DNA from: Empedobacter falsenii
GTDB taxonomy: Bacteria > Bacteroidota > Bacteroidia > Flavobacteriales > Weeksellaceae
DNA length: 64,000 nucleotides
NCBI RefSeq assembly: GCF_019308355.1
Contig: NZ_JAAGKM010000013.1
Location: forward strand, 1-64,000
Direction of reading: 5' to 3'
Made by a program: the position numbers and the translations under genes. The notes below the pieces were generated by a model. The model had not been told where the DNA came from and did not search any database. It was given only the letters and a program-made list of their open reading frames with translations. Numbering within the stretch: position 1 is the first letter of the stretch; each line of letters begins with the position of its first letter. Below are positions 1-64,000 of this stretch, piece after piece.

Positions 1-2
1 AC

Positions 3-38
3 GCTTTAGCACACAATCTAAGAAAGAAAGTTGCCTAA
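3..38 (+). CDS. possible 3' end of an upstream gene (partial)
   Basis: The frame beginning at base 3 reads ALAHNLRKKVA and then a TAA at 36-38. It directly precedes a rho-independent terminator on the same strand, so a plus-strand gene probably ends here. Another frame stops at 7-9, so the exact end is uncertain. Too little is visible to name a function. Confidence 0.3.
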   Translation, partial: ALAHNLRKKVA

Positions 39-60
39 AGAGGACAACTTTTTCTATTTT
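28..60 (+). terminator. rho-independent terminator of the gene entering from the left
   Basis: Stem AAGTTGCCT (28-36), loop AAAG, right arm AGG-A-CAACTT (41-50) with one bulged A, followed by a T-rich run to base 60. Confidence 0.6.
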
Positions 61-91
61 CCAAAATAATATACATTTTACCGAAATAAAA

Positions 92-123
92 AATCCGCCT
101 CAAATTTTGTTGTGAGACGGATT
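92..123. terminator. terminator downstream of proS, T-rich on both sides
   Basis: AATCCGCCTCA (92-102) pairs with TGAGACGGATT (113-123) with one mismatch. Read on the minus strand it is followed by a T-rich run, so it ends the proS transcript. The plus strand also has a weak T run after it. Confidence 0.7.
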
Positions 124-167
124 CTTTTATTTTGGAAAGTTTTTTTCACTAATTATTATTTAGCAAA

Positions 168-1646
168 TTAATATGCTTTTGCATATAAAACTCTGTATTT
201 TGCTGGTTTTCCAGAGAAAACATCTACTCCTTCAGTAGGCATTTCAAAAGCTTGAGGAATACAACGAATTGTTGCTTTCGTCGCATTTTTTATAGCTTCT
301 TCTGTTTCTTCAGTTCCATCCCATAAAGCTGAAACAAAACCACCTTTATTTTCGATAATATCTTTGAATTCTTCAAAAGTTGTTGCTTCTGTTGTATGAG
401 TATCTCTAAAATCTGACGCTTTTTGGAATAAATTTGTTTGAATATCTTCTAATAATTTCTCTACCTCAGTTGACACATTATCCAACGCAATAAATTGTTT
501 TTCTAATGTATCACGACGAGCAACCTCAACATGACCTTTTTCTAAATCTTTTGGTCCAATTGCAATTCGTACAGGAACACCTTTCAATTCGTATTCAGCA
601 AATTTCCAACCTGGTTTCGTTTTATCATCATCATCAAATTTGATCGAAATTCCTTTCGCTTTCAATTCAGACGAAAATTTATCCACCACTTGACGAATTT
701 CTTCTAATTGTTCTTCTGTTTTATAAATTGGAACAACAACAACCTGAATTGGCGCTAACTTTGGAGGTAAAACTAATCCTAAATCGTCAGAATGCGTCAT
801 AATTAATGCACCCATCAAACGAGTAGAAACTCCCCAAGAAGTTGCCCAAACATATTCTTGTTTTCCTTCTTTGCTTGCGAATTTAACATCAAAAGCTTTT
901 GCAAAGTTTTGCCCTAAAAAGTGAGAAGTTCCCGCTTGTAAAGCTTTACCATCTTGCATCAACGCTTCGATTGTATATGTATCATCAGCACCCGCAAAAC
1001 GCTCAGAATCTGACTTTCTTCCTTTTACAACTGGAATTGCCATAAAATTCTCTACAACATCCGCATATACTTCTTGCATTTGTTGCGCTTCCGCAATTGC
1101 TTCTTCTTTTGTTTCGTGAGCTGTATGCCCTTCTTGCCATAAAAACTCGGCAGTTCTCAAAAACAAACGCGTACGCATTTCCCAACGCACAACATTTGCC
1201 CATTGATTAATCAAAATTGGTAAATCGCGGTACGACTGAATCCAACCTTTGTATGTACTCCAAATAATTGCTTCTGAAGTTGGACGAACAATTAATTCTT
1301 CTTCTAATTTTGCTTCTGGATCTACAATCAACTTTCCTTTGTTATCAGGATCATTTTTCAATCGATAATGCGTTACAACCGCACACTCTTTTGCAAAACC
1401 TTCTGCGTTTTTTTCTTCGGCTTCGAATAAACTTTTAGGAACAAATAAGGGGAAATAAGCATTTTGATGACCTGTTTCTTTAAATCTTTTGTCTAATTCT
1501 GCTTGTAGTTTTTCCCAAATAGCATAGCCATATGGTTTGATCACCATACACCCTCTAACCTTCGAATTCTCAGCTAAATTTGCTTTTACAACAAGCTCAT
1601 TGTACCACTTAGAATAATCCTCAGCACGAGTTGTTAATTTTGCCAT
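168..1646 (-). CDS. proS: prolyl-tRNA synthetase, archaeal/eukaryotic type (ProS type 3)
   Basis: Charges tRNA-Pro with proline in the cytoplasm. The 492-residue protein is a class II synthetase: a TSEAIIW stretch and an RWEMRTRLF motif 2 (about residues 120-165) are followed by an EGHTAH segment, then an anticodon-binding domain (about 285-400) and a C-terminal domain. It lacks the large editing insertion of E. coli ProS and ends in Tyr, both features of the type 3 family. The ATG at 1646 gives a normal N-terminus. It stands alone, divergent from the Tyr-rich lipoprotein gene, with a terminator just downstream. Confidence 0.96.
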
Positions 1647-1661
1647 AATCTTTTATATTTG
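1631..1661 (+). promoter_or_regulatory. candidate promoter of the Tyr/Gly-rich lipoprotein gene
   Basis: TTG at 1631-1633, 20 bases, then TATATTTG at 1654-1661, which fits the Bacteroidota pattern TTG-N17-20-TAnnTTTG. It would overlap the 5' end of divergent proS and give a leader of about 80 bases. A second weaker box, TATCTTTA, lies at 1675. Confidence 0.45.
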
Positions 1662-1749
1662 TTGATAAGTTTCGTATCTTTACTTGGCATAAAAATTGCA
1701 TTTAAATTTATGCAAATTTAATTATTACAAACGATGTAAATTTATAATT

Positions 1750-2952
1750 ATGAACAAAGTTTATAAAATTTCTAATAAAATTTCTGCAACTACATTAATT
1801 CTTGTGGCTGCATTAGGAATTTCATCTTGTTCGACTTATCAACCAAGTGGTTACGAAAGCGACGGAGTTTACTATAATCCGAAAACAGATAAAACCTATC
1901 AACAAGCTCAACTACAACATGGTAACGAGCAAGGAGAACAAGAAAATAAAGGGGAAATAAAAATTGGTAGTCCATACTTCGATGCAGAAGGAAATGGTGC
2001 TGAACAATTTTATTACCAAGATGATGTTGATAGCACAAATGATAATACTCAATCTAAATCAGCAACCAAAGTTAAAATTAACGGATATGGTTTAGGTGGT
2101 TACAATTATTTTGGAAACAACGACTATACATTAACTTATAACGGATCGAGTAATTATGACTGGGGACGTAATGATGGTGTAGAAATTAATATCTGGAACA
2201 ACTATCCTTGGTACAGCTACGGATGGGGAGGTTTCTATAATCCATATCGTTGGGGATATTACAATCCTTGGTATGGTGGATATTACGGAGGTTACTACGG
2301 ATGGAACAATTGGTACGGATATCCTGGTTATTATGGATATTATGGTTGGGGTTGGTATAGACCTTACTACGGAGGATATTACGGAGGTTACTACGGATGG
2401 AACAATTGGTACGGATATCCTGGTTATTATGGATATTATGGTTGGGGTTGGTATAGACCTTACTACGGAGGATATTACGGAGGTTACTACGGATGGTACA
2501 ATTGGTACGGATATCCTGGTTATTATGGATATGGATATGGATACAATCGTCCAAGAGGAATTTATTCTCAACCAGGTTACAGAAATGGTGGTCGTTTAAA
2601 TAACACGATTAATTCTACTCGTCCTGTTGGAAGTTTAAATGGTAGAAACAACCAAATCTCTACAGGTTTAAGACCAACTCGTGATAATACAATTAACAAT
2701 ACAACACGTCCAACTCGCGAAGTAAGACCGGCACAAACACAACAGCCTACTTACAACACAAGACCGACTCGAGAAGCGCAACAATATCAACAACCAACGA
2801 GAAGCTATGACAGAACAAATAGCATGAACAATTCTCGCCCATCATATTCTACACCTTCTCCAAGTAGAGGTAGTAGTATGAGTAGCGGAAGCATGGGAGG
2901 TGGTTCTCGAGGAAGTAGCACAGGAGGAGGCTCTCGTGGAGGAAGAAGATAA
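1750..2952 (+). CDS. Tyr/Gly/Trp-rich repeat lipoprotein
   Basis: A predicted lipoprotein of 400 residues. I prefer the ATG at 1750 over an upstream in-frame ATG at 1696, because 1750 begins a lipoprotein signal with lipobox LGISSC. The middle (about residues 140-280) is a low-complexity Tyr/Gly/Trp region built from a 32-residue unit in about 2.7 tandem copies (YYGGYYGGYYGW..NWYGYPGYYG). The C-terminal third is rich in RPTRE-like, Gln and Ser/Gly stretches. Similar proteins sit next to a FadL-like gene in flavobacteria. A surface or matrix role is inference; no enzymatic domain is visible. The gene runs straight into the barrel gene 21 bases downstream, so the two are probably cotranscribed. 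Confidence 0.8.
   Translation: MNKVYKISNKISATTLILVAALGISSCSTYQPSGYESDGVYYNPKTDKTYQQAQLQHGNEQGEQENKGEIKIGSPYFDAEGNGAEQFYYQDDVDSTNDNTQSKSATKVKINGYGLGGYNYFGNNDYTLTYNGSSNYDWGRNDGVEINIWNNYPWYSYGWGGFYNPYRWGYYNPWYGGYYGGYYGWNNWYGYPGYYGYYGWGWYRPYYGGYYGGYYGWNNWYGYPGYYGYYGWGWYRPYYGGYYGGYYGWYNWYGYPGYYGYGYGYNRPRGIYSQPGYRNGGRLNNTINSTRPVGSLNGRNNQISTGLRPTRDNTINNTTRPTREVRPAQTQQPTYNTRPTREAQQYQQPTRSYDRTNSMNNSRPSYSTPSPSRGSSMSSGSMGGGSRGSSTGGGSRGGRR
2269..2532 (+). repeat. 96-bp in-frame tandem repeat, about 2.7 copies
   Basis: Copies start at 2269, 2365 and 2461, a spacing of exactly 96 bases (32 codons). From the fourth codon onward copies 1 and 2 are identical at DNA level, including synonymous positions. Copy 3 differs by an AAC to TAC change and then diverges at GGATATGGATATGG. 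Such identity indicates recent duplication or homogenisation. Confidence 0.93.
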
Positions 2953-2973
2953 CTAGATTTAGATCATATAAAA

Positions 2974-4368
2974 ATGAAAAAAATATTATTAAGCCTTTGT
3001 ACCTTAGCTGGTACATTGGCTTTTGCACAACAGAACAAAGGATACGAAACTCAGTATTCTACAAATGCTATAAATTTATATTCGCAAGATATTAACAGCG
3101 GAAATGCTAAATATATTGGTGTTGGTGGAGCTGTTGGTGCATTAGGAAGTGACATTACTTCTGTCGAGCAAAACCCTGCTGGATTAGGAGTAGCAATTAA
3201 CTCTGATGTCCAAGTAACAGCTGGTGTTTCTACTTTTAGCAACAAAACTAATTTCGGAACAAATATCAAAGAATCTGAAAGCAATTTTGATTTCCAACAA
3301 TTTGGAGGAACATTTGTTTTTGCAAATGAAGCTTCAAAATGGAATCGTTTCACAGTTGGTGTCGCTTATCTTAATCAGCGTTTAGACAATTATTCATCAA
3401 TTGGAACAAATGAAGGAATTAAATTTGATAATCCAAATGGAACTTTCAATGGTTACATTAAAGATATAGATGGATACAAATCTAAATTCTCTGTTAATTT
3501 AGGAACTAGCTATGACGACAAAGTCTACTTAGGATTTGGATTAAACTTCCACGAAACTAACTATTCGGGATACGAACAATATGCAGAGCGTGATGACGAC
3601 AATGGAAAAACTTATGTATACAATGCAGATGGAGCTCCATATAGTGAAATTGGGCAAGGATTTTCTTTCTCTTTAGGTGCTATTTACAAAGTGAATCACA
3701 ATGTACGTTTAGGAGCGGCTTATCATTCTCCTGTTTGGTACAATGTTTCGGAAGATTATTATGCAGCAAACTTCATCAATAACGGAACTGCTGTAGTTTC
3801 TTATTATATGTATTCTTCTGATTACGATATGACACGTGGTGGTCGCCTTGTAGGAAGTTTAGGTTTTGTTGTTGGTAAAAATTTATCACTTGGTGCTGAT
3901 TATACGTACCACATGAACAATGATACAAAATTAAAACCATCACAATATTTTAATTCTTCTAATAATTTTATCAATGATTTTGTAAAAAATTCAAGTGAAG
4001 TTAGAGTTGGTGCAGAATACCGTGTAGATCGTTTCAAAGTAAGAGCGGGTTATAATTATGTAACTTCTCCTTACAAAGATTTTACAATGGATATTGCAAA
4101 CGAAAACAATGTTGTAACAAATGCAGCTGTTTTATCGAAAGCATTTCAAGGAGATATTAATCGTGCAAGTTTTGGTTTAGGATATGATTTTGGTGGATTC
4201 TATATAGATGCGGCTTATCAATATCAAACTCAAAAATATCAACAATTGATTGGTGGAACAGATTATATTAATACTAATAATGAATTTGTTTCTTTACCTA
4301 ACACTTATGCTCCAAAAGTTAAATTAAACAACAATTTATTCTTATTGACATTAGGTTGGCAATTCTAA
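2974..4368 (+). CDS. FadL/OMPP1-family outer membrane transport protein
   Basis: A 464-residue outer membrane beta-barrel. It has a signal peptide (MKKILLSLCTLAGTLAFAQ) and an N-terminal plug-like segment with SVEQNPAGLG near residue 65; the motif NPAG is typical of the OMPP1/FadL/TodX family. Alternating strands run to a terminal aromatic, LLTLGWQF, as expected for BAM-dependent insertion. The family moves hydrophobic compounds across the outer membrane; flavobacterial members are often labelled hemin receptor without proof. The substrate here is unknown. It lies 21 bases after the repeat lipoprotein, likely in one operon, and ends at a bidirectional terminator. Confidence 0.85.
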   Translation: MKKILLSLCTLAGTLAFAQQNKGYETQYSTNAINLYSQDINSGNAKYIGVGGAVGALGSDITSVEQNPAGLGVAINSDVQVTAGVSTFSNKTNFGTNIKESESNFDFQQFGGTFVFANEASKWNRFTVGVAYLNQRLDNYSSIGTNEGIKFDNPNGTFNGYIKDIDGYKSKFSVNLGTSYDDKVYLGFGLNFHETNYSGYEQYAERDDDNGKTYVYNADGAPYSEIGQGFSFSLGAIYKVNHNVRLGAAYHSPVWYNVSEDYYAANFINNGTAVVSYYMYSSDYDMTRGGRLVGSLGFVVGKNLSLGADYTYHMNNDTKLKPSQYFNSSNNFINDFVKNSSEVRVGAEYRVDRFKVRAGYNYVTSPYKDFTMDIANENNVVTNAAVLSKAFQGDINRASFGLGYDFGGFYIDAAYQYQTQKYQQLIGGTDYINTNNEFVSLPNTYAPKVKLNNNLFLLTLGWQF

Positions 4369-4384
4369 TAAAGAAAATAGATAT

Positions 4385-4416
4385 AAAAAATCGGATGAAA
4401 TTCATCCGATTTTTTT
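4385..4416. terminator. bidirectional terminator between convergent genes
   Basis: AAAAAATCGGATG (4385-4397), loop AAATT, CATCCGATTTTTT (4403-4415). The A and T flanks make it work in both directions for the barrel gene (+) and the GIN-domain gene (-). Confidence 0.9.
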
Positions 4417-4459
4417 GTAGTACTAAATATTAACTTATCATAGTTTTAAACAAAAACTA

Positions 4460-5215
4460 TTAGTTTATTCTTTTGATAGAAGACATTCCAGAAGTGCTCA
4501 CTTTCGTTTTCAAACTATTTTCGTCTACATAACGAACAGAACTCGCTCCAGAACTATCAGCAGTCAAATTATTCACAGCCCAAACTGTTGTAGAACTTGC
4601 TCCTGAACAATCAACAACTACATTCGCAGCTTTCAATTCTTTTCCAACAAATGAAGAAGCTCCCGAAACTGAAATGTTTAAATCCTGTACATTTCCAGAA
4701 ATTTTCATACTTGATGCACCAGAATTATCAACCGAAATAGAATTAGAAACTACATCTAATTTCAAATTACTTGCTCCTGATAAATCAACCGCCATTTTTT
4801 CTACTTTTTGTGTTGGTAAAACGGTTACATTCGTTGCACCAGAAAGATTAAATGAACGTAATTTTTGATGAGGGAATTTAATTTTAATAGAAGAATTTTT
4901 CAAGTTTATGGTTCCATTAATTTTCATCACCAAAACACCATTTTTCACTTCAGTCGTGATTCTATTCATAATATTATCTGGCGCTTCAACCGAAATTTGA
5001 CCATTATAATTACCATCCTCGACTGTAACACTTATTGCGCTACTTACGTCAATTCCTTCAAAAGAAGCAACTTTACGCGTTTCCGTTACTGTATTACTAC
5101 TCGCTTCTACTCGATCTAAATAATTAGAAGCTGGTGATTTAGAATTTAAATCGACCGAACAACTCGCAAATCCTAACGAACTGAATATTAAAATTGGAAG
5201 AAAAATGTATTTCAT
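4460..5215 (-). CDS. GIN-domain (DUF2807) putative lipoprotein
   Basis: A 251-residue secreted protein with a lipoprotein-like signal (FSSLGFASC). After a short linker, residues 48-250 form one repetitive domain with a recurring S-GAS/S motif (LSGATNV, LSGASNL, NSGASSM, VSGASSF, CSGASST, SSGASSV) about every 20 residues. This is the right-handed beta-solenoid pattern of the GIN/DUF2807 family, once called putative autotransporter adhesin. Function is not established; a cell-surface location is inferred from the signal. It is transcribed alone, divergent from xth and convergent with the FadL-like gene. Confidence 0.85.
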   Translation of the reverse strand: MKYIFLPILIFSSLGFASCSVDLNSKSPASNYLDRVEASSNTVTETRKVASFEGIDVSSAISVTVEDGNYNGQISVEAPDNIMNRITTEVKNGVLVMKINGTINLKNSSIKIKFPHQKLRSFNLSGATNVTVLPTQKVEKMAVDLSGASNLKLDVVSNSISVDNSGASSMKISGNVQDLNISVSGASSFVGKELKAANVVVDCSGASSTTVWAVNNLTADSSGASSVRYVDENSLKTKVSTSGMSSIKRIN

Positions 5216-5328
5216 ATAGATGTCTTTTATTATATAGACGCATTAACTTCTAAAAAGTTACAAAAAATATTCACTTTATTTATCATTCTAAATCAATCCG
5301 TCATAAATATTTAGTAATTTCGCTAACT

Positions 5329-6093
5329 ATGAAAATCATCAGTTACAATGTAAATGGAATTCGCGCTGCGATGACGAAAGGTTTGGTTGAATGGTTAGAG
5401 GCTGCACAACCAGATGTTTTATGTATTCAAGAAACAAAAGCAATGCAAGAACAAGTGGACACAAAACCGTTTGAGGAATTGGGTTATCACATTTATTGGC
5501 ATGCAGCAGAGAAAAAAGGATACAGCGGAGTGGCTATTTTCTCGAAAATAAAACCAAATCATGTACAAATAGGAACTGGAATAGATTATATTGACAGAGA
5601 AGGTCGCGTTTTGCGACTTGATTTTGACAATGTTTCGGTAATTAGTTTGTATTTGCCAAGTGGAACAAATATTGATCGATTAGACTTTAAATTACAATTT
5701 TGCGAAGATTTTAAAGATTACATCAAAGAACTTAAAATCTCTCATCCAAACATTGTGATTTGTGGCGATTATAACATTTGTCACGAAGCAATTGATATTC
5801 ACGATCCTGTTCGTAATGCAAAAGTTTCTGGTTTTTTACCTGTCGAAAGAGAATGGATGACTGCTTTTCTTGATGAATGTAATATGATTGATTCTTTTCG
5901 TTATTTTGTAAAAGAACCTCATCATTATTCGTGGTGGTCTTACCGTGCAAATGCGCGCAATAATAACAAAGGTTGGAGAATCGATTACAATATGGTGAGT
6001 AATACATTAGAAAAAAATATGACGCGTGCCACGATTTTACCAGAAGCAAAGCACTCAGATCATTGTCCTGTTTTATTAGAATTAGACGTTTAA
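5329..6093 (+). CDS. xth: exodeoxyribonuclease III (AP endonuclease)
   Basis: A 254-residue member of the EEP nuclease family. It cuts DNA 5' to abasic sites and trims 3' ends during base excision repair in the cytoplasm. The metal and catalytic motifs are in order: NVNGIRAA at residue 7, QETKA (Glu35), GDYNICHE in the middle, RIDYNMVS late, and the C-terminal HSDHCPV with the catalytic His. Its length matches ExoIII-type enzymes. It is followed 10 bases later by the coiled-coil lipoprotein gene, so a shared transcript is likely. Confidence 0.95.
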   Translation: MKIISYNVNGIRAAMTKGLVEWLEAAQPDVLCIQETKAMQEQVDTKPFEELGYHIYWHAAEKKGYSGVAIFSKIKPNHVQIGTGIDYIDREGRVLRLDFDNVSVISLYLPSGTNIDRLDFKLQFCEDFKDYIKELKISHPNIVICGDYNICHEAIDIHDPVRNAKVSGFLPVEREWMTAFLDECNMIDSFRYFVKEPHHYSWWSYRANARNNNKGWRIDYNMVSNTLEKNMTRATILPEAKHSDHCPVLLELDV

Positions 6094-6103
6094 GATTATA
6101 TAA

Positions 6104-6637
6104 ATGAAAAAAATTGTACTTTGTTGTTTAACACTTTTTGCAATTGCAAGTTGCGTTCCTCAGAAACAACACCAAGAATTGGAAGCTAATTATTACAGAG
6201 CTTTAGACGATCAATCAAATACATCTAAAGATTTGACATTAGCTAATTTGAAAATCGAAACTCTTGAAAAAGATTTAGCAAAAGCTAAAAGCGAATTATA
6301 CATTAAAGATACAGCTTTGACAAATGCACAAGCTATGATTAGAATGGCTCAAAAAGAACATGATACTAATTTGCAAGAATTGTATTCTGCATTGAATAGT
6401 TCTGGAGAAAAATCAAAACTTTTCTATACTCAATTAAACGAAAAAGAAAAGCAAGTTGCAGAATTAACGCAAAAAGTAAAAGATTTAGATGCTAAGATTG
6501 ATCAAAAAGATACAGAAATCTTCAATCTAAAAAGACAAATCTTAACACAAGAGATTAACCAAAAGGTTTCGGAAGCAACAGCTACGCCTCCTAAAACAAC
6601 AACTCCAGCAAAACCAAAAACAACAACAAAAAAGTAA
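6104..6637 (+). CDS. coiled-coil lipoprotein, function unknown
   Basis: A 177-residue protein with a lipoprotein signal (lipobox IASC, Cys17). Residues 25-145 are charged heptad-like sequence, predicted coiled coil. The tail (about 153-177) is Thr/Pro/Lys-rich. The N-terminal half resembles the region that precedes an OmpA domain in many Bacteroidota cell-wall-linked lipoproteins, but no OmpA domain follows. It could be a periplasmic spacer or peptidoglycan-linked protein; this is inference. It ends at a good terminator. Confidence 0.75.
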   Translation: MKKIVLCCLTLFAIASCVPQKQHQELEANYYRALDDQSNTSKDLTLANLKIETLEKDLAKAKSELYIKDTALTNAQAMIRMAQKEHDTNLQELYSALNSSGEKSKLFYTQLNEKEKQVAELTQKVKDLDAKIDQKDTEIFNLKRQILTQEINQKVSEATATPPKTTTPAKPKTTTKK

Positions 6638-6642
6638 ATATA

Positions 6643-6676
6643 AAAGTCTTATCATAATTGGTAAGACTTTTTTTAT
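6643..6676 (+). terminator. terminator of the xth - lipoprotein transcript
   Basis: AAAGTCTTA (6643-6651), ten-base loop, TAAGACTTT (6662-6670) followed by T residues. Confidence 0.85.
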
Positions 6677-6690
6677 TCTCTAAATCGAAG

Positions 6691-6698
6691 TAACTTTG
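6691..6698 (+). promoter_or_regulatory. -7 box of the GNAT gene
   Basis: TAACTTTG fits TAnnTTTG and lies 19 bases before the ATG at 6718. No clear TTG -33 element is seen. Confidence 0.5.
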
Positions 6699-6717
6699 CA
6701 AGAACTAAAAAGTTTTA

Positions 6718-7191
6718 ATGAAAGTTATTTGCGAAACAAAAAGTTTGGTATTACGAGAGTTTTTCGAAATTGATGCATTCGAATTATTTCAATTAAATTC
6801 TGACAAAGAATTGATGAAAATTGTCAACGAAAAACCATATAAATCTGAAGACGAAGCGAAGTTTTTTATCGAAAATATGGAGAAACATTACCAAGAACAT
6901 GGTTTTGGTCTTTGGGGTGTTCACGAGAAAAAAAGCGGACGATTTGTTGGCTGGGGAGGTTTGCGTCAAACAAAATACGGCGCAGTTATCAACATTCGTC
7001 TGAAACGTAAATTTCAGAATAAAGGTTACGGAACAGAAGTTTTGAATACGATTGTAGATTATGCAAAAAATGAATTGAAATTAGATAAAATTGCTGCAAA
7101 AGCAAATGCAAATCAACCCGAAACGTTGAAACTTTTACAAAAATCTAAACTTCAACAATCAGAAGAAAACGAATTAATTTTTAAATTATAA
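6718..7191 (+). CDS. GNAT-family N-acetyltransferase (RimJ/RimL-like)
   Basis: A 157-residue acetyl-CoA-dependent acetyltransferase. It begins with the RimJ/RimL-type pattern (ETKSLVLREF, then FFEIDAFELFQL). The acetyl-CoA loop region reads RKFQNKGYGTEV near residue 100, followed by AKNELKLDKIAAKANANQPETLKLLQK, matching the end of the GNAT_3 fold where N and S/E residues contact the cofactor. The substrate may be a protein N-terminus or a small amine and cannot be told from sequence. It has its own promoter and a strong terminator, so it is monocistronic. Confidence 0.88.
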   Translation: MKVICETKSLVLREFFEIDAFELFQLNSDKELMKIVNEKPYKSEDEAKFFIENMEKHYQEHGFGLWGVHEKKSGRFVGWGGLRQTKYGAVINIRLKRKFQNKGYGTEVLNTIVDYAKNELKLDKIAAKANANQPETLKLLQKSKLQQSEENELIFKL

Positions 7192-7196
7192 AAAAC

Positions 7197-7234
7197 AAAA
7201 AAGCCTTGAGATATTTATTTCTCAAGGCTTTTTT
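7197..7234. terminator. strong bidirectional terminator
   Basis: AAAAAAGCCTTGAGA (7197-7211) pairs perfectly with TCTCAAGGCTTTTTT (7220-7234). It separates the convergent GNAT and DUF4136 genes. Confidence 0.93.
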
Positions 7235-7235
7235 A

Positions 7236-7760
7236 TTATTTCTTTTTAGGTGGAAATTTTTGTAGCAATTTCGTTACACCTTTCTGAATATTTGCTGCAC
7301 GAACTTCTGGCGAAGCTTTCAAGGGCATTTGAATTTTCAAGGTTCCTTCCCAAACTAATCTTCCTTCATCCTTCATAGAAATCGTATAATTTTGATTTAG
7401 TTTTTGAGACATAATCGGAATTCCAACCGAAACTCCACCTCCAAAACCATAACCACCCGTTCCCATTCCAATTCCTACATTTGAATTTTGTTGTTTCGAA
7501 ACAAACTCTTCTGGTTTAACCTCTAATGTTAAACTCCCTTCATTCGATTTCTGAAAACCTCTGTACAACATTCCTTTTTCGATCGACGAATATAATCTGA
7601 CAGAATCTAAATCATTCAAACCTAAGTTTCCTGTTTGCGTAAAAGAATACGTTCTATTTGTTTCAAAATCAAAATCTCGGTCATAATCTACCGCTATATT
7701 TTGCGTGCTACATGAAACAATTGTTAAAAATAACGCGCTTAGTAAAAGTATTTTTTTCAT
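7236..7760 (-). CDS. DUF4136 lipoprotein
   Basis: A 174-residue predicted lipoprotein. I choose the ATG at 7760 because it starts a lipoprotein signal (MKKILLLSALFLTIVSCS); the longer frame to 7835 runs through a palindromic repeat and has no signal. The sequence after the Cys, VDYDRDFDFETNRTYSF, is the characteristic start of DUF4136, a domain common in Bacteroidota and Gammaproteobacteria lipoproteins. A Gly-rich stretch (GIGMGTGGYGFGGG) lies mid-protein. Function is unknown. It is transcribed alone after a REP-like element. Confidence 0.85.
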   Translation of the reverse strand: MKKILLLSALFLTIVSCSTQNIAVDYDRDFDFETNRTYSFTQTGNLGLNDLDSVRLYSSIEKGMLYRGFQKSNEGSLTLEVKPEEFVSKQQNSNVGIGMGTGGYGFGGGVSVGIPIMSQKLNQNYTISMKDEGRLVWEGTLKIQMPLKASPEVRAANIQKGVTKLLQKFPPKKK

Positions 7761-7775
7761 TGTTTTAATTTTTAA

Positions 7776-7841
7776 GATGAGAACCTGAAACAAGTTCAGG
7801 TTGACATACAGGTCATATTGAACTCGTTTCAACATCGCATC
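7776..7841. repeat. 66-bp REP/BIME-like imperfect palindrome
   Basis: The left half holds AACCTGAAACAAGTTCAGGTT (7782-7802, 8-bp arms); the right half TTGAACTCGTTTCAA (7819-7833) resembles the left half inverted. Ends GATGAGA and CGCATC also match as inverted repeats. The form is that of mobile intergenic palindromes (REP pairs). Only one copy is visible in this window. Confidence 0.65.
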
Positions 7842-7848
7842 ACATTAG

Positions 7849-8364
7849 TTATTTCAAAGAATTAATATAAATTTCCACTACTTTTCTCAACGAATCAAAA
7901 CCTATTTCATCTAAATTAATTTCGTTGATAGAAACCCACTTTACTTCTGCTATTTCATCTTTTTCAAGCGTAATTTCTTCGTCAGGAAAATCAGCAATAA
8001 ACGCTAAATCACACGTTTTATATGGAACTTCTTTGTACTCGTATGTATTAGGTTGAGATAAAAAATAGTTGAAATTCTCTAATGGAATTTTAATTCCTAA
8101 TTCTTCCTCAATCTCTCGTTGACACGTTCTTTCTGCCGATTCATTTGGATCTGTAAAACCTCCAGCTAAATCTAACATTCCTTTCTTTGGATCTCTATTT
8201 CGAACTGTAAAAAGGATTTTATCTTCTTTTTTTAGAATAACCGCCACAGCAGCTGCCACATTTTGATAATAAACCAAATCACAATTGTTGCACGACATTT
8301 TTCTAAAATCAAAATGATCGATAGAATGTCCACAATTTGGACAAAATTTAAACGATTTTATCAT
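7849..8364 (-). CDS. Nudix hydrolase with N-terminal zinc ribbon
   Basis: A 171-residue hydrolase of nucleoside diphosphate derivatives. The N-terminus has a zinc ribbon, CPNCG then CNNCDLVYY (Cys 8, 11, 25, 28). The Nudix box GGFTDPNESAERTCQREIEE (about residues 68-87), ending in ELGI, keeps all catalytic Glu residues. The fold resembles NudC NADH pyrophosphatase but is shorter and lacks the NudC C-terminal signature, so the substrate is open (NADH, ADP-ribose or an oxidised nucleotide). It is last in the operon that begins at 13274, 19 bases after xerD. Confidence 0.88.
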   Translation of the reverse strand: MIKSFKFCPNCGHSIDHFDFRKMSCNNCDLVYYQNVAAAVAVILKKEDKILFTVRNRDPKKGMLDLAGGFTDPNESAERTCQREIEEELGIKIPLENFNYFLSQPNTYEYKEVPYKTCDLAFIADFPDEEITLEKDEIAEVKWVSINEINLDEIGFDSLRKVVEIYINSLK

Positions 8365-8383
8365 CTTTTTAGGTTAATGATTA

Positions 8384-9271
8384 TTATTTATTTCTTGGAT
8401 GAAATTTGATAATCGCATCTCGAATAAATTCTTGATCAACATGCGTATAAATTTCAGTCGTCGTAATACTTTCGTGTCCCAACATTAACTGAATTGCACG
8501 AAGATCTGCTCCATTTTTCAATAAATGAGTCGCAAAAGAATGGCGAAATGTATGCGGACTAATTGTTTTTTTAACTCCAGCAATTATCGATAATTCTTTC
8601 ACGATTGTAAAAATCATCACACGTGTAAGGTTTTTACCTCGTCTATTTAAGAACAAAAAATCTTCGAAACCAGCTTGTATAGGAAGATGAATACGAATAC
8701 TTTCTTTGTACAAGTTAATATATTTTATCGTATAATCGCTAATCGGAACCAGTCTTTGTTTGTTTCCTTTCCCAATGACACGAATAAAACCATCATCAAA
8801 AAAAAGATCAGAAATTTTGAGATTTATCAATTCCGAAACACGCAAACCGCATCCATAAAGCACTTCTATAATCGCACGATTGCGCTGTCCTTCTGGTTTT
8901 GATAAATCAATTACTTCAATCATTTTATCAATTTCTTTTTCAGAAAGCACATCAGGAAGTTTCATTCCTATTTTTGGAGTTTCGAGCAAAGAAGTTGGAT
9001 TATCTTCTCTAAAATCTTCGAGTTGTAAGTACCCAAAAAAGCTTTTCAAGCCAGAAATCACACGCGCTTGCGAACGCACGCTATATTCACTCGATGCAAA
9101 ATCGTGTACAAAATCCCTCAAATCATCTTGTGAATAATCTAAAGGTTGTTTATCAGAATAATTAATTAATTTTTGAATATCGCGTAGATAACCTTCAATT
9201 GTATTGGCAGAAACTCTTTTTTCTAATTTCAGATACATTTGATAGTCATACAAAGCATCTTTCCACAGCAT
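8384..9271 (-). CDS. xerD: tyrosine recombinase XerD
   Basis: A 295-residue site-specific recombinase that resolves chromosome dimers at dif with FtsK. The N-terminal SAM-like core-binding domain spans residues 1-90. The catalytic domain has Arg144 (GCGLRVSEL), Lys168 (GKGNKQR), His240 and Arg243 (SPHTFRHSFATHLL), His266 (LGHESITTTEIY) and the nucleophile Tyr275. All active-site residues are present and the length fits XerC/XerD. The start codon follows immediately on the stop of the S41 protease gene. ftsK is in the same window, at 24277, but not in this operon. Confidence 0.95.
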   Translation of the reverse strand: MLWKDALYDYQMYLKLEKRVSANTIEGYLRDIQKLINYSDKQPLDYSQDDLRDFVHDFASSEYSVRSQARVISGLKSFFGYLQLEDFREDNPTSLLETPKIGMKLPDVLSEKEIDKMIEVIDLSKPEGQRNRAIIEVLYGCGLRVSELINLKISDLFFDDGFIRVIGKGNKQRLVPISDYTIKYINLYKESIRIHLPIQAGFEDFLFLNRRGKNLTRVMIFTIVKELSIIAGVKKTISPHTFRHSFATHLLKNGADLRAIQLMLGHESITTTEIYTHVDQEFIRDAIIKFHPRNK

Positions 9272-10855
9272 TTACTTCGTTATTTTTTCAAGTTCAAAAA
9301 TACGCTTTATCATTTCATCTTCGGGCATCCAAACTTGATAAAATGCACGCGAACCATATAAAGTTCCAGCAATTGTGGCTTTCATGTAGTTATCAACAGT
9401 TGTTGAAAAGACAGGGTTAAACTCATTTGAAGGAATTCCTAAAACACCTAAAAACTCATTTCTATACATTCCAGCACTGAAATATTTCAAATAAATTGCT
9501 TCGTTATGAAACATGAAAAAATCGTGAATTGAATAAATTTTCTTGAATAAAAAATCATTAAAATAATTTGTATCTTGATTATAATACAACCAATTCGAAA
9601 CCGAATTTGTATCTAATGCAACAAACTCATCAGGAATAATTCCACCACCGCCGTAGACTTTTTTACCTGAAGGTGCTGTAAACTCTAAATCTTTATTGAT
9701 TTTGATTGAATCTTTACTGTATAATTCACCCGACTTTAATCGTTTGTATAAATCGTCACTATATTTCGCTGTTTTTTTATCAAATGGTTTTTGAATAGAT
9801 CGACCAGAAGGCGTGTAATAATTAGCAACAGTCAAACGAACTTTGGTATCATCGCCTAAATTAATCTCGCGTTGCACCAAACCTTTACCAAACGAACGAC
9901 GACCAACGATAATTCCGCGTCCATAATCTTGTAACGCTCCCGCAACAATCTCACTCGAAGAAGCAGAATTTTCGTCCATTAAGACGTAAATTTTTCCTTG
10001 TTCGAAAAGACCTTTATTTGTAGCGTAAATATATTTTTTACGTTTTTGTTTGTCTTGTGTGTAAACAATCAATTCGTTTTTCGTTAAAAATTCATCGGCA
10101 ATCTCTTCGGCAATATGCATGATTCCACCTGGATTTCCACGTAAATCAAACACCAAAGTTTTCATTCCTTGATCCAATAAATTTTGTAAACCTTCGTGAA
10201 CTTCATTTGCAGAATTTTCGGAAAAACGAGTCAATTTAAGATAACCAATATCTTTCGTTAACATATGTTTTCCAGTAACCGTAGGAATTGGTACAATCGT
10301 ACGATTTAGCGTAACAGAAATTGGTTTTTGATCGCGAATAACAGATAATTTAACTTCCGAACCCTTTTTTCCTTTCAATAAACCTTCAATCGTTTTATTA
10401 TCTTTTGCAACCAAAGATTGATCATCTGCAGCAACTAATTGATCTCCAAACTCTAGTTTACCATAATTTTTCGTTCCAGGTAATGTACGTTCAACAACAA
10501 TGGTGTCATTCATTGTACGAAATTGAATACCAATTCCAACAAATTCACCTTTCAATTGTTCTTCTGCCTTTTGTACAGAAGCTTTGTCGATATATGTACT
10601 ATGTGGATCTAGCTTGGCAACCATATAATGAATCGCATCATCAACCAAACTATCCGAATTAACATCGTTCACATATTCATTGTCAATCAAAGAAACTAAT
10701 CGACGAATTTTTTGTTCGTTATCCGAATATTGCAAACCTACAATATCCTTGTTTTCATCGAACGCAAAGTCGTATTTTTTCCCAACCATAAAACCGATTA
10801 AGAAAATAATCATCACAACTAATACGATATTAATAACCTTGAAAAAACTTCTCAT
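9272..10855 (-). CDS. S41-family C-terminal processing peptidase (CtpA/Prc type)
   Basis: A 527-residue membrane-anchored periplasmic serine protease. A single transmembrane segment (about residues 8-24) is followed by a PDZ domain (about 95-175) and the S41 catalytic core. The core carries FDLRGNPGG (237-245), the catalytic Ser in NSASSSEIVAGAL (about 296-308) and Lys324 in RRSFGKGLVQ, the Ser-Lys dyad. These enzymes trim C-termini of envelope proteins or clear misfolded ones. The region after residue 400 is a family-specific extension. It sits between the dCMP deaminase gene (7 bases) and xerD (0 bases). Confidence 0.93.
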   Translation of the reverse strand: MRSFFKVINIVLVVMIIFLIGFMVGKKYDFAFDENKDIVGLQYSDNEQKIRRLVSLIDNEYVNDVNSDSLVDDAIHYMVAKLDPHSTYIDKASVQKAEEQLKGEFVGIGIQFRTMNDTIVVERTLPGTKNYGKLEFGDQLVAADDQSLVAKDNKTIEGLLKGKKGSEVKLSVIRDQKPISVTLNRTIVPIPTVTGKHMLTKDIGYLKLTRFSENSANEVHEGLQNLLDQGMKTLVFDLRGNPGGIMHIAEEIADEFLTKNELIVYTQDKQKRKKYIYATNKGLFEQGKIYVLMDENSASSSEIVAGALQDYGRGIIVGRRSFGKGLVQREINLGDDTKVRLTVANYYTPSGRSIQKPFDKKTAKYSDDLYKRLKSGELYSKDSIKINKDLEFTAPSGKKVYGGGGIIPDEFVALDTNSVSNWLYYNQDTNYFNDFLFKKIYSIHDFFMFHNEAIYLKYFSAGMYRNEFLGVLGIPSNEFNPVFSTTVDNYMKATIAGTLYGSRAFYQVWMPEDEMIKRIFELEKITK

Positions 10856-10862
10856 TGAAATG

Positions 10863-11306
10863 TTAACTGTATAATTCTTCTTCCGTAATTTGTCGAATTG
10901 TAATTCCTGATTTTTCTAAAAACTCTAACCCAGAAAGATCTTTGTATTGTTGAATGTAAACGATGCGCTTTATACCTGCTTGCAAAATAAGTTTGCTACA
11001 ATCTGTACAAGGCGAAAGTGTAATATACAATGTCGCTCCTTCTGCAGATTGTGTAGACGTTGCACATTTTAGAATTGCATTTGCTTCGGCGTGCAAAACA
11101 TGCCATTTTGTATTCCCTGCTTCGTCCTCGCATTTGTTCTCAAAACCACTTGGCGTACCATTGTAACCATCAGAAATAATCATTCGATTTTTAACAATAA
11201 TTGCACCAACTTTTTTGCGTTCACAATAGGATAGATTCGCCCATTCAAAAGCCATTTTAAGATAAGCTTTATCGTAACGTAATTGTTTTTCAAAGTTTGT
11301 TTCCAT
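10863..11306 (-). CDS. dCMP deaminase
   Basis: A 147-residue zinc-dependent deaminase converting dCMP to dUMP, the substrate of thymidylate synthase (thyA is at 51519). It has the zinc-binding HAEANAIL with the proton-shuttling Glu, and PCTDCSKL with two zinc Cys. The segment ANLSYCERKKVGAIIVKNRMIISDGYNGTP is typical of ComEB/dCMP deaminases. Its length is normal. It is second in the operon, 6 bases after the membrane protein at 11313. Confidence 0.94.
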   Translation of the reverse strand: METNFEKQLRYDKAYLKMAFEWANLSYCERKKVGAIIVKNRMIISDGYNGTPSGFENKCEDEAGNTKWHVLHAEANAILKCATSTQSAEGATLYITLSPCTDCSKLILQAGIKRIVYIQQYKDLSGLEFLEKSGITIRQITEEELYS

Positions 11307-11312
11307 TTCTAA

Positions 11313-13274
11313 CTAAGCTTCTTCTTTGTTTTTTGTCCATAAAGGCGGAATAAAAAATGGTAATGGGTTTCGGAAAAATGCTTTTAATGTATGTGAAATC
11401 ATCGTAAAAATCTTATAAAAAGGAATATTATTAGATCGCATTGCCATTAATAATGATAAGATAAAACTAACTAAGAAGTTGCTCCAACCAACCATGAAAA
11501 TTGCAATAAAACCTATAATCATTGGTCCAATATCAAAATGATAGCCCATTCCTCCAATACCAATCGCGAAGTTTCCTGAAACGAAAGTAATGTGTCGAAT
11601 ATCGAAAGGTTGACCTGTAAAATCGCCAATCAAAAAGGCACATCCCATCATAAAACCGAATGCAACATTACCGACAACTCCTCCCATATTTTTCTCAAAC
11701 CAATTCGAAATTCTTCTTCTTCTACGTTCTGAAAATGATTTCTTCAGAATTGGATGATTATAAATACGTTCTGGAATATTATGAAAACGTTGATTATTAA
11801 TTGTAATTCCAGAAATTAATCCTGAAAGGAATAAGAAGACTCCAGCAATTGCTCCGAAGTAAAAAATATGCCAATCCATTATCACTACTTCTTCCCAATA
11901 ATGATACGCTTTAGAATATTTTAAAACTTCTAATCCTAAGATTTCGTTGAGTAAATAAAATATTCCTAATGAAACCACAAAACCTGCAACAACATTTCCT
12001 AAAAAAGCAATCATTTGGCTTCTTACTAATTGCGCAAATAAAGTTGTAAAATCTTTCACATTCAGTTCAGAACCAGAAGTCAGCACAAGCGAACGAGCTA
12101 AACGAGCTGCTGTCATAGAAGGCTGTTTTGTAGCAAGCGTCATATGTGTCAAATAAATCGTACAGAAACCAACAGCGTAATTAATACTAAAGAAAAATGC
12201 TTTAAACAATGGCGATGTATCATGTATATTTCCAATTCCGGTTTTGATAAAACACAAAAAAGAAACAATAAAACCACCTCCACAAGCTGTCCAAAACATC
12301 TTGTTATACTCTTTGGCTGTCTGCGTAATATATTTTTCTCCTGTCTTACCATTATGATAAGTAACTAAGAAAGTGATTAAATAAACCGTAGAACCTAACT
12401 GATTACTCATAAAATTCTTTGGTGCATAAAATTCAACCCATTTCTTTGTTGCAAGACTATAGAAAGAAATTATTCCGTGTAATCTTAGTTCATTATAACT
12501 ATTTAAAATTGTTTGCAAACGAACTAATTGTTGTTGCAAACGATTGATTTTTGATGCAACTTTCAATGAAATTCCTTTGTAATCTTTTTGTGTTAAAATA
12601 TCATTTAACAAATGTTTACATTTCGAAATACTTTCTTTGATTTCTAACATATCAAAGCCAGCTTGTGGATTTTCGATAATGTTACTAATCTGCATCGAAA
12701 GTTTAGAGAATGGATTATCAAGATAATTAACCTCGTTACTGTAACGCATCATTTCTTTATCCGAAAATCCTCCAGTAATACGAACCGTCAAAATAGAAAT
12801 TGCTTGTAAAAGCTGATTCTGAATATTGTTAACGTTTCCTTTAAAATTATCTGGTTCGATATCTTGATACAATACTTCGAAAAATTTTCGCCAACGATCT
12901 CTTGGAATAATTCGGATTGCTGATAAGTTTTTCGAATTATAAAAAATCTCATTTACCACAGAAGTTAATTCATTATTATCTTCGATATCTGGTAAAAGAG
13001 AATCCATTATTTTCTTTCGAAAAATGGATAATAAATTATCTTCCAGATGAATTCCACTATCTACTAAATAGCTAACGAAATTGATTTTCCCGAATGTATT
13101 TTGAAGTTCTTCGCGAAAAATTAATCGATATGTAGGGTTATTTTGAAGTTTAGAAATTAGATCATCTATAAAAGAAATTGAATCTGGATAATCTTTTCTT
13201 GCTTTCTCTAATAATCTTAGAAAAAAGCTCTTCTCGTATTTTTTATTTTGATCAAATATAGAGTCTAAAGCCAT
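11313..13274 (-). CDS. Gcr-like 'site-specific recombinase' family membrane protein
   Basis: A 653-residue protein matching in layout the family labelled site-specific recombinase (SpecificRecomb, Gcr of Neisseria). The N-terminal 280 residues are soluble and helical; the rest carries about seven hydrophobic segments (for example FWTACGGGFIVSFLCF, MIAFLGNVVAGFVVSLGIFYLL, IFYFGAIAGVFLFLSGLISG, MIIGFIAIFMVGWSNFLVSF). I see no Tyr- or Ser-recombinase catalytic motif, so the recombinase label looks unreliable; an inner membrane protein of unknown role is safer. First gene of the operon with dCMP deaminase, S41 peptidase, xerD and Nudix. Confidence 0.75.
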   Translation of the reverse strand: MALDSIFDQNKKYEKSFFLRLLEKARKDYPDSISFIDDLISKLQNNPTYRLIFREELQNTFGKINFVSYLVDSGIHLEDNLLSIFRKKIMDSLLPDIEDNNELTSVVNEIFYNSKNLSAIRIIPRDRWRKFFEVLYQDIEPDNFKGNVNNIQNQLLQAISILTVRITGGFSDKEMMRYSNEVNYLDNPFSKLSMQISNIIENPQAGFDMLEIKESISKCKHLLNDILTQKDYKGISLKVASKINRLQQQLVRLQTILNSYNELRLHGIISFYSLATKKWVEFYAPKNFMSNQLGSTVYLITFLVTYHNGKTGEKYITQTAKEYNKMFWTACGGGFIVSFLCFIKTGIGNIHDTSPLFKAFFFSINYAVGFCTIYLTHMTLATKQPSMTAARLARSLVLTSGSELNVKDFTTLFAQLVRSQMIAFLGNVVAGFVVSLGIFYLLNEILGLEVLKYSKAYHYWEEVVIMDWHIFYFGAIAGVFLFLSGLISGITINNQRFHNIPERIYNHPILKKSFSERRRRRISNWFEKNMGGVVGNVAFGFMMGCAFLIGDFTGQPFDIRHITFVSGNFAIGIGGMGYHFDIGPMIIGFIAIFMVGWSNFLVSFILSLLMAMRSNNIPFYKIFTMISHTLKAFFRNPLPFFIPPLWTKNKEEA

Positions 13275-13298
13275 ATTTTAATTTCTTCATTCAGAGTA

Positions 13299-13306
13299 CA
13301 AAAGTA
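13299..13306 (-). promoter_or_regulatory. -7 box of the 13274-7849 operon
   Basis: TACTTTTG on the minus strand, 24 bases before the ATG at 13274, fits TAnnTTTG. All following genes to 7849 have gaps of 20 bases or less, so this should drive the whole operon. Confidence 0.5.
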
Positions 13307-13346
13307 AAAAACTTATACTACCTAAGCAGTATAAATCAACAGAAAT

Positions 13347-13375
13347 AAAAAAGTGATTCTTGATGAACCACTTTT
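13347..13375 (-). terminator. terminator of the LolA-like gene
   Basis: AAAAAGTGATTC (13347-13358) and GAACCACTTTTT (13364-13375) pair with one mismatch. It lies just downstream of the minus-strand gene ending at 13383. Confidence 0.75.
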
Positions 13376-13382
13376 TATATAT

Positions 13383-14051
13383 TTAGAATTTAAAATTTTT
13401 CTTATCTATTGCTGGGTTGATTTTTATGTCATTAAATTTTATCACATATTCTCCTCCATCAACTGGTTTTCCTACCACTTTTGTGGCAAAAGATAATCCG
13501 TTATACGTCTTGAAATTAGAGTAATAAAGTGTTTCGTCTTTATTTTTTTCCATTACAATTTCGTACGAATTTTTATCAAAACAATATATTGTAGAATTTG
13601 TATTTTTTGTTAATTCTATTTTGTAACAGCTATTATTTTGATCGTATTTATCTACACCTAAGTATTTTACTTTAAATCCTTTTTGTTTATATTTCAAAAT
13701 ATCCGAATCAAAAGAGTCTGGTTTATAATCTTTTACAGCTACATTTTTCTTAGCAACTTCACTGTATGTCCATCCCATTCTACCATCATATCCTTCGTTC
13801 AAGATTTCTTTTCCATTCATCACAAACACTACTTTTTTGTTGTAAGGGCGTTGATGATAAACAATCATTGGATAAGAATCTCCAACATTTATAATGGCTT
13901 CTCCTTTTAGGATAATACTGTTCAAATTATTCCAAGCTGCTTCACCTCCTGTTTTTTGAATATGAGTTTCGATTATTTTCTCTGCATTTTGTGCAAATGT
14001 AGTCACAGAAAATAATGAAATCATAAGCGCGCTAAACGTCAATTTCGACAT
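13383..14051 (-). CDS. LolA-like outer membrane lipoprotein-sorting protein
   Basis: A 222-residue secreted protein. The ATG at 14051 starts a clear signal peptide (MSKLTFSALMISLFSVTTFAQ); the longer frame uses a TTG at 14087. The mature part, with THIQKTGGEAAWNNLNSIILKGE then strands such as YDGRMGWTYS and YDQNNSCYKIELTKN, resembles the COG2834 LolA/LolB-like fold that binds lipid or lipoprotein acyl chains. It is not a canonical LolA, and a second LolA-like gene lies at 26875. Transcribed alone. Confidence 0.7.
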   Translation of the reverse strand: MSKLTFSALMISLFSVTTFAQNAEKIIETHIQKTGGEAAWNNLNSIILKGEAIINVGDSYPMIVYHQRPYNKKVVFVMNGKEILNEGYDGRMGWTYSEVAKKNVAVKDYKPDSFDSDILKYKQKGFKVKYLGVDKYDQNNSCYKIELTKNTNSTIYCFDKNSYEIVMEKNKDETLYYSNFKTYNGLSFATKVVGKPVDGGEYVIKFNDIKINPAIDKKNFKF

Positions 14052-14130
14052 AAGAACTTTTTTAATTTTTAACAATCTGTCGAACAAGATATAAAAACTA
14101 ATTTAAAGTTCTGTAAAGAAATATTGTCTT

Positions 14131-14682
14131 TTAGTCTTTTTTAACTTCTATATGAGCCCAATTTTCACCTCTTAAAATACGGTAAACCTGACCTTGAGAA
14201 ATATTAAATTGTTTTGCTAGTGTAGAAATTTTTGTTTTTCTATTTGGATCAATTAATTTCTTTTTCAGACGAATAACTTGTGCTTCTGTCAACTTACTAT
14301 TTGGAATACTGTCTAAACGAGAACGTCCTTTCATCATTCTAAATAAATCCTTGTTGTGCTCTTTCCATTCGTCCAATGTTGCCCATTTCAAATTATCCAT
14401 TGCGTTGTTTAATTTGTTATGATCCAAATGCACTACATATTCTTTATTGTCTTTATTTGGTAAAAAAGTTTCGGCAACCATTTTATGTACATATTTAGCT
14501 GTACGTTTTCCGTCTGCTTTTGTTACCCAAATCGCACGATAACCATTGTTAATCGCTCCTTCTAAGATTTTGTATTTATCTTGTCCTGTGTATAATTTTT
14601 TTACAAGACCATCTTTTGAAACTAAAAAGGATCTTTTTTCAATTAATCCTTCTGCTTCGTATTCTTTCCATGAATCACTCAT
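14131..14682 (-). CDS. HNH endonuclease-like protein with C-terminal helix-turn-helix
   Basis: A 183-residue protein. The frame extends to a GTG at 14688, but the ATG at 14682 is the likelier start. A NUMOD4-like N-terminus (WKEYEAEGLIEKRSFLVSKDG) precedes an HNH core, HLDHNKLNNAMDNLKWAT (about residues 81-98), of the type seen in phage and homing endonucleases. The C-terminus (LAKQFNISQGQVYRILRGENW) looks like the NUMOD1/HTH module that ends such proteins. It stands as a free gene with no intron, intein or phage genes beside it, so it may be a domesticated copy. DNA binding or nicking is inferred from motifs only. Confidence 0.75.
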   Translation of the reverse strand: MSDSWKEYEAEGLIEKRSFLVSKDGLVKKLYTGQDKYKILEGAINNGYRAIWVTKADGKRTAKYVHKMVAETFLPNKDNKEYVVHLDHNKLNNAMDNLKWATLDEWKEHNKDLFRMMKGRSRLDSIPNSKLTEAQVIRLKKKLIDPNRKTKISTLAKQFNISQGQVYRILRGENWAHIEVKKD

Positions 14683-14740
14683 AATCACTATTTTACTTAT
14701 TTACTCCATTTTACAACAACATTCATACCGAAATATTTTT

Positions 14741-14760
14741 TTAAGTATTAATTAACTTAA
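14741..14760. promoter_or_regulatory. short inverted repeat in the HNH gene leader
   Basis: TTAAGT (14741-14746) and ACTTAA (14755-14760) flank eight AT-only bases between the candidate -7 box and the HNH gene start. It may be an operator or chance in AT-rich DNA. Confidence 0.2.
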
Positions 14761-14798
14761 TTATTTCATTTCCACGTCAAGTATAGCTGATTTTAGGG

Positions 14799-14806
14799 CA
14801 AATATA
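14799..14806 (-). promoter_or_regulatory. candidate -7 box of the HNH gene
   Basis: TATATTTG on the minus strand, just after the kdsB stop codon. It predicts a leader of about 105-110 bases for the HNH gene. Confidence 0.4.
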
Positions 14807-14826
14807 AATCATAAAAAGTTTAAAGA

Positions 14827-15570
14827 TTATTTTTTAACAATAGTGGATAAGTACTTTTTTGCACGCTCTAAATCTTCTGGTGTATCAATTCCTACTCCTA
14901 TCGATTCGGTTTCAATCACTTTAATCTTCATTCCATATTCCAAATAACGTAATTGTTCTAATTTTTCTGCACGCTCATTTTGACGCATTTCAAGTGTTGA
15001 AAACTTCAACAAGGCTTCTTTTCTAAATGCATAAATCCCTAAATGACGAAAATAATTTGGTGTAAAATTAGTTTCACGTGCAAATGGAATTGATGAACGC
15101 GAAAAATAAAGCGCAAAATCATTGATATCAGTGACTACTTTTACAAAATTAGGATTGTTAATATCTTCTTCTTTTGTTATGGATTCTTTTAAAGTCGCCA
15201 CATCTACAGTTTTTCCTAATTCACTATCAAAAGAGGATAAAATATCTGCCAAAGCTTTTTCGTTCACAAATGGTTCATCGCCTTGCACATTTAGGATAAT
15301 ATCGCATTCTATATCTTGTATAGCTTCTGCAATTCTATCACTTCCTGTTTCGTGATCTTTGATACTCATAATTGCTTTTCCATTGTGCGAAACAATTTCA
15401 TCAAAAATTAAATCAGAATCTGTCACCACAAAAACATCGTCAAACAAATTGGTTGCGACAACATTTTCGTACGTCATTTTTATCACAGTTTTATCGCCCA
15501 ATTGTTGCATTAATTTACCTGGAAAACGTGTTGCTGCATAACGAGCTGGAATTACGGCTATTTTTTTCAC
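14827..15570 (-). CDS. kdsB: 3-deoxy-manno-octulosonate cytidylyltransferase
   Basis: Activates Kdo as CMP-Kdo for lipid A core synthesis in the cytoplasm. The nucleotide-binding signature [15 protein letters not shown] is at the N-terminus, followed by [11 protein letters not shown] and NVQGDEPF (Mg and CTP binding), and [15 protein letters not shown] at the C-terminus. I choose the GTG at 15570, giving [11 protein letters not shown] and 247 residues, over a TTG at 15585. The partner gene kdsD is at 60283, so the Kdo pathway genes are scattered. Confidence 0.95.
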
Positions 15571-15647
15571 AATTTTTAATTTCAAATTTCTGTAAATTTA
15601 AAATAGATTCGGCTGAAATGCTTCTTTAATCAACAAAATAATTATAG

Positions 15648-15655
15648 TATCTTTG
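15648..15655 (+). promoter_or_regulatory. -7 box ahead of the microprotein - DUF3822 - rsmD transcript
   Basis: TATCTTTG, 18 bases before the ATG of the 28-residue frame at 15674. No clear -33 element. Confidence 0.5.
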
Positions 15656-15673
15656 CTAAAATAAATTTTCTGT

Positions 15674-15760
15674 ATGAAGATTGCTTTCAAAATTTTGTTA
15701 TTTTTGATTTCATTAGGATTAATATATATCTTAATCAACGAGTTAAAAATTCAAGGATAA
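15674..15760 (+). CDS. 28-residue single-span membrane microprotein (candidate)
   Basis: An ATG at 15674 opens a frame encoding MKIAFKILLFLISLGLIYIL and eight more residues, then TAA. It has two N-terminal lysines, one hydrophobic span (about residues 5-21) and a short polar tail, the shape of a small inner-membrane protein. It lies 18 bases after a good -7 box and 10 bases before the DUF3822 gene, so it would be the first gene of that transcript. It could instead be a leader peptide or chance. I do not recognise a family. Confidence 0.45.
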   Translation: MKIAFKILLFLISLGLIYILINELKIQG

Positions 15761-15770
15761 AGAAAAATTT

Positions 15771-16562
15771 ATGTCAAAAACAACTCAACATTCGTTAGCG
15801 ATTTTACTATCTCACGATATGCTTAGTTATATTACCAAAACAACCGACGGAGAAACGACTTCGTACTCGGATGTGTATGACTATTCGGTAGATTTTACAA
15901 ATCTTAACAAAACGGAAATTGAGATTGAACATGAATTGCGTTCTAATTTGACTTTGCTACAAGAATATGATTATGTGCATATTTGTTTTTTGTCGACAAC
16001 TGTAAATGTTGTTCCAAATCTCTTTGCGCACAAACCTTTCGAGGAATTGTTATCACTTTCTAACTATAGTCCTGTAAAATTAGCAATCGATTGTCCTTTG
16101 GAAAATGTAGATGCTTCAATTATCTACAATATTCATTATCCGCTAAAAGATATTTTGCTTTCGTTACCGAATTTGCAAAATGCACGTTTGTATCATTCGG
16201 GCAAATTCTTGGTAGATTATGGAATGATTAATTCTAAAAACGATGAAATTTATATCAATTTAATGCATCAAAAATTAGAAGTTTGCGTGTTGAGCAATGG
16301 AGAATTTATTTTTTATAATCTATTTGAAACAAAAACGAAAGAAGACTTTTTGTTTTACATTTTGTATACATTAAATCAATTAAATATTAGTCCAAATACC
16401 GTTTCGTTATATGCTTTTGGTGATATCTTAAATTCGCCAGATTTTTACGAAACTTTACAAAAATATGTGCGTCATATTTCGTTTAACGAAGCAGACAAAC
16501 AACTTGGGCAATATTTTACATTATATAAATTATTCGAATGCGAATCATTTCAGGAACATTAA
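15771..16562 (+). CDS. DUF3822 family protein
   Basis: A 263-residue cytoplasmic protein matching the flavobacterial DUF3822 family, which has an actin-like/ASKHA flavour and no assigned role. Visible features are an N-terminal HSLAILLSHDMLSYIT, a mid-region FSTTVNVVPN-like strand (CFLSTTVNVVPNLF), and a C-terminal YALGD-type turn (YAFGDILNSPDFYETL). Its end overlaps the start of rsmD by 25 bases, a coupling that suggests a link to rRNA methylation or simple cotranscription. Confidence 0.8.
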   Translation: MSKTTQHSLAILLSHDMLSYITKTTDGETTSYSDVYDYSVDFTNLNKTEIEIEHELRSNLTLLQEYDYVHICFLSTTVNVVPNLFAHKPFEELLSLSNYSPVKLAIDCPLENVDASIIYNIHYPLKDILLSLPNLQNARLYHSGKFLVDYGMINSKNDEIYINLMHQKLEVCVLSNGEFIFYNLFETKTKEDFLFYILYTLNQLNISPNTVSLYAFGDILNSPDFYETLQKYVRHISFNEADKQLGQYFTLYKLFECESFQEH

Positions 16563-17080
16563 AAGGAAAAAGAATCACAGCACCAACTAACTTGCCGGTG
16601 CGCCCAACAACAGACTTCGCGAAAGAAGCTTTATTTAATATCTTAAACAACGAATGGTATTTCGACGAAATTACCGTTTTAGATTTATTCTCTGGAATAG
16701 GAAGTATTTCATTAGAGTTTGCTTCGCGTGGAGCAAAAAAAGTAACTTCGGTTGATAATTTCTATGGTTGTGTAAAATTTTTGGACGAAACAGCGAAACA
16801 ATTAAAATTAGATGATGTTATCTCGACTGTAAAAAGTGATGTCATTAAATATTTGGACAAACAACCTATCAAAAAGTTTGATATTATTTTTGCTGATCCT
16901 CCTTACGATTTGGATGTAGAAACTTACAAAAAAATCCCAAATTTGGTTATCGATAATCAATGGTTAGAAGAAGGTGGAAATTTTGTTTTAGAACATCCTT
17001 CAAGCATTTCTTTTGAAGAGCATCCAAACTTTGTACAGCACAAAAAATACGGAAACGTACACTTCTCTTTTTTCGAGTAA
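16538..17080 (+). CDS. rsmD: 16S rRNA (guanine966-N2)-methyltransferase
   Basis: A 180-residue SAM-dependent methyltransferase modifying G966 of 16S rRNA. It starts MRIISGTLKGKRI with PVRPTTDFAKEALFNIL, diagnostic of RsmD. The SAM-binding motif I is VLDLFSGIGSISLEFASRGA (about residues 47-66) and the catalytic motif IV is DPPYD (about 128-132). The length is as expected. Its start lies inside the DUF3822 gene, so translation is probably coupled. A perfect hairpin terminator follows. Confidence 0.94.
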   Translation: MRIISGTLKGKRITAPTNLPVRPTTDFAKEALFNILNNEWYFDEITVLDLFSGIGSISLEFASRGAKKVTSVDNFYGCVKFLDETAKQLKLDDVISTVKSDVIKYLDKQPIKKFDIIFADPPYDLDVETYKKIPNLVIDNQWLEEGGNFVLEHPSSISFEEHPNFVQHKKYGNVHFSFFE

Positions 17081-17108
17081 ACATCCATTTTCTTAAAATA
17101 TTTAACAA

Positions 17109-17153
17109 AATCGACTGATAGATGATATCTATCAGTCGATTTCTTTTTTTTAT
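17109..17153 (+). terminator. perfect 15-bp hairpin terminator after rsmD
   Basis: AATCGACTGATAGAT (17109-17123), loop GAT, ATCTATCAGTCGATT (17127-17141), then a T run to 17151. Confidence 0.95.
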
Positions 17154-17169
17154 TTATACTAAGTCTAAT

Positions 17170-17177
17170 TAAATTTG
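17170..17177 (+). promoter_or_regulatory. -7 box of the TonB-dependent receptor gene
   Basis: TAAATTTG, 37 bases before the ATG at 17215, just after the rsmD terminator. Confidence 0.5.
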
Positions 17178-17189
17178 CAGCATTAATTT

Positions 17190-17204
17190 TATTTAGAATA
17201 AATA
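17190..17204. promoter_or_regulatory. candidate operator (Fur-like?) in the receptor leader
   Basis: TATTTA-GAA-TAAATA is an inverted repeat with 6-base arms located just downstream of the predicted transcription start. Siderophore receptors are usually iron-controlled, so Fur is the natural candidate, but the site is not a classical Fur box. Confidence 0.3.
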
Positions 17205-17214
17205 TACATAACAT

Positions 17215-19383
17215 ATGAAAAGGAATAAACTTTTACTAGCTACACTTACTATACTAAGTTTTTCTACTGCGTTCGCACAAGAAACAACGAAAGAAAAAAA
17301 AGATTCAATTAGCAATCTACAAGAAGTTGAAATTTTTGGAGATCGTAACAAGAATCAAAGAGGTTTAGAAACAATTACACGTTTTCCTGCAAATCCTCAA
17401 GATCAAGTTCAATCTATTTCAATTATTTCTGAAAAGTTAATTGAAGAACAAGGTGCACAAACAATCACGGATGCAACTCGTAATGTACCAGGTGTTACGT
17501 TATTTGGAAATTATGGGGGTATTCGCGAATCGATGTCTATTCGTGGATATAGAGGAGTTCCTGTCTTAAAAAATGGTGTTCGTATGGACTCTGATTTCCG
17601 TACAGGATCTGCTGTTATTGATATGGCTGGTGTAGAATCTATTCAAGTTATTCGTGGTTCTGCTGCGGTTACACAAGGAATTGGAAATGGATTAGGTTCT
17701 GCTGGTGGTGTAATTAACGTTACAACAAAAACGCCACGTTATATTAACCAAGGACATATTTCTGCACAATATGGAAGCTGGAATACTTTCCGTTCTACAT
17801 ATGATATTCAACGAACAGTTACAGAAGATAAAAATTTAGCTTTCCGTTTAACAGGTTCATATAACAATGGAGATAGTTATAGAGATGTTATTAACAGTAA
17901 TTCTTTCTATGTAAATCCATCTATGGCTTGGAAAATTGATGATAAAACTGAATTTGTTGCTGAGTTTGATTATTACAAAGGAGATAAAACGCCAGATCGT
18001 GGAACTATCAATTTAGGAGATAATTTTACTGAAGCTTTATACGATATCGGTGATAAATTTATGGGATATGATATCGATAATACCGAAATCAAAAACTATT
18101 CTTACGCTGCTCGTATTACAAGACAGTTAACAAATAATATTAGTGCTAGAGTTGCTTACTTTAGTAACTTCTACAACAGTGACCAATTAGGAGCAACGTT
18201 AGCTTCACCAAAAGGAAGTACAGAATATAACATTCGTAATCGTGGATTAGGTCGTTCTTTTAGAGATGATAGAAACTCGACTTTACAAATTGACTTGATT
18301 GGTAAAGATATGAGATTTGGTGATTTCAAATGGAATTGGCAAGCTGGATATGATTATACAATCAACCGTTTAGAAACAAGAACTGCAGATGGTATCGGAA
18401 CTATTGATCAAATTGATGTTTTCAAAGATATTAACCATTCGATCAACTTAACTCCTGAGCAAGAAGCTAAATTAGCTTGGAACAAAGACAAAACAAATCT
18501 ATCAAGAGGTTATTCTTACGGATTTATGACACAACATCATTTCTCTTATAAAGATTTAATCACATTTGTTGGAGGTTTACGTTATAGCTATTTAATCGAT
18601 AACCACGATGGTGTTGTAGATCCTGTTGTTGGTTTAGTTGTTTCTCCTTGGAGAAATGTAAATGCTTACATTACTTATGCAACAAACACAAGTTTACGCT
18701 CTGCTTTAAACATTATGACTGATGGAAGCAAAGCTGGACCTTCTGTTACAGATCAAGTAGAAGTTGGTGTTAAAACACAATGGTTCAACGACCGTTTACG
18801 TGCAAACGTAGTTTACTTCAACATGAACAACGATAACTTAACATTCGAAACATACGAAAATCAAACAGCAACTGGTTTATACGAAAAAGCTGGTAATTTG
18901 AGACGTAAAGGTATCGAGTTTGAAGTTGCTGGTCGTCCATTACCAAACTTACAAGTTATGTTAGGATATGCATACTTAGATGCTGGTTACCACGATTCTC
19001 CTCAATATGTAGAAGATTCAAGACCATCTAATGCGCCTTACAATACAGCAAATGCTTGGGTTCAATATAAATTTATTGAAAATAATTTCTTGAATGGTTT
19101 CACTGTTTCTGCTGGTGTTTACTACGTAGGTTCAAGACCATCTAACGAACAAAGTTTAGATCGTGATGCTCATGGTAATTTCTACGGAGGAAGCAAACCT
19201 TTCTTATTGCCAGATTATTATACATTAAATGCGCAAGTTGGATATTCTATGAAAAGATTTGACTTCCGTTTATTCTTTAATAACATTACAGATCAGTTAG
19301 GATACAATTCTTACTTCCGTGGAGGTTACATCAACCAAATCGATCCATTTAATATGGCTGCACAAGTAAATTTCAAATTCTAA
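17215..19383 (+). CDS. TonB-dependent siderophore receptor
   Basis: A 722-residue outer membrane receptor, likely for a ferric siderophore. A signal peptide (MKRNKLLLATLTILSFSTAFA) is followed by a short linker, then a plug domain (about residues 60-170) with VQSISIISEKLIEEQ, DATRNVPGV, IRGYRG, IQVIRGSAAVTQGIG and GGVINVTTKTP. The 22-stranded barrel follows and ends in AAQVNFKF with terminal Phe. The layout is that of the FhuA/FhuE/FecA-like siderophore class, without the N-terminal carboxypeptidase-like domain of SusC proteins. The exact ligand is unknown. Transcribed alone. Confidence 0.92.
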   Translation: MKRNKLLLATLTILSFSTAFAQETTKEKKDSISNLQEVEIFGDRNKNQRGLETITRFPANPQDQVQSISIISEKLIEEQGAQTITDATRNVPGVTLFGNYGGIRESMSIRGYRGVPVLKNGVRMDSDFRTGSAVIDMAGVESIQVIRGSAAVTQGIGNGLGSAGGVINVTTKTPRYINQGHISAQYGSWNTFRSTYDIQRTVTEDKNLAFRLTGSYNNGDSYRDVINSNSFYVNPSMAWKIDDKTEFVAEFDYYKGDKTPDRGTINLGDNFTEALYDIGDKFMGYDIDNTEIKNYSYAARITRQLTNNISARVAYFSNFYNSDQLGATLASPKGSTEYNIRNRGLGRSFRDDRNSTLQIDLIGKDMRFGDFKWNWQAGYDYTINRLETRTADGIGTIDQIDVFKDINHSINLTPEQEAKLAWNKDKTNLSRGYSYGFMTQHHFSYKDLITFVGGLRYSYLIDNHDGVVDPVVGLVVSPWRNVNAYITYATNTSLRSALNIMTDGSKAGPSVTDQVEVGVKTQWFNDRLRANVVYFNMNNDNLTFETYENQTATGLYEKAGNLRRKGIEFEVAGRPLPNLQVMLGYAYLDAGYHDSPQYVEDSRPSNAPYNTANAWVQYKFIENNFLNGFTVSAGVYYVGSRPSNEQSLDRDAHGNFYGGSKPFLLPDYYTLNAQVGYSMKRFDFRLFFNNITDQLGYNSYFRGGYINQIDPFNMAAQVNFKF

Positions 19384-19425
19384 TTTTCTCAGAGTTAAAC
19401 ATATTTTTAGCATTTATTTAATAGG

Positions 19426-19460
19426 AAAACGACAGTTTTATAAACTGTCGTTTTTATTTT
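19426..19460 (+). terminator. terminator of the receptor gene
   Basis: AAAACGACAGTTT (19426-19438), loop TAT, AAACTGTCGTTTT (19442-19454), T-rich tail. Confidence 0.92.
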
Positions 19461-19501
19461 GGATAGAATTGACTAACTTTCGTCAAAATTTTTCTTAAAA
19501 C

Positions 19502-19990
19502 ATGAAAACAAAAATTACTGCTTTATTGATATTCTTTTGTTCGATTTTTACATTTGCACAAACAGAAAATACGCTAAAATCTATTCCAGAATTTTCTTTT
19601 GTAAAAATGCAATCCGAAGGAATTTTCAGTTCAAAAGATATCAAAAAAGGAAAACAAACGTTAATCGTTTTATATTCGCCAACATGTATTCACTGCCAAT
19701 TAGCCTTGAATCATTTTAGCAATAATTACGAAGAACATTTAAAAAACACTCAGATTATTTTGGTTTCTGAATACGAAGCAAAAGACGCTATCCCTTTCCT
19801 AAAAGAGCACGCATCTAATTTTGTAAACAATAAAAATGTAGAATTATTATATGATTCTAATTACGAATTTGGTCCAATTTTTCAACCAACTTCTATTCCT
19901 ACATTTTATTTATTCGACAAGGATAAAAATCTTGTTACAATCAAAAAAGGTTCTGTAGAAGCAAATCAAATTTTTAAATATTTGAAATAA
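19502..19990 (+). CDS. secreted thioredoxin-like protein
   Basis: A 162-residue exported protein with a signal peptide ending TFAQ. The thioredoxin fold spans residues 30-160: a LIVLYSPTCIHCQLALNHF segment holds the redox motif CIHC (about residues 62-65), and a cis-Pro loop occurs at QPTSIPTFYLFDKDKNLV. It probably reduces or forms disulfides, or acts as a TlpA-like reductase, in the periplasm. It follows the siderophore receptor but behind a terminator, so it is a separate unit. Confidence 0.88.
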   Translation: MKTKITALLIFFCSIFTFAQTENTLKSIPEFSFVKMQSEGIFSSKDIKKGKQTLIVLYSPTCIHCQLALNHFSNNYEEHLKNTQIILVSEYEAKDAIPFLKEHASNFVNNKNVELLYDSNYEFGPIFQPTSIPTFYLFDKDKNLVTIKKGSVEANQIFKYLK

Positions 19991-20009
19991 TTTAAAAATT
20001 AATCCATAA

Positions 20010-20040
20010 AAAAAATCCACTCAATTGAGTGGATTTTTTT
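20010..20040. terminator. bidirectional terminator
   Basis: AAAAAATCCACTC, loop AATT, GAGTGGATTTTTT, between the thioredoxin-like (+) and FKBP (-) genes. Confidence 0.93.
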
Positions 20041-20058
20041 GTTATATCTAATCGATGA

Positions 20059-21009
20059 TTATTTACCTTGTTGTGCTTGAGCTTCGAATTGTTTTTGTAA
20101 TTCTTTAATTTGCTCTTCAGATAAACCTTGTCCTCCTTGCGCACCTGGTTGACCTTGTGGCGCTGGTTGACCTTCTTTAAAGTCTACTAATTCTACTTCG
20201 AACTCTAATGCTTGGTTTGGTCCAATTTGTCCTCCAGGAGCTCCCATTTCACCGTAACCTAAGTTAGCTGGAATATAGAATTTGTATTTAGATCCTTTAG
20301 ACATTAATTGTAAACCTTCTGACCATCCTGGAATAACTTGGTTCAAAGGAAATTCTACACCTCCTTTAGCTTCAGGGTTTTTATCTGTACTGTCAAAAGT
20401 TTTACCAGTAGCTAAAATTTTACCAGTATATTTTACTTTAACAATACTATTAATGTTTGGTTTAGCACCTGTTCCTTCTTTTTCTACAACATAAACTAAT
20501 CCAGAAGCAGTTGTTTTAGCACCAGAAGTTTTTTTCTTCTCGTCTACTAATTTTTTAGACTCGTCTGCATTTTTCTTAACCAAGTTTTGTTGGTGATTTT
20601 TTGCATACGTATCTAAAATTCCCATTCCCGCTTCTTGTGTAATCAACAATTTTTTGTGACGTACAACATCCATAATCCCTTGAACAATAATATCCTTGTC
20701 CATTTGATCTAATTGTTGTTGGTTAATAACCGTCTCAATTTGCTGACCAACTTGTTGACCAATCGCGTAAGATTCTCTACCTTCTTTACCTGCTTTTAAG
20801 TAATCGCGGATCCCTTTTTCTAATTGATCGTAGTTGATACTATCAGTTTCAACTAAACGTCCTCCAAGACCTTTGATTTGCTCACCAAGACCAGTTCCGA
20901 AAGCATAAGAAGCTTTTTGATCTTCGCTTTCTAATTTGTCTACAGATTTTCCTTTGTTACAAGACACTAACGACGCAACAACAAAAATCCCTAAAAGAAC
21001 TTTTTTCAT
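20059..21009 (-). CDS. FKBP-type peptidyl-prolyl isomerase lipoprotein
   Basis: A 316-residue predicted lipoprotein (lipobox SLVSC) of the Mip/FkpA type. An FKBP_N-like helical dimerisation region (about residues 30-160, with repeats such as SYAFGTGLGEQIKGLG and SYAIGQQVGQQIETV) precedes the catalytic FKBP domain (about 165-275; IVKVKYTGKIL, TGKTFDST, FPLNQVIPGWSEGLQLMSKG, GYGEMGAPGGQIGPNQALEFEVELV). A Gln/Gly/Pro-rich tail ends the protein. It assists folding of periplasmic or outer membrane proteins. It is 41 bases downstream of dnaX on the same strand and may share its transcript. Confidence 0.92.
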   Translation of the reverse strand: MKKVLLGIFVVASLVSCNKGKSVDKLESEDQKASYAFGTGLGEQIKGLGGRLVETDSINYDQLEKGIRDYLKAGKEGRESYAIGQQVGQQIETVINQQQLDQMDKDIIVQGIMDVVRHKKLLITQEAGMGILDTYAKNHQQNLVKKNADESKKLVDEKKKTSGAKTTASGLVYVVEKEGTGAKPNINSIVKVKYTGKILATGKTFDSTDKNPEAKGGVEFPLNQVIPGWSEGLQLMSKGSKYKFYIPANLGYGEMGAPGGQIGPNQALEFEVELVDFKEGQPAPQGQPGAQGGQGLSEEQIKELQKQFEAQAQQGK

Positions 21010-21050
21010 TATTTATAAAAATTTATTGCAAGTTTAATAAGAAACTTTCA

Positions 21051-22780
21051 TTAATCATACAAATCTAAACCAAATTCTTCTTTTAATTTTAACAAAATCG
21101 GGTTTTTATCTGATAATTTCTCAAATTTTTCTTTGTTTGATAAGATATGATTCGTTGCTTCCTTCTCAGAAAACTTAATTTGAATACTAAAATAGTGATT
21201 CTTAAGGAATGCTCTCAAACTATTTCTGATTCGATCACGGTATTCCTCAAATTCTTGTTCCGATGAATGAGAAGTAAATTCGAAAATAATTTCATCACCT
21301 TCCAAGCCAAGTTCAGTTGTCATCAAAGCATTATAGGACGGAATATTATGTTCGATTTTTAATCGATCCAAAAATCTTTTCCAGCCTTCTTTTACTTGAT
21401 CCAATGTAAACTTTTCTCGAGGCAAATCATTTCGTAAAATCTCCTCTTGATGTTCTTCTACTTTTGCTCCAGGCAAAGCCATCTTAAGACTAAACGACGA
21501 ATTACCATTTGTTCTAATTGGTTTTGAAGCACGCGTATATTCTTTGACTTCTTCTGAAATCGAAGTTTTAACGTGTTGCGTATTTACCTGTTGTGAAGTT
21601 TGCCCATTTTGAGGAATAGAATTATTTTGCTGAATTTGAGGAACTTCAATTTTAGAAGTTTGTTGTTCAGAAAAATAAAACGTTGGCGGAACTATCCTAT
21701 ACTTTTTTTTTTAAGCCCGTTTTCTTCTGCCGTTAACGAAGCCAATTGCATCAATGCAATTTCAACTGTTAAACGTGGATTTTTACTCGATTTGTAGTTT
21801 AAATCTGCCTCATTACAAATTTCAATTGCTCCAAATAAAAACGTTGCTGAACATTTTTGCGCATGCTCCAAATATTTTGCTTTTATACGCTCTCCTACTT
21901 CCAATAAACTTACTGTATTAGCTGTTTTCGCCATTAATAAATCACGAAAATGAGCACCCAAACCACAAATAAATAAATGTGCATCAAAACCTTTGTTCAA
22001 AATATCATTCAATTGCAACATCGCTTGCGGAATATCATTTTCCAAACACGCGTCTGTCATCTTGAAATAGTAATCGTAATCTAATACATTCAAGTTTTCT
22101 GCTACTGAAGAATAGGTCAAATTTTTATTGGTAAAAGTTGACATTCTATCAAAGATTGACAATGAATCGCGTAACGCACCATCTGCTTTTTGAGCAATCA
22201 AATGTAATGCATCATCTTCAAAAGTTACCTGTTCTTTTTCAGCAACATTTTTCAAATGTCCTTTGATATCTTCAACTCCAATTCGTTTGAAATCATAAAT
22301 CTGACAACGAGAAAGAATCGTAGGAATAATTTTATGTTTTTCTGTAGTTGCCAAAATAAAAATAGCATGCGCTGGTGGCTCTTCTAACGTTTTCAGAAAT
22401 GCATTAAAAGCAGCTGTTGACAACATATGAACCTCATCAATGATGTAGACACGATATTTCCCTATTTGAGGAACAATACGCACTTGATCGATTAAATTTC
22501 TGATATCGTCAACCGAATTATTAGATGCCGCATCCAACTCAAAAATATTGAAAGCAAAATCTTGATCGCCTTCTACTCCATTTTCTTCGTTGATTTTACG
22601 TGCTAAAATTCGAGCACATGTTGTTTTTCCAACACCTCTTGGTCCACAAAATAAAAGAGCTTGCGGCAATTGATTTGACTTTATCGCTTGCTCCAAAGTA
22701 TTTGTAATAGACGCTTGTCCAACTACATCTTCAAAATTTAGCGGGCGATATTTTCTGGCTGAAACAACAAAATTTTCCAT
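21051..22780 (-). CDS. dnaX: DNA polymerase III tau/gamma subunit, two frames joined at an A10 run
   Basis: The clamp-loader ATPase. The zero frame (22780-21692) gives a 362-residue gamma form: Walker A CGPRGVGKT (about 45-53), Walker B IIDEVH (113-118), SRC sensor (157-159) and lid domain III. It ends three residues after a run of ten A (complement of 21703-21712), reading LKKKSIG and TAG. The -1 frame is open from that run through a Gln/Asn-rich linker into the tau tail at 21482-21051 (SDKNPILLKLKEEFGLDLYD end); joined length is exactly 577 codons including stop. The zinc-binding Cys of E. coli DnaX are absent, as I recall for other flavobacteria. A -1 slip, RNA slippage or a missed A in the assembly would each make tau. 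Confidence 0.93.
21703..21712 (-). other. dnaX slippery site (A10 on the coding strand)
   Basis: Coding strand reads CTT AAA AAA AAA AGT. The heptamer A AAA AAA is in the phase needed for -1 tandem slippage, and ten consecutive A also favour RNA polymerase slippage. Eleven A would fuse the two frames; nine would stop at GTA TAG. Confidence 0.75.
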
Positions 22781-22788
22781 ACTATTGG

Positions 22789-22796
22789 CAAATATA
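22789..22796 (-). promoter_or_regulatory. -7 box of dnaX, 8 bases from the ATG
   Basis: TATATTTG on the minus strand ends 8 bases before the dnaX ATG at 22780. Transcription should therefore begin within a few bases of the start codon. Confidence 0.5.
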
Positions 22797-22821
22797 ATGG
22801 TTATAATTTTAAGAATTAAAT

Positions 22822-23175
22822 CTATTCATTTTTTTTAATTTTTTTTAATTTTTTTTCTGTCAAAACGAATGTTAAAAAACAAAAGGTAGTCATACAACCT
22901 AGTGAAATAATTGAAGCAAAGATGTAATTTATTTCAAATAAAAGTCCTGATAAGGCAATTAATAAAAAAATTACTCCAAAATAAAACATAATTTTTCTGG
23001 AATATTTTTGTGCAAAATTCCAATTCTCAATATTTTTCATTGATAAGTTTGACCTATAACCATATAATGGATTAATATTTTTTGCAGGAAAAATTAATTG
23101 TACAATTCCCATAATTATAAATATTAGACCAAATAATAAGGATAAAATAAAAAAAGGGCTTTCTGTATTCATCAT
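22822..23175 (-). CDS. SdpI-like membrane protein
   Basis: A 117-residue inner membrane protein with three hydrophobic spans (about residues 8-30, 60-82 and 86-107). The motif PLYGYRSNLSMKNIENWNFAQKYS (about residues 36-59) is the hallmark of the SdpI/YhfL family, whose founding member gives immunity to the SdpC toxin in Bacillus. Most members have no known role. Either of two adjacent ATGs can start it. Its upstream region is interrupted by the IS982-family element 47 bases before the start. Confidence 0.8.
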   Translation of the reverse strand: MMNTESPFFILSLLFGLIFIIMGIVQLIFPAKNINPLYGYRSNLSMKNIENWNFAQKYSRKIMFYFGVIFLLIALSGLLFEINYIFASIISLGCMTTFCFLTFVLTEKKLKKIKKNE

Positions 23176-23213
23176 AAAAAAAAATTAAATCATCTTAGTC
23201 TTTATCATTTTAT

Positions 23214-23222
23214 ATAAAATTA
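23214..23222. repeat. 9-bp target-site duplication, left copy
   Basis: ATAAAATTA directly abuts the left inverted repeat and is repeated at 24202-24210. Confidence 0.9.
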
Positions 23223-24201
23223 ACCCGTTGTGCATTTTAAATAATTTGGGTTTTTAGATTATTAATATTTCGATTAAAGTATGTTTTATTAATGTACTGA
23301 ACCACAGTAAGAGCAGTAATTTTAGCTAAAATTCTGGTTTTAAACCCTTCGAAAGTCTTTGCATAATTTCGTCTAATCATAAACTGATCACATAGTTGAG
23401 AAAATAACGTTTCAATTCTTTTTCGATACTTTTTGAATGGACAAAACTGAGGTTTATACTCTTTTTGATTGGATCTTTTCGGTGTTTCTAATCGAATATT
23501 AGCTTCATTAAATAAGTCAATTTGAATTGTTTGCGACAAATAACCTTTGTCCCCAAGTAGCAAACAATCATACATTTGAGTTTTAACATCTTTCAAAAAA
23601 TGAATGTCATGAACAGATGCGGGACTGATATCAATACTCTGGAAAACACCATTTAAAGAACAAATAGCATGAAGTTTATAGCCATAAAAAGACATTTGCT
23701 GAGAAGCACAAAAACCTCTATTTGGTGCACTATACTGATGTTCTTTGCAAATTTTCGAGCGATTAATTCTTGCTATTTTACACACTTCCAACGGCATACT
23801 ATCAACGATGAAACAATTTTCAAATTCATTAAATTCTTTCGCTAATTTGAGGCGAATACTATTAATTTGCTCTGATAATCTACGTTTTCTACGATTGTAA
23901 ATACTACGCTCAATTTTACAACTTAACGCATTAGGAAGATTTCGAAATAAATGATTTTCACTATCAATACCCATAAATTCAGCTGTTAAGACAAGACTTA
24001 TGAGTTCTAAATCAAAAAGTTTAGGTCTTCTACGTTGATAAATTAAAAGTGTATCAGTTGATATTTTTCGTAGAACTTCCAATATTCTTTCGTAATTTGC
24101 AAGTAAGTTGTTCATTGTAAATGTTTTGTAGTTAAAACAATTTACTGATTTTCAATGAAATGAACAACTTTATTATTTAGTAATCAAAATGCACAACGGG
24201 T
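23223..24201 (-). mobile_element. complete IS982-family insertion sequence (979 bp)
   Basis: Ends are perfect 16-bp inverted repeats: ACCCGTTGTGCATTTT at 23223-23238 and its complement at 24186-24201. A 9-bp direct repeat ATAAAATTA flanks the element. One intact transposase gene fills it. Removing the element and one repeat copy leaves a divergent intergenic region of about 113 bases between the SdpI-like gene and ftsK. Confidence 0.95.
23237..24115 (-). CDS. IS982-family transposase
   Basis: A 292-residue DDE transposase. The catalytic acids are Asp105 (CFIVDSMPLEVC), Asp189 (LLLGDKGYLSQ) and Glu235 (RKRIETLFSQL), spaced as in the IS982 family; an N-terminal helical DNA-binding region precedes them. 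The frame is undamaged and both IS ends are intact, so the element may still be active. The stop codon lies at the inner edge of the left inverted repeat. Confidence 0.95.
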   Translation of the reverse strand: MNNLLANYERILEVLRKISTDTLLIYQRRRPKLFDLELISLVLTAEFMGIDSENHLFRNLPNALSCKIERSIYNRRKRRLSEQINSIRLKLAKEFNEFENCFIVDSMPLEVCKIARINRSKICKEHQYSAPNRGFCASQQMSFYGYKLHAICSLNGVFQSIDISPASVHDIHFLKDVKTQMYDCLLLGDKGYLSQTIQIDLFNEANIRLETPKRSNQKEYKPQFCPFKKYRKRIETLFSQLCDQFMIRRNYAKTFEGFKTRILAKITALTVVQYINKTYFNRNINNLKTQII

Positions 24202-24210
24202 ATAAAATTA
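24202..24210. repeat. 9-bp target-site duplication, right copy
   Basis: ATAAAATTA, identical to 23214-23222. Confidence 0.9.
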
Positions 24211-24245
24211 AATACTTTTCGTTAGATTCGTACTTTTAGATTTAT

Positions 24246-24253
24246 TATTTTTG
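24246..24253 (+). promoter_or_regulatory. candidate -7 box of ftsK
   Basis: TATTTTTG, 23 bases before the ftsK ATG and 44 bases from the IS end, so the ftsK core promoter appears spared by the insertion. Confidence 0.4.
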
Positions 24254-24276
24254 CTTCAATTACACTCAACCTTAAA

Positions 24277-26841
24277 ATGGCTATAAAAAACACACAGGAA
24301 ACACCAAAAACTCCTAAAAAACAAATCGTCAAAACAATTATAGGTATACTGTTTTTAGTAATCGGTTTATTACTATTAGCTTCGTTTATTTCTTATTTTT
24401 TTAATGGTTTTATGGATCAGAGCCAAATCTCTGATTTATTAGATAAAAGTCAAACCGCCGAAAATATTTTCGGGAAGTTTGGCGCATTATTAGGTGAAAC
24501 ATTCATTTTGCAAGGAATCGGAATTGTTTCATTTTTTGTCCCAGTCTTCTTTATTCTCTTAGGAGTTAAAGTTGCTACAAATTGGAAAAAAATTAAGCCT
24601 TTCACAACGCTTTATCAAAGCATTTTCTTCATGATTTGGTTGCCAATATTTTTTGGTTGTATTTTACCAACTCAACACATGTTTTCTGGCGTAATGGGAT
24701 TTGAAATTAATGATTTCCTAAATAGCTTTATTGGTAAATGGGGTGTAATTTTATTGCTTTTCGTTAGTTTATTGATTTATTGTGTCATTCATTTCCGAAT
24801 GACGTATCAATCTATCCAAGAAAAAATGGAAGAACGTGCGAAACAAAAAGAAATTGAGCGCATAGAAAAAGAGCAAGAAAAAATCAAGAGAGAACAGCTT
24901 GAATTAAGAAAACGTAAGGAAAAAGAAGAACAAGAAAAGATAAATAAATTCAATCAAGATGCTGAAAAGCAACAAGAAGATAGTTTATCGCAAGAATTAG
25001 AATTGATAGAACAACAAGAGAAAGAAGCAATTCAATCTCATAAAGTAAATCCAAACGAAGCATTTCATCAAGAATTTAAAATTAATCAACCAAAAGAGGA
25101 AGAAACAATCGAAGAAACTCCACTTAATATTACAGAATTAGTGGTTGAAGATTTGGCAGATGATGAGGAAGAAAATAATCAAGTAGATTTTTTATCAATT
25201 AATGATGAAGAAAATTTAGAAACAGAAATTCAACCAACTCAAAACTCTTCTGAAAATGGATTAGAATTAAAAGTTCAAAACGTTGATGAAGAAGAAGAAT
25301 TTGAAGCGACTTCTGCTCGATTGGTACAAGAGCAAGGTGAATACAATCAACGTTTAGATTTACCAAATTATCAATTTCCTCCTATTTCATTGTTAAAAAA
25401 ATATGACAACGGAAATACGTTAATTGATCAAAAAGAATTAGAAACGAACAAAAATAGAATTGTCGAAACCTTAGGAAATTACGGAATCGGAATCGATGAA
25501 ATTTCAGCAACAATCGGTCCTACAGTTACTTTGTATGAAATTGTACCAAAAGCTGGTGTTCGTATTTCTAAAATCAAAAATCTTGAGGACGATATTGCTT
25601 TAAGTTTGGCTGCGCTTGGTATCCGTATTATTGCGCCGATTCCTGGAAAAGGAACAATTGGTATCGAGGTTCCAAATTCTAATCCTTCGATGGTTTCTAT
25701 GCATTCGGTTATTGCCTCACAAAAGTTTCAAAATGCTGATATGGAATTGCCAATTGCTTTCGGAAAAACAATTACGAACGAAACCTTTGTTGCCGATTTA
25801 GCAAAAATGCCTCACTTGTTGATGGCTGGTGCAACTGGACAAGGTAAATCGGTTGGTTTGAATGCAATTATCGCTTCGTTAATCTATAAAAAACATCCAT
25901 CTGAATTAAAATTTGTGATGGTCGATCCGAAAAAAGTTGAGCTTACTTTATATTCAAAAATCGAGCGTCATTATTTAGCAAAATTACCAGATTCGGAAGA
26001 AGCAATTATCACAGATAATACAAAAGTAATTAACACGTTAAATTCACTTTGTATTGAAATGGATGATCGTTACGAATTATTGAAAAATGCTTTCGTTCGA
26101 AATATCAAAGAATATAACGCGAAGTTCAAACAACGTAAATTAAATCCAGAAGCTGGTCACAGATTCTTACCATATATTGTATTAATCGTGGATGAGTTTG
26201 CAGATTTGATTATGACAGCTGGTAAAGAAGTTGAATTACCGATTGCTCGTTTAGCTCAGTTGGCTCGTGCTGTTGGTATTCACTTGATTGTTGCAACTCA
26301 ACGTCCGTCTGTAAATGTGATTACAGGAACAATTAAAGCCAATTTCCCAGGACGTGTCGCTTTCCGTGTAACTTCAAAAATCGATTCGAGAACGATTTTA
26401 GATTCGCAAGGAGCCGATCAATTAATTGGTAAAGGTGATATGTTGTACACCACTGGAAACGAATTAATTCGCTTACAATGTGCGTTTGTTGATACACCAG
26501 AAGTCGATAAAATCACCGAATTTATTGGTGAACAACGTGGTTATCCAGATGCAATGCATTTACCAGAATATGTTGGTGAAGAAGGTGGATCTAATTTAGA
26601 TATTGATTTATCTGATCGTGATGTACTTTTTGAAGATGCTGCACGATTAATTGTAATGAATCAACAAGGTTCCGCGTCTTTATTACAACGAAAATTAAAA
26701 TTAGGATATAATCGCGCCGGACGATTAATTGATCAATTGGAAGCTGCTGGAATTGTTGGTCCTTTCGAAGGAAGTAAAGCAAGACAGGTATTGATACAAG
26801 ATGACATGAGTTTGGAACAGTTGTTGAATAATTTGAACTAA
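24277..26841 (+). CDS. ftsK: DNA translocase FtsK
   Basis: An 854-residue division-site motor that pumps DNA and activates XerCD at dif. Four hydrophobic segments (residues about 20-175) anchor it. A Glu/Gln-rich, partly coiled-coil linker (about 180-345) follows. The motor carries Walker A GATGQGKS (about 517-524), Walker B IVLIVDEFAD (about 636-645) and RQARAVGIH-like arginines (LAQLARAVGIHLIVATQRPSV). The gamma winged-helix domain (about 790-850; SLLQRKLKLGYNRAGRLIDQLEAAGIVGP) reads KOPS-like sites. It heads a block with lolA-like, lptF/G-like and ribB genes. Confidence 0.96.
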   Translation: MAIKNTQETPKTPKKQIVKTIIGILFLVIGLLLLASFISYFFNGFMDQSQISDLLDKSQTAENIFGKFGALLGETFILQGIGIVSFFVPVFFILLGVKVATNWKKIKPFTTLYQSIFFMIWLPIFFGCILPTQHMFSGVMGFEINDFLNSFIGKWGVILLLFVSLLIYCVIHFRMTYQSIQEKMEERAKQKEIERIEKEQEKIKREQLELRKRKEKEEQEKINKFNQDAEKQQEDSLSQELELIEQQEKEAIQSHKVNPNEAFHQEFKINQPKEEETIEETPLNITELVVEDLADDEEENNQVDFLSINDEENLETEIQPTQNSSENGLELKVQNVDEEEEFEATSARLVQEQGEYNQRLDLPNYQFPPISLLKKYDNGNTLIDQKELETNKNRIVETLGNYGIGIDEISATIGPTVTLYEIVPKAGVRISKIKNLEDDIALSLAALGIRIIAPIPGKGTIGIEVPNSNPSMVSMHSVIASQKFQNADMELPIAFGKTITNETFVADLAKMPHLLMAGATGQGKSVGLNAIIASLIYKKHPSELKFVMVDPKKVELTLYSKIERHYLAKLPDSEEAIITDNTKVINTLNSLCIEMDDRYELLKNAFVRNIKEYNAKFKQRKLNPEAGHRFLPYIVLIVDEFADLIMTAGKEVELPIARLAQLARAVGIHLIVATQRPSVNVITGTIKANFPGRVAFRVTSKIDSRTILDSQGADQLIGKGDMLYTTGNELIRLQCAFVDTPEVDKITEFIGEQRGYPDAMHLPEYVGEEGGSNLDIDLSDRDVLFEDAARLIVMNQQGSASLLQRKLKLGYNRAGRLIDQLEAAGIVGPFEGSKARQVLIQDDMSLEQLLNNLN

Positions 26842-26874
26842 AATTTATTAAAAACAGATAGAAAATTAAATTGT

Positions 26875-27504
26875 ATGAAAAAGATTATCTATTCTTTCAT
26901 ACTCTTATTAGTAGGGGTTGGAACATTAAACGCTCAATCAGCAAAACAAATCTTAGACAAAGTTTACGCTAAATATACCAACGCAAACTCGTATTACATC
27001 AAATTTGATTTTAGCCATAATGCAAATGGAAAATCAACAAGTCGTTCGGGAGAAGTTTTTGCAATGAAACAAAAATTTAACTTGAATGTAGGCGATATCA
27101 ACCAAATTTTCACAGGAACTAAATTATATACAATTGCAAAAGATGACAAAGAAGTAACTATTTCTGATGCATCTAACACAGATGATTTCTTAACACCAAC
27201 TAAAGTTTTGAACACGTATCGTACTGATTTCAGCTACGCCTTAACAGATAAAAAAACGGTTGGAGGAAAAACAATTCAGTATATAAAATTAACGCCAACT
27301 AAAACTTCTACAATCAAATATTCGGTTTTAGGAGTCAATACAGCGAATAATGAAATCTACGATTACAAGGAATATGGTAAAAATGGTGATACAACATCAA
27401 TCATTGTAAAAGATTACGTTCAAAATTTACTTATTCACAAAAGTTACTTTAACTTTGACCAAAAGAAATATAAGTCGCAAGGCTATATGATTACTCAATT
27501 ATAA
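26875..27504 (+). CDS. LolA-like outer membrane lipoprotein carrier
   Basis: A 209-residue periplasmic protein with a signal peptide ending TLNAQ. The segment AKQILDKVYAKYTNANSYYIKFDF is the typical start of the LolA fold, followed by a beta-sheet half-barrel (GEVFAMKQKFNLNVGDINQIFTGTKLYTI). LolA carries lipoproteins from the inner to the outer membrane. It starts 33 bases after ftsK and ends 3 bases before the LptF/G-like gene, so envelope biogenesis genes are cotranscribed with ftsK. Family placement is good; orthology to E. coli LolA is likely but not certain. Confidence 0.85.
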   Translation: MKKIIYSFILLLVGVGTLNAQSAKQILDKVYAKYTNANSYYIKFDFSHNANGKSTSRSGEVFAMKQKFNLNVGDINQIFTGTKLYTIAKDDKEVTISDASNTDDFLTPTKVLNTYRTDFSYALTDKKTVGGKTIQYIKLTPTKTSTIKYSVLGVNTANNEIYDYKEYGKNGDTTSIIVKDYVQNLLIHKSYFNFDQKKYKSQGYMITQL

Positions 27505-27507
27505 TCA

Positions 27508-28968
27508 ATGTTAAAAAAACTTGACTGGTATATAATCAAGACCTTTTTAGGTCCATTTTTTTTCATATTTAGTGTTCTATTTTTCATCTTTATCGTGCAA
27601 TTTGCATGGCAACAAATGGAAAAATTTGTTGGAAAAGGTTTAGAATGGTACACTATTACCGAATTACTTTTTTGGTTAGGAATTAACGTTATTCAGCTTG
27701 TATTACCGCTTACAATCCTTTTGGGGTCTATCATGACCATGGGAGGTTTTGGAGAACGATACGAATTAGCTGCAATGAAAGCGTCTGGAATTTCACTTAC
27801 CAGAATCCTTGCACCATTGTTTACGTTAGTTGCTTTAATGTCTGTCGGATTGTATTTTTTCGGGGACAAAGTAATGCCTTATTCCCAACAAAAAGCGCGA
27901 ACAATGTACTTCAATATCTTACAAACCAAACCAACGGTAAGTATGAAAGAAGGCGTTTTTATCGAAACCGTTCCAGGATTTCAGATGAAAATAAATAAAA
28001 TTTCGGGTGAAAATTCAGAAAAATTAGAAGATGTTTTTGTTCATCAAAATGCACCGTTTGGTGAAAATACGATGACAATTATTTCTAAAAGAGGAAATCT
28101 TGCGCCAGACAAAAACGATAATCATTATCTAAAAATGGAACTTTTTGATGGAATTGCTTATACCGATAATATCAAAAATAAAAACTTTGATCAACGCAAA
28201 CGTCAAGAAAATCAATATACTAAATTTGATACATTAAACTATTATATTGACATTTCGGATATTTTAAATTCTGGTAAAGACGAAGACCCAGGAAACTCTT
28301 ATAAATATTTGGACGGAAAAGGTTTAAGACATCTTATCGATTCATTAAATACAGATTATAAGAAGTATTACAAAGATTTGAAAACGAATATGTTTAATCA
28401 AAACTATTTCTATTCAATCAAAATAAAAGATATTGATACGGTAAAAACAAATATGATTTTTGACTTGAAAAAGCGAAATCGCCAAGAACAAGATCAAGTG
28501 CTTAATCAAGCTATACAAATGGTAAATCGTGATCAAGAAAATATGACGTTTTCTGAACAAGAAATTGTAAACAGAGAAAAATTATATTCAAAAGTAAATA
28601 TTCATTACCAACGAAATTTCTCGTATGCAGTAACGTGTATTATTTTCTTTTTGATTGGATCATCATTAGGTGCAATCGTAAAAAAAGGAGGAATCGGAAT
28701 GCCAGTTGTCATCTCAATTATCATTTTCGTTATTTATTTCATCCTTAATTTCTCTGCGGAAAATATGGCGAAAAACGGAAAATTAGATCCAACTTTTGCC
28801 GCTTGGGCAGCTAATATTATTGCGCTTCCGTTCTCTATTTTGTTTAGTTACAAAGCCAATCAAGATTCTGGATTATTTGACATCAGTATTTACGTTGATC
28901 CAATTGTAAGATACTTTAATAAGTTTAAGAAAACAAACAAAAACGAGGAGCATTCTCGTTATCAATAA
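27508..28968 (+). CDS. LptF/LptG-family permease (YjgP/YjgQ)
   Basis: A 486-residue inner membrane protein of the LPS export machine. Transmembrane spans cluster at the N-terminus (about residues 12-33, 52-75, 100-120) and the C-terminus (about 375-392, 400-420, 430-450), with a large periplasmic jellyroll domain between them. MKEGVFIETVPGFQMKINKIS marks the periplasmic domain. Such proteins pair with LptB and draw LPS out of the membrane. Only one of the LptF/LptG pair is here, so I leave the symbol blank. The periplasmic domain is longer than in E. coli, as I recall for Bacteroidota members. Confidence 0.9.
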   Translation: MLKKLDWYIIKTFLGPFFFIFSVLFFIFIVQFAWQQMEKFVGKGLEWYTITELLFWLGINVIQLVLPLTILLGSIMTMGGFGERYELAAMKASGISLTRILAPLFTLVALMSVGLYFFGDKVMPYSQQKARTMYFNILQTKPTVSMKEGVFIETVPGFQMKINKISGENSEKLEDVFVHQNAPFGENTMTIISKRGNLAPDKNDNHYLKMELFDGIAYTDNIKNKNFDQRKRQENQYTKFDTLNYYIDISDILNSGKDEDPGNSYKYLDGKGLRHLIDSLNTDYKKYYKDLKTNMFNQNYFYSIKIKDIDTVKTNMIFDLKKRNRQEQDQVLNQAIQMVNRDQENMTFSEQEIVNREKLYSKVNIHYQRNFSYAVTCIIFFLIGSSLGAIVKKGGIGMPVVISIIIFVIYFILNFSAENMAKNGKLDPTFAAWAANIIALPFSILFSYKANQDSGLFDISIYVDPIVRYFNKFKKTNKNEEHSRYQ

Positions 28969-28977
28969 CATAAAACA

Positions 28978-30102
28978 ATGGAAAATAGATCATCTCAATT
29001 AAACACAATTGAAGAAGCTTTAGAAGATTTAAAACAAGGAAAAGTTATCATTGTAGTTGACGATGAAGATCGTGAAAATGAAGGAGATTTCCTATGTATC
29101 GCCGAATTTGCAACGCCAGAAGTCATCAACTTTATGGTTACGCACGGACGCGGATTAGTTTGTACACCACTTACACAACAAAGATGTAAAGCATTAGGTT
29201 TAGATCTTATGGTTGGACACAATACTGCAATTTACGAAACTAATTTTACGGTTTCTGTGGATTTACAAGGTCACGGATGTACGACAGGAATTTCGGCTTC
29301 GGATCGTTCTAAAACTATTCAAGCTTTAATTGACGAAAATACAAATCCAGATGATTTAGGAAAACCAGGACATATTTTCCCTCTTATAGCAAAAGATGGT
29401 GGAGTTTTGGTTCGCATGGGACATACAGAAGCTGCTGTTGACTTAGCTCGCATGGCGGGACATTATCCTGCTGGATGTATTGTCGAAATCTTGAAAGAAG
29501 ATGGAGAAATGGCTCGTTTGCCAGAATTGTTAGAGATTGCGAAGAAATTTGATCTTAAAATTGTTTCGATTGAAGATTTGATTGCTTACCGATTAGAAAA
29601 TGAATCCTTGGTAAAACGTATCGAGCAATTTCCTGCAAAAACAAGATTCGGAGAATATGAATTAATCGCTTATCAACAAACAACAAATAATCAAGTTCAC
29701 TTCGCTTTGAAAAAAGGAAAATGGACAAAAGATGATGTAGTTCCAGTTCGTGTAAAATCGACAAATAGCTACTATGATTTGTTTAGCGCTTTACAAAACG
29801 GCGAAACACCATTGTTAGAAAAAACAATGAACATCATCAATGAAGAAGAAAAAGGTGTTGTAATTTTTATTAATAACATTCAAAGTTCTGAGTTGATTGA
29901 ACAAAAATTAGAGATTTTCAAAAGTTTTTCTGAAGGAAAATCTAAATCAGGTGTTTTACCAGCCGATGAAAAAGATCACGGAATTGGCTCTCAAATCATC
30001 AAAGATTTAGGCATCCAAAAAATGAATTTGATTACACGCACTTTAGAAGAACCACATACGACGCAATACGGTTTGGAAATTGTAAAATGCACTAAATTGT
30101 AA
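28978..30102 (+). CDS. ribB: 3,4-dihydroxy-2-butanone 4-phosphate synthase with degenerate GTP cyclohydrolase II domain
   Basis: A 374-residue riboflavin-pathway enzyme. The RibB domain (residues 1-205) turns ribulose 5-phosphate into the four-carbon unit: VIVVDDEDRENEGDF, HGRGLVCTPL, GCTTGISASDRSKTI, GHIFPL and GHTEAAVDLARMAG are all intact. The C-terminal part (206-374) aligns in position with GTP cyclohydrolase II but lacks the zinc triad C-X10-C-X-C; where RVHSEC..GD would stand it reads VRVKSTNSYYDLF. So GCH II activity should come from another gene. It is the last gene of the ftsK block, 9 bases after the permease. Confidence 0.92.
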   Translation: MENRSSQLNTIEEALEDLKQGKVIIVVDDEDRENEGDFLCIAEFATPEVINFMVTHGRGLVCTPLTQQRCKALGLDLMVGHNTAIYETNFTVSVDLQGHGCTTGISASDRSKTIQALIDENTNPDDLGKPGHIFPLIAKDGGVLVRMGHTEAAVDLARMAGHYPAGCIVEILKEDGEMARLPELLEIAKKFDLKIVSIEDLIAYRLENESLVKRIEQFPAKTRFGEYELIAYQQTTNNQVHFALKKGKWTKDDVVPVRVKSTNSYYDLFSALQNGETPLLEKTMNIINEEEKGVVIFINNIQSSELIEQKLEIFKSFSEGKSKSGVLPADEKDHGIGSQIIKDLGIQKMNLITRTLEEPHTTQYGLEIVKCTKL

Positions 30103-30124
30103 GAAATAATTCATCACAATATAC

Positions 30125-30159
30125 AAAAGCAGTTCTGAGAAGAGCTGCTTTTTTTTTTT
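30125..30159 (+). terminator. terminator of the ftsK - ribB block
   Basis: AAAAGCAG (30125-30132) and CTGCTTTT (30145-30152), followed by a long T run. Confidence 0.85.
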
Positions 30160-30211
30160 GAATCATTTTGTAACTTTTTGATTAAATTGACATCTCATAT
30201 AAAAACACAAT

Positions 30212-31525
30212 ATGCAAAATAAAACTTTAGCTTTAATATTTTTTATTCTTACGAGTATTTCATTTGGACAAAATTCAATAGCTAATAAAATTTACACTTC
30301 TGATATAGATAATTTCTGGATAGCTTTTGATAGTATTCAAACTACAAATAATTATTCACAAAAAATAAAATTCATTAATACTTTATACATTGATAAAGGG
30401 ACAAAAGGTTTAAAATCCTTTATGAAAGTAAGAGATTATAATGATACTCTTTATATTAAACTTATTGATAATTATCCTAAGTTTTGGAATTCTATTAGAC
30501 CTAATACACTTACCATAAAAAATAAAACAAAAGAATTAACTAAAGCTGTAAAAAAACTAAAAAAACTATATCCTGAGCTAAAAGAAGGAGAAATGTATTT
30601 TACAATTGGTGGCTTGCGTTCAGGTGGAACTTTATATGAAAATATGGTTTTAGTTGGTTCTGAAATCGCTACAGGAATTCCAAAAACAGATGTTTCAGAA
30701 TTTGAAAATGATTGGCTAAAAAATGTTTTTGCGAAGCAATCACTTGATAATATTATTTCACTAAATATTCATGAATATGTACACACACAACAAAAACCAA
30801 ATGAAAACAACTCATTATTACACCATACCCTAAAAGAAGGTTCGTGCGATTTTATTACAGAGCTTGTTTTAGGAGAACCAATTGAAAAACAATATATTTT
30901 TTATGGAAAACAGCACTTCGATGATTTGAAAAAACAATTTAAAGAAGAGATGTTTATAGATGATTTTTCAAATTGGTTATACAATGGAGGACAAAAGGGT
31001 GAAGCTGCTGATCTGGGATATTTTATTGGATATGAAATATGTAAATCATATTACAATCAAGCTAAAAATAAAAAACAAGCGATAAAAGATATTATTGAAC
31101 TGAATTATCAAGATGAAAAAGAAGTTGAAAATTTTCTAAGAAAATCTGGTTTTTACGAAGAAGGTTTTGATAAAGATCAATTAATAAAAGAATACGAAAA
31201 AAAACAACCTTATATCATAAAAATTGAGCCTTTCGAAAATGGTTCAACAAATATAGATTCATCTATCAAAGAATTTAAAATTATATTTTCTAAACCAATG
31301 AATCCAAAAGAATATTCAATAAGATTCTCAAAAAAAGGAAAAGAGTATAGTCCTAAGTTTACAAAAATCAATTTCTCTAATGATAACACTACATTCGTAA
31401 TAACTATGGAATTAACTCCAACTAAAGAATATGAATTTGTAATTTCAAATGGTTTCAAATCAGAAGATGGCTACCCATTAAAATTAGACAACAATGAATT
31501 AATTATTAATTTTAAAACTCAATAA
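30212..31525 (+). CDS. secreted zinc-metallopeptidase-like protein with C-terminal Ig-like domain
   Basis: A 437-residue exported protein (signal peptide ending ISFGQ). Residues 25-300 resemble predicted Zn-dependent proteases of the DUF2268 kind: an HEYVH zinc motif (His187, Glu188, His191) and a downstream Glu in LKEGSCDFITEL (about residue 209) as the likely third ligand. Residues 335-437 look like a bacterial Ig-like (Big_5) domain, with FSKPMNPKEYSIRF. Substrate is unknown. Codon use is more AT-rich than in its neighbours. It is a single gene between two terminators. Confidence 0.75.
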   Translation: MQNKTLALIFFILTSISFGQNSIANKIYTSDIDNFWIAFDSIQTTNNYSQKIKFINTLYIDKGTKGLKSFMKVRDYNDTLYIKLIDNYPKFWNSIRPNTLTIKNKTKELTKAVKKLKKLYPELKEGEMYFTIGGLRSGGTLYENMVLVGSEIATGIPKTDVSEFENDWLKNVFAKQSLDNIISLNIHEYVHTQQKPNENNSLLHHTLKEGSCDFITELVLGEPIEKQYIFYGKQHFDDLKKQFKEEMFIDDFSNWLYNGGQKGEAADLGYFIGYEICKSYYNQAKNKKQAIKDIIELNYQDEKEVENFLRKSGFYEEGFDKDQLIKEYEKKQPYIIKIEPFENGSTNIDSSIKEFKIIFSKPMNPKEYSIRFSKKGKEYSPKFTKINFSNDNTTFVITMELTPTKEYEFVISNGFKSEDGYPLKLDNNELIINFKTQ

Positions 31526-31530
31526 TACAA

Positions 31531-31561
31531 AAAAAGCTTCTCGAAATCGAGAAGCTTTCTT
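31531..31561. terminator. bidirectional terminator
   Basis: AAAAGCTTCTCGA, loop AA, TCGAGAAGCTTT, between the peptidase (+) and EamA (-) genes. Confidence 0.92.
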
Positions 31562-31581
31562 ATTAATAATCATCATAATAT

Positions 31582-32589
31582 TTAATGCGCATAATGTTTA
31601 CGAGAAACAAAATGCAGAATTTTTTGAACTAATTTCGTGTTTTTGTATAAATTCCAATTCATTAATAAAACACTGAACAAAATTACTGCCAAACCATAAA
31701 TCTGCAAATGAGTTACGACATCATCTGTAAAAAAATAACTCAATGCAACGGCTACAATAGGGTTTACATACGCATATGTAGAAACTTCTACAGCTGGACG
31801 ATATTGTAACAACCAAACGTAAGAACCAAAAGCAAGAATAGAGCCAAAAGTTGTTAAATAAACCATTGCCAACCAATCTTCTGTCACTACATTCGCAAAA
31901 TTGAAATTAGCATATTCTCCATTGAAGATTGCAACTGTATTAAACAAAACACCAGCAGTAATCATTTGCCAAGCCGTTTTGACCATGATGTTCAAATCTT
32001 CTTTTGGCTTTGTAACTTCTTTTTTCTGCTTTTCTGTTACATATTTTGAATACAAAGAACCTAACGTCCAAGCAATCGAACAAAAGATCAGAACAATCAA
32101 CCCAATCATATTTAAGAACTGCTGATCTGCATCTGCGTGCACAGTGATTGTTTGTTCATAGAATAACATCAAAACTCCAACAAAACCTAACAAAACACCT
32201 AAAATCGTAGGAATACTTGAAAAATTTTGTTTCCATTTCGGTTTATCTAACACAATAAACCAAATTGCTGCCGATGCTGCCATAATTGCAACAATTCCAC
32301 TTGGTAAAAATTGTTCGGACCAAATAATCCCAGCCATATCAATAAACAACAACATAAAACCTGTAAACATACATTGTTTCACTATTTGTTTATCCCACAG
32401 CTTGTAACCTTTCAATTTACAATATCCCATCAACATTGTGCTCGCCGCAATAAAGCGAAACGAACCCAAAATAAACGGACTAAAACCATGCAAAGCCTTA
32501 TCTATAAAAAAATAAGTTGATCCCCAAACTACATAAACCACGAAATACGCTGCAATAATCAGTCACTTACTTGGTTGATTCCCTTTCAT
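31582..32589 (-). pseudogene. EamA/DMT-family transporter with an in-frame TGA at codon 9
   Basis: A ten-span drug/metabolite transporter (two EamA repeats; YVVWGSTYFFIDKAL and later YLTTFGSILAFGSYVWLLQYRPAVEVSTYAYVNPIVAVAL). The natural start is the ATG at 32589, 14 bases after lrp: it reads MKGNQPSK, then TGA (32563-32565), then LIIAAYFVVYVVWG in the same frame. TGA probably replaced TGG (Trp). The remaining open frame of 319 residues needs a GTG at 32541 and would lose eight residues of span 1. It may be a recent pseudogene, a restart product or a sequencing error. Otherwise intact. The upstream lrp may control it. Confidence 0.75.
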
Positions 32590-32603
32590 TCAATCTCTAT
32601 TTT

Positions 32604-33080
32604 TTAAATCGTTGGTATAACGATATTTTGTTCTTCTTTTATTGTTTGTAAAACTATAGTTGTACGCGTAGAAGTGATTCCGCCAATTTTACTCAAATGT
32701 TTGCGCATCAATTCCACCAAACCTTCGTTATCAGAAGTTCTCACTTTGATTAGATAACCATCTTCTCCAGCAATATCATGAACCTCTAAAACTTCTGGAA
32801 TTTCGGCAAGTTGTCTTCCTACTGTTTCATCGCCGATAATATCTACGGTCTTGATAAACATATACGAAAGTAATTTTTGTCCAACTGCCACTGGATTTAT
32901 TTTTGCGTGATAAGCCAAAATAACTTGCTTATTTTCAAGCTTTTTCACACGTTCTAATATTCCAGAAGGTGCCATTCCCAATTCTCTTGCGATATCTGCA
33001 TTGTTAATGCGTGCATTATCTTGCATTAATCGCATGATTTTCAAATCAGTAGCATCTAAATTAAATTCTATCTTTTCCAT
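32604..33080 (-). CDS. Lrp/AsnC-family transcriptional regulator
   Basis: A 158-residue DNA-binding regulator. The ATG at 33080 gives MEKIEFNLDATDLKIMRLMQ, the standard start; a TTG at 33119 would read through the promoter. The helix-turn-helix (about residues 24-48, NADIARELGMAPSGILERVKKLE) is followed by the ligand-binding RAM domain (about 75-150; DIAGEDGYLIKVRTSDNEGL). Such proteins sense amino acids and often regulate a neighbouring exporter, here the EamA gene 14 bases downstream. A perfect palindrome inside its promoter suggests self-regulation. Confidence 0.93.
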   Translation of the reverse strand: MEKIEFNLDATDLKIMRLMQDNARINNADIARELGMAPSGILERVKKLENKQVILAYHAKINPVAVGQKLLSYMFIKTVDIIGDETVGRQLAEIPEVLEVHDIAGEDGYLIKVRTSDNEGLVELMRKHLSKIGGITSTRTTIVLQTIKEEQNIVIPTI

Positions 33081-33088
33081 TTCGACTG

Positions 33089-33120
33089 CAAAATTAAGAT
33101 TATTTTGAATAATATTCAAA
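33089..33120 (-). promoter_or_regulatory. lrp promoter, near-leaderless
   Basis: TTTG (complement of 33117-33120), 20 bases, then TAATTTTG (complement of 33089-33096). The -7 box ends 8 bases before the ATG at 33080. Confidence 0.65.
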
Positions 33121-33121
33121 A
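33103..33121. promoter_or_regulatory. perfect 9-1-9 palindrome, candidate Lrp operator
   Basis: TTTTGAATA-A-TATTCAAAA. It covers the -33 element and most of the spacer of the lrp promoter, the place expected for an autorepressor site. Confidence 0.6.
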
Positions 33122-33211
33122 AATATATTAAAAATTGTATCTTATTCTTGATATTATTTTAAACTGTAAATTAAATTCATTTTAAATTCCAGAAAAAACA
33201 TCTTTATTCAA

Positions 33212-33241
33212 AAGAAAAGGCTGCTCAAAATTGAGCAGCCT
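33212..33241 (-). terminator. terminator of rpsA
   Basis: AAAGGCTGCTCAA (33216-33228) pairs with TTGAGCAGCCTTT (33231-33243); on the minus strand a T-rich run follows. Confidence 0.88.
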
Positions 33242-33273
33242 TTCTATTATTTTAAAAAATTTCGGTTAGAGAA

Positions 33274-35103
33274 TTAGTTTCCTCCTTCTTCCATTTTCTT
33301 TTTCAATGCAGCTAATTCATCGATATCTCCTAAAGTAGAAGTTTCGATTGTATTAGATGAATTGTTGTTGTTATTGTTGTTAGATGATCTCTCAGCTTTA
33401 ACTTCTTCCTCACGGAAAGTTGCTGTATGAGAAACTACTACACGACGGAATTCTTTGTTGAACTCGATAACTTTGAAAGATGTTTCTTCACCTTTTTTGA
33501 TACGAGATCCGTCTTCTTTCTCTAATGTACGAGCTGGAGCGAAAGCTTCAACGTCAGCATCTTCGAATTGAACTGTAGCACCTTTGTCAAATACATCAAC
33601 TGCAACTCCTGTGTGAACTGTACCTACTGCATATTTAGCTTCGTACTGATCCCATGGGTTTTCAGTTAATTGTTTGTGACCTAAAGATAAACGACGAGCT
33701 TCTACGTCTAATTCTAAAACTACTACGTCTAAGATATCATCAACTGCACAGAATTCTGATGGGTGTTTGATTTTCTTAGTCCAAGATAAGTCAGAAATGT
33801 AGATTAATCCGTCAACACCTTCTTCTAATTCTACGAATACACCGAAGTTAGTGAAATTACGAACTTTACCTTTGTGAGTAGAACCTACTGGGTATTTAGT
33901 TGTAATATCTGTCCAAGGATCTGGAGTTAATTGTTTGATACCTAAAGACATTTTTCTTTCTTCTCTATCTAAAGTTAAAACTACTGCTTCAACCTCATCA
34001 CCTACTTTTACGAAATCTTGAGCAGAACGTAAGTGAGTAGACCATGACATTTCAGAAACGTGGATTAAACCTTCTACACCTGGAGCAACCTCAACGAATG
34101 CACCGTAGTCAGCTAAAACAACTACTTTTCCTTTAACTTTATCACCAACTTTGATATCAGCATCTAAAGCATCCCATGGATGAGCTTCTAATTGTTTAAT
34201 ACCTAATTGGATACGAGATTTATCTTCGTCGAAATCTAAGATTACAACGTTGATTTTTTGTCCATCTTCTAAGATTTCAGATGGGTGGTTGATACGAGAC
34301 CAAGATAAGTCAGTAATGTGGATTAAACCGTCAACACCTCCTAAGTCTACGAATACACCGTAAGATGTGATGTTTTTAACTTCACCTTCTAATACTTGTC
34401 CTTTCTCTAATTGAGCAACGATTTCTTTTTTCTGAACCTCGATATCAGCCTCGATTAACGCTTTGTGAGAAACTACTACGTTTTTGAATTCTGGGTTGAT
34501 TTTAACAACTTTGAACTCCATAGTTTTTCCTACGAATTGTTCGTAATCACGGATTGGTTTAACATCGATTTGAGAACCTGGTAAGAAAGCTTCAATTCCG
34601 AATACGTCAACGATCATACCACCTTTAGTACGAGCTTTGATGTAACCGTTAACGATTTCTTGAGAATCGTGTGCTTTGTTAACAGCATCCCATGCATTTA
34701 ATGTACGAGCTTTTTTGTGAGATAAAATTAATTGTCCATTTTTATCTTCACGTTGATCAACCATTACTTCAACGATATCCCCAACTTTCAAGTCTGAGTT
34801 GTAACGGAATTCGTTTAATGAAATAACACCTTCTGATTTGAAGTTGATGTCAACGATAGCTTCTTTATCTGTAATACGTACAACTTGTCCTTTGAATACT
34901 TCATTCTCATGTAAGTCTTCTAAAGTTGTATCGTACATTTGCTCTAATTCAGCTTTTTCTTTACGATCTTCTTCGTTTAATCCTGATTCGAAAGATTCCC
35001 AATCAAATGATTCTGGAGCTACGTTTGCATTAGCAGACGCATCTAATACTGGAGTGTTTAATACAACTTCTTGTACTTCCTCTTGTTTTGTTTCTTTAGA
35101 CAT
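33274..35103 (-). CDS. rpsA: 30S ribosomal protein S1
   Basis: A 609-residue RNA-binding protein that brings mRNA to the 30S subunit, important here because Flavobacteriia seldom use Shine-Dalgarno pairing. After an acidic N-terminus six S1 (OB-fold) repeats run from about residue 60 to 560; repeats 3-6 are the canonical ones, with GVFVDLGGVDGLIHITDLSW, GAFVEVAPGVEGLIHVSEMSW, GVFVELEEGVDGLIYISDLSW and GATVQFEDADVEAFAPARTL. The C-terminal tail has an Asn run (NNNNNNSSN). It has a long untranslated leader and its own terminator. Confidence 0.96.
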   Translation of the reverse strand: MSKETKQEEVQEVVLNTPVLDASANANVAPESFDWESFESGLNEEDRKEKAELEQMYDTTLEDLHENEVFKGQVVRITDKEAIVDINFKSEGVISLNEFRYNSDLKVGDIVEVMVDQREDKNGQLILSHKKARTLNAWDAVNKAHDSQEIVNGYIKARTKGGMIVDVFGIEAFLPGSQIDVKPIRDYEQFVGKTMEFKVVKINPEFKNVVVSHKALIEADIEVQKKEIVAQLEKGQVLEGEVKNITSYGVFVDLGGVDGLIHITDLSWSRINHPSEILEDGQKINVVILDFDEDKSRIQLGIKQLEAHPWDALDADIKVGDKVKGKVVVLADYGAFVEVAPGVEGLIHVSEMSWSTHLRSAQDFVKVGDEVEAVVLTLDREERKMSLGIKQLTPDPWTDITTKYPVGSTHKGKVRNFTNFGVFVELEEGVDGLIYISDLSWTKKIKHPSEFCAVDDILDVVVLELDVEARRLSLGHKQLTENPWDQYEAKYAVGTVHTGVAVDVFDKGATVQFEDADVEAFAPARTLEKEDGSRIKKGEETSFKVIEFNKEFRRVVVSHTATFREEEVKAERSSNNNNNNNSSNTIETSTLGDIDELAALKKKMEEGGN

Positions 35104-35139
35104 AATTCTAAAAATTTGTATCTCAATCTATTTTATTTC

Positions 35140-35203
35140 GGAATCTTCAAATGCAAATAAATGACCGAGAGATGTTTAACTTAATAATTAATCGCTTGAT
35201 TCC
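35140..35203 (-). promoter_or_regulatory. candidate structured leader of rpsA
   Basis: GGAATC (complement of 35198-35203) can pair with GATTCC (complement of 35140-35145), closing a loop of about 50 bases in the predicted rpsA leader. rpsA is autoregulated in other bacteria; a role here is inferred. Confidence 0.25.
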
Positions 35204-35222
35204 TAAACCATTTTAGCGAGTG

Positions 35223-35230
35223 CAAAGATA
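35223..35230 (-). promoter_or_regulatory. -7 box of rpsA
   Basis: TATCTTTG on the minus strand, 119 bases before the ATG at 35103, which predicts a leader of about 110 bases. The rest of the 241-base intergenic region is AT-rich with no other clear element. Confidence 0.5.
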
Positions 35231-35344
35231 AACAATTATATTTTAATATTTGGAATAATTTTAGATTCAACTCAAAGAAATTTAAGATTTTATAAAGAAA
35301 TTACACACTTGTTTATTCGTAACTTGTAATCGAATCTCAACTTT

Positions 35345-36976
35345 ATGGATAGTCTAAAGAAAATAAAACGATTTTCTAAAATCGTAAAAGTCGTTTCTAA
35401 ATATGGTTTTGAAGAAATTCTTTCTCGCGGAAATGATTTGTTTCATTCTGATCACAATACCGAATTTTTCAACCAATCATTCAATCAACGTTTCCGAATG
35501 GCTTTGGAAGAACTTGGTCCGACCTATATAAAATTTGGACAATTATTGAGTAATCGTAAAGATTTGGTTCCTGAATCTTTGGTTGAAGAACTAAAAAAAT
35601 TACAAGATAATGTTCCGCCAGAAGAAATTGACATCAAACAAAAAATTAGAGATGAATTTGGAATAGAACCAGACGAACATTTTCTTTTTATAGAAGAACA
35701 ACCTTTTGCTGCTGCAAGTATTTCGCAAGTTTATCGTGCCACTTTGTTGAATGGAGAAAAAGTTGTTTTCAAAGTAAAACGATCTAATATTCAGAAAATA
35801 ATTGAATCAGATTTAGCCCTGATTCGAGACATTGTTCATTTTTTGGAAAAAAAATATGAGAAACTTCAAAAATTATTCATTTCTGAAATCGAAAAATCAT
35901 TTGAAAATTCAATTCTGAAAGAACTTTCATTAACCAATGAATTTCAGAACATCGAACGTTTCAGAAAAAATTTCGAGAATAGTAAAGATGTTTATGTTCC
36001 GAAAACATATGAAGATTATTCGAACAACAATTTTCTTTGCATGGAATTCATAGTAGGTTTCAAGGTAAATGATGTTGAACAGTTAGAAGCTTTAGGAGTT
36101 GACCCGAAAAAAATCGTACAGAAAGGTTTTGATATTTATTTGAAACAATTACTTGATGATGGATTTTTTCATGCTGATCCACATCCCGGAAATATTTTTA
36201 TTTTAAAAGATGGACGACTTGCTTTTATAGATTTTGGTTCGATGGGAATTTTAGCCATCAACGAAAAAGAGGCTTTAGAAAATGTTGTAATTGATTTTGG
36301 ATTAAAAAATCCGAAACGAATTGTTCGTTCACTCAAAAAAATGGCGATTAAACATTATATCGAGAACGAAAAACAATTGGAACGTGACATTGCAGATATT
36401 TTTGATTATTTAGAATACAATACCGTTGATACAATAGAAGTTCAAATCATCATTAAGAAATTCAACAATATTCTACAGCGAAATCATGTTTTATTACCCG
36501 AATATGTTTATATTTTACTACGCGGAATTGCGCTTATAGAAGGAATTGGACAACAATTACACGCTGATCTTAATGTCCAACGCTCGATGCGTCCTTATGC
36601 CGTAAAATTGGCTCGACAAAAATTTCATCCTAAATATTTGAGTAAAAAAGCAATTGATAATTTTAAAGATATTCAGGATTTAATCAACGATTTACCAGAA
36701 GATACCTTGAAATTAATCGAAAAAGTAAACAATGATAAATTGGCTTTAAACTTTAAGATTGATCAAATAGGTAATATTCAGAAATTAATAAAAGACAGCA
36801 TTAATAAACTGGTTTTAGCGATACTTACTTTAGCTTTTGGAATTGGAGCAAGTATGTTAGCTAATACAACTGTTCGTCCTGTGATTCTAGACATGCCACT
36901 ACTTTCTTGGATTGGTTATTTATTATCTATCTTTACAGCTGGATGTATTATTATATTAGTTTTTAGAAAGAAATAA
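35345..36976 (+). CDS. AarF/ABC1/UbiB-family atypical kinase
   Basis: A 543-residue protein-kinase-like ATPase. It has the family KxGQ motif (YIKFGQLLSNRKDLVPE, about residues 60-76), the Ala-rich nucleotide loop (AAASISQVYRATL), the catalytic HADPHPGNIF (about 280-289) and metal-binding DFGSMG. Two hydrophobic spans at the C-terminus (about 485-540) anchor it in the membrane. In other bacteria UbiB supports ubiquinone synthesis; Flavobacteriia use menaquinone, so the role here is more likely isoprenoid lipid handling. It has no operon partner. Confidence 0.88.
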   Translation: MDSLKKIKRFSKIVKVVSKYGFEEILSRGNDLFHSDHNTEFFNQSFNQRFRMALEELGPTYIKFGQLLSNRKDLVPESLVEELKKLQDNVPPEEIDIKQKIRDEFGIEPDEHFLFIEEQPFAAASISQVYRATLLNGEKVVFKVKRSNIQKIIESDLALIRDIVHFLEKKYEKLQKLFISEIEKSFENSILKELSLTNEFQNIERFRKNFENSKDVYVPKTYEDYSNNNFLCMEFIVGFKVNDVEQLEALGVDPKKIVQKGFDIYLKQLLDDGFFHADPHPGNIFILKDGRLAFIDFGSMGILAINEKEALENVVIDFGLKNPKRIVRSLKKMAIKHYIENEKQLERDIADIFDYLEYNTVDTIEVQIIIKKFNNILQRNHVLLPEYVYILLRGIALIEGIGQQLHADLNVQRSMRPYAVKLARQKFHPKYLSKKAIDNFKDIQDLINDLPEDTLKLIEKVNNDKLALNFKIDQIGNIQKLIKDSINKLVLAILTLAFGIGASMLANTTVRPVILDMPLLSWIGYLLSIFTAGCIIILVFRKK

Positions 36977-36999
36977 TAAAATTAAAATTAATAAAAATA

Positions 37000-37028
37000 A
37001 AATAGCCACCTCAATGAGGTGGCTATTT
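37000..37028. terminator. bidirectional terminator
   Basis: AAATAGCCACCTCA and TGAGGTGGCTATTT separated by one base, between aarF-like (+) and ompA-like (-) genes. Confidence 0.93.
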
Positions 37029-37053
37029 CTATTGTAAGCTATTCAAAGAATTA

Positions 37054-38535
37054 TTATTTCTTTTTTGTAGCTGTTTTTTTGATAACTTTTGTTTCAGTTA
37101 CTACAGCTGTTCTAGGTAATACCTCAACACGTCTGTTTCTTTGGTAACACTCTTCAGTGTTTTCAGTACATAACAATTGAGATTTTCCTAATCCACGAGC
37201 AGTTAAACGAGACTTATCAACTCCACCTCTTTCAGCTAAAATATTAACTAATGCTTGAGCACGTTTTAAAGATAATGTTTTGTTATAAGCGTCTTTACCT
37301 CTTTGGTCAGCATGTCCGTCAATGTAGAAGCTTTTTTCTTTTAAATCATCAGAATTTAAAATTTGAGCAGCTACACGTACATCTTCGTAAGAAGAAGGAA
37401 CAATTTTATCAGAGTTGTATTCGAATAAAATATTAGATAAACGTTTTGCTACGTGAACTTCAGTCCATGGACATCCGTTATTTTCTTTTGGTCCTGGTAC
37501 AGTTGGACAAGCATCATCTGGATCTGGAATACCATCACCATCTGTATCTGGACAACCTTGGAATTGAGGTAAACCTGGTACATCTGGACAAGCATCGTCT
37601 TTATCAGGAACACCATCACCATCTGTATCTGGCCAAGGACAACCGTTGTTTTCAGCTGGTCCTGCAACTTCTGGACATTCGTCTAAGTTATCTGGAATAC
37701 CATCACCGTCTGTATCTGGACAACCTTGGAATTCAGCTAAACCTGGTACAGTTGGACAAGCATCATCTGGATCTGGAATACCATCACCGTCTGTATCTGG
37801 ACATCCATTGAATTCAGCTAAACCTGGTACATCTGGACAAGCATCTACGTCATCTGGAATACCATCTTTATCTCTATCAGGTCTTCCGAAACGGAAAGTA
37901 ACACCTACAGTATGTTGGAAGAAGTTAAAGTAATCTTTTCCACCGTAAGTTGGTAACCAGTTGTAATCAGAAGCAACGTTTAAACCGAAGTTTTTAGTCA
38001 ACCAAAAGTTGATACCTACTCCTAAGTTTAAAGCTAAGTGATTTTTCTCTAAATCCTCTTCTTTTTGGAATTGGTATGCATTACCATTGTTATCGTAAGC
38101 AGTTAAAGGATTAGTTAAACTAGTGTAATCATATCTGTGGTAGCTAGCACCCCCACGGATATATGGATCAAACCAAGAATCTTCTTTTAAGATATAACCA
38201 TTAGCTAACTTATAACGTAAACCTAAACCAGCATTGATGAATAATTCATCTTTAACACGTAATCTGTTATTGTCAACTTCACCTACAGAAGCAGTTAAAT
38301 CAACATCAAAAGATCTGTTTAAGTTACGGATGATAGATAATTTAGATAAAGGAGGAACAATATCCCAATTATCTGTTTTGAAATACTGGTTGAATGGTCC
38401 AGTGATCGAGTTGTGATCAACTGCGTGAGCACCAACTGTCATTGCCCAAGGATTCTTAGAATTCTGAGCATCTACAAAAGAATTACCCGCTAGGAATAAT
38501 ACTACTGCAGATAATAATAGATTAAACTTTTTCAT
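37054..38535 (-). CDS. OmpA-family protein with thrombospondin type 3 repeats
   Basis: A 493-residue outer membrane protein. I use the ATG at 38535, which starts the signal peptide (MKKFNLLLSAVVLFLAGNSFVDA). An eight-stranded barrel (about residues 25-220) is followed by calcium-binding TSP3 repeats (about 222-365; DTDGDGIPD and ACP units) and a C-terminal OmpA peptidoglycan-binding domain (about 370-475; IDGHADQRGKDAYNKTLSLKRAQALVNIL, NRRVEV). This layout is the main OmpA type of Flavobacteriia and tethers the outer membrane to the wall. Probably highly expressed. Confidence 0.95.
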   Translation of the reverse strand: MKKFNLLLSAVVLFLAGNSFVDAQNSKNPWAMTVGAHAVDHNSITGPFNQYFKTDNWDIVPPLSKLSIIRNLNRSFDVDLTASVGEVDNNRLRVKDELFINAGLGLRYKLANGYILKEDSWFDPYIRGGASYHRYDYTSLTNPLTAYDNNGNAYQFQKEEDLEKNHLALNLGVGINFWLTKNFGLNVASDYNWLPTYGGKDYFNFFQHTVGVTFRFGRPDRDKDGIPDDVDACPDVPGLAEFNGCPDTDGDGIPDPDDACPTVPGLAEFQGCPDTDGDGIPDNLDECPEVAGPAENNGCPWPDTDGDGVPDKDDACPDVPGLPQFQGCPDTDGDGIPDPDDACPTVPGPKENNGCPWTEVHVAKRLSNILFEYNSDKIVPSSYEDVRVAAQILNSDDLKEKSFYIDGHADQRGKDAYNKTLSLKRAQALVNILAERGGVDKSRLTARGLGKSQLLCTENTEECYQRNRRVEVLPRTAVVTETKVIKKTATKKK

Positions 38536-38601
38536 TATCAAATATTTAGCGTTTTAAATATATTAAATTTTACTTAATTTTTATACAATTATAAGACAAA
38601 T

Positions 38602-40743
<2,142 letters not shown>

Positions 40744-40766
40744 TAATTTCTTTCACCATATTTCTA

Positions 40767-40800
40767 AAAATCCAGAAGGTTCTACTTTCTGGATTTTTTT
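40767..40800 (+). terminator. terminator of the ABC-F gene
   Basis: AAAATCCAGAA (40767-40777) and TTCTGGATTTT (40787-40797) followed by T residues. Confidence 0.9.
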
Positions 40801-40815
40801 ATTCATAAATTATTC

Positions 40816-40823
40816 TATCTTTG
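40816..40823 (+). promoter_or_regulatory. -7 box of the LytS/LytTR pair
   Basis: TATCTTTG, 16 bases before the ATG at 40840. Confidence 0.5.
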
Positions 40824-40839
40824 AGTTAGAATTTTTCGC

Positions 40840-41598
40840 ATGATTCAACTTCCTACCATATTACTTTATCTCATTATTGCATTGATTATTTTTCTAATCA
40901 TTATGATTACATATTTAATCCATTCATTAAAATCTGAGAAAAAAATAAGTCATGAGCAAACGCAACGTTTAGACAATTTATCTACAAAAGTTGATGAGTT
41001 AAAATTGGAGTCATACGAAGCTAAACTGAATCCTCATTTATTCAAAAACATACTTAATTCTATTCAGTCAAATGCTTATCAAACCTATTATACGATTGAT
41101 AAATTGGCAAATGTGTTGGATTATATTTTGTACGAAAGCAAAGACAATTTTGTGACGATAAAAGATGAAATAGATTTCACTAAAAACTTTATTGAAATTA
41201 ATAAAGTAAAAGTTTCGCCTTTGTTTGATTTTCAAGTTAAAACGAAAATTGATGAAACTTCACCTTATTATCAAGAAAAAATTATTTTACCTTTATTAAG
41301 TATTGATTTTATTGAAAATGCTTTTAAACATACCGACTTTCAACAAGCCAATTCATTTATAAAAATTTTGCTTGAACTGAATAATAAATCATTTCAAATT
41401 CAGGTAATGAATAAAATTTCACCAAAAAATAGTTTAAAAAAAGAAACTGGCGGACATGGAAGTCAATCCTTAGAACATCGCTTGAAAATGGTTTACGACG
41501 ACGATTTTTCACTATCTAAAACTATTGAACAAGATATTTTTGTAGCCAACTTAAAAATAAATCTACATGAGTTTTACACTAAAATGCATACTAATTGA
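40840..41598 (+). CDS. LytS-family sensor histidine kinase, minimal form
   Basis: A 252-residue membrane kinase. One N-terminal hydrophobic span (about residues 4-28) and a short coiled coil lead to a His_kinase domain: AKLNPHLFKNILNSIQSNA (about 61-79) holds the phosphoacceptor His in the NPHLFKN motif. The ATPase part has IDFIENAFKH (N box) and a GGHGSQSLEHRL G box. It lacks any periplasmic sensor domain, so the signal may be membrane-borne or come from a partner. It overlaps its response regulator gene by 32 bases. Confidence 0.88.
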   Translation: MIQLPTILLYLIIALIIFLIIMITYLIHSLKSEKKISHEQTQRLDNLSTKVDELKLESYEAKLNPHLFKNILNSIQSNAYQTYYTIDKLANVLDYILYESKDNFVTIKDEIDFTKNFIEINKVKVSPLFDFQVKTKIDETSPYYQEKIILPLLSIDFIENAFKHTDFQQANSFIKILLELNNKSFQIQVMNKISPKNSLKKETGGHGSQSLEHRLKMVYDDDFSLSKTIEQDIFVANLKINLHEFYTKMHTN

Positions 41599-42289
41599 CG
41601 ATGAAATTCTTGGGTTAAAATACCTGAAAATGTTGTGCGAACAAATGGAGGACATAGAAGTTGTGAAAGCTTATGTTGATCCTGAATTATTCATTAACGA
41701 AATCGAAAATCTTGATTTTGACTTTTGTATTTTAGACATCGAAATGCCTAAAATAAATGGTTTACAAATCGCTAATTTATTAAAAGAAAAACCGTTTATT
41801 TTTTCTACTGCTTATAAGGAATATGCTGTTGATGCTTTTGATTTAGATGCGACAGATTATATTCAAAAACCAATCAAAAAAGAGCGTTTACAACAAGCCG
41901 TTGACAAAGTAAAAAAACGTTTACAAAATAATTTTTCGACACCAAATAATTTTGTACAATTAAATTCGGATAAAGGAAAAATTTTGTTGCAGTTTAATCA
42001 AATTTTGTACATTACAACTTCTAGTGTTGACAGCCGTGATAAAGTGGTTTATTATCAAGATTTATCGTTCTTGATTTTGAAAAACATTACACTTGATTCA
42101 TTGTCAGAAATGTTACCCGAAAAAGATTTTGTTCGCATCAATAAACGAGAAATAATTAGCTTACATCATATTAAATATTTTCACTCAGACAATGTTACTT
42201 TAGATGTTTTATCAAAAGAAAATAAAGAAATTAATTTGGTGTTAAGTGAAGTTTACAAAGCTAATTTTATTGCTCAAATTTCAATTTGA
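41567..42289 (+). CDS. LytTR-family response regulator
   Basis: A 240-residue DNA-binding regulator. The receiver domain (residues 1-120) has the acidic pair (IDDE), the phospho-acceptor Asp in FCILDIEMPKINGLQIA (about residue 56), and FSTAYKEYAVDAFDLDATDYIQKPIKKERL. A LytTR DNA-binding domain (about 135-238; NSDKGKILLQFNQILYITTSSV, VRINKREIISLHHIKYFH) follows. It is cognate to the overlapping kinase gene. Targets are unknown. Confidence 0.93.
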   Translation: MSFTLKCILIDDEILGLKYLKMLCEQMEDIEVVKAYVDPELFINEIENLDFDFCILDIEMPKINGLQIANLLKEKPFIFSTAYKEYAVDAFDLDATDYIQKPIKKERLQQAVDKVKKRLQNNFSTPNNFVQLNSDKGKILLQFNQILYITTSSVDSRDKVVYYQDLSFLILKNITLDSLSEMLPEKDFVRINKREIISLHHIKYFHSDNVTLDVLSKENKEINLVLSEVYKANFIAQISI

Positions 42290-42387
42290 TTACAAAAAAA
42301 ATCCATTTCATTACATTTTACTCAAGTTTAAAAAATATTGATATTTTTCTGTAAATTAATTTCTGACTTTTGTTGAAAATTAACGCC

Positions 42388-44664
42388 ATGAAAAAATCGA
42401 CAAGAAATTCTATTTTTTATATAATAACCATTCTACTTTGTTCAATCATGATGTATTTTATTGTGATTAAAGCAGAAGAAATGGAAGCTGGAAAACATGT
42501 TGTTCATGCTGCAAATGGAAGCAATTACTTCAATGATTTCATCAACAGTATTACACACAATATTGGACACCCTCTTGCTATTTTATTAGCACAAATTGTG
42601 ACCATTATATTTACCGCAAGAGTTTTTGGATGGATATTTAATAAAATTGGACAACCAACTGTAATTGGAGAAATTATTGCAGGTATTTTCCTTGGTCCTT
42701 CTTTCATTGGAATGCATTTCCCAGAATTTTTCGGAGATCTTTTCCCAAAAGAATCATTAGGAAACTTAGAATTTATCAGTCAAATCGGTTTGATTCTATT
42801 CATGTATGTCATCGGAATGGAGTTAGACCTTAAAGTGCTAAAGAAAAATGCACAAGACGCCATAGTTATTAGTCACGCGAGTATCATTATTCCATTTACA
42901 CTTGGTTTAGCTCTAGCTGGATTAATTTATATGGAATTTGCTCCAGAAGGAATTAACTTTCTATCATTTGCCCTTTTTATCGGAATTTCGATGAGTATTA
43001 CAGCCTTTCCCGTTCTGGCTCGTATTGTACAAGAACGCGGGATTAGCAAAACTCGTTTAGGTTCTATTGTAATTACTTGCGCTGCAGCCGACGATATCAC
43101 GGCTTGGTGTTTATTAGCCGCGGTTATCGCCATTGTAAAAGCTGGCTCATTCATCAGTTCATTGTATGTTATTTTACTCGCAATTGTTTACGTTATCGCG
43201 ATGGTTCGTTTCGTTCGTCCTTTCCTAAAGAGAATTGCAGACGTACATTCGAGCAAAACAACGCTTACAAAACCTATCATTGGAATCTTTTTCTTGGTCT
43301 TAATTATTTCTTCATACTTAAGTGAAATCATAGGAATTCATGCATTATTTGGAGCTTTTTTAGCTGGAACAATTATGCCTGAAAATGTGAAATTTAGAAA
43401 TTTATTCATCGAAAAAATAGAAGATGTTTCATTGGTTTTATTACTTCCGCTGTTCTTTGTTTTTACAGGTTTAAGAACACAAATTGGATTATTAGATAGT
43501 CCACATTTATGGCAAACTGCGGGAATGATTATTTTGGTAGCTGTAACAGGAAAATTTGTTGGAAGTGCAGTAGCCGCTAAATTTGTTGGACAAAACTGGA
43601 GAGACAGTTTGACCATTGGTGCCTTAATGAATACACGAGGTTTGATGGAATTAGTCGTGCTAAACATTGGATATGATTTAGGAGTTTTAACACCAGAAGT
43701 TTTCGCTATGATGGTGATAATGGCTTTGGTCACAACTTTTATGACAGGTCCAGCTTTGGATTTAATCAATTGGATTTTCCGCAAACAAAAAACAGAAAAT
43801 GAACTTTCTGAAATTAGTCAAAGTCAGAAATATAAAATTTTAATTGATTTTCAAACACCTGAAAAAGGTGCTGAATTGTTACGAATAGCTAATAGCTTTA
43901 TCAAAAAACAAGACGAAAACTCACTTGTTTCGGCAATTCATGTGATGAAAAGTAGCGAAGTGCAACATTTCAATCTTGAAGATAGAGAAGCAGAAATTTT
44001 CGAACCGATTATTGAGGTTTCCAAAGAATTACATCAAGATGTAACGACAATGTTCAAAGTTTCTACAGATATGGTTTTTGAGACAATTGATATTGCACAA
44101 AAAGGTGATTACGATTTAATGTTGATGGGTGTTAGAAATTCTATTTATTCGGGTTCGTTATTAGGAAATATTTTAGGATTTACGACAAAAATTATCGATC
44201 CAGATATTTTGATTGGTCAAGTTACTGGAAAAGAAAACATGTTTGATCATTCAATTTTCAACGAAAGAACGAAACAATTATTGAACAAATCAACAGTTCC
44301 TGTTGGAATTGTTTTGGACAAAAATTTTACTAAAGCAGAAAAAGTTTTTCTACCTCTTTTCGGAAATAAAGATGCCGATTTACTGAAATATGCTCAACGA
44401 TTAATCTCGAATAGCGAATCGCAAATTATTATTGTAGATGTAAGCGGTTACACAAAACGTCATTCAGAAGTAAAAGAAATTATTCGTAGTATCGAGAATA
44501 TTGCACCAAATCATATTAGTCTTTCGTATAAACAACAATTGGATAAAGAGTTTTTAAATGAAATGGATTTAATGATGATTAGTATGGAAAGTTGGAAAAA
44601 CTTAATCGAAACAAAAAGCATTTGGATTTCCAATGTACCAACAACTTTAATTATTTCGGAGTAA
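42388..44664 (+). CDS. cation/proton antiporter (CPA2, Kef/NapA-like) with C-terminal cytosolic domain
   Basis: A 758-residue membrane transporter. I use the ATG at 42388 rather than a TTG at 42370. A first span (about residues 8-26) is followed by a 12-span exchanger domain (about 50-460; IGQPTVIGEIIAGIFLGPSFIG, ITCAAADDITAWCLLAAV with the two Asp of the ion site, and NTRGLMELVVLNIGYDLGVL). Residues 480-758 form a cytosolic part with two universal-stress-like halves. It probably exchanges Na+ or K+ for H+. It stands downstream of the LytTR pair but across an 80-base gap. Confidence 0.9.
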   Translation: MKKSTRNSIFYIITILLCSIMMYFIVIKAEEMEAGKHVVHAANGSNYFNDFINSITHNIGHPLAILLAQIVTIIFTARVFGWIFNKIGQPTVIGEIIAGIFLGPSFIGMHFPEFFGDLFPKESLGNLEFISQIGLILFMYVIGMELDLKVLKKNAQDAIVISHASIIIPFTLGLALAGLIYMEFAPEGINFLSFALFIGISMSITAFPVLARIVQERGISKTRLGSIVITCAAADDITAWCLLAAVIAIVKAGSFISSLYVILLAIVYVIAMVRFVRPFLKRIADVHSSKTTLTKPIIGIFFLVLIISSYLSEIIGIHALFGAFLAGTIMPENVKFRNLFIEKIEDVSLVLLLPLFFVFTGLRTQIGLLDSPHLWQTAGMIILVAVTGKFVGSAVAAKFVGQNWRDSLTIGALMNTRGLMELVVLNIGYDLGVLTPEVFAMMVIMALVTTFMTGPALDLINWIFRKQKTENELSEISQSQKYKILIDFQTPEKGAELLRIANSFIKKQDENSLVSAIHVMKSSEVQHFNLEDREAEIFEPIIEVSKELHQDVTTMFKVSTDMVFETIDIAQKGDYDLMLMGVRNSIYSGSLLGNILGFTTKIIDPDILIGQVTGKENMFDHSIFNERTKQLLNKSTVPVGIVLDKNFTKAEKVFLPLFGNKDADLLKYAQRLISNSESQIIIVDVSGYTKRHSEVKEIIRSIENIAPNHISLSYKQQLDKEFLNEMDLMMISMESWKNLIETKSIWISNVPTTLIISE

Positions 44665-44702
44665 ATCTTCTTCATTCAAGATTTATATATTCAATTACAA
44701 AA

Positions 44703-44733
44703 AATAAATCCAGCCTTAAAGGCTGGATTTATT
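44703..44733. terminator. bidirectional terminator
   Basis: AATAAATCCAGCCTT and AAGGCTGGATTTATT, one base apart, between the antiporter (+) and gyrB (-). Confidence 0.93.
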
Positions 44734-44754
44734 ACTTTATATTATTCAAATCGA

Positions 44755-46707
<1,953 letters not shown>

Positions 46708-46725
46708 CTAACTTTTTAAAACAAA

Positions 46726-46733
46726 CAAATATA
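46726..46733 (-). promoter_or_regulatory. -7 box of gyrB
   Basis: TATATTTG on the minus strand, 27 bases before the ATG at 46698. Confidence 0.5.
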
Positions 46734-46835
46734 GTGAATTTTGACGAGAAAACCTCTTAAAAAGAACTTAAAGTATTGGATAAAATAACGTTTTAAGCAT
46801 CATTTTTTGGATTAATTCAATAATTGTTAAAATAA

Positions 46836-46864
46836 AAAACCGAAATCAAATTGATTTCGGTTTT
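46836..46864 (-). terminator. terminator downstream of the broken lipoprotein gene
   Basis: AAAACCGAAATCAA and TTGATTTCGGTTTT one base apart, between the lipoprotein pseudogene and gyrB. Confidence 0.9.
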
Positions 46865-46926
46865 CTGATCTATAATTTCTATAAATTAAATATCTTTCTT
46901 TTCTAAAATACTATATTGTACAATGT

Positions 46927-47353
46927 TTATTTTAAATGATATACAATACCCCATTTATTAGATTTAGAATTCTTCAAAATTTCATTTTCATCTAACTTAA
47001 TCAATTGATTATTAGAAAAAATAATAATTTCTTTGACATTCGTTTTTTTATTAACAGCGTTATCAATTTTCGTAATTGAATTTTTAGGAAGAATAACAGA
47101 AATCGTGTTTTCGTCAATTTTTGTATATTCTAACTTTATTTTATTGATATCATTATTAAAATTTTTAACATTACTCGTAAAAAGTATAGGCATATTTTTA
47201 GATATATTCTCATCAATAATTATGATCGAATTTAATATCAATTTTTACATCCTCATTTTTATAGTTCTGGACGAAGAAAAACGACACATAACTACAACTA
47301 TTTAAAATAAATAAAATGAAAATTGATATTATAATTTTAAAATATTTTTCCAT
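46927..47353 (-). pseudogene. small lipoprotein gene broken by a one-base frameshift
   Basis: From the ATG at 47353 the frame encodes a lipoprotein signal (MEKYFKIIISIFILFILNSC) and runs to KIDIKFDHNY, then TGA at 47213-47215. The +1 frame continues at once (DENISKNMPILFTSN) to a stop at 46927, giving 141 residues if one base is removed, for example one T of the TATTGATG at the junction. No family is recognised; the downstream part has alternating Lys/Asn/Ile sequence. Either a recent pseudogene or a sequencing error. It is far more AT-rich than its neighbours. Confidence 0.7.
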
Positions 47354-47398
47354 TAATAAAAAGATTTAATAAATGTTATCAATTTATTTTTCAATTAT

Positions 47399-48028
47399 TT
47401 AAATATCTTTCTTTTCTAAGTAAACGACTTTTTTCGTTTCGAAAAAATCTTCGTCAAAAAAGTTTTGAATATCAAATAAAACTGCATTTGGAAAACCTGC
47501 TAATTCTTCTGTCAAATCGCCTCCTTTTAGGTATAACAAACCATTTGGAAAAGGATTAATCGCTTCTTTTTTGAATTTCCCGCGAATCCATTCCGCAAAT
47601 CTTGGCATTGCTGTTACCGCACGAGAAACAACAAAATCATATTTATCTGTCAACTCTTCGGCACGCTTCTGTTCAGCTTTTACATTCGTCAAACCTAAAC
47701 CATCAGCCACACCTTTTACAACCTTGATTTTTTTCCCGATAGAATCTACCAAATGAAACTGAACATTCGGAAACAAAATTGCCAACGGAATTCCTGGTAA
47801 ACCTCCGCCAGTTCCTACATCCAGAACAGAAGAACCATCTGCAAACTCCATTACTTTTGCAATCGCTAACGAATGTAAAATATGATTCGTATAAATTTCG
47901 TCGATATCTTTTCGAGAAACAACATTGATTTGATCGTTCCATTCTTTGTACAAATCACCAACTTTCGAAAATTGCTCGATTTGTTTTTCCGTTAAATCAG
48001 GAAAATATTTTAAAATTAAATCAATCAT
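47399..48028 (-). CDS. rsmG: 16S rRNA (guanine527-N7)-methyltransferase
   Basis: A 209-residue SAM-dependent methyltransferase (GidB) modifying G527 of 16S rRNA. The SAM motif is SSVLDVGTGGGLPGIPLAI (about residues 64-82), preceded by NVVSRKDIDEIYTNHILHS and followed by DFVVSRAVTAMP, all diagnostic for RsmG. It starts 4 bases after the GAF-domain gene and shares its promoter. Confidence 0.95.
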   Translation of the reverse strand: MIDLILKYFPDLTEKQIEQFSKVGDLYKEWNDQINVVSRKDIDEIYTNHILHSLAIAKVMEFADGSSVLDVGTGGGLPGIPLAILFPNVQFHLVDSIGKKIKVVKGVADGLGLTNVKAEQKRAEELTDKYDFVVSRAVTAMPRFAEWIRGKFKKEAINPFPNGLLYLKGGDLTEELAGFPNAVLFDIQNFFDEDFFETKKVVYLEKKDI

Positions 48029-48031
48029 TGC

Positions 48032-48478
48032 TTAAATAATTTCTGAAACTCGCTGACAAACGTAATCTAACAACTTTGTATCGTCTTCTGTAAACGGATT
48101 AATTTTATGCGAATCGATATCAATTTGACCAATATTTTCTCCATTTTTGAAAATTGGAACAACAATTTCAGCTTTCGTTTCTATTGAACAAGCCAAATAA
48201 TTATCTTGTGCATAAACGTCTGGCACAACAAAAGTTTCGTTAGATTCTGCCACTTGCCCACAAATTCCTTTACCATAAGGAATTATTGTATGATCGGTAG
48301 CTGCACCAACATAAGGTCCAAGTTTTAGTTCATTTTTATCTCCATTCTTGAAATAAAATCCCACCCAATTATAGTATTCAACTTCATCACTCAACAATTG
48401 ACAAATCTTTTGTAATCTATCTTCCGTAGAAATTGCGCTATCAATTATGACATCCACGCGTTTATGTAAATCTTGCAT
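48032..48478 (-). CDS. msrC: GAF-domain free methionine-R-sulfoxide reductase
   Basis: A 148-residue single GAF-domain enzyme that reduces free methionine-R-sulfoxide. The segment YNWVGFYF, then GPYVG, GICGQVAESNETFVVPDV and NYLACSIETKAEIVVPIF match the fRMsr family, including the two Cys in GICG and YLACS used in catalysis. The length is typical. It is the first gene of a two-gene unit with rsmG. Confidence 0.88.
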   Translation of the reverse strand: MQDLHKRVDVIIDSAISTEDRLQKICQLLSDEVEYYNWVGFYFKNGDKNELKLGPYVGAATDHTIIPYGKGICGQVAESNETFVVPDVYAQDNYLACSIETKAEIVVPIFKNGENIGQIDIDSHKINPFTEDDTKLLDYVCQRVSEII

Positions 48479-48497
48479 TTTGTTACTTCTAAAAAAG

Positions 48498-48529
48498 CAA
48501 ATTTATTGATTAATCATAACTTAATCAAA
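48498..48529 (-). promoter_or_regulatory. promoter of the msrC - rsmG unit
   Basis: TTTG (complement of 48526-48529), 20 bases, TAAATTTG (complement of 48498-48505), ending 19 bases before the ATG at 48478. A very good match to the Bacteroidota consensus. Confidence 0.7.
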
Positions 48530-48546
48530 AGTTGACGTTTTTCATT

Positions 48547-48554
48547 TATATTTG
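48547..48554 (+). promoter_or_regulatory. -7 box of xrtF
   Basis: TATATTTG, 19 bases before the ATG at 48574. Confidence 0.5.
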
Positions 48555-48573
48555 TTCAAGATTTTTTAACCTA

Positions 48574-49116
48574 ATGAAAGAATTTAAACCTTTATTGTTA
48601 TTCCTTGCACGTTTTTTAGGAACTTACATTATTTTAAGTTTAGCTTATAAATTATATTTGGATCAATATTTACCGCACAATAACCCTGATCCGTTTACAA
48701 AATTAACATCAGATATAACAGCTTTTGGCTTGAACAAATGTGGTTTTTTCTCATTTTCTAATATTGCCGAAAATCACCCTTGGGTGCGTTTGGTTGTAGA
48801 TGGACAAGTTGCATCTATTGTAAATGAAGGTTGTAATGCGATTTCTATTCTGATCATTTTCGTTTCGTTTATCGTTGCTTTTTACACGAATTTCAAACAA
48901 ACTTTTTTGTTTATTTTGTCTGGTTTAGCAATTCTTTTTGTGATGAATATTTCGAGAATTATGTTGTTAAATTATATTTTTAGATACCACGCAGAATATG
49001 GTAAAATGGCGCACGATTATCTATTCCCTGCAATTATTTATGGTTCAATCGTGATTCTTTGGATTGTTTGGATCAAATTTTTTGTAACAAAATACAATAA
49101 GCAAAATGCTAAATAA
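48574..49116 (+). CDS. xrtF: exosortase XrtF
   Basis: A 180-residue polytopic inner membrane cysteine protease/transpeptidase of the exosortase type. The ATG at 48574 is preferred to an upstream ATG at 48532. Exosortase active-site residues are in order: Cys in NEGCNAISILIIF, Arg in FVMNISRIMLLN and His in GKMAHDYLFPAIIYGS. Exosortases process proteins with C-terminal sorting tails, as sortases do in Gram-positives. XrtF is the short flavobacterial type whose targets are unknown. Its 3' end overlaps the partner gene by 11 bases. Confidence 0.9.
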   Translation: MKEFKPLLLFLARFLGTYIILSLAYKLYLDQYLPHNNPDPFTKLTSDITAFGLNKCGFFSFSNIAENHPWVRLVVDGQVASIVNEGCNAISILIIFVSFIVAFYTNFKQTFLFILSGLAILFVMNISRIMLLNYIFRYHAEYGKMAHDYLFPAIIYGSIVILWIVWIKFFVTKYNKQNAK

Positions 49117-49552
49117 ATATTTACGTTATGCAATTGCAGTTTTACTTGTTTTTGGATTAATATTAGTCCGAAAATTTGAAGATATTTTATTTTATGATCC
49201 TTTCTTAGAATACTTTCATTTTGTTGGACATTCAAAATTTCCTGAAATTGATTTACCAAAATTAAACGCAAGTCTGATGGTTCGCTATCTAATTAATACA
49301 TTATTAACGGTATTAATTGTTTGGTTTATTTTCTGGAAAAAAAGTTACGTTAAATTCTCTATCATTATTATGATTATCGGATTAATCGTTCTTTTACCAA
49401 TCTATAATTATTTGATTTCAACACATTTTTCATCAGGCGAAATGGTTTTATTTTATGTGAGAAGATTTCTCATTCAGCCCATGTTTTTATTAATTTTAGT
49501 TCCTTGTTTTTATTACCAAGAAATACAACATAAAAAAACGGTCGAAAATTAA
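49106..49552 (+). CDS. exosortase F system-associated membrane protein
   Basis: A 148-residue membrane protein with about four hydrophobic spans. It overlaps xrtF by 11 bases. Flavobacterial genomes carry this small protein beside xrtF (the exosortase F-associated family), and layout and length fit; the motif region EYFHFVGHSKFPEIDL follows the first span. It presumably works with XrtF in the membrane, role unknown. It ends at a perfect palindromic terminator. Confidence 0.85.
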   Translation: MLNKYLRYAIAVLLVFGLILVRKFEDILFYDPFLEYFHFVGHSKFPEIDLPKLNASLMVRYLINTLLTVLIVWFIFWKKSYVKFSIIIMIIGLIVLLPIYNYLISTHFSSGEMVLFYVRRFLIQPMFLLILVPCFYYQEIQHKKTVEN

Positions 49553-49568
49553 TTTTCGACCGTTTTTT
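49533..49568. terminator. perfect palindromic bidirectional terminator
   Basis: AAAAAACGGTCGAAAATT is immediately followed by its exact complement; it includes the stop codons of both convergent genes. Confidence 0.95.
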
Positions 49569-50104
49569 ATTTTTTATTTTGACTTTGAAAAATATCTTCC
49601 AAAAATTTTATTTTTTCTTCTTCAGACATCGGTTTTTCTCCATTATCATTTAAAGTAATCCCTGTTAATTTATTATTACGAACCGAAAATAATAAATATG
49701 AATTTAAATCTATATTTCCTTTTACTTTCTCCTTAAATATTCTCCAAATTATATAATTAGAGTTTCTCTTTAATTCTGATACTAATACTTTTTCTCCGGT
49801 TTTCCAATAATCAGTCTCCCATTTATAATATTTCTCTAAAAGTTCACTTTCAGACAAACCTGTTTCATAAAATTCATATTTTTCTGGTTTCGCTACGACA
49901 ATCATTAAGCTAACATCGGTTTTCTTATTAACAAAATGATATTGACTTGAACTTTTAAGTTGTCCTTTATGTTCCCATTTTCCAGGGAATTCAAAATATT
50001 CTTCATTAATGATATAATGAGAAACTTTTTGAGCATTAACAAAATTTGAAAAAAATAATATTACAAAAAGAAATGTAATTTTTACAAAAACTATTTGCTT
50101 TCAT
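49567..50104 (-). pseudogene. secreted protein gene whose ATG is out of frame
   Basis: A 177-codon open frame (50100 to 49567) encodes a signal peptide (KQIVFVKITFLFVILFFSNF, ending VNAQ) and a mature domain (SHYIINEEYFEFPGKWEHKG ...). It has no ATG, GTG or TTG before the signal peptide; the frame opens right after TGA. An ATG at 50104, two bases after the upstream stop, is out of frame: ATGAAAGCAAATAG would be in frame with two more A (MKKQIVF). So either two bases were lost near the start or the assembly is wrong. No family recognised. Confidence 0.65.
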
Positions 50105-50106
50105 AA

Positions 50107-50421
50107 TTACAATCCCGATTCTTCTTTTTCTTGTTGCGCATCTAACTTTGCTTGCTCTTTTGCAGCTGCTTCTTGTGCTTTTTGTTCTGCAACTTTACGT
50201 TTTTCTTCGTTTGCAATTTCTGCATTCGCTTTGTTCACTGCTTTGTATTTGTACAACCAACCTAAGAATCCACCAAGTATAAATCCAACTCCAGCACCTC
50301 CTGTTATTCCGACTAAAAATTCTTTGTCCGCAAATAATCTTGAGATATCTAAATTTGTAAAATAGTACATTGCAACGCTAATCGCAATCAACAAAAATCC
50401 AATAAAAGTAGAATAGGTCAT
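50107..50421 (-). CDS. small membrane protein with charged C-terminal helix
   Basis: A 104-residue protein of unknown function. Two hydrophobic spans (about residues 5-24 and 37-58, the second Gly-rich: GITGGAGVGFILGGFLGW) lead to a highly charged Ala/Lys/Glu helix (about 62-104), likely cytoplasmic. It follows rlmB by 12 bases and probably shares its transcript. Confidence 0.7.
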   Translation of the reverse strand: MTYSTFIGFLLIAISVAMYYFTNLDISRLFADKEFLVGITGGAGVGFILGGFLGWLYKYKAVNKANAEIANEEKRKVAEQKAQEAAAKEQAKLDAQQEKEESGL

Positions 50422-50433
50422 CGTTATATGTTT

Positions 50434-51183
50434 TTAAAATAAATCTTGTAACATTCTTTGGCGAACAGCTTCGTACAAAATCGCTCCAGCCGCAACCGAA
50501 ACATTCAGTGAAGCAGTTTGTCCAGCCATAGGCAATTTAATAATTTTATCCGAAATTTTAATAATAGAATCCGAAACTCCATCTTCCTCACTTCCCATCA
50601 CAATAGCTGCAGGAACAGAGAAATCTGCATCATAAATAAATTCTGCTGATTTTTCAGAAGCACTAAAAATTGAGATTCCAGCCGATTGTAAATATTTAAT
50701 AACATTCACTAAATTTCCTTCTTTACAAACCGGAATATTATACAACGCTCCTGTAGAAGTTTTGATTGCATCTGCATTTACAGAAGCCGAACCTTTTGCT
50801 GGAATAATAATTGCATCAACACCAACACATTCTGCAGTACGAGCGATTGCACCAAAATTACGAACATCAGAAACACGATCTAAAATCAAAATAAAAGGCG
50901 TTTTTCCTTGTTCCCAAATTTGAGGTAATACATTTTCGATTGAATCAAATTCGATTGGCGAAATAAATGCATAGACTCCTTGGTGATTTTTTCCTGTAAA
51001 ACGATTTAGTTTTTCTACAGGTACATAACTTACAGGAATTTCATATTCAGTGATTAATTTTCTCAATTCAGAAAAAATTTCACCTTGTAAACCTTTTTGA
51101 ATAAAAATTTTGTCGATTGTTTTCCCTGCTTCAATCGCTTCTATTACTGGTCTTAAACCAAAAATTCCCGCTTCGTTTTTCAT
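50434..51183 (-). CDS. rlmB: 23S rRNA (guanosine2251-2'-O)-methyltransferase
   Basis: A 249-residue SPOUT methyltransferase of the TrmH/RlmB group. An N-terminal L30e-like substrate-binding domain (residues 1-80, GLRPVIEAIEAGKTIDKIFIQKG) precedes the knotted catalytic domain with DRVSDVRNFGAIARTAECVG, VMGSEEDGVSDS and LPMAGQTASLNVSVAAGAILYE. Length and motifs fit RlmB rather than TrmH; the exact base is inferred. Its promoter is only a few bases from the ATG. Confidence 0.92.
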   Translation of the reverse strand: MKNEAGIFGLRPVIEAIEAGKTIDKIFIQKGLQGEIFSELRKLITEYEIPVSYVPVEKLNRFTGKNHQGVYAFISPIEFDSIENVLPQIWEQGKTPFILILDRVSDVRNFGAIARTAECVGVDAIIIPAKGSASVNADAIKTSTGALYNIPVCKEGNLVNVIKYLQSAGISIFSASEKSAEFIYDADFSVPAAIVMGSEEDGVSDSIIKISDKIIKLPMAGQTASLNVSVAAGAILYEAVRQRMLQDLF

Positions 51184-51188
51184 AAGTG

Positions 51189-51196
51189 CAAAGATA
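51189..51196 (-). promoter_or_regulatory. -7 box of rlmB, 5 bases from the ATG
   Basis: TATCTTTG on the minus strand ends 5 bases before the rlmB ATG at 51183, predicting a leaderless or nearly leaderless mRNA. Confidence 0.5.
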
Positions 51197-51211
51197 AAAA
51201 ATTATACGTAA

Positions 51212-51475
51212 CTATTTACCTATCCTTCTCTTCAATTGTTGTAAATAATTTGGAAAGCTCATATACAACATGCAACCAATAACAATTAGCGAAATCATTG
51301 AGATTAAATTTAGTTTGATATGAACAATTTTTGACACAAAAACAACCACCAAAACAACATTAAATAAAGTTTGGAAATAAAAATGTTGCGCAATTTTTCG
51401 TCCAAAATCTGATTTGCTATACGAAGCAAAAAACATAAAAAGCACTAAAATTGTAAAAATTAAACTAATTTTCAT
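51212..51475 (-). CDS. small three-span membrane protein, unknown
   Basis: An 87-residue hydrophobic protein. The ATG at 51475 starts [18 protein letters not shown]; a longer frame to 51517 has less natural start. Three hydrophobic spans (about residues 3-18, 35-51 and 55-75) and a basic C-terminus (LKRRIGK) are visible. It is divergent from thyA with 43 bases between the starts. No family is recognised. Confidence 0.6.
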
Positions 51476-51490
51476 TCTAAAAAAAATCAC

Positions 51491-51498
51491 TAAATTTG
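51491..51498 (+). promoter_or_regulatory. -7 box of thyA
   Basis: TAAATTTG, 20 bases before the ATG at 51519. Confidence 0.5.
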
Positions 51499-51518
51499 AA
51501 AGGTTAAATATACTCAAA

Positions 51519-52313
51519 ATGCAACAATATCACGATTTATGTAAAAAGGTTTTAGCAGAAGGCGCTTTTAAAGAAGACAGAACGGGAACAGGAACTAAAA
51601 GTATTTTTGGTTACCAAATGCGTTTCGATTTGTCGAAAGGTTTCCCTTTGGTGACGACTAAAAAATTACATTTAAAATCGATTATCTACGAATTGTTGTG
51701 GTTTTTGAAAGGTGATACGAATATCAAATATTTAACAGATAATGGTGTAAGAATATGGAACGAATGGGCTGACGAAAATGGTGATTTAGGTCCTATTTAT
51801 GGTCATCAATGGCGTTCATGGGGGAAACCAAATGGAGAAGTTGTTGACCAAATTAAAGTTGCGATTGATCAAATAAAAAATAATCCTGATTCACGTAGAA
51901 TTATAGTTTCTGCTTGGAATGTTGGAGAATTAGATCAAATGGCTTTAGCTCCATGTCATGCATTTTTTCAGTTTTATGTGAATGATGGAAAATTATCGTT
52001 GCAATTGTATCAACGTAGTGCAGATATTTTCTTAGGTGTTCCATTCAATATTGCGTCATATGCGTTATTACAAATGATGGTTGCACAAGTTTGTGATTTA
52101 GAAGTCGGCGATTTTGTGCATACTTTTGGAGATGCACATATTTACAAAAATCATTTTGAACAAGTTGAACTACAATTAACACGCGAACCTTTTCCTCTTC
52201 CAACAATGAAAATCAATCCGAATGTAAAGGATATTTTTGATTTTACATACGAAGATTTCGAATTAGAAAATTATCAAGCTCATCCTCACATCAAAGGAAT
52301 TGTAGCAGTTTAA
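51519..52313 (+). CDS. thyA: thymidylate synthase
   Basis: A 264-residue enzyme making dTMP from dUMP with methylene-tetrahydrofolate. Motifs include [13 protein letters not shown], the catalytic Cys in [30 protein letters not shown] and [14 protein letters not shown]. The C-terminal IKGIVAV is complete. The ATG at 51519 gives the normal N-terminus [12 protein letters not shown]. It works with folA (55005) and dCMP deaminase (10863). Ends at a terminator. Confidence 0.97.
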
Positions 52314-52329
52314 TCATAAAAAAACACTT

Positions 52330-52356
52330 AAAGTCTCCAAATTGGAGGCTTTTTTT
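52330..52356 (+). terminator. terminator of thyA
   Basis: AAAGTCTCCAA and TTGGAGGCTTT with one mismatch, followed by a T run. Confidence 0.88.
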
Positions 52357-52402
52357 GTAACTTTTCGAGAAAATTATCAACCAATAGAAATAAATTTTTA
52401 CG

Positions 52403-54937
52403 ATGAAAAAACGAATCCTTTGGCTTTCATCAGCCTTTATTATATCAAGTCTTACTTATGCGCAAGTAATGACGCCACCGCCGAGTTATAACGAAAACCA
52501 AACGAACAAATTAGATATTTATCGTGCAGAAGCAGAACGAATTAATAATCTTGTTCATACCAAATTGGATCTTAAATTTGATTATGCAAAAGAGCACGTT
52601 TTAGGTGAAGCTTGGGTAACATTGAAACCACATTTCTATGCTACAAACAAAGTTACATTAGACGCAAAAGCAATGTTGATTAGCGAAGTTGCTTTGGTAA
52701 ATGGTGCAACAAAAAAGAAATTAAATTATAAATATGATGATTTACAATTAGTCATCGATTTAGATAAAGAATACAAAAAAGATCAAGAATATACACTTTA
52801 CATCAAGTATACAGCGCGTCCAAACGAAGTAAAACAAGAAGGAAGTGCGGCCATAAACGATGCAAAAGGTGTTTATTTTATCAATGCAAAAGGTGAACGA
52901 CCAAATTATCCTACTCAAATTTGGACACAAGGCGAAACAGAATCTTCTTCTTGTTGGTTCCCGACAATTGATAAAACGAATCAAAAAACTTCACAAGAAA
53001 TCACGTTAACATATCCTGATAAATATGTTTCATTATCAAATGGAACGATGAAATCTTCGAAGAAAAATTCAGATGGAACAAAAACTGATTATTGGAAATT
53101 CGATAAAAAACATGCACCATATTTATTCTTTTTCGGGATTGGAGATTACGCAGTCATCAATGATAAATGGAAAAATATCAATGTTGATTATTACGTAGAA
53201 CCAGAATATAAAGATGTTGCAAAGCAAATTTTTGGTAATACACCAGAAATGATTCAGTTCTTTTCTGATAAATTAAACTATCCTTATCCTTGGGACAAAT
53301 ACGCGCAAATGACAGCTCGTGAATATGTTTCTGGAGCAATGGAAAATACAACAGCTTCTTTATTTCATGATGGTGTTCAGCAGAAAGCTGGTCAATTAGT
53401 CGATGAAAACACTGCTGAATATGTTATTGCGCACGAATTATTTCACCATTGGTTTGGAGATTTAGTTACGGCAGAAAGTTGGGGAAATTTAACAGTGAAT
53501 GAATCTTTTGCAAACTATTCCGAATATTTATGGTTTGAGCATAAATACGGAAAAGAGAAAGCGGACGAGCATCGTTACAACGAAATGTTTGGCTACAAAC
53601 AAGGTGATGGACCAACGAAAAATTTGGTTCGAGTTCATTACAATTCTCGCGAAGATATGTTTGATGGTGTTTCATATAACAAGGGTGGAATCATCTTACA
53701 TATGTTGAGAAATTTCTTGGGAGATGATGCTTTCTTCAAAGGTTTGAACAAATATCTGAAAGATAACGAATACGGAAAAGCTGAATCTGCACAATTACGC
53801 TTAGCTTTGGAAGAAGTTTCTGGTCGTGATTTGAACTGGTTTTTTAACCAATGGTATTACGAAAATGGTCATCCAAAATTAACTGTTGTTTCAGATTATT
53901 CTTCAGCGAATAAAAAAGTAAAAGTTGTTGTTCGTCAAGATGCTTCAAAATTATTTGAATTCCCTTTTGCAATTGATATTGTCGAAAATGGAAAAACAAC
54001 ACGTCAACAAGTTTGGGTTCCAAAACAAGCCGAAACTGTTTTCGAATTTGCTTCAAACCAAAAACCTGATGTCGTTATTCCAAATGCGGATCAAGTTTTA
54101 TTAGCAGATATTGATGATAAAAAACCTGTTGAAGATTTTATTGCGCAATACAAAGCTGGAAAAGGAAATTACACGACACGTTTATTAGCGATTGAAGCAA
54201 TGGCAAATGCGCAAGCAACTAATCCAAAAGCGGCTGATGCATTGGTTAATGCGTTAGATGATTCATTTGATGGATTAAGAATTTATGCAATTCATAAATT
54301 AGATACAAAATCAAAAACGATTGTAGATAAAGCTTCATCAAAATTAAAACAATTAGCTTCTAACGATCCTAAAACATTGGTTCAAGCGGCAGCTTTAAGT
54401 GCTTTGAATGATGCCAATATTTATGATGTAGCAATTTTCGAGAAAGCTTCAAAAAGCCCTTCATTTAGTGTTCAAGGAGCCTCGTTAACTGGAATCTTAA
54501 AAAATAATCCTTCAAAAATTAATGATTTAACAACTAATCTTGATAATGAAGTGATTAAAGGTTCACCAGATTTAGCAATGGCATTAGTTCCGACTTGGAT
54601 CAAAAATAATCAATTGGATAAAGCTGCTTTAATTTCGGAATCTGCTGCGATGTATGAATTCGTAAAATTCCAAGATCCAGAAAAAGGAAAAATTGCTGAA
54701 CAAGCTTTCAATTGGATTATGAACAATGACACACCAGATGCAACGGCTGAAATTGCTAAAACATATTCGCGTTATTATCCATATTTGAAAGAACAAAATC
54801 CACAAGCAGGACAAGCTGTGAAAATGATGGCTGAAAAAGCATTGCAAGTAAAAACGAATGCTGCAAAAACAATTAAATCAGCAACTATTGCAAAACAAGT
54901 GGAGCAATTACAAGATGCTATAAATAAAATGAAATAA
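52403..54937 (+). CDS. M1-family aminopeptidase, secreted
   Basis: An 844-residue zinc exopeptidase with a signal peptide (SSLTYAQ). The N-terminal beta domain (about residues 35-230) leads to the catalytic domain with GAMEN (about 314-318) and HELFHHWFGDLVTAESWGNLTVNESFANYSEYLW, which supplies the HExxH zinc site and the distant Glu. The C-terminal third (about 590-844) is helical, repeat-like and probably shapes the substrate entrance. It removes N-terminal residues from peptides in the periplasm or outside the cell. Monocistronic. Confidence 0.95.
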   Translation: MKKRILWLSSAFIISSLTYAQVMTPPPSYNENQTNKLDIYRAEAERINNLVHTKLDLKFDYAKEHVLGEAWVTLKPHFYATNKVTLDAKAMLISEVALVNGATKKKLNYKYDDLQLVIDLDKEYKKDQEYTLYIKYTARPNEVKQEGSAAINDAKGVYFINAKGERPNYPTQIWTQGETESSSCWFPTIDKTNQKTSQEITLTYPDKYVSLSNGTMKSSKKNSDGTKTDYWKFDKKHAPYLFFFGIGDYAVINDKWKNINVDYYVEPEYKDVAKQIFGNTPEMIQFFSDKLNYPYPWDKYAQMTAREYVSGAMENTTASLFHDGVQQKAGQLVDENTAEYVIAHELFHHWFGDLVTAESWGNLTVNESFANYSEYLWFEHKYGKEKADEHRYNEMFGYKQGDGPTKNLVRVHYNSREDMFDGVSYNKGGIILHMLRNFLGDDAFFKGLNKYLKDNEYGKAESAQLRLALEEVSGRDLNWFFNQWYYENGHPKLTVVSDYSSANKKVKVVVRQDASKLFEFPFAIDIVENGKTTRQQVWVPKQAETVFEFASNQKPDVVIPNADQVLLADIDDKKPVEDFIAQYKAGKGNYTTRLLAIEAMANAQATNPKAADALVNALDDSFDGLRIYAIHKLDTKSKTIVDKASSKLKQLASNDPKTLVQAAALSALNDANIYDVAIFEKASKSPSFSVQGASLTGILKNNPSKINDLTTNLDNEVIKGSPDLAMALVPTWIKNNQLDKAALISESAAMYEFVKFQDPEKGKIAEQAFNWIMNNDTPDATAEIAKTYSRYYPYLKEQNPQAGQAVKMMAEKALQVKTNAAKTIKSATIAKQVEQLQDAINKMK

Positions 54938-54951
54938 TTCACTAAAATTAT

Positions 54952-54959
54952 TATATTTG
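54952..54959 (+). promoter_or_regulatory. -7 box of folA, just before the aminopeptidase terminator
   Basis: TATATTTG 45 bases before the folA ATG at 55005. The expected start site falls within the left arm of the terminator at 54962. Confidence 0.45.
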
Positions 54960-54961
54960 TT

Positions 54962-54992
54962 AAGCTATCCTTGCAAGAGGATAGCTTTTTTT
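54962..54992 (+). terminator. terminator of the aminopeptidase gene
   Basis: AAGCTATCC (54962-54970) and GGATAGCTT (54979-54987) followed by T residues. Confidence 0.9.
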
Positions 54993-55004
54993 ACCTTATA
55001 ACTT

Positions 55005-55493
55005 ATGATAAACATTGTAGTAGCAAAAGCAAGCAACAACGTAATTGGTGCAAAAAATGATTTGATTTGGCATTTACCAAATGATCTGAAACATTTCAAA
55101 AGTATAACTTCTGGGCATCCTATTATTATGGGACGAAAAACGTTCGAATCATTGGGTAGACCTTTACCAAATCGTACCAATATTGTTGTGACAAGAGATC
55201 AGAATTGGAATACAGAAGGTATCGAAATTGCGTCTTCTTTACCAAAAGCAATAGAAGTTGCGAAAAAAATTGACGATGATATTTACATTATCGGTGGTGG
55301 AAATATTTACAAACAAGCGATGGAATTTACTGATATTTTGTACATCACAGAAGTTCATCACGAATTTGATGGAGACACTTATTTCCCAGAAATAGACTTG
55401 GACGAATGGGAAGAAGTAGAACGAGAAGATTTCAAAAAAGATGAAAAACATCCATATGCTTACTCGTTTGTGACGTATAAAAGAATAGATTAG
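55005..55493 (+). CDS. folA: dihydrofolate reductase
   Basis: A 162-residue NADPH-dependent reductase that regenerates tetrahydrofolate for thymidylate synthesis. The start INIVVAKASNNVIGAKNDLIWHLPNDLKHFKSIT is typical, with the active-site Trp and Asp in IWHLPND. GHPIIMGRKTFESLGRPLPNRTNIVVT and IYIIGGGNIYKQAME (cofactor loops) are intact. It lies two genes after thyA. Confidence 0.96.
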   Translation: MINIVVAKASNNVIGAKNDLIWHLPNDLKHFKSITSGHPIIMGRKTFESLGRPLPNRTNIVVTRDQNWNTEGIEIASSLPKAIEVAKKIDDDIYIIGGGNIYKQAMEFTDILYITEVHHEFDGDTYFPEIDLDEWEEVEREDFKKDEKHPYAYSFVTYKRID

Positions 55494-55510
55494 AAACTTT
55501 CGTGCATAAA

Positions 55511-55538
55511 AAAAGCAAGAATTTTGATTCTTGCTTTT
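55511..55538. terminator. bidirectional terminator
   Basis: AAAAGCAAGAAT, loop TTTG, ATTCTTGCTTTT, between folA (+) and the permease (-). Confidence 0.92.
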
Positions 55539-55552
55539 ATATTTTTTACACC

Positions 55553-56887
55553 TTAATGTTTTACATCTTGTACTTCGTCTGGATTGTGTTTGTATTTGAA
55601 CACAATTGCGAACAATACCGTAACAACTAATGCGTAGCCTGCGAAAATAAACCAAGAATGTCTCCATCCTTCTAGCTGCAATGTCAAATCAGTTTGACTA
55701 TACACTAAATGATTCACGATGTATTGTGCAATTAACATTCCGATTGTTGCTCCAAAACCATTGGTCATCATCATAAAAACTCCTTGTGCAGAAGAACGAA
55801 TTTCTTCGTTTGTTTCTTTGTCTACATACAACGAACCTGATACATTGAAAAAATCGAAAGCGATTCCGTAAACAATCATTGATAAGATAAACATCCAAAC
55901 ACCAGATCCTGGATCTCCTAATCCAAATAATCCGAAACGTAAGACCCAACCTACCATTGCCATCAACATCACGATTTTGATTCCGAATCGTTTTAGCACG
56001 AAAGGAATTAATAAAATACACAATGTTTCAGAAACTTGAGACAACGAAATTAAAGCATTTGCATTACTTGCTCCCCACGTATTGGCATAATCTGGAATAT
56101 CTTTAAACGTTGTGATAAATGGATTTGCATATCCATTCGTAATTTGCAAAGAAACGCCTAAAAGCATCGAAAAGATAAAGAAAATTGCCATTTTTCTATC
56201 TTTGAATAATGCAAAAGCTTTTAAACCAAATGCATCAGAAATAGATTGTTTTTCAGAACTTTTATTAACTGGACAATTAGGTAGTAAGAAACTGTATAAA
56301 AACAATATAACTCCTAAAAACCCAGATACAAAGAACTGATAATAATTGGATTGAAAACTTACGAATGTTGGATCACTTGAAAAGTTAAATCCAAAAACAC
56401 CATCTTTAAATCCAGAGAAATTAACAAATAACATCGCTACAATAAAACCAACTGTTCCAAACGTTCTGATTGGAGGAAAAGCTTTGATTGTGTCTAAATT
56501 ATTTTGTTTTAAAATTGTGTAGGCTGTTGAGTTAGAAAGGGCTATTGTTGGCATAAAGAACGCCACACTAACCGAATAAAGTGCGAAGATTATTGTAAAA
56601 TCTACATTGTTTCCAGCTGTCATTCCATAATAACCTGCTGCAAACATAAAAAGTGCAGCTAATAAATGATTCAATCCCAACAAACGTTGTACAGGAATCC
56701 ATCTATCCGCTACAATACCCATTATCGCGGGCATAAAAATCGACACAATACCTTGCATCGCGTAAAAAAGACCAATTTTTGGACCTAAGCCAACTGATCC
56801 TAAGTAATTTCCCATAGAGGTTAGGTATGCTCCCCATACCGCAAACTCAAGGAAACTCATGATTGTAAGTCTAAGCTTTACAGACAT
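55553..56887 (-). CDS. nucleoside permease (NupG-type MFS transporter)
   Basis: A 444-residue inner membrane transporter with about twelve spans. The start KLRLTIMSFLEFAVWGAYLTSMGNYLGSVGL, then GIVADRWIPVQRLLGLNHLLAA, marks the NupG/XapB nucleoside:H+ symporter family. Later spans carry GFGATIGMLIAQYIVNH. It probably imports nucleosides for salvage. The next gene upstream, the bifunctional nuclease, is 18 bases away on the same strand, so they may share a transcript. Confidence 0.9.
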   Translation of the reverse strand: MSVKLRLTIMSFLEFAVWGAYLTSMGNYLGSVGLGPKIGLFYAMQGIVSIFMPAIMGIVADRWIPVQRLLGLNHLLAALFMFAAGYYGMTAGNNVDFTIIFALYSVSVAFFMPTIALSNSTAYTILKQNNLDTIKAFPPIRTFGTVGFIVAMLFVNFSGFKDGVFGFNFSSDPTFVSFQSNYYQFFVSGFLGVILFLYSFLLPNCPVNKSSEKQSISDAFGLKAFALFKDRKMAIFFIFSMLLGVSLQITNGYANPFITTFKDIPDYANTWGASNANALISLSQVSETLCILLIPFVLKRFGIKIVMLMAMVGWVLRFGLFGLGDPGSGVWMFILSMIVYGIAFDFFNVSGSLYVDKETNEEIRSSAQGVFMMMTNGFGATIGMLIAQYIVNHLVYSQTDLTLQLEGWRHSWFIFAGYALVVTVLFAIVFKYKHNPDEVQDVKH

Positions 56888-56905
56888 AATTATTTGAAAT
56901 AGTTA

Positions 56906-57538
56906 TTAGTTTCCCATGTTATCGATTTGATCACGAAGGCGAGCTGCCAATTCGTAATCTTCATTCTTCACAGCTTTTTCCATCTCAGTTTCAAGTTCAG
57001 ATTTTGTCCAACCTTCATATTCATTGATATCAGACAAATCATTTTCCAAACCAGCCAAGATATCCAAATCATCTTCAAAGTTATTTGCTGCGCGACGTAT
57101 ATTTTCTTCTTCTTCAATAACGTCCAAATGAATTCCAGCTTTTTCTACAACATTATCATAGGCATAGATAGGTGCATTGAAACGAACAGCCAACGCAATT
57201 GCATCAGAAGTTCTCGAATCAATTTCGGCACGTTGTCCATCATTATTCACAAAAACAATATTCGAATAGAAAACGCCATCTTCTAATTTATAAATATAAA
57301 TAGAATCAACATTCAATTGAAATTCTTTTCCTAATGAAATAAACAAATCATGTGTTAATGGACGAGGTGGATTAATATCTTTCTCTAAAGCTAATGCGAT
57401 TGATTGTGCCTCAAAGCTCCCAATAATAATTGGCAACTTTCTTCCTCCTACATTTTCCTCTAGAATCAACGCATATGCGCCAGTCTGAGTTTGACTGTAA
57501 GATATTCCTTTAATATTTAATCTAATTAAATTGTCCAT
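56906..57538 (-). CDS. bifunctional nuclease (DUF151) with UVR motif
   Basis: A 210-residue protein. The N-terminal DUF151/BFN domain (about residues 1-135) has GAYALILEENVGGRKLPIIIGSFEAQSIALAL and DSRTSDAIALAVRFNAPIYA, the family signature; plant and thermophile members show DNase/RNase activity. A C-terminal UVR motif (about 170-208; EMEKAVKNEDYELAARLRDQIDNM) like that of UvrB/UvrC suggests protein interaction. Whether it is an active nuclease here is unknown. Confidence 0.88.
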   Translation of the reverse strand: MDNLIRLNIKGISYSQTQTGAYALILEENVGGRKLPIIIGSFEAQSIALALEKDINPPRPLTHDLFISLGKEFQLNVDSIYIYKLEDGVFYSNIVFVNNDGQRAEIDSRTSDAIALAVRFNAPIYAYDNVVEKAGIHLDVIEEEENIRRAANNFEDDLDILAGLENDLSDINEYEGWTKSELETEMEKAVKNEDYELAARLRDQIDNMGN

Positions 57539-57591
57539 TTGGGCGTAAATCTATGAAAAACTGATGAATATTTAATCTTTTTTTAATGAAT

Positions 57592-57625
57592 AAAAAAAAT
57601 CCGAACCACCTAAATGATTCGGATT
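57592..57625 (-). terminator. terminator of the etf genes
   Basis: AATCCGAA (57598-57605) pairs with TTCGGATT (57618-57625); read on the minus strand the stem ends in a long T run. Confidence 0.88.
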
Positions 57626-57646
57626 GAATTTATAAGCTTAAAATGA

Positions 57647-58603
57647 TTAAGCTTGACCTTTATATTTTTTTAACTCTTCAGTTAATTTAGGAACAATCTC
57701 AAAAGCATCTCCTACGATTCCGTAATCAGCCGCTTTAAAGAAAGGCGCTTCTGGATCATTGTTGATGACAACAATTGTTTTAGATCCGTTAACTCCAGCT
57801 AAATGCTGAATAGCTCCTGAAATACCAACTGCGATATATAAATTTGGTGCAATTGCTTTTCCTGTTTGTCCTACGTGCTCAGCATGAGGTCTCCAACCAA
57901 TATCAGCAACTGGTTTAGAAGATGCCGTAGCTGCTCCTAAAACTTTCGCTAAATCTTCGATCATTCCCCAGTTTTCTGGACCTTTCATTCCACGACCTGC
58001 AGAAACAACAATATCCGCTTCTTTCAAATCGATTTTATCAGAAGAAGCCATTTCTGTTGAAACAACTTTTACTTTTGCATCTGCATCAGAAACTGATACT
58101 GAAGCTGATTCTTCTGAACCTGAAACTGCATTTTCTTTTGCTCCGAATGCGTTTTGTAGAACTGTAACTACAACTTTTCCTGAAACTGCAACAGTTTCTA
58201 CTCCTTTTCCAGAGAATGCTTTACGTGCAACTGTGAATGGAGAAACTGCTGTTGGAGATTTTTCTACATTTGTTACTAAAGATGCTCCTGTTTTGTATGC
58301 TAAAACTGGTGCTATAGTCGCTCCTTCGTTTGTTGATGGTAAAACCACAACATCTCCTTGAGCAACTTCAGCCAAAGCTTTTGCGTAAGAATTTGCATCA
58401 AATTTTGCTAAAGCTGCATTATCAACTTTAACTACTTTAGATGCTCCATATTTATATAATTCGTCAGCAGTAGCATTTCCAAAAACGATTGCTGTAACAG
58501 TATCTCCAGCAACATCAGCTGTAGCTTTTGCGTAAGAAACTGCTTCTAATCCTGCTTTTTTATATTTTCCGTCGTGTGACTCTGCGTATACAAAAATTGC
58601 CAT
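57647..58603 (-). CDS. etfA: electron transfer flavoprotein alpha subunit
   Basis: A 318-residue FAD-binding subunit. It passes electrons from acyl-CoA and related dehydrogenases to the respiratory chain. The C-terminal FAD domain has GRGMKGPENWGMIEDLAKVLGAATASSKPVADIGWRPHAEHVGQTGKAIAPNLYIAVGISGAIQHLAGV with the ETF alpha signature. The N-terminal domain (about 1-180) resembles other EtfA proteins. It lies 26 bases downstream of etfB. Confidence 0.96.
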   Translation of the reverse strand: MAIFVYAESHDGKYKKAGLEAVSYAKATADVAGDTVTAIVFGNATADELYKYGASKVVKVDNAALAKFDANSYAKALAEVAQGDVVVLPSTNEGATIAPVLAYKTGASLVTNVEKSPTAVSPFTVARKAFSGKGVETVAVSGKVVVTVLQNAFGAKENAVSGSEESASVSVSDADAKVKVVSTEMASSDKIDLKEADIVVSAGRGMKGPENWGMIEDLAKVLGAATASSKPVADIGWRPHAEHVGQTGKAIAPNLYIAVGISGAIQHLAGVNGSKTIVVINNDPEAPFFKAADYGIVGDAFEIVPKLTEELKKYKGQA

Positions 58604-58629
58604 TTTTTAATTTCTTTTTAGGTGAATAA

Positions 58630-59376
58630 TTAGATTACTTTAGCTTCTTCGTGTAATAATCTTACCAATTCTGCTACATTGTCTTTGTCGATTAATGTTA
58701 CATTACCTCTTTCAGCAGGTTTTACATAACCAACAACTTCAACTTTAGTTTCTGTTACTTCTGGTGCAACAACTGTGATTTGTTTTGTACGCGCTTGCAT
58801 AATTCCACGCATGTTAGGAATTCTTAATGCAGCTTCGTCAACCAATCCTTTTTGTCCTGCGATAACAGCTGGTAAAGCAACTTCTACAGTTTCTTTTCCT
58901 CCATCAATTTCGCGAACAGCTTTTGCAGAAGAACCTTCTACATCAAGACCGATACATCCGTTTACAAAACCATAATCTAACATTGCAGCAACTAATCCTG
59001 GTACAGAACCTCCGTTGTAATCAATTGATTCTTTTCCTGTCAATACTAAATCGAAACCACCATCTTTAGCAGCTTTTGCGATTTGTGTAGCAACAAAGAA
59101 ATCATCGCGAGCATCCGCATCAATACGAATTCCATCATTCGCACCAATTGCTAAAGCTTTACGCATAACTGGATCTACAGTTGCATCTCCAACAGTTAAA
59201 ATTGTAACAGTAGCGCCTTGTTTTTCTTGTAACTCTACTGCTTTGTTTAAACTAAATTCGTCGTGCGGGTTAATAACGAACTGAACACCATTTTTGTCAA
59301 ATGATTTTCCGTCAGCTGTGAAGTTGATTTTTGCTGTAGTATCTGGTACACTACTAATACAAACTAATATCTTCAT
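58630..59376 (-). CDS. etfB: electron transfer flavoprotein beta subunit
   Basis: A 248-residue AMP-binding subunit partnered with EtfA. Motifs are KILVCISSVPDT at the start, NPHDEFSLNKAVEL, GKESIDYNGGSVPGLVAAML and PNMRGIMQARTKQI, all as in EtfB. It is the first gene of the two-gene unit. Confidence 0.96.
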   Translation of the reverse strand: MKILVCISSVPDTTAKINFTADGKSFDKNGVQFVINPHDEFSLNKAVELQEKQGATVTILTVGDATVDPVMRKALAIGANDGIRIDADARDDFFVATQIAKAAKDGGFDLVLTGKESIDYNGGSVPGLVAAMLDYGFVNGCIGLDVEGSSAKAVREIDGGKETVEVALPAVIAGQKGLVDEAALRIPNMRGIMQARTKQITVVAPEVTETKVEVVGYVKPAERGNVTLIDKDNVAELVRLLHEEAKVI

Positions 59377-59444
59377 AATTTTGTGTTTACTTTTTCTTTT
59401 ATGTAAAAATAACTAATTTATTTTATTATGCAAGCATAACATTG

Positions 59445-60278
59445 TTAATTCTTTACTAAGTCGTTACTTTTCGCTTTCAATTGTTTTTTATAAACTGAAT
59501 TTGAAACCAATACACTTAGTTCATATAATAACCAAAGAGGAATTGTAACTAAAATCATACTGTACACATCGTTTGGTGTAATCGCAGCTGCAATCACTAA
59601 TACAACAATAAATGCGTGTTTACGGTATTCTTTCAAGAATTTTGGAGTTAAGATTCCAATACTCGTTAAGAAGTAAACGAAAACTGGCATCAAAAACATA
59701 ACTCCCATCGATAATAATAATTGAACAAATAAATCGATATAACTCGGCAATGTCCATGTATTTCCTACACCAAAAGGATCATACGTAAATAAGAATTGCG
59801 TACATAATGGTAGCAGCATATAGTAGCTAAATAGTACTCCTGTTACAAAGAAAAACGAAACAGCAAAGATTGTAAATCCTGCATACTTTCGTTCAGCTTC
59901 TTTTAAGGCTGGTTTTACAAATCGCCAAATTTCAAAAATAATATAAGGAATTGCGATAATTACGCCACACACAATTACTGCAAAAAACTGTGAAGTAATC
60001 TGTCCTGATGGATTAAGATTGGTCAATTCTTTCGAAATGTCAAATGATTCAGTATAAATTTTTCCGAAACCTGTTAATTCACCAAATTGATTAAAAATAT
60101 CAAACGTTGGAAAAGTTGATTTTAATGGAGCCATAATTACATGTTCCACCAATTCGTCCCAATAGATCGCAACTGCAATAGATGTAATCACAATTGATAA
60201 AATAGAACGAACCAAATGTCCTCTCAACTCACCAATATGAGCCAAAAATGACATACTCGATTTTGTATTATCTGCCAT
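59445..60278 (-). CDS. tatC: Sec-independent protein translocase TatC
   Basis: A 277-residue inner membrane protein that recognises twin-arginine signal peptides. Six spans are visible. The N-terminus has SFLAHIGELRGHLVRSILSI, including the conserved HLxELRxRL-like motif, and PFGVGNTWTLPSYIDLF precedes later spans. A roughly 35-residue periplasmic insertion (about 50-85) is typical of Bacteroidota TatC as I recall. TatA/B genes are not in this window. It lies 4 bases after kdsD. Confidence 0.95.
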   Translation of the reverse strand: MADNTKSSMSFLAHIGELRGHLVRSILSIVITSIAVAIYWDELVEHVIMAPLKSTFPTFDIFNQFGELTGFGKIYTESFDISKELTNLNPSGQITSQFFAVIVCGVIIAIPYIIFEIWRFVKPALKEAERKYAGFTIFAVSFFFVTGVLFSYYMLLPLCTQFLFTYDPFGVGNTWTLPSYIDLFVQLLLSMGVMFLMPVFVYFLTSIGILTPKFLKEYRKHAFIVVLVIAAAITPNDVYSMILVTIPLWLLYELSVLVSNSVYKKQLKAKSNDLVKN

Positions 60279-60282
60279 ACGC

Positions 60283-61248
60283 TTATTCGATTCCTTCGTT
60301 TAAAATTGAGTGAATATCCAAAATTCCATAATAATGATTTTCTTCATCAACTACTACCAATTGTCCAATACTGTTGTGACGCAAAATTGCTAAAGCTTCT
60401 CTTGCTTTTTCAGTTTTTTGAATTGTTTTCGGATTCATTGAAGCAATATCTTTCGCTGTTAAATGTGCAAAAGTTTCATTATTTAATAACATTCGGCGCA
60501 AATCTCCGTCTGTTATCACACCAACAATTTTATCATTATCTATTACAACTGTAATTCCATGACGACCTGATGTTAATGAATTGATAACTTCTGTAATCGA
60601 AGAATCTGGATGTACAAAAGGTTTTCTTTCTGGATCAACAATATTTTCTACTGTCCACAACAATCGTTTTCCTAATGCTCCACCTGGATGATATTTTGCA
60701 AAATCGTTTTGTGTAAACGATCTCAATTTCATCAAAGCAACTGCCAAAGCATCACCCATTACCAATTGAGCCGTTGTAGAAGTTGTTGGTGCCAAATTTA
60801 CTGGACAAGCTTCTTTATCAATATTAACATCCAAAACAATATCTGAATTTTTTGCTAATTCTGATTTCAAATTTGATGTCAATCCAATCAAAACCGAAGC
60901 ATATTGTTTAAGAATCGGAGCTAAATATGTAATCTCTGGCGTATTTCCACTTTTCGAGATACAAATCACCACATCTTCTGGTCTTACAAGACCCAAATCG
61001 CCATGAATGGCTTCTGTCGCATGTAAAAATTGACTTGGAGTTCCGGTAGAATTTAACGTTGCTACAATTTTATTTGCAATATGTGCACTCTTTCCTACTC
61101 CAACAACTACCAACTTTCCTTTCGTGTTATATATCGCATTTACCGCATCAACAAAAGACTCGCTAATACGAGAAGCTATTGCTTCCAGCGCTTGAATTTC
61201 TTCTCGAAAAACATCTTGCGCTATTTGTATTAATTCTGAATTTCCCAC
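60283..61248 (-). CDS. kdsD: arabinose-5-phosphate isomerase (KpsF/GutQ family)
   Basis: A 321-residue isomerase that makes arabinose 5-phosphate, the first precursor of Kdo. The SIS sugar-phosphate domain (about residues 30-170) has VVVGVGKSAHIANKIVATLNSTGTPSQFLHATEAIHGDLG and SGNTPEI. Two CBS domains (about 200-321) follow; they include DGDLRRML and QLVVVDEENHYYGILDIH. With kdsB (14827) it points to Kdo-containing LPS. Transcribed with tatC. Confidence 0.94.
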   Translation of the reverse strand: MGNSELIQIAQDVFREEIQALEAIASRISESFVDAVNAIYNTKGKLVVVGVGKSAHIANKIVATLNSTGTPSQFLHATEAIHGDLGLVRPEDVVICISKSGNTPEITYLAPILKQYASVLIGLTSNLKSELAKNSDIVLDVNIDKEACPVNLAPTTSTTAQLVMGDALAVALMKLRSFTQNDFAKYHPGGALGKRLLWTVENIVDPERKPFVHPDSSITEVINSLTSGRHGITVVIDNDKIVGVITDGDLRRMLLNNETFAHLTAKDIASMNPKTIQKTEKAREALAILRHNSIGQLVVVDEENHYYGILDIHSILNEGIE

Positions 61249-61412
61249 AATAAAATTTCTATTGTCTATTTTTAAAATTTTTCGTACTTTTACTCTCCTT
61301 TTTTATTTACACTCAATTATATATAAATCATATAAAATTTATGTGTATATTTAAGAGTTATCAAATATAGGAACTATTTAATTTATAATATTAATTTTAG
61401 TCTTTTGTGTAG

Positions 61413-63614
61413 ATGGAAGCCACTTCGAAAAACTTAACATCTTACCTAAAAAAATATTTTGGTTTCGACCAATTTAAAGGACAGCAGCACGAAATCATTA
61501 CAAGCTTACTCAATAAAGAAGATGTATTTGTTTTGATGCCAACTGGAGGAGGTAAGTCTTTATGTTATCAATTACCGGCATTAATGTCAGATGGAGTTGC
61601 GATTATTGTATCCCCTTTAATCGCGCTGATGAAGAATCAAGTAGACGCTATACGTGGAATTTCTGAAAATGATGGAATTGCCCACGTATTAAACTCATCT
61701 TTAAATAAGTCAGAAACAAAAACAGTTATGACAGATATTAAAGATGGAGTAACTAAAATGTTGTACGTTGCACCCGAATCTTTGACAAAAGAAGAATACA
61801 TCGATTTCTTTAAATCGGTAAAAATTTCTTTTTTTGCGATTGATGAAGCGCACTGTATTTCTGAATGGGGACACGATTTTCGACCAGAATATCGTAATCT
61901 AAAAGCGATTATCAACAAAATTGGTGATGCGCCAATTATTGCTTTAACAGCAACAGCAACACCAAAAGTACAAGAAGATATTCAGAAAACGTTGGGAATG
62001 CAAAGCGCCAAAGTTTTTAAAGATTCTTTTAATCGTACGAATTTATTTTACGAAATCCGTCCAAAGGTTGATCAAGACAAACAAATCATCAAATTTATCA
62101 AACAAAACGATGGTAAATCTGGTGTCATTTATTGCTTGAGTCGTAAAAAAGTTGAAGAAATCACCCAACTTTTACAAGTAAACGGAATCAATGCTATTCC
62201 TTATCACGCAGGTTTAGATGCCAAAACACGTAGCAAACATCAAGATATGTTTTTGATGGAAGATGCAAGTGTTGTTGTCGCTACAATTGCTTTCGGAATG
62301 GGAATTGACAAGCCAGACGTACGTTTTGTGATGCATTACGATATGCCAAAATCGTTAGAAAGTTATTACCAAGAAACTGGTCGTGCAGGTCGCGATGGTG
62401 GAGAAGGTGTTTGTATTGCTTTCTATGATTATAAAGATATCGAAAAGTTAGAAAAATTCTTAGCAAGTAAACCTGTTGCAGAACGCGAAGTTGGAATGCA
62501 ATTACTTTCTGAGGTTGTGGCGTATGCCGAAACTTCGATGTCGCGTCGTAAATTTTTGTTACATTATTTTGGAGAAGAATTTGACGACAAAAACGGCGAA
62601 GGTGCAAATATGGACGACAATATGCGCAATCCTAAAAAAATGATTGAGGCAAAAGATGATGCCGTAATTGCCTTAAATGTTGTTCAGAAAACAAATCAAA
62701 AATTAAAATTAAATGATCTTGTAAATGTTATCGTTGGTAAAGAAACTTCGATTACAAAATCATATAATTTGAGCTCCGAAGATTTCTTTGGAATTGGAAA
62801 AGCGAAAGAAGATTATTATTGGAAATCTATTTTACGCCAATTAATTGTTCGTAATTTATTAGAGAAAGAAATCGAATCGTATGGTGTTTTAAAAATTACC
62901 AAAGCAGGAAAAGATTTTATCAGTAAACCAAGTTCTTTTGAAATTGCCGAAGATATTGATTTCAAAAAATTATTATCAGAAGGTAGCTTCGACAAAGAAG
63001 AAACGTCTTCTGCTCCTATTGCTTTTGATGATGTTTTATTGAAACAATTGAAAGATTTACGTAAAAAAATCTCTAAAAAACATCAAATTCCACCTTTTGC
63101 AGTTTTCCAAGATTCGAGTTTAGATGATATGACAATGCAATATCCAACAACTGTTAAGGAGTTAACAAATGTATTTGGAGTTGGAGAAGGAAAAGCTCAA
63201 AAATTCGGGAAAGAATTTGTAGATTTTATTGCGCAATATGTTAAAGACAACGACATTATTCGCCCTGAAGATATGGTGATTAAACAAGTTGCGGACAAAT
63301 CGAGTCACAAAGTTTATATCATTCAATCGACAGATAGAAAGTTAAATCTTGAAGATGTTGCGGAAGCAAAAAATATGACGATGAGCGATTTGCTTTCAGA
63401 AATGGAAAGTATCGTTTATCAAGGAACAAAATTAAATATCAATTATTACATTGACGAAGTTTTGGACGAAGACCAACAAGAGGAAATTTATGAATTCTTG
63501 ATGGATGCAGATTCTGACTCAATGTCATCATTGTTAGATGAATTTGGTGACGATTATGATGAAGAAGAATTACGTTTGATGCGTATCAAATTCATCAGTG
63601 AAGTCGCAAATTAA
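61413..63614 (+). CDS. recQ: ATP-dependent DNA helicase RecQ
   Basis: A 733-residue 3'-5' helicase for recombination and repair. Helicase motifs: Walker A MPTGGGKSL (42-50), DEAH (144-147), TATATPKV and QETGRAGRDG. The RQC winged helix and HRDC domain (about 530-610; LKDLRKKISKKHQIPPFAVF, FGVGEGKAQKFGKEF) follow, then a further C-terminal region. The zinc-binding region (about 375-400) reads SMSRRKFLLHYFGEEFDDKNGEG and lacks all four Cys found in E. coli RecQ. Divergent from kdsD. Confidence 0.95.
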   Translation: MEATSKNLTSYLKKYFGFDQFKGQQHEIITSLLNKEDVFVLMPTGGGKSLCYQLPALMSDGVAIIVSPLIALMKNQVDAIRGISENDGIAHVLNSSLNKSETKTVMTDIKDGVTKMLYVAPESLTKEEYIDFFKSVKISFFAIDEAHCISEWGHDFRPEYRNLKAIINKIGDAPIIALTATATPKVQEDIQKTLGMQSAKVFKDSFNRTNLFYEIRPKVDQDKQIIKFIKQNDGKSGVIYCLSRKKVEEITQLLQVNGINAIPYHAGLDAKTRSKHQDMFLMEDASVVVATIAFGMGIDKPDVRFVMHYDMPKSLESYYQETGRAGRDGGEGVCIAFYDYKDIEKLEKFLASKPVAEREVGMQLLSEVVAYAETSMSRRKFLLHYFGEEFDDKNGEGANMDDNMRNPKKMIEAKDDAVIALNVVQKTNQKLKLNDLVNVIVGKETSITKSYNLSSEDFFGIGKAKEDYYWKSILRQLIVRNLLEKEIESYGVLKITKAGKDFISKPSSFEIAEDIDFKKLLSEGSFDKEETSSAPIAFDDVLLKQLKDLRKKISKKHQIPPFAVFQDSSLDDMTMQYPTTVKELTNVFGVGEGKAQKFGKEFVDFIAQYVKDNDIIRPEDMVIKQVADKSSHKVYIIQSTDRKLNLEDVAEAKNMTMSDLLSEMESIVYQGTKLNINYYIDEVLDEDQQEEIYEFLMDADSDSMSSLLDEFGDDYDEEELRLMRIKFISEVAN

Positions 63615-63636
63615 ACCATACAAAAAATAAACTTTC

Positions 63637-63663
63637 AGCCCAAGGAATGCTTATCTTTGGGCT
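63637..63663 (+). terminator. recQ terminator hairpin overlapping the gpmI promoter
   Basis: AGCCCAAGGA (63637-63646), loop ATGCTTA, TCTTTGGGCT (63654-63663), one G-T pair. The following T run is weak. Confidence 0.6.
63652..63659 (+). promoter_or_regulatory. -7 box of gpmI inside the recQ terminator
   Basis: TATCTTTG lies in the loop and right arm of the hairpin, 21 bases before the ATG at 63681. Confidence 0.5.
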
Positions 63664-63680
63664 TAATTATTACAAGAAAA

Positions 63681-64000
63681 ATGAACAATAAAGCAATATT
63701 AATGATTTTGGACGGATGGGGAATTGGACCAAACCCTACTGTTTCTGCAATCGCGCAAGCAAATACACCTTTTATAGATAGTTGTTTCGAGAAATTTCCA
63801 CATTCTACGTTGGATACCTTTGGTTTAGCCGTTGGTTTACCAGAAGGACAAATGGGAAATTCGGAAGTTGGACATATGAATTTGGGTGCTGGACGCGTGG
63901 TTTTCCAAAACTTAGTTCGTATCAATATGGCTACTGAAAACGGAACGTTGCAAAACGAACCAATCTTAAAAGATGCTTTTCAATATGCTTTAGAGAATAA
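63681..64000 (+). CDS. gpmI: 2,3-bisphosphoglycerate-independent phosphoglycerate mutase (5' part)
   Basis: A glycolytic enzyme interconverting 3- and 2-phosphoglycerate. The visible 106 residues, starting MNNKAILMILDGWGIGPNP, contain the metal-binding Asp in LDGWG and the catalytic Ser in QMGNSEVGHMNLGAGR, both diagnostic for GpmI. The gene runs off the right edge. The minus-strand frame here is a shadow. Confidence 0.95.
   Translation, partial: MNNKAILMILDGWGIGPNPTVSAIAQANTPFIDSCFEKFPHSTLDTFGLAVGLPEGQMGNSEVGHMNLGAGRVVFQNLVRINMATENGTLQNEPILKDAFQYALEN

Follow-up and report, generated by a model that had tools for sequence, protein, structure and literature searches.

The dnaX gene of the window (the whole 64,000 nt stretch of DNA analysed here) is broken at a run of ten As. 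We consider it likely, with a probability of roughly 0.85, that the gene yields two clamp-loader proteins through slippage of RNA polymerase, in the manner of Thermus but with the polarity reversed. Since the DNA itself spells only gamma, tau would be made only from slipped mRNA. On the T10 template the 3' end of the RNA would slip, giving mRNAs with 10, 11, 9, 12 or other numbers of As. The unslipped A10 mRNA and the A9 and A12 forms would lead into the stops beside the run (TAG in frame 0 and TAG in the +1 frame) and so to gamma of about 360 aa, and A11 (or A8) mRNA would join the frame of domains I-III to the tail, giving tau of 576 aa. The features concerned are as follows.

21692..22780, minus strand: zero frame of dnaX, gamma (domains I-III), 362 codons plus TAG, from the ORF, Pfam and TIGR02397
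21703..21712, minus strand: A10, the putative slippage run (T10 on the plus strand), from the sequence; A10 in 10/14 and A11 in 4/14 genomes of the genus
21692..21694, minus strand: zero-frame stop TAG, which would end gamma from unslipped mRNA; in the same place in 13/14 genomes of the genus
21697..21699, minus strand: stop in the +1 frame (the run, then GTA TAG), the predicted end of gamma if the mRNA has lost one A or gained two
21051..21704, minus strand: -1 frame, C-terminal part of tau, 217 codons plus stop, needing one extra A (A11)

The junction reads CTT AAA AAA AAA AGT ATA GGA TAG on the minus strand, and the zero-frame protein, which starts at 22780, ends in GLKKKSIG before the TAG. 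The first-pass annotation had described a zero frame of gamma length with domains I-III that ends just past the A10 run, and the sequence and profile matches agree with this: the gamma part carries Pfam DNA_pol3_delta2, DNAX_ATPase_lid and DNA_pol3_gamma3, and its 362 residues score 386 bits against TIGR02397, above the cut-off of 250. The -1 frame has no stop between the run and 21051, giving 217 sense codons counted from AAG, and the joined product has 576 residues, which confirms from the sequence the open -1 frame to the end of tau and the joined frame of 577 codons, stop included, that had also been claimed. Against NCBIfam NF011531 the gamma part matched positions 1-370 and the -1 tail positions 417-614 (E 9.8e-19, 67.6 bits), both below the whole-protein cut-off; a Pfam search with the -1 tail alone gave no match. 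The A10 is the sole A/T run of at least 9 within an ORF of the window, a T11 at 30149 being non-coding and an A9 at 23176, directly upstream of ATG 23175, being coding only by stop-to-stop counting. The split of dnaX at A10 was confirmed as real and as more than chance.

Comparison genes were taken from dnaX loci of the genus, family, order, class and phylum together with 80 named loci. This is not a random sample, as it includes 200 stretches hand-picked from match lists from which not every match was taken. A dnaX match was present in 14/14 genomes in the genus search, 293/296 in the family search, and 148/158, 155/159 and 146/148 in the remaining ones. From 419 loci, four that could not be parsed (L264, L380, L384 and L387) and four exact duplicates were removed, leaving 411 genes; five run-bearing genes were too truncated for a frame call, so that a frame was assigned for 353 of 358. 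The nulls, the tree and the A9 test cover the first 381 genes only. The sequences are related, with 66 of these 381 serving as representatives under 70 % identity.

A run of at least nine As was found at the end of domain III in 358 of the 411 genes, and it was exactly A10 in 271. Among the 354 genes of the genus-to-class and named set, run lengths were distributed as fewer than seven (25), A7 (6), A8 (2), A9 (26), A10 (251), A11 (39), A12 (3) and A13 (2), and among the 57 from the rest of the phylum as fewer than seven (19), A7 (1), A9 (17) and A10 (20). As background, the gamma part of 381 genes (354 kb) held 65 A7, 11 A8, one A9 and no A10. The run was kept in 23 of 32 genes at 55-75 % GC, though AAA makes up only 0.24 of Lys codons there, and in 18 of 32 at 50-55 % GC. 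It occurs in all three codon phases, and it is therefore the nucleotide run that is conserved, not the peptide. The 53 genes without a run of at least nine indicate that the device is dispensable in some lineages. Genes without a run include L132, L148 and L153, whose titles name Bacteroidaceae, Prevotellaceae and Bacteroides. They also include L151, a 441-codon dnaX frame on a metagenome-bin contig that is likely to be an artefact; the last bases of this contig are presumably sequencing-adapter sequence.

Stops in the non-tau frames are conserved together with the run. In 337 of 353 genes, as in the window, a stop follows the run within 10 codons in each of the two non-tau frames; in the 323-gene set the count was 307, against an expected fraction of 0.284 derived from other sites in these genes. 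Where tau lies in the -1 frame, the +1 frame stops within 10 codons in 151/153 genes (123/125 in the 381-gene set, where the null, taken after Lys codons, is 0.44) and in 17/17 representatives under 70 % identity. A -1 ribosomal shift would gain nothing from a +1 stop, whose retention therefore favours RNA-polymerase slippage.

The same arrangement is described for Thermus thermophilus, in which passages of PMC1088944 and PMC5009743 report a dnaX A run, mRNAs of mixed length, stops in both frames and the products gamma and tau. The window shares with that gene, as these passages present it, a run of nine or more and, close to it, a stop in each non-tau frame, so that every mRNA length but that for tau would end at once as gamma. 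The two differ in run length and polarity, with A9 and tau in frame 0 in Thermus, and A10 and gamma in frame 0 in the window. Mixed mRNA lengths are a feature of Thermus in the same passages, and are predicted for the window.

The frame of tau varied widely among the 353 genes, being 0 in 191, -1 in 153 and +1 in 9. The +1 genes are few and mostly from drafts or metagenome bins, where a miscalled run is possible; as they stand, they cannot be served by -1 ribosomal slippage. Named tau-default genera were Aequorivita, Flagellimonas, Maribacter, Pedobacter, Mucilaginibacter, Dyadobacter, Rufibacter and Hymenobacter, and named gamma-default cases were Flavobacterium, Chryseobacterium lathyri and Halpernia; both polarities were seen in Aquimarina (L109, L111). 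Parsimony on a FastTree tree of 381 DnaX proteins gave 41 switches of polarity, against a mean of 103 and a minimum of 91 in 100 shuffles, a figure that is rough because it comes from one gene tree and draft genomes. The tau-default L119 and the gamma-default L185 have the same A10 and the same 12 nt in front of it, and differ after the run. Pairs of this type differ past the run, and the indel is therefore often beside the run and not within it. The three single-frame genes of the family are unlike these pairs in that the run itself is longer. As slippage mixes frames, the chromosomal frame of tau would be nearly free to drift.

Run length was related to polarity. A9 was found in 41 of 189 tau-default and 1 of 134 gamma-default genes (Fisher p 1.1e-9, on related sequences); among representatives, the only comparison near a fair test given this relatedness, it was found in 10/32 and 0/18 respectively (Fisher p 0.0085). 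The rest of the phylum gave 17/26 and 0/10 (p 0.00044). The single gamma-default A9 gene, L116, may be a miscall; the other named Flavobacterium genes (L115, L117, L118 and L121) have A10. A9 may be avoided because slippage has to be stronger where it is needed for tau.

On balance, and with more reserve than for the window itself, we favour the view that dnaX across Bacteroidota is a polarity-neutral slippage switch. A run near ten and two non-tau stops would be under selection, the frame of tau would drift freely, often by indels in the flanks, and a run longer than nine would be kept once tau depends on slippage. In some lineages RNA-polymerase slippage would have been exchanged for A_AAA_AAG and a hairpin, with two unrelated mechanisms replacing each other at one site.

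The first-pass annotation had proposed a programmed event at A10 with gamma as the default product and tau reached by slippage, which is supported by the conserved break and the stops. It had also held RNA slippage to be likelier than ribosomal frameshifting, and the long retained run, the +1 stops and the lack of a hairpin right after the run point the same way. The anatomy of the gene, its conservation, the non-tau stops, the selection on the tail and the lack of a hairpin of E. coli strength right after the run were seen directly; slippage in the cell, its transcriptional nature and the tau:gamma ratio are what we infer.

The alternative that overlaps most with transcriptional slippage is that both processes act, with the tau:gamma ratio set mostly by RNA-polymerase slippage and a further contribution from ribosomal slippage. 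Every A10 mRNA carries a slippery heptamer, and ribosomes are reported in PMC4363877 to slide on AAA iterations. No stimulator of E. coli strength was seen at the window, and we regard a joint action as possible but rather unlikely.

A purely ribosomal origin, in which -1 programmed frameshifting at A_AAA_AAA would give tau from ordinary A10 mRNA, was considered less probable again, and quite doubtful. The heptamer A_AAA_AAA is in frame inside the A10 of the window; an A10 in any phase contains either A_AAA_AAA or A_AAA_AAG, and some ribosomal slippage is therefore possible. The run is kept near ten As, with lengths of 9 to 13 and not 6 or 7, which argues against a ribosomal heptamer, since that would not need ten. 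The +1 stops (151/153) and the nine genes with tau in +1 weigh against this origin as well. In its favour, a Chlorobium is named as a candidate in passages of PMC5009743.

E. coli dnaX (L406) is the same gene, with the same two kinds of product and an in-frame slippery heptamer. It has A_AAA_AAG, an SD-like AGGGAG and a hairpin of -19.7 kcal/mol, and its tau is in frame 0. Neither stimulator is seen beside the run of the window, where the polarity is the opposite. By eye, no GGAG is present as an SD-like stimulator in the 23 nt before the run of the window. Ribosomes of Bacteroidia are reported in PMC9976891 not to recognize SD sequences, and an upstream stimulator of the E. coli kind would therefore be unlikely to work, which is a further point against the ribosomal origin.

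Downstream structure was compared by absolute fold energies throughout, which depend on GC. The 50 nt after the run of the window folded at -3.1 kcal/mol and those of E. coli dnaX at -19.7, so that the absence of a strong downstream hairpin noted at first inspection holds for the first 50 nt. The same fold had a median of -6.2 kcal/mol in the 353 run-bearing genes, 43 of which were at -12 or below. An 80 nt stretch past the run of the window gave -13.2 kcal/mol (z -2.5), so that a structure that is weaker or lies farther downstream is possible. Fold z-scores, run on 160 of the 323 genes, were rejected as a test for a stimulator because E. coli dnaX itself scored +0.23. By this measure the 73 gamma-default genes tended slightly to structure, with a mean z of -0.55 (7 below -2), against -0.21 (3 below -2) at 150 nt beyond. 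The 87 tau-default genes showed no such tendency (mean z -0.22, against -0.43 150 nt on).

Sites of ribosomal appearance do exist in the phylum, which lends the ribosomal origin some support. L336 and L338, from one other family of the order and 81 % identical in their gamma parts, have no run and have tau in -1. Their zero frame ends CCA AAA AAG TAG at codon 356, with the heptamer A_AAA_AAG as in E. coli, and the site is followed by hairpins of -26.5 and -20.3 kcal/mol. Two genes of the same family, G369 and G376, have kept A10 with gamma as default, and in L336 and L338 ribosomal recoding seems to have replaced the transcriptional form. A hairpin is thus visible where recoding appears to be ribosomal, and the first 50 nt of the window lack one. 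When in-frame heptamers were sought in the 53 genes without a run, 12 had one and 41 had none. Only L336 and L338 among the 12 pair the heptamer with both a strong hairpin and a zero-frame stop that follows at once. A few others, such as L234 and L246, have A_AAA_AAG, a -1 stop two to three codons on and weak folds, and could be tau-default ribosomal sites.

An assembly undercall, in which the true run would be A11 and dnaX one ordinary frame, was raised in the first-pass annotation and is contradicted by the relatives. When run length was compared in close relatives, as had been suggested there, A10 or A11 was found in 14/14 genomes of the genus (one per species), and 13/14 had the 362-codon gamma frame with tau in -1. 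Five of these 13 split genomes are assembled in 1 to 4 contigs, three of them in a single contig. The flanks of the run vary in the genus and the break is constant: in some genomes A10 is followed by G, in two A11 is followed by T (G001 and G005) and in one the A11 begins one base earlier (G008), the split being kept in these three despite the longer run. The sole exception is G010, in which A11 is followed by G and the frame runs unbroken for 577 codons. Of the 81 genes sampled in the family, the genus among them, tau was in -1 in 77, in +1 in 1 and in frame 0 in 3. With gamma as default in 78/81, the earlier expectation that flavobacterial dnaX is usually a single frame was not upheld. The three genes with tau in frame 0 (G010, G063 and G028) all have A11, which is the point in favour of an undercall. 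The break nevertheless recurs in relatives with differing run letters (A10 then G, A11 then T) and is therefore not a missed base; the undercall was rejected, being ruled out as a general explanation and refuted for the clade by comparison of sequences, and for the window it is highly improbable.

The three family loci with one frame, L007 (G010), L419 (G063) and L441 (G028), each carry A11 and a single dnaX frame of 559 to 583 codons, and most of their relatives are split. The extra A in them may be a true indel, a mixed run or a miscall. Open frames of more than 500 codons in the family were seen only in G010 and G063 among the matches listed.

The tail evolves as a protein. Its dN/dS was 0.03 to 0.33 in 11 of 13 comparisons of the window with the genus, dS being saturated in the other two; these values lie in the range of purifying selection, and the tail is therefore used as protein. 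The residues just past the run (KYRIVPP and like) are conserved throughout the genus. A pseudogene or gamma-only gene, with the tail as a relic or as a separate protein from the ATG present at 21482, is thus a negligible prospect: the selection and the kept residues speak against both versions, and the separate C-terminal protein was rejected because this ATG is missing in L010-L014.

A dnaX of this kind has been described before. Passages of Antonov et al. 2013 (PMC3711429) present a 'novel type' of two-ORF dnaX whose tau cannot be made without recoding, covering 17 genes of 12 genera, with runs of seven to ten As in 12 and 10 As in nine. The type is said there to be undescribed and transcriptional realignment is proposed; these passages hold no test on dnaX. 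The window corresponds to the type as so presented, with gamma in frame 0, tau needing a -1 shift at the DNA level and A10 at the junction, and the break is conserved with the tail intact (13/14 in the genus, 77/81 in the family, selection on the tail). Its reversed polarity is hence not new in itself, as far as the passages of PMC3711429 go. They make no mention of a run kept across the phylum, of tau in three frames, of a bias in the use of A9 or of ribosomal replacements. Likewise, the phylum-wide kept run, the drift of polarity, the A9 bias and the ribosomal replacements were not found in the open-access literature searched; PMC3971599, in the passages available, lists dnaX only as present. 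Judged by these sources, the two-ORF slippage kind of dnaX was already known, and what is added here is the phylum-wide pattern of run, frames, stops and A9 bias.

A different use of slippage may be found in Blochmannia, a reduced gammaproteobacterial symbiont. Its dnaX is frameshifted at a poly-A, and restoration by transcriptional slippage is suggested by the authors in passages of PMC3017870. According to the same passages, the shift there falls past the gamma site, in the part found only in tau, and unlike in the window there is no gamma/tau switch.

In this family, full-length tau would come only from slipped, non-templated mRNA. In E. coli, full-length tau links the parts of the replication fork. 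Were the proposed mechanism true, slippage would be a required step of replication here, and annotation of such genomes by single frames would mislead. Sister pairs of opposite polarity would then form a natural experiment on the need for slippage and on the exchange of ribosomal and transcriptional recoding.

In the neighbourhood of the gene, a 292-aa ORF at 23237-24115 (minus strand), transposase-like by eye, lies between the small neighbour of dnaX and an FtsK-like gene. Comparison of this transposase-like DNA beside dnaX with plasmid records gave no near match, and a search for tRNA genes in the 64 kb window found none. The 117-aa ORF at 22822-23175 (minus strand) contains three T8 runs at 22829-22856, spaced at 10 bases, which code for its Lys-rich C-terminus.
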